The position numbers and the translations under genes are program-made. Positions 1 to 11,538 of a DNA stretch of 11,538 nucleotides are shown piece after piece. The stretch is taken from contig CANBFZ010000024.1 in the NCBI GenBank assembly GCA_947367725.1, positions 1-11,538 of the forward strand. The letters run 5' to 3'. Positions within the stretch are counted from its first letter, which is position 1. Every line of letters starts with the position of its first letter. The stretch is from an uncultured Eubacterium sp. Lineage in GTDB: Bacteria; Bacillota; Clostridia; Peptostreptococcales; Anaerovoracaceae. The notes below the pieces were generated by a model that was not told the origin of the DNA, did not search any database, and saw nothing but the letters and a program-made list of their open reading frames with translations.

Positions 1-678
1 CATTTTGATGGCTTCCGTCCCGTGACAGTGTACTGCCACCGGCAGTCCCACATAGTCTGCCGCTCTGCAGGCTGCCTGCAGTTCTTCTTCGTAAATAATC
101 GGCATGCCTGGCTCACCGCCTGGGTTCATCACCGCGCCGGTTCCCATGATTTTGATCCAGTCTGCACCCAGCTGATACTGGCGGCGCACTGCTTTGGTAA
201 ATTCCGCCGGGGAATCGCATTCGGTATACATGGTGCCGAAAAAGTCGTTGCCCATCTCTGTCGGCGAAATGATAATACCACTTGTCAAAATGTCCGGTCC
301 CATGACCAAGCCTTCATTGACGGCTCTTGCCAGCCCAATGGTAATATTATTTCTATCGCCTACATCACGAACCGTGGTATAGCCTTTTCGCAGATTGTCC
401 TGCGCCAACTGCAAGCACCGCATGATGCGGTAGGAATCCGGCTCCACATTTTCTTCAAATGTATTCTTTCCGCAAAGATCCAGATGCAGATGGCCTTCGA
501 TAAGACCTGGCATCAATGTCTTTCCTGCAAGGTCGATCACCTTGTCCGCTTCCGCGCTGACGCTGCCCGCCGGTTTGATGTCTACAATCTGGCTGCCGTC
601 TACAACAACATCTGCTGTTTTGTCTGTATATCCCTCTGTCAATTCCGGGATTAAACGCGCATTTTTCAATACTAGCAT
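1..678 (-). CDS. Amidohydrolase family metal-dependent hydrolase, N-terminal part (C-terminus off the left edge)
   Basis: The 226 codons present encode the front of an amidohydrolase-superfamily enzyme of the imidazolonepropionase-like group, cytoplasmic hydrolases acting on C-N bonds of cyclic or linear amides. Residues 1-55 form the usual small beta-sandwich start (MLVLKNARLIPE, then VIDLAGKTLMPGLIEGH). The metal-binding HxH is H63/H65 in GLIEGHLHLDL. K176 in DWIKIMGTGAV is the likely carboxylated bridging lysine, and VAVHCHG (H217, H219) supplies the next metal histidine. The remaining His and catalytic Asp lie beyond the window. The ATG at 678 is preceded by AGGAGGGAAATT, an excellent ribosome binding site. 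Transcription is divergent from the secreted-protein gene across a repeat array. The substrate cannot be told from this fragment; the family is secure from the motifs, the specificity is not. Confidence 0.85.
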   Translation of the reverse strand, partial: MLVLKNARLIPELTEGYTDKTADVVVDGSQIVDIKPAGSVSAEADKVIDLAGKTLMPGLIEGHLHLDLCGKNTFEENVEPDSYRIMRCLQLAQDNLRKGYTTVRDVGDRNNITIGLARAVNEGLVMGPDILTSGIIISPTEMGNDFFGTMYTECDSPAEFTKAVRRQYQLGADWIKIMGTGAVMNPGGEPGMPIIYEEELQAACRAADYVGLPVAVHCHGTEAIKM

Positions 679-724
679 AATTTCCCTCCTAAATCACATT
701 TCTTATAACTATTATCTCGTCCTC

Positions 725-753
725 ATTTTAGCATAAATTTTTCAGTGCGTCCA
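725..753 (-). promoter_or_regulatory. Probable sigma-A promoter of the amidohydrolase gene
   Basis: On the minus strand TGGACG (753-748, 4 of 6 consensus -35 bases) is followed after 17 bases by TAAAAT (730-725), with the extended -10 TG two bases before it (TGCTAAAAT). The predicted start lies about 40 bases upstream of the amidohydrolase ATG. This is a motif match only. Confidence 0.45.
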
Positions 754-843
754 GCCGCGCATTCACTTATGTTTCAGCAAATACCCCGCTGGTCCTCAGG
801 TTACAGCAGTGACGATCGTAATTTCTACTATCGTGGTGGTGAC

Positions 844-1136
844 AGTTGTGCATATCAATCCATATTTGCTGTATTTGCACAACTTTCTTGCTGCCGTGGT
901 GGCGGCAGTTGTGCATATCAATCTATATTCGCTGTATTTGCACAACTTTCTTGTTGTCGCAGTGGCGGCAGTTGTGCATATCAATCCATAATCACTGTAG
1001 TTGCACAACTTTCTTGTTGTCGCAGTGGTGGCAGTTGTGCATATCAATCCATAATCACTGTGGTTGCACAACTTTTTTGTTGTCGTGGTGGCAGCAGTTG
1101 TGCATATTAACTCATAATTACTGTGATTGCACAACT
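844..1136. repeat. Tandem array of five 63-bp repeats with 9-bp inverted arms
   Basis: Five units start at 844, 907, 970, 1033 and 1096, exactly 63 bp apart. Each begins AGTTGTGCA, has a 23-base spacer, and ends with the perfect reverse complement TGCACAACT (876-884, 939-947, 1002-1010, 1065-1073, 1128-1136). Arms are invariant in all five units, while the central spacer drifts (units 1-2 alike, 3-4 alike, 5 most diverged). The 22-base linkers (TTCTTGTTGTCGCAGTGG core) are also repeated, and a degenerate linker precedes unit 1 at about 822-843. The array lies between two divergent promoters (725-753 and 1232-1260). Because 63 is a multiple of three, every frame without a stop stays open, which creates false repeat-protein ORFs. 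It could be a protein-binding array, a hairpin-forming repeat or a mobile REP/MITE-like expansion. Confidence 0.93.
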
Positions 1137-1231
1137 TCACAATAACATTGAAAGTTATAGTCATGAAAAGCAACTCTTTTTTATCAATGATTCACAGCAC
1201 TGGTTCGTGTTACCCTACCCATGTGCAATTC

Positions 1232-1260
1232 TTGACACTAAAAGATCACAAAGCTATACT
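1232..1260 (+). promoter_or_regulatory. Consensus sigma-A promoter of the secreted-protein gene
   Basis: TTGACA (1232-1237) is a perfect -35 box, followed by an optimal 17-base spacer and TATACT (1255-1260). The predicted start near 1267 lies downstream of the first in-frame ATG at 1127 and fits translation from the ATG at 1301. Confidence 0.8.
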
Positions 1261-1300
1261 TGCTTTGCAAAGATTACCCATTTCTATGAAAGGAAATTTT

Positions 1301-1711
1301 ATGAAAAGAAAATTAATTTGCCTATTTCTGATGATGGCGCTGGCTGTCGGCATGACTTCTGTCTTTGCATTCGCAGATGACGCATCCACTTATAGCACTG
1401 GGTCTGTAGGAATCACTGCAAAACGAATCAGCGACACCAAAGCTGCTGCCAGTGTAGCCGTTACATTTACTTCAACTGCTAAAAGCTATACTGTAACCAT
1501 CACTTTACAGAAAAAGTCTGGCAGCAGCTGGGTTACCGCTACTGATGTTAGCGGCAACACCATCAAATATGTCGGTTCCGATAAGAAAACTGTTTTAACT
1601 TATGATGAATGGAACGTCAAAAAAGGTGTCGTATACAGAATTAAGTGTGTTAGCATAGATAGATACGATGGAGTTCAATTCTCTAGCACCGATTATTCTA
1701 ATCCTTTCTAA
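1301..1711 (+). CDS. Small secreted protein of unknown function (136 aa)
   Basis: I do not recognise a specific function. Residues 1-25 are a classical Sec signal peptide: basic MKRK, a hydrophobic core (LICLFLMMALAVGM), and a likely signal peptidase I site after AFA, before DDAS. The mature part of about 110 residues is rich in Ser, Thr, Val and Lys. It alternates short polar and beta-prone stretches (VAVTFTST, YTVTITLQKK, TVLTYDEW, VYRIKCVS), suggesting one small beta-sandwich domain, as in many short secreted clostridial proteins. It has one mature-region cysteine and no anchor motif, so it is probably released. The start at 1301 was chosen over the longer frame from 1127 because AAAGGAAA sits just upstream, a signal peptide follows directly, and the promoter at 1232-1260 excludes the earlier ATG. 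It is monocistronic and convergent with the anti-sigma gene. Confidence 0.8.
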   Translation: MKRKLICLFLMMALAVGMTSVFAFADDASTYSTGSVGITAKRISDTKAAASVAVTFTSTAKSYTVTITLQKKSGSSWVTATDVSGNTIKYVGSDKKTVLTYDEWNVKKGVVYRIKCVSIDRYDGVQFSSTDYSNPF

Positions 1712-1714
1712 AAT

Positions 1715-1739
1715 TTAGAGAGTCTTATCATCTCTCTAA
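1715..1739 (-). terminator. Hairpin at the convergent gene ends
   Basis: TTAGAGAG (1715-1722) and CTCTCTAA (1732-1739) form a perfect 8-bp stem with a 9-base loop. The hairpin contains the stop codon of the minus-strand anti-sigma gene and starts 3 bases after the plus-strand stop. On the minus strand it is followed by ATTTTAG, a short U-tract; on the plus strand no U-tract follows. It is a weak intrinsic terminator at best. Confidence 0.4.
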
Positions 1740-2579
1740 TGCATCTGCAATTTTCTTGAACTCCGCATCCGACAATTCTATTTCAATATTGCATACACTG
1801 TTGTTAAAAAGGAAAAAACCATTCTTGCCCATATCTTCTTTCATTCTTATCTCTATACCTGCATCAGTTTCAATACTTCGATCATAATCCTTTATTAATT
1901 TCACATCAGTTCCCAAATCTTGTACAATATGCAATACCTCTTTCCCATTTACAAAGGTATAACTGTATGTCTGGACTAATTCAGTCGCTTCAATATTCAA
2001 CATCTGGAAAGTATATCCTTCCGGAATATATCGAGGTATCAGCAAATCCGGATACATTTTCTTAATTGTATCAATTCGATTCCAATTGTCAATGATAACT
2101 TTTTTAACACCAAGATTCTCCCCGGCTTCGCCTTGCCCCGGTTTCACAATTACGTTATTGCCCTCTTCTGTCACTTTCGGCGGATTTTTTCCAGCGATGA
2201 CAGTGTCAGGAATCACCGAATTCACAACACTTGCTGTACCGCAACAACCCAAAACCAGACAGGCCGCAACCGCTGCATATTTTCTTCGGCGGGCATGCTT
2301 TTTCTGGCGCGCTTCTTCTACCCAGCCTTCTATGACAGCCGGTGTAAGGACTGTCTTTTTCTGTTCAATCTTTCTAGGGTTTCGCATCTGTTCCTTTCTG
2401 TCTATGTCCTTTATCTTTTCGCCGACTGCAGCCATAAACCAAGCTTCCTCATACGTCAGTTTCGGATCGCCGTCATCAAAGAAAGGGCGCGCTTCACCGT
2501 TATCATCAATTTTATAGTTCCTCGTAACCATCGCTCTTTTTCGTGCTTCCGCTATTGCTCGTTCCACATCGTGTTTCAT
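1728..2579 (-). CDS. Membrane-anchored anti-sigma factor-like protein with DUF4367-type C-terminus (283 aa)
   Basis: Probable partner that restrains the ECF sigma factor encoded just upstream. From the ATG at 2579, residues 1-100 are hydrophilic, charged and presumably cytoplasmic. A basic stop-transfer stretch (KKHARRRK) then precedes one membrane segment (about residues 101-122, AAVAACLVLGCCGTASVV). The outer domain of about 160 residues includes LLIPRYIPEGYTF and a C-terminal strand pattern typical of DUF4367, a domain common on clostridial anti-sigma-like proteins. No HxxxCxxC zinc anti-sigma motif is seen in the N-terminus, so the mode of sigma binding is unclear. A TTG at 2603 would add eight residues but overlies the AGGAAAGGAG ribosome binding site that serves the ATG at 2579. 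The gene overlaps the sigma gene by 68 bases, suggesting translational coupling. Confidence 0.75.
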   Translation of the reverse strand: MKHDVERAIAEARKRAMVTRNYKIDDNGEARPFFDDGDPKLTYEEAWFMAAVGEKIKDIDRKEQMRNPRKIEQKKTVLTPAVIEGWVEEARQKKHARRRKYAAVAACLVLGCCGTASVVNSVIPDTVIAGKNPPKVTEEGNNVIVKPGQGEAGENLGVKKVIIDNWNRIDTIKKMYPDLLIPRYIPEGYTFQMLNIEATELVQTYSYTFVNGKEVLHIVQDLGTDVKLIKDYDRSIETDAGIEIRMKEDMGKNGFFLFNNSVCNIEIELSDAEFKKIADALER

Positions 2580-3108
2580 CGCGCGCTTCGCTCCTTTCCT
2601 CAATCATTTTTCTCAGAACCTTACGTGCTCTGTTCTCAATGGTCTTTACTGAATTGTAATTCATGTCAAGAAGCTTGGCGATCTCCACCATGGAAAGTCC
2701 ATGTACATAACGCAGTTGTAAAATTTTAGGCGCGGGCGGCGTAAGTTCTCCCATCAATTCGAAGATGTCTTTTCCACCAAATTCTGCTGCAAGTTCATAC
2801 GCATGCTCCTGCATCAGCTCCAGTGCTTCCAGGCAAGACTCATACTGCAGTTCGCATGCAAACTTTTTCTTGTTGCGCTTATGTACTTTGCCTGCACAGC
2901 GCATCGTAATTTTATACAACCACGAGTCCATGCTGGCCACATTTCTAAGCTGGCGAAGATGGGTATATGCTGCGATGAAAACTTCCTGCACCACATCATC
3001 TCTGTCACTATCCAGAACGCCAAAATGATAGGTCAGTTTCACAACATTGTCATACTTCTCACAAAGCAGCGCTTTACGCGCTGCCAACTCTTCCTCTGTT
3101 ATCATCAT
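2512..3108 (-). CDS. ECF-type RNA polymerase sigma factor (198 aa)
   Basis: The protein has the two-domain ECF layout and usual size. Region 2 is at about residues 20-80, with DRDDVVQEVFIAAY for core binding and DSWLYKITMRCA for -10 recognition. Region 4 is at about 120-170, where LQLRYVHGLSMVEIAKLLD and NSVKTIENRARKVLRK form the helix-turn-helix that reads the -35 element. A basic, low-complexity tail follows (STKKSDGYEEL). It is cotranscribed with and overlaps the membrane anti-sigma-like gene, the standard arrangement for a signal-responsive sigma/anti-sigma pair. Two adjacent ATGs (3108, 3105) can start it, and the upstream ribosome binding site (GAGATGCGG) is weak, which would keep expression low. 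The inducing signal and target genes cannot be inferred from this window. Confidence 0.88.
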   Translation of the reverse strand: MMITEEELAARKALLCEKYDNVVKLTYHFGVLDSDRDDVVQEVFIAAYTHLRQLRNVASMDSWLYKITMRCAGKVHKRNKKKFACELQYESCLEALELMQEHAYELAAEFGGKDIFELMGELTPPAPKILQLRYVHGLSMVEIAKLLDMNYNSVKTIENRARKVLRKMIEERSEARDETRCGTSNSGSTKKSDGYEEL

Positions 3109-3135
3109 TTACCGCATCTCATTTCTTCCACAATT

Positions 3136-3164
3136 ATTATAACGTGTCTATTTAGTTTACCATA
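3136..3164 (-). promoter_or_regulatory. Possible promoter of the sigma/anti-sigma operon
   Basis: A perfect TATAAT lies on the minus strand at 3141-3136, 27 bases before the sigma-factor ATG. At 17-base spacing the -35 position reads TATGGT (3164-3159), a poor match. No convincing ECF-type AAC/CGT pair with 16-17 base spacing was seen that would indicate autoregulation. Confidence 0.3.
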
Positions 3165-3289
3165 TTTTGAAAAAATGAAAAGGAACTCACAGGGGAAAAA
3201 TATGCAACTTCTAGGGGAAAATCTCAAAACATCTGCAATCCATGATCCTGTTTCCATAAGTTCCACCACAATTTCTGCAAAATAGCACA

Positions 3290-3320
3290 AAAGGCGCCGC
3301 ATGGTTTATACGGAGCCTTT
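3290..3320 (-). terminator. Possible terminator hairpin at the end of spoIIR
   Basis: Read on the minus strand, AAAGGCTCCG (3320-3311) pairs with CGGCGCCTTT (3299-3290) with one mismatch across an 11-base loop, then TTGTGCTATTTT. The left arm lies inside the last spoIIR codons and the stop codon is in the loop. The U-tract is interrupted, so termination may be leaky. Confidence 0.4.
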
Positions 3321-3839
3321 CATCATTTCTTTTACTTTTGATTTCAATACCAGCTTTTCAGAACCGTTTTCCTCACCGATGAGACAGAGCTGCGGAAAAA
3401 TCACGCACCACCAATTCTGCCCGTCGCCTCTGCCCAGCGTCACTTTCAGCGCTTCGTAATTGCCTGCAGGAAGTGTTAAATCCTCATAGCTCTTTTCCGG
3501 AATAAATGTCACTTTCAGTCTGGCATAAGCCGGATAGTCGAAGCCATTTTCAGCAATCACTTCCTCAGCAATGTCTTCTATATTCGAAAGATTCGCGTTT
3601 AGGTAGTCTCTGGCACTTTCCAGACTTTCCTGTCCTTCCATAAATTTGACAATTTCGTTGCGGACTTTCAGCTTTAAGGCCTGATCCTCCGCCGAATCAC
3701 TGTTGGCAACCACGTGGAGACGAATCATACCTGGGTGGTCATTGGGCGTATGGTTTATGTAATAAACCCCCATTCCGGCACACACCGAAAACAGCAGCAA
3801 CCAAATAAGAATTTCCTTTTGTAAACGTGTCAATTTCAT
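3306..3839 (-). CDS. spoIIR: Stage II sporulation protein R (SpoIIR)
   Basis: In the family, SpoIIR is made in the forespore and exported across the septum, where it triggers the SpoIIGA protease to cleave pro-sigma-E and so switches on the mother-cell programme. The 177-residue protein has an N-terminal membrane or signal segment (about residues 9-27, EILIWLLLFSVCAGMGVYY). The family signature IRLHVVANSDS follows at 39-49, continuing EDQALKLKVRNEIV. The conserved C-terminal block is PAGNYEALKVTLGRGDGQNW and WCVIFPQLC (residues 124-152). GAAAGGATGG lies 8 bases before the ATG. It sits 55 bases downstream of sipL on the same strand. In Bacillus spoIIR is under sigma-F; I could not find a convincing sigma-F promoter in the gap. 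Confidence 0.93.
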   Translation of the reverse strand: MKLTRLQKEILIWLLLFSVCAGMGVYYINHTPNDHPGMIRLHVVANSDSAEDQALKLKVRNEIVKFMEGQESLESARDYLNANLSNIEDIAEEVIAENGFDYPAYARLKVTFIPEKSYEDLTLPAGNYEALKVTLGRGDGQNWWCVIFPQLCLIGEENGSEKLVLKSKVKEMMKGSV

Positions 3840-3894
3840 ATCATTTCCATCCTTTCTATGAGAAAGTATGGACAGAAATCAGAAATCTAAACAC

Positions 3895-5526
3895 TTATTT
3901 CATAATTAAAAGTCTTTTTCCTACTTCCGGTTCTTCTTCTAGCTGATTTGCAATTTTAATATGCTCTTCCGTCGTTCTGTAACGTTTTGCCAGTTCCCAT
4001 AGGCTCTCGCCTTTTTTCATTGTCACGATCACCATGGGATATTCTTTCTCCGCGTGTTTTTCCGCAAAGCAAGGCTGGGTCAGAAGCGCAACCTCTTTTT
4101 CATCGTAAAGTTCTACGCACAAAAGAATGGTGCAGTTGATTTCAATCTGTTTTTCATTAATCAGTTCCACCCAGGCACTCTTCACCATTGCTCTAACGCC
4201 CGCTTTCTGATTGATCTGCGCCTGTTCCAGATCCACAGTACCGCGGAAATCCGGTGTAATCTTCACGCTGTGGCAATGTTCTTCCTGATCCTTCCAGAGT
4301 GCACAACATGCCGCGCTGCCGTTTACGACAACTCTGCCTCGCTCTGCACTACACTGTAAGTCCTGCAGTACCGCGGTGCAGTATATCGCTTCCGATGCTT
4401 TCATCCCCTCCTGCAGATTAACGATTTCCCGAATGGACGTCTCCGATATCGCTTCCCCAGTGATATTGGAAAGGGTCTGTTTTGTCGTTTGAAACTGGAA
4501 ATTCTTCTCCAGATGGTAAGCATCGACAATCACTTCTTTCTGCCGCAACTCGTAAAGTTCTATCCTGGTCTGTACATCCCCTTTGATACGGAACTGCACT
4601 TCTGCCCCCTCTTCTTCGCCATGGTCAATGGTGACAGCCAGATTTTTTCCATGGAAGGCAGTTTTTACCGCACTCCAGTTTTTCCCTCTCTGCTCTTTTT
4701 CAATCGATACAAACTGCGTAAATTCAATGCGCTGATTGTGATGACAGATGACAGAACGGGTATTTTCTCCGTCGTTTGCCTGTGCCGAGTACAGCAGGCT
4801 GCAGAAAATAAATCCGTTAATGACCACTTTTTCTGTCGTCACCTGTCGGTAGTTTTCTGTAATGGTAAAATCCTGTTTCAGGATATACTCTGGACGCAGA
4901 GAAGTGTCTTTTCCTTTAAACGTTTCATCAATAGAAACTTCGTCTTTTTTGGTCAGCTCCAGGCAGGTCATAGATACCTGCTCTCGCTTTGCCTGCAGGC
5001 TTTCCTCTTTCAGTCCGTCAAAAAACTGAAATTCCCGCTGGCAAAATAGCTGTCCCGTAAATTCCAGCGTGATTTTTACACGGAACTTTCTTTCATTGAC
5101 AATCATATATTCCAGATTTTTTACACGGCATCCGAATACACCATCTGCCTGATCCCTAGGATTTAAACTCCACTGGTACTTGTACGGGACTCTGGAAGTA
5201 ATAGAAATTGGTTCCTTTTCCTCCGATTCCGCATTATATATCGTCTGAATGGTAATATTCCCCGTAATGTTTAACAGGTCGTCAGTTTTGGGAGATACTT
5301 TTTTCTCTGTGGGCATAATGTCGCAGCCTGCGTCCATCAAAAGTATTTCCCTCATGTCCGGCTTGGTGTCCGGCACCAGAATATCCTCTTCAAACTCATA
5401 CGTAATGGTTTGTTCCTCCGCCGGGTAGATCATTTTCTGTGTATTATAGATGGCTTCTGCCGGAATGACTTTCGGCGCTCTCGCCGGCTGCAGGGCGTAC
5501 TCCGGTATATCCTTTTCGTATGTCAT
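3895..5526 (-). CDS. sipL: SipL-type spore coat morphogenetic protein (SPOCS/DUF3794 repeats plus LysM)
   Basis: In Clostridioides difficile SipL binds SpoIVA through its LysM domain and localises the coat around the forespore in the mother cell, the functional counterpart of Bacillus SpoVID. The 543-residue protein has the expected architecture. SPOCS-type modules lie at roughly residues 41-122 (ITYEFEEDILVPDTKPDMRE is typical), 211-280 and 353-445. The C-terminal LysM at about 498-542 has VTMKKGESLWELAKRY and ends VGKRLLIMK. Length is close to known SipL. The start follows AAGGGAGAAG at a good distance. It lies directly downstream of the nhaC terminator, so it needs its own promoter in the short stretch 5527-5580, presumably sigma-E dependent as in C. 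difficile. No clear sigma-E match was found there. Confidence 0.92.
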   Translation of the reverse strand: MTYEKDIPEYALQPARAPKVIPAEAIYNTQKMIYPAEEQTITYEFEEDILVPDTKPDMREILLMDAGCDIMPTEKKVSPKTDDLLNITGNITIQTIYNAESEEKEPISITSRVPYKYQWSLNPRDQADGVFGCRVKNLEYMIVNERKFRVKITLEFTGQLFCQREFQFFDGLKEESLQAKREQVSMTCLELTKKDEVSIDETFKGKDTSLRPEYILKQDFTITENYRQVTTEKVVINGFIFCSLLYSAQANDGENTRSVICHHNQRIEFTQFVSIEKEQRGKNWSAVKTAFHGKNLAVTIDHGEEEGAEVQFRIKGDVQTRIELYELRQKEVIVDAYHLEKNFQFQTTKQTLSNITGEAISETSIREIVNLQEGMKASEAIYCTAVLQDLQCSAERGRVVVNGSAACCALWKDQEEHCHSVKITPDFRGTVDLEQAQINQKAGVRAMVKSAWVELINEKQIEINCTILLCVELYDEKEVALLTQPCFAEKHAEKEYPMVIVTMKKGESLWELAKRYRTTEEHIKIANQLEEEPEVGKRLLIMK

Positions 5527-5578
5527 AGTTCTTCTCCCTTCAAAATGATTCCTGCTAAAACTCTATGCGTCTACCCGC

Positions 5579-5626
5579 AAAAAAAGAACCGCCCGCAGCG
5601 TTTTTCCCGCTGCGGACGGTTTTTGT
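5579..5626 (-). terminator. Strong intrinsic terminator of nhaC
   Basis: AACCGCCCGCAGCG (5587-5600) pairs with CGCTGCGGACGGTT (5608-5621): a 14-bp G+C-rich stem with one mismatch and a 7-base loop. On the minus strand it is followed by a U-tract (TTCTTTTTTT). A shorter T-run on the other side may let it work in both directions. It insulates sipL from nhaC. Confidence 0.88.
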
Positions 5627-5636
5627 AGAGCAATAT

Positions 5637-7043
5637 TTAGCTTGCTTTTGATGGTTTCTTTCCATTTTTATAGAATACACCAATGCCTGTGAAGGCGAAA
5701 ATCAGTGCTACAACCGGTGTAATCCAGCCTAAGAAGCAGAATGGCAGATAAGAAAGCGTTGCTACGCCTAATGTACTTGCCATATACATGCCGTTGGAGT
5801 TCCATGGAATCAGTGCGCAGCACATTGTGCCGGTGTCTTCCAGGGAACGGGAAAGTACTTTTCTATCAATTTCCAGATCATCGTATGCTGGTGCAAACAG
5901 CTTGGAGTTAATCAGCATGGAGCTTTCCAGAGAACCGGTCAGCGCCTGCATTGCAAAGGAGGACACCAGTGTTGCGGTAATCAGCGTGCTTGCTCTCTTT
6001 GTTACGCTTGCAACCTTTTCAAGCACAGTACGCAGTATACCTGTCGTATCCAGAATATTGCCTAAGATGCAGGCAAAGAAGTACAGCGCTACAGTCCACA
6101 GCATACTGGAAATACCGCCGCGGTTGAGCAGTCTGTCAATATCTGCTTCACCAGATTCAATCGTAAATCCGTTGTACATGATATTGGAAATATCAATAAA
6201 GGAAGTACCCTGTAAAATCATCGCCATGGCACCACCCAGCAGCGCAGATATTACAAGTCCCGGAATGGCCGGTGCTTTCTTAATTACAACAAACAACAGT
6301 ACAACAATCGGCAATAAGCAAACCGGTGTTAAGTTGAAATTTGCATCCAGGTTGTCCAGATAAAGATTTACGGTCGATTCATCAACGGTACCCTTTGCTA
6401 CGGACGTAAAGCCCAGAATGCCGTACAGTACAATAGATATAATGTAAGCAGGCACGGTCGTCCACAGCATAGAACTCATGTGTGAGAATAGTGGTACGCC
6501 GGACATAGCGGATGCCAGGTTTGTTGTATCAGAGAACGGTGACAGCTTATCTCCGAAATAAGAACCAGATACAATGGCGCCTGCAGTGTATGCCGGGTTG
6601 ATGCCAAGTCCTGCGCCGATGCCCATGAATGCGATACCGACTGTTCCGGCAGAAGACCAGGAACTGCCGCAGGCAATGGACATAAAGGAGCATACGACAC
6701 AAGCACAGATCAGGAAGAGTTTCGGATTAATAAGTTTCAAACCGATATAAATAATATACGGAATGGTACCTGATGCAATCCAGGTAGCGATAACCGCTCC
6801 GATTAGCAACAGGATAAAGGTGGCAATCAGCATACTATACACGCCGTCTAGCATCATCTTCTGGATATCATCCCATTTGAAGCCTAGATAGATCGCATAG
6901 ACACTTACCACGATAATTGCGAATAATAATGCGACACGAATGTCAATATTCCATGCCAGCAAACTTACCATCAAAATTGCTACAACAGCAATCATAACGG
7001 AGATTGCAGCAAGGAAACTCGGAGTTTTTATTTTCTTTTCCAT
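5637..7043 (-). CDS. nhaC: NhaC-family sodium-coupled antiporter / amino-acid transporter
   Basis: A polytopic inner-membrane protein of 468 residues with about 11-12 hydrophobic helices, normal for the NhaC family. Family hallmarks are SCGSSWSS-like CGSSWSSAGTVGIAFMG, GSYFGDKLSPFSDTTNLASA in the first half, and SFAMQALTGSLESSMLI and IPWNSNGMYMASTLG in the second. NhaC members exchange Na+ and H+, but relatives move malate/lactate or amino acids (lysine, methionine, tyrosine transporters have been assigned by regulon analysis). Here it is divergent from a GntR regulator next to proline and ornithine genes, so uptake or exchange of ornithine, proline or a fermentation product is plausible; this is inference. 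AAGGAG lies 6 bases before the ATG. It has its own promoter and terminator and is monocistronic. Confidence 0.87.
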   Translation of the reverse strand: MEKKIKTPSFLAAISVMIAVVAILMVSLLAWNIDIRVALLFAIIVVSVYAIYLGFKWDDIQKMMLDGVYSMLIATFILLLIGAVIATWIASGTIPYIIYIGLKLINPKLFLICACVVCSFMSIACGSSWSSAGTVGIAFMGIGAGLGINPAYTAGAIVSGSYFGDKLSPFSDTTNLASAMSGVPLFSHMSSMLWTTVPAYIISIVLYGILGFTSVAKGTVDESTVNLYLDNLDANFNLTPVCLLPIVVLLFVVIKKAPAIPGLVISALLGGAMAMILQGTSFIDISNIMYNGFTIESGEADIDRLLNRGGISSMLWTVALYFFACILGNILDTTGILRTVLEKVASVTKRASTLITATLVSSFAMQALTGSLESSMLINSKLFAPAYDDLEIDRKVLSRSLEDTGTMCCALIPWNSNGMYMASTLGVATLSYLPFCFLGWITPVVALIFAFTGIGVFYKNGKKPSKAS

Positions 7044-7146
7044 AGCTTTCTCCTTGGTTACTACTTGACTAGATACATTTCTTTACTTGTTCTGTGTACA
7101 CAAGCAACATACCGCCATACACCTCTCGGCTTCTTTAACATGTATG

Positions 7147-7157
7147 TTGTCTAACAA
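7147..7157. promoter_or_regulatory. Candidate GntR/FadR-type operator at the nhaC transcription start
   Basis: TTGTCTAACAA is a perfect 4-3-4 inverted repeat and fits the FadR-subfamily operator pattern TNGTNNNACNA exactly. It begins one base downstream of the nhaC -10 box, where a bound repressor would block initiation. A FadR-type regulator is encoded on the other side of the same intergenic region. An overlapping symmetric element, AACATGTATGTT (7137-7148), lies next to it. Confidence 0.45.
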
Positions 7158-7158
7158 G

Positions 7159-7187
7159 ATGATAACATGAAATCGCTTTTCTGCCTA
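7159..7187 (-). promoter_or_regulatory. Probable sigma-A promoter of nhaC
   Basis: On the minus strand TAGGCA (7187-7182) is followed after 17 bases by TATCAT (7164-7159), with an extended -10 TG (TGTTATCAT). It would give a leader of about 110 bases before the nhaC start. I saw no recognisable riboswitch or terminator in that leader. Confidence 0.45.
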
Positions 7188-7244
7188 TCATCCATATGGC
7201 AACGCTGCCTTGACAAAAAGATAATAAATCTAATCTGCATCTTG

Positions 7245-7261
7245 TTTGACATCTGGTCAAA
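7245..7261. promoter_or_regulatory. Inverted repeat just upstream of the gntR -35 box
   Basis: TTTGACATCTGGTCAAA has perfect 6-bp arms around a 5-base centre and ends 5 bases before the gntR -35 box. Its position suits an activator or autoregulatory site, possibly for the adjacent GntR protein, but it does not match the TNGTNNNACNA pattern. Confidence 0.35.
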
Positions 7262-7266
7262 TCCTC

Positions 7267-7295
7267 TTGACTGCCAGCAGGGAAAACGCTATAAT
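7267..7295 (+). promoter_or_regulatory. Consensus sigma-A promoter of the gntR-proC operon
   Basis: TTGACT (7267-7272), a 17-base spacer and a perfect TATAAT (7290-7295) precede the regulator ATG by about 50 bases. This is one of the two best promoters in the window. Confidence 0.8.
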
Positions 7296-7346
7296 ACCTC
7301 TGGATTACAATGATACCTATTATAATACATACAGATGGAGGTGTAC

Positions 7347-8078
7347 ATGGATAAAACTGAACTACTGGGAAAGCTATCCATGGAGCAGTTTAAAACCCAA
7401 TCCGACTATCTGGCAGATCAGATCAAGCTGATGATTACCAGCGAGGAGTTTGAGGACGGCTTTGTTTTTCCCAACGAAAATGAATTCTGTAAAATGCTCA
7501 ATGTCAGCCGCGGTACCCTCAGAGACGCCTACAAAAAATTGGCAACCCAGGGTTTCATTGAACGTACAAAAGTCGGTACCTATGTCAAGTGCCGAGATAC
7601 CATCGCCATGCAGGGGAATTACTCTGCCAGTTTGGAACTTGCTACAACGGATGAGATGGTAGAATTCATCTGTTCTTTCGAGCCGGAAGCCGCCAGCCTA
7701 GCTGCGAAAAAAATTGACGACGTCGGCATTGCAAAATTAGAAAACCTGATGCAGCTTTGTGAAAACGCCGCTGGTGATTATGATGCCCTCAATGCTGCAA
7801 ACTATGAGTTTCACAAATTTATCAGAATACAGTCGAAGAACAATCTGATCATCAGCGTTTTAAACGCATATTATGATGTATTCGACAAGCAGATTATCAA
7901 TACAATCTATCTGCTGCTGAAGGAAAACGCGAATAATTTTAAAGAGCAGGCGCTCATACAGCATCGCCAGCTGGTCGAAGCCTTTCGCAAAAGAGACGGT
8001 GAAAAAGCAAAACACATCGTCTATGATCACCTGCAGCAAGATTTAAAAACCTATACCGCTTTAAAACACCATCGTTAG
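7347..8078 (+). CDS. GntR-family transcriptional regulator, FadR/FCD subfamily (243 aa)
   Basis: Residues about 15-85 form a winged helix-turn-helix (SDYLADQIKLMI, FPNENEFCKMLNVSRGTLRD, AYKKLATQGFIERTKVGTYV). The C-terminal all-helical FCD effector domain carries the usual histidines in NYEFHKFI, in the QALIQHRQLVEAF helix and in AKHIVYDHL near the end. Where many FCD proteins have Asp before FH, this one has Asn (NYEFH), which could alter metal or ligand binding. FadR-subfamily members sense organic or amino acids. The ATG at 7347 was chosen because GGAGGT ends 4 bases before it; the in-frame ATG at 7335 overlaps that site. The proC Shine-Dalgarno overlaps the gntR stop, so the two are cotranscribed. 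Likely targets are its own operon and divergent nhaC, which is inferred. Confidence 0.88.
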   Translation: MDKTELLGKLSMEQFKTQSDYLADQIKLMITSEEFEDGFVFPNENEFCKMLNVSRGTLRDAYKKLATQGFIERTKVGTYVKCRDTIAMQGNYSASLELATTDEMVEFICSFEPEAASLAAKKIDDVGIAKLENLMQLCENAAGDYDALNAANYEFHKFIRIQSKNNLIISVLNAYYDVFDKQIINTIYLLLKENANNFKEQALIQHRQLVEAFRKRDGEKAKHIVYDHLQQDLKTYTALKHHR

Positions 8079-8089
8079 GAGGAAAAAAC

Positions 8090-8896
8090 ATGTCTCAAAT
8101 GGAACACGTAAAACTAGGATTTATTGGTTACGGAAATATGGCAGGCGCTACTGCCGCTGGGCTGATGCTTTCAGGCGCTGTACAGCCTGCGCAGATTTTT
8201 GCTTGTGCAAAAGATTATGATAAACTGTGCAAAAAAGCTGCTAGCCAAGGCATTCACCTCTGCCAAACTGCGGAGGAAGTCGCTGCAGCCTGCGACATCG
8301 TTTTCATCGGGGTCAAGCCTTATATGGTCAAAGAGGTTATGGAACCTCTTGCAGATGCGCTACGTGGAAAAGTGGTCGTCTCTCTGGCTGCAAACACCTA
8401 TCACGATGTATTAAGCGCCATTCTGCCTGACGCCCACTGTGTTGCCACCGCACCAAATACACCAGTTTCTGCCTGTGAGGGAATCTTTATCTGTGAGGAA
8501 GATAATTCTCTAACAGAGGACGAAAAAGTATTGATCAGCGAACTGCTCGGTCATCTGGGACTATTCCTTTGGATGGATCAGGCGCATATGGGTATCGCCG
8601 GCGCCATCGCTGGCTGCTCTCCTGCTTTCGTCTCTATGTTCATGGAAGCGCTGGGAGATGCCGGCTGTAAACACGGGCTGACGCGTCCTGTGGTCTACAA
8701 GCTGATTGCGCAGATGCTGGTCGGCACAGGAAAAATGGCACTGAAATCCGGTGATCATCCGGGACAAATGAAAGACGCCGTCTGCTCGCCTTCTGGCACT
8801 ACAATTTGTGGCGTAGAAGCCTTGGAAAAGAACGGGTTCCGCTTTGCAATTATGGACGCCATCGACCAGGTGCAGAAGAAAGCCAGTGGAAAATAA
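8090..8896 (+). CDS. proC: Pyrroline-5-carboxylate reductase (first copy, 268 aa)
   Basis: Reduces 1-pyrroline-5-carboxylate to L-proline with NAD(P)H in the cytoplasm. The N-terminal Rossmann domain carries the dinucleotide loop GFIGYGNMAGATAAG (about residues 10-24). FIGVKPYMVKEV is the conserved VKP segment, and ATAPNTPVS corresponds to the MPNTP motif with Ala-Thr-Ala before it instead of the usual Arg-x-Met. The C-terminal dimerisation and active-site signature is SPSGTTICGVEALEKNGFR. Length is normal. AGGAGG overlaps the gntR stop, 11 bases between genes, so it is the second gene of a regulator-led operon. It differs widely from the second proC at 9219-10022, so the pair is not a recent duplication. 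Pairing with a regulator rather than biosynthesis genes suggests a catabolic or redox role, by inference. Confidence 0.88.
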   Translation: MSQMEHVKLGFIGYGNMAGATAAGLMLSGAVQPAQIFACAKDYDKLCKKAASQGIHLCQTAEEVAAACDIVFIGVKPYMVKEVMEPLADALRGKVVVSLAANTYHDVLSAILPDAHCVATAPNTPVSACEGIFICEEDNSLTEDEKVLISELLGHLGLFLWMDQAHMGIAGAIAGCSPAFVSMFMEALGDAGCKHGLTRPVVYKLIAQMLVGTGKMALKSGDHPGQMKDAVCSPSGTTICGVEALEKNGFRFAIMDAIDQVQKKASGK

Positions 8897-8928
8897 GAAA
8901 ATCGGCTGCGCTAATTCTTTTCAAGTGA

Positions 8929-9130
8929 AAAGTTCTGCATTTTAAAGTTAAAATGGCAAAAATGCAGAACCCAGTTCTGCAAATCCATAAAAAAACACAT
9001 GAATTGCAGAACTTTCCAAATCAAATCATGATTATAGAAGCAAAAAGTTCTGCAAATCAAGTTCTAAAGTACCAAAATGCAGAACCCAGTTCTGCAAATC
9101 AGTAAAAAGCACCATGAAATGCAGAACTTT
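8929..9130. repeat. Two tandem 87-bp elements made of four 41-bp inverted-repeat units
   Basis: Copies at 8929-9015 and 9044-9130 begin AAAGTTCTGCA and end TGCAGAACTTT (perfect 11-bp terminal inverted repeats). Each has the inner palindrome TGCAGAACCCAGTTCTGCA (8963-8981; 9078-9096). All corresponding arms are offset by exactly 115 bp. The element can also be read as four units of AGTTCTGCA, 23 bases, TGCAGAAC(C/T), starting at 8931, 8973, 9046 and 9088. Unit 1 can extend to a 12-bp stem (8932-8943 with 8959-8970). Loops are A-rich and poorly conserved; arms are fixed. The array sits between convergent proC genes, inside the probable 3' untranslated region of the plus-strand operon. No clear target-site duplication was found. 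Confidence 0.92.
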
Positions 9131-9167
9131 GCGCTTTCTATCCGTTTTCAGCGGCAGTACCCCGCAT

Positions 9168-9212
9168 AAAAAAATAGAGGATCAGTTCCAACAGAACAGT
9201 CCTCTATTTTTT
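9168..9212. terminator. Bidirectional intrinsic terminator between the two proC operons
   Basis: AAAAAATAGAGGA (9169-9181) pairs with TCCTCTATTTTTT (9200-9212), with an inner GTTC/GAAC pairing in the loop. A-runs on one side and T-runs on the other give U-tracts on both strands, serving the gntR-proC operon (plus) and the ortAB-proC operon (minus). Confidence 0.85.
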
Positions 9213-9218
9213 ATTTCC

Positions 9219-10022
9219 TTATTTAATCGCGTTTGCCTTCTTCACGGCTTTATCCACAGACGTCATCACGGCAGAAGCAAATCCTTCGTCCACCAGTGAT
9301 TTATAACCTTCGATGGTTACGCCGCCTGGAGAGCACATTTCGCTGACTCTAGCTTTTGGCTCATCGCCTGTTTCGTCCAGAATCATAGCGACACCCAACA
9401 TATTTTTAATGACCATAGCACGAGCGTCACTGCGGCTAAATCCGGCATAAACGCCTGCATCAATCAGGGTATCTGCCATCTGATACAGCCACATCGGTCC
9501 GGAACAGCTGTACGCAGTAAATTCACCAAACTTATTTTCCGGTAATGTAATGGTCTGTCCCAAAGATTCCAGCACCTGCAGCGCAAAAGCTTTATCTTCG
9601 TCATTCATGTTTGCGTTAAAGCAGACTGCACTGTGTCCGTTGCCGGACTGCCCCAGCGTATTTGGCATAATACGAACAATTTTCTTACCGGCGCCAACCT
9701 GCTCCTCTAAGGTCTCCAATTTAACCCCTGCAGCAATAGACATCAGAACGGTATCTTCTTTCATCAGCTTCTTCAGTACGCCAGTGACACTTGGCACATG
9801 CTGCGGAAGCACTGCAATGATCACCATAGCTGCTTCTTCAATGGCACTGGACGCATCGGTCACAGCAGTCACGCCGTAAGTTTCCTTCAAATATTCACAA
9901 CGTGCCGGCAGCATTTCGCTGACCGTAATATCCTCCGCTGCGGCAGTCTTTTTCCCGATGATGCACCGGATGATGCCCTCTGCCATATTGCCGCCGCCGC
10001 AAAATACAATTTTCTTGCTCAT
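9219..10022 (-). CDS. proC: Pyrroline-5-carboxylate reductase (second copy, 267 aa)
   Basis: Same reaction class as the plus-strand copy: reduction of pyrroline-5-carboxylate to proline. The dinucleotide loop is CGGGNMAEGI (residues 8-17). IRIMPNTLGQ holds the conserved Arg-x-Met-Pro-Asn-Thr block. The C-terminal signature is CSPGGVTIEGYKSLVDEGF, with Val in place of the first Thr of the usual PGGTT. AYSCSGPMWLYQMADTL corresponds to the conserved SGP helix start. CGGAGG precedes the ATG, and the gap to ortB is only 18 bases, so it is the third gene of an ortA-ortB-proC operon. That links proline formation directly to ornithine cleavage. Activity on a related imine cannot be excluded, but the motifs fit P5C reductase well. 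Confidence 0.88.
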   Translation of the reverse strand: MSKKIVFCGGGNMAEGIIRCIIGKKTAAAEDITVSEMLPARCEYLKETYGVTAVTDASSAIEEAAMVIIAVLPQHVPSVTGVLKKLMKEDTVLMSIAAGVKLETLEEQVGAGKKIVRIMPNTLGQSGNGHSAVCFNANMNDEDKAFALQVLESLGQTITLPENKFGEFTAYSCSGPMWLYQMADTLIDAGVYAGFSRSDARAMVIKNMLGVAMILDETGDEPKARVSEMCSPGGVTIEGYKSLVDEGFASAVMTSVDKAVKKANAIK

Positions 10023-10040
10023 TCTTTTTTCCTCCGATTG

Positions 10041-11453
10041 TTAAAGCCCTAAAGTCTCCTTGACAAAAGCCGCATCGGTCTTTGTCTCTTCTGCCAGATA
10101 TGCGATGTCCTCTGCCGTCAGATCACAAGGTTCTACACCAGCTTCTCTGCAAGCTCTCTTGATCATGGACTGTCTAAAGTGGTGAATATCTGCGACCTGA
10201 TGTTTGATCAGACCAGGGTTTGCCGGCAGGATGATATTTTCACCTGGCTTATCTTCTTCGGCAGGATTTCCAAATCTGATTTCAATGCCGTTGTCTCTTG
10301 CAAAATCAAGCTGCGGCTGGATGTGTTTCCCCGCACCGGTATATTCCGTTTCGCTGATGACGATAATCGCATCCTCTGGCATTTCCTGTGCCAGTGAAAA
10401 GGCTGCTGCCAGCGCTGTATTGCCTGCAGGCCCTCTTTCGATTCCCTCAAGATTTGCAAGGGCTTCTGTCATATACATCACTTCACCCTGCTTAACCGTT
10501 ACGTATTTATCTGCATATCTTAAAATTCTTGCTGCACTGCGCGGGGTATCGGAATGATCCGGTCCTGTTGCATGCGGCACGCCAAATCCGGTGTGCCCTG
10601 TGGTGCAGGATTTTTTATTAAACTGGGTATCTGACGCCATGTGCAGACCGGTCAGATCGATAGACGCTGCAATAATTTCTGTATCTGTCGCGCCTGCTTT
10701 TATCAGCCCTCTTGCAGTGCCTGTAATCATACCGCCACCTGCGGTAGTGCAAACCACTGCATCTGGATTCTTTCCGGTCATTTCTCTACACTGCTGTGCA
10801 ATTTCATAGCCCAGGGTTTCTACCCCTGCAATTCCAAAAGGCGAGTAGAGTGAGGCATTGAAATAACCAGTATCTTCTAAGATAGAAAGGAATGAATAAA
10901 AGAGTTCCGGTCCTACAGTAAGCTGTACTACTTCTGCTCCATATGCCTCACACTTTCTTGCCTTTTCCACAATTTCAGGTTGGCCCACGCCCTTGGAATC
11001 ATAACATTCCTGCACAACGATACACTGCAATCCCTGCATCGCTGCCTGGGATGCAACTGCTGCACCGTAATTGCCGGAAGTTGCCGCCATAACGCCTTTG
11101 TAGCCCAGCTTCTTTGCATGTGCTACTGCGCAGGCTGCTCTTCTGGCTTTAAAGGAGCCAGAAGCATTGGCTGCTTCATCCTTTGCAAAGATTCTTGCCC
11201 CTTTGCCTGGCGCTGCATATTTTCTTGCCAGTTCAGTCAAGTTACGCAGCTCAATCAGCGGTGTATTTCCAACCGCAGTTTTTGCCTGAATCTTTGCCAC
11301 TTCTTCTACTGTATATCCTGTCTTCGCCATGAGACCTTCAAAATCAAAGGCAACCGAGCCGGATTCAAACTCGTTATAGTCGATGCCCAGTGCTTTCAGG
11401 TTAATATCATTGGACCGTTTCATGACGGAATCGTAATCTTTTGGTAAAGCCAT
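10041..11453 (-). CDS. ortB: 2-amino-4-oxopentanoate thiolase, PLP-binding beta subunit
   Basis: With OrtA it cleaves 2-amino-4-oxopentanoate and CoA into alanine and acetyl-CoA, the last step of oxidative ornithine fermentation in clostridia. The 470-residue protein is a fold-type II PLP enzyme resembling threonine synthase, as known for OrtB. K102 in ASGSFKARRA is the expected Schiff-base lysine, TSGNYGAAVAS (125-135) the substrate/cofactor loop, and TTAGGGMITG (236-245) the phosphate-binding glycine loop. An N-terminal stretch of about 60 residues before VGNTPLIEL is characteristic of OrtB. The start codon overlaps the ortA stop by one base (TAATG), with GGAGGTGAC inside the end of ortA, so the two are translationally coupled. 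The OrtA C-terminus immediately upstream supports OrtB rather than a threonine synthase. Confidence 0.92.
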   Translation of the reverse strand: MALPKDYDSVMKRSNDINLKALGIDYNEFESGSVAFDFEGLMAKTGYTVEEVAKIQAKTAVGNTPLIELRNLTELARKYAAPGKGARIFAKDEAANASGSFKARRAACAVAHAKKLGYKGVMAATSGNYGAAVASQAAMQGLQCIVVQECYDSKGVGQPEIVEKARKCEAYGAEVVQLTVGPELFYSFLSILEDTGYFNASLYSPFGIAGVETLGYEIAQQCREMTGKNPDAVVCTTAGGGMITGTARGLIKAGATDTEIIAASIDLTGLHMASDTQFNKKSCTTGHTGFGVPHATGPDHSDTPRSAARILRYADKYVTVKQGEVMYMTEALANLEGIERGPAGNTALAAAFSLAQEMPEDAIIVISETEYTGAGKHIQPQLDFARDNGIEIRFGNPAEEDKPGENIILPANPGLIKHQVADIHHFRQSMIKRACREAGVEPCDLTAEDIAYLAEETKTDAAFVKETLGL

Positions 11454-11538
11454 TATCTGTCACCTCCAAACATGATGTCTCTCAGCTGTTTATCAATTTC
11501 AATGATTTCCGGTACAAATTTTCCGTAGCTGTGGGTAT
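11453..11538 (-). CDS. ortA: 2-amino-4-oxopentanoate thiolase alpha subunit, last 27 codons
   Basis: Only the C-terminus is in the window: THSYGKFVPEIIEIDK then QLRDIMFGGDR and a stop. The pattern HSYGKFVPE...I..QLRDI.FGG agrees with my recollection of the end of OrtA, a subunit of about 100 residues, and its place directly before ortB is the standard order. The stop codon shares one base with the ortB start. The rest of the gene and the operon promoter lie beyond the right edge. Confidence 0.82.
   Translation of the reverse strand, partial: THSYGKFVPEIIEIDKQLRDIMFGGDR

Follow-up and report, generated by a model that had tools for sequence, protein, structure and literature searches.

The arrays of short inverted pairs described here are very probably phased DNA sites, held in register with the turns of the double helix. 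The explanation that best accounts for them, and one we consider probable, is that they are multi-site DNA platforms for a putative sequence-specific DNA-binding protein that is probably dimeric. The main evidence comes from the spacing of the arms, from the persistence of the arms between orthologous intergenic gaps, and from the appearance of the same layout with other arm words in members of the same genus.

The two arrays of the window

The window, meaning the whole stretch of 11,538 nucleotides that was analyzed, is one entire contig (G000:C24) of the source genome, G000, which amounts to 2.12 Mb in 360 contigs and is rated 73.6% complete. Two arrays, neither assigned to a strand, were found where the initial annotation had placed them. 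The G-type array at 844..1136 consists of five inverted-pair units (844-884, 907-947, 970-1010, 1033-1073 and 1096-1136), with ten arms and a unit period of 63 bp; its arms are AGTTGTGCA/TGCACAACT. The C-type array at 8931..9128 has the arm word AGTTCTGCA and consists of four inverted-pair units (8931-8971, 8973-9013, 9046-9086 and 9088-9128) with unit steps of 42, 73 and 42. The two-arm pattern gives 7 exact matches in the window, versus none in 200 shuffles. An arm offset of 32 and a spacer of 23, as originally described, are true of all nine units. The single arm architecture ascribed to these nine units is perfect in seven, including the 9-base arms of all five units at 844-1136, but at 8931 and 9046 the right arm of the unit ends in C rather than T.

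The neighbors of the array at 844-1136 are an amidohydrolase gene, in divergent orientation, and a small gene that has no Pfam match. It is a 63-bp tandem repeat whose later copies are 78-90% identical to the first copy, and the description of the spacers as largely unrelated therefore fails within this array. A CRISPR array was rejected as an identification, because the arms are inverted and not direct repeats; the 844-1136 array repeats its spacers as well. The array at 8931-9128 sits between two convergent pyrroline-5-carboxylate reductase genes. On its left (8903..8930, + strand) lies a flank common to other C-type element copies in G000, detected with a 17-base probe that has 2 mismatches at 8903; the flank on its right (9129..9172, + strand), common to other copies of the element, was detected with a 19-base probe that has 4 mismatches at 9134, and the end of this shared stretch at 9172 was set by eye.

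Distribution and the two families

The search for further copies in the genome and its relatives, which the initial annotation had proposed, was productive. With a spacer of 18-28, the two-arm pattern is matched exactly 56 times in G000, 14 times in G011, 3 times in G007 and once each in G024 and G031, with no match in the remaining 36 of 41 genomes; a reversed-pattern control has no match in any of the 41. With a spacer of 22-25, 5 of 296 family genomes match (G000 with 56, G011 with 13, G007 with 3, and G024 and G060 with 1 each). The first three of these are each other's closest kin, their aspartokinases being 95-96% identical, versus 90% or less to others. In a collection of named genomes, the strict G pattern was found in 27 stretches, 11 of them from Emergencia; the remaining 16, with one unit each in scattered taxa, are read as chance, as are 9 and 42 stretches from viral collections with one unit apiece. 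The single units in G024, G031 and G060 and a two-arm pair at locus L082 (offset 29) were likewise taken as chance and stand outside the table of 26 arrays described below.

No fewer than 13 G arrays and some 20 loci with C arrays are present in G000, which bears out the proposal of a dispersed family of repeats with subtypes; when up to 2 mismatches are allowed, the C form accounts for 64 units in this genome, G units counted among them. The suggestion that the family might be undescribed also stands, in that no paper describing such a repeat family was recognized in the literature searched.

The G versus C difference between the two arrays, matched on the opposite arm, had been taken as compensation and as a sign of a paired structure. 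The 105 units of G000 comprise 48 G-G, 45 C-C, one T-T and 11 mixed units that involve A or T, with no G-C unit at all. Because G-C units are absent, the apparent covariation reports only the membership of each array in one of two families, and the inference of compensation is lost. The 32 units of G011 are 28 G-G and 4 mixed, and all 6 units of G007 are G-G. A/T changes on one arm go uncompensated in a minority of units (11/105 in G000, 4/32 in G011 and 0/6 in G007). To this extent one of the two refuting outcomes named in the initial annotation, mutation of arms without compensation, is observed; the other, an absence of further copies in the genome, did not occur. Selection had been suggested for either a paired structure or a symmetric binding site; the symmetric sites are retained here, whereas the paired structure is not supported, given the uncompensated A/T changes and the phasing of units.

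Most C loci are copies of one mobile element. Of 20 C loci, 15 carry one or both of two flanks common to copies of the element and 5 carry both (the window, L023, L024, L095 and L201), so that the C-type element consists of dispersed short copies with shared ends, as in a MITE. The C array at L092 has unrelated spacers, and G011 is without an array at the corresponding place.

Geometry and helical phasing

Spacing was analyzed with an 8-base core of the arm, GTTGTGCA, as steps between adjacent cores within 220 bp. All 48 steps within a pair (> then <) in the G000 loci examined measure 31 or 32 bp; in G011, 28 of 33 are 31-33 bp and the other five are longer or shorter. The remaining between-arm steps gather at multiples of about 10.5 bp. 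For steps from one pair to the next (< then >), R(10.5) is 0.96 in G000 (n=39), 0.88 in G011 (n=27) and 0.96 for the different arm word of G012 described below (n=49); for same-strand steps the values are 0.90 (n=14), 0.92 (n=13) and 0.97 (n=29), respectively, all of these being descriptive and not independent trials, because the arrays are related by duplication, orthology and mobile copies. Both arm orientations fall in one helical phase, which implies that the sites lie on one face of the DNA. Phasing between neighboring units fits a DNA-bound protein better than a hairpin in RNA.

The G arrays were tabulated from 26 gaps (13 in G000, 11 in G011 and 2 in G007), with up to one mismatch allowed per arm. 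Five pairs are present in 16 of the 26 and four pairs in 7, with six, three and one pair in a single array each. Half of the 16 five-pair arrays have unit steps of 53-54, 71-95, 73-104 and 53-54 bp, four are near 63, 63, 63 and 63, and four are irregular. The 10 of 26 arrays that depart from five pairs and the 4 of 16 that are irregular are evidence against the best explanation. Symmetric outer steps recur in two C arrays with five units, whose steps are 42, 73, 74, 42 and 43, 62, 84, 43.

Conservation and gene context

Five orthologous gaps yielded seven pairwise alignments, in which core-arm bases are 93% identical and bases elsewhere in the array span 50% (82 to 97% and 37 to 72%, respectively, by alignment), a contrast that is favored to some degree because the arms themselves help to anchor the alignments. 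The secA gap was excluded from this count, because the G007 array there is down to one pair. Among 25 alignment gaps, 18 are of 1-6 bp and the other seven are of 10, 10, 11, 10, 20, 11 and 31 bp.

The genes next to G arrays are a mixed set with housekeeping functions, including citrate lyase, glycine hydroxymethyltransferase, PlsX, isopropylmalate synthase, an aconitase family member, SecA, aspartokinase, MatE and an M32 peptidase, among others. Around 27 G rows, the flanking genes are convergent in 6, divergent in 2, codirectional in 17 and undetermined in 2, with orientations called from open frames alone. That the arrays lie between genes irrespective of gene direction suggests that they act in chromosome architecture, in titration or at long range, and not as an ordinary promoter switch.

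Other arm words in the genus

In G012, pairs of a different word, GCGCCATG, lie downstream of aspartokinase, where G000 and G011 have G arrays. This genome has 140 exact GCGCCATG pairs, with an offset of 31 in all those listed; the pairs are absent from the other 12 genus genomes, except for one stray in G005, and from all 119 genomes of a family sample. Unit-to-unit steps at 15 array loci of G012 are 52-53 bp, with one exception of 43, and 9 of its 16 arrays reach a contig edge. G006 has four exact units of yet another word, AATTAGGT, at two loci with a 63-bp period. Judged by sequence, the arm word differs between species and the pair offset is kept.

A detector that uses no arm word reported 27 places, a TTGACAA array among them, in loci from G000, G011 and G007 (423,770 bp), 10 in the G012 array loci (118,334 bp) and 1 in G006 (103,042 bp). 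No place was reported in the remaining G012 loci (98,394 bp), in other genus mates (549,690 bp), in ten other genera (338,089 bp) or in bystander loci (577,446 bp), zeros that cover the sampled sequence only and come from a detector that misses some arrays. One unphased match, in G004, came from an additional 379,459 bp of genus mates, and this tandem repeat was set aside because its 90-bp period is not a whole number of turns.

The positions of arrays are partly shared across the change of word. Of the G012 array-adjacent genes with an ortholog in the G-word loci examined, 3 of 4 are array-adjacent there too, versus 1 of 15 other G012 genes (Fisher p=0.016). The array is on the same side of the gene at two of the three shared positions (aspartokinase and a TipAS-type MerR regulator) and on the opposite side at the third, a MatE-like gene.

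No binding protein was found among LytTR, Y1 and HTH_3 candidates and a 495-aa HTH protein, none of which tracks the arrays, and this too weighs against the best explanation. The 495-aa protein adjoins a G012 array and has matches in 8 of 13 genus genomes, with none in G000, G007, G011 or G006. A census of HTH_3 over the genus was not discriminating, since these proteins are abundant everywhere among the matches listed.

Alternative explanations

The arrays could be operators of the LytTR family, with a 146-aa receiver-less LytTR protein (LytTR146) binding AGTTNTGCA boxes and controlling the neighboring genes; we regard this as improbable. The VirR consensus CCCAGTTNTNCAC does resemble the array arm. 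LytTR146 is 91-97% identical among G000, G007 and G011, and its 153-codon open frame is unique among the 68 LytTR matches listed in 13 genus genomes, 30 of these 68 loci having been compared by sequence. LytTR boxes, at about 9-12 bp, are also described as required on one helix face (PMC2838878, PMC4064291, PMC2688746). However, co-occurrence of LytTR146 with the G word is confounded by the close kinship of those three genomes, no array adjoins the LytTR146 gene, and homologs sharing 45-63% identity occur widely (120 of 291, among the matches listed). Known LytTR sites are, moreover, direct repeats upstream of promoters, whereas the arrays are inverted pairs that also occupy convergent gaps. 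Equally improbable is that the arrays are neutral remains, spread by a five-unit MITE-like element and without host function. The element flanks at most C loci agree with this reading, as do the stereotyped G layouts, which shared descent would be expected to produce, and the lack of any C-C unit among the exact units listed for G011 (14) and G007 (3). Neutral remains would decay evenly, however, whereas in the orthologous G gaps the arms persist while the spacers decay, and the longer indels are whole turns.

Movement of a REP/BIME-like family by a RAYT (Y1) transposase appears less probable still. The arrays resemble BIMEs in their alternating orientation and species-specific words, as described in PMC2817692, and one C-element copy lies about 0.3 kb from a Y1 gene of G000, at G000:C121. 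That copy is on one side only, however, and among the 9 Y1 loci examined, from 8 genomes, there is no case with an array on either side of the gene at once (within at most about 1.5 kb of flank examined); the arrays lack a GT(A/G)G head and a GC-rich palindrome with a 2-4 base loop, and REP hairpins do not require helical phasing. RNA hairpins acting as terminators, attenuators or small RNAs are the least credible of the alternatives, and we give them very little weight. All six single units tested fold better than their own shuffles (z -2.9 to -5.2), but this is expected of any inverted repeat. Rfam has no match at E<=1 in the window, the uncompensated A/T changes in the arms argue against RNA pairing, and helical phasing between units has no role in RNA.

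Proposed mechanism and significance

In the favored explanation, protein-binding DNA platforms, one dimer would sit on each inverted pair, its two reading heads separated by three helical turns as they are in phage AimR; the chance that each pair takes one dimer is, from analogy, about even. About five dimers would then be aligned along one face of a DNA stretch of roughly 300 bp, where their assembly might bend, wrap or bridge the DNA. Within a lineage the word would be maintained through co-evolution with its protein, and in G000 a mobile copy, the C-type element, would have spread. An architectural or titration role for the arrays is a possibility that we hold with some doubt. A more tentative and rather unlikely extension is that the arrays represent a new class of chromosomal nucleoprotein site, in which about five dimers of a fast-evolving protein occupy one helix face at set intergenic places, each lineage rewriting the word throughout its arrays but preserving the geometry and some positions.

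The combination of helical phasing and whole-turn indels is a signature of a multi-dimer complex that can be read from sequence only, and it makes it possible to test directly which protein is involved and whether it serves architecture, titration or regulation. The change of word between congeners, with the layout kept, would be a natural experiment on the co-change of a protein and its many sites.

Comparison with known systems

Lrp in pap occupies several sites about three turns apart that are wrapped by the protein, and datA is a titrating DnaA-box cluster of five boxes. Both differ from the arrays in their site words and in being single loci rather than a dispersed family. VirR/AgrA-type (LytTR) boxes share the one-face arrangement, with critical spacing (PMC2838878, PMC4064291), but are described as direct-repeat pairs just upstream of a promoter, unlike the inverted array pairs in gaps of any orientation. 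REP/BIME elements resemble the arrays in being dispersed and intergenic. A REP is described as a GC-rich palindrome, broken by 2-4 bases, that comes after a GT(A/G)G head (PMC2817692), however, whereas array units have 8-9 base arms, a 23-24 base spacer and whole-turn spacing, and do not flank a Y1 gene on both sides.

The nearest geometry we have read about is that of AimR. As described in PMC6458997, the AimR operator has two 6-bp inverted boxes with a 25-bp spacer (box offset 31), the AimR dimer bridges the boxes with similar affinity for spacers of 23-28 bp, and the box words differ between SPbeta and phi3T. The arrays, with cores at 31 or 32 bp, share the inverted boxes at this distance, the long spacer of little sequence demand and the word that varies between relatives. 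No AimR-like protein was identified, and AimR operators are described as single operators in a phage genome, in contrast to stereotyped five-pair arrays dispersed over a chromosome. This nearest geometry favors a single dimer on each pair and a complex of about five dimers.

Neighboring genes and other repeats

At L092:3500-3990, next to a C array of the source genome, a pyrroline-5-carboxylate-reductase-like frame is mostly missing, and the sister genome G011 has such a frame at the matching place. Elsewhere in the source genome, at L023:2496-3330 (contig G000:C121), about 0.3 kb separates an IS200-like Y1 transposase gene from a copy of the C element that has a single unit; this mobile element accounts for most C loci there.

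The sister genomes that carry G arrays also contain an additional inverted word, TTGACAA/TGACAA, which occurs in small intergenic clusters (L084:1705-1915, L086:623-738, L080:13056-13210, L020:4404-4530 and L091:2854-3041) with spacings, in places, of about 28-29 and about 53-55 bp.

Among the genus mates, 9 of the 16 G012 arrays examined, which are built on another arm word, reach a contig edge (e.g. L184, L191, L194 and L195), and so larger arrays are probably hidden by assembly breaks. The tandem repeats of G004 (L180:6536-6850 and L285:486-765), with a period of about 90-102 bp, contain AATGRTTCT arms, a GC hairpin and a segment resembling TATAAT; although the arms are inverted, helical phasing is absent from these repeats. 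Finally, G009 carries an array of direct repeats with a period of 66 bp and unrelated spacers (L150:13596-13994), which looks like an ordinary CRISPR.
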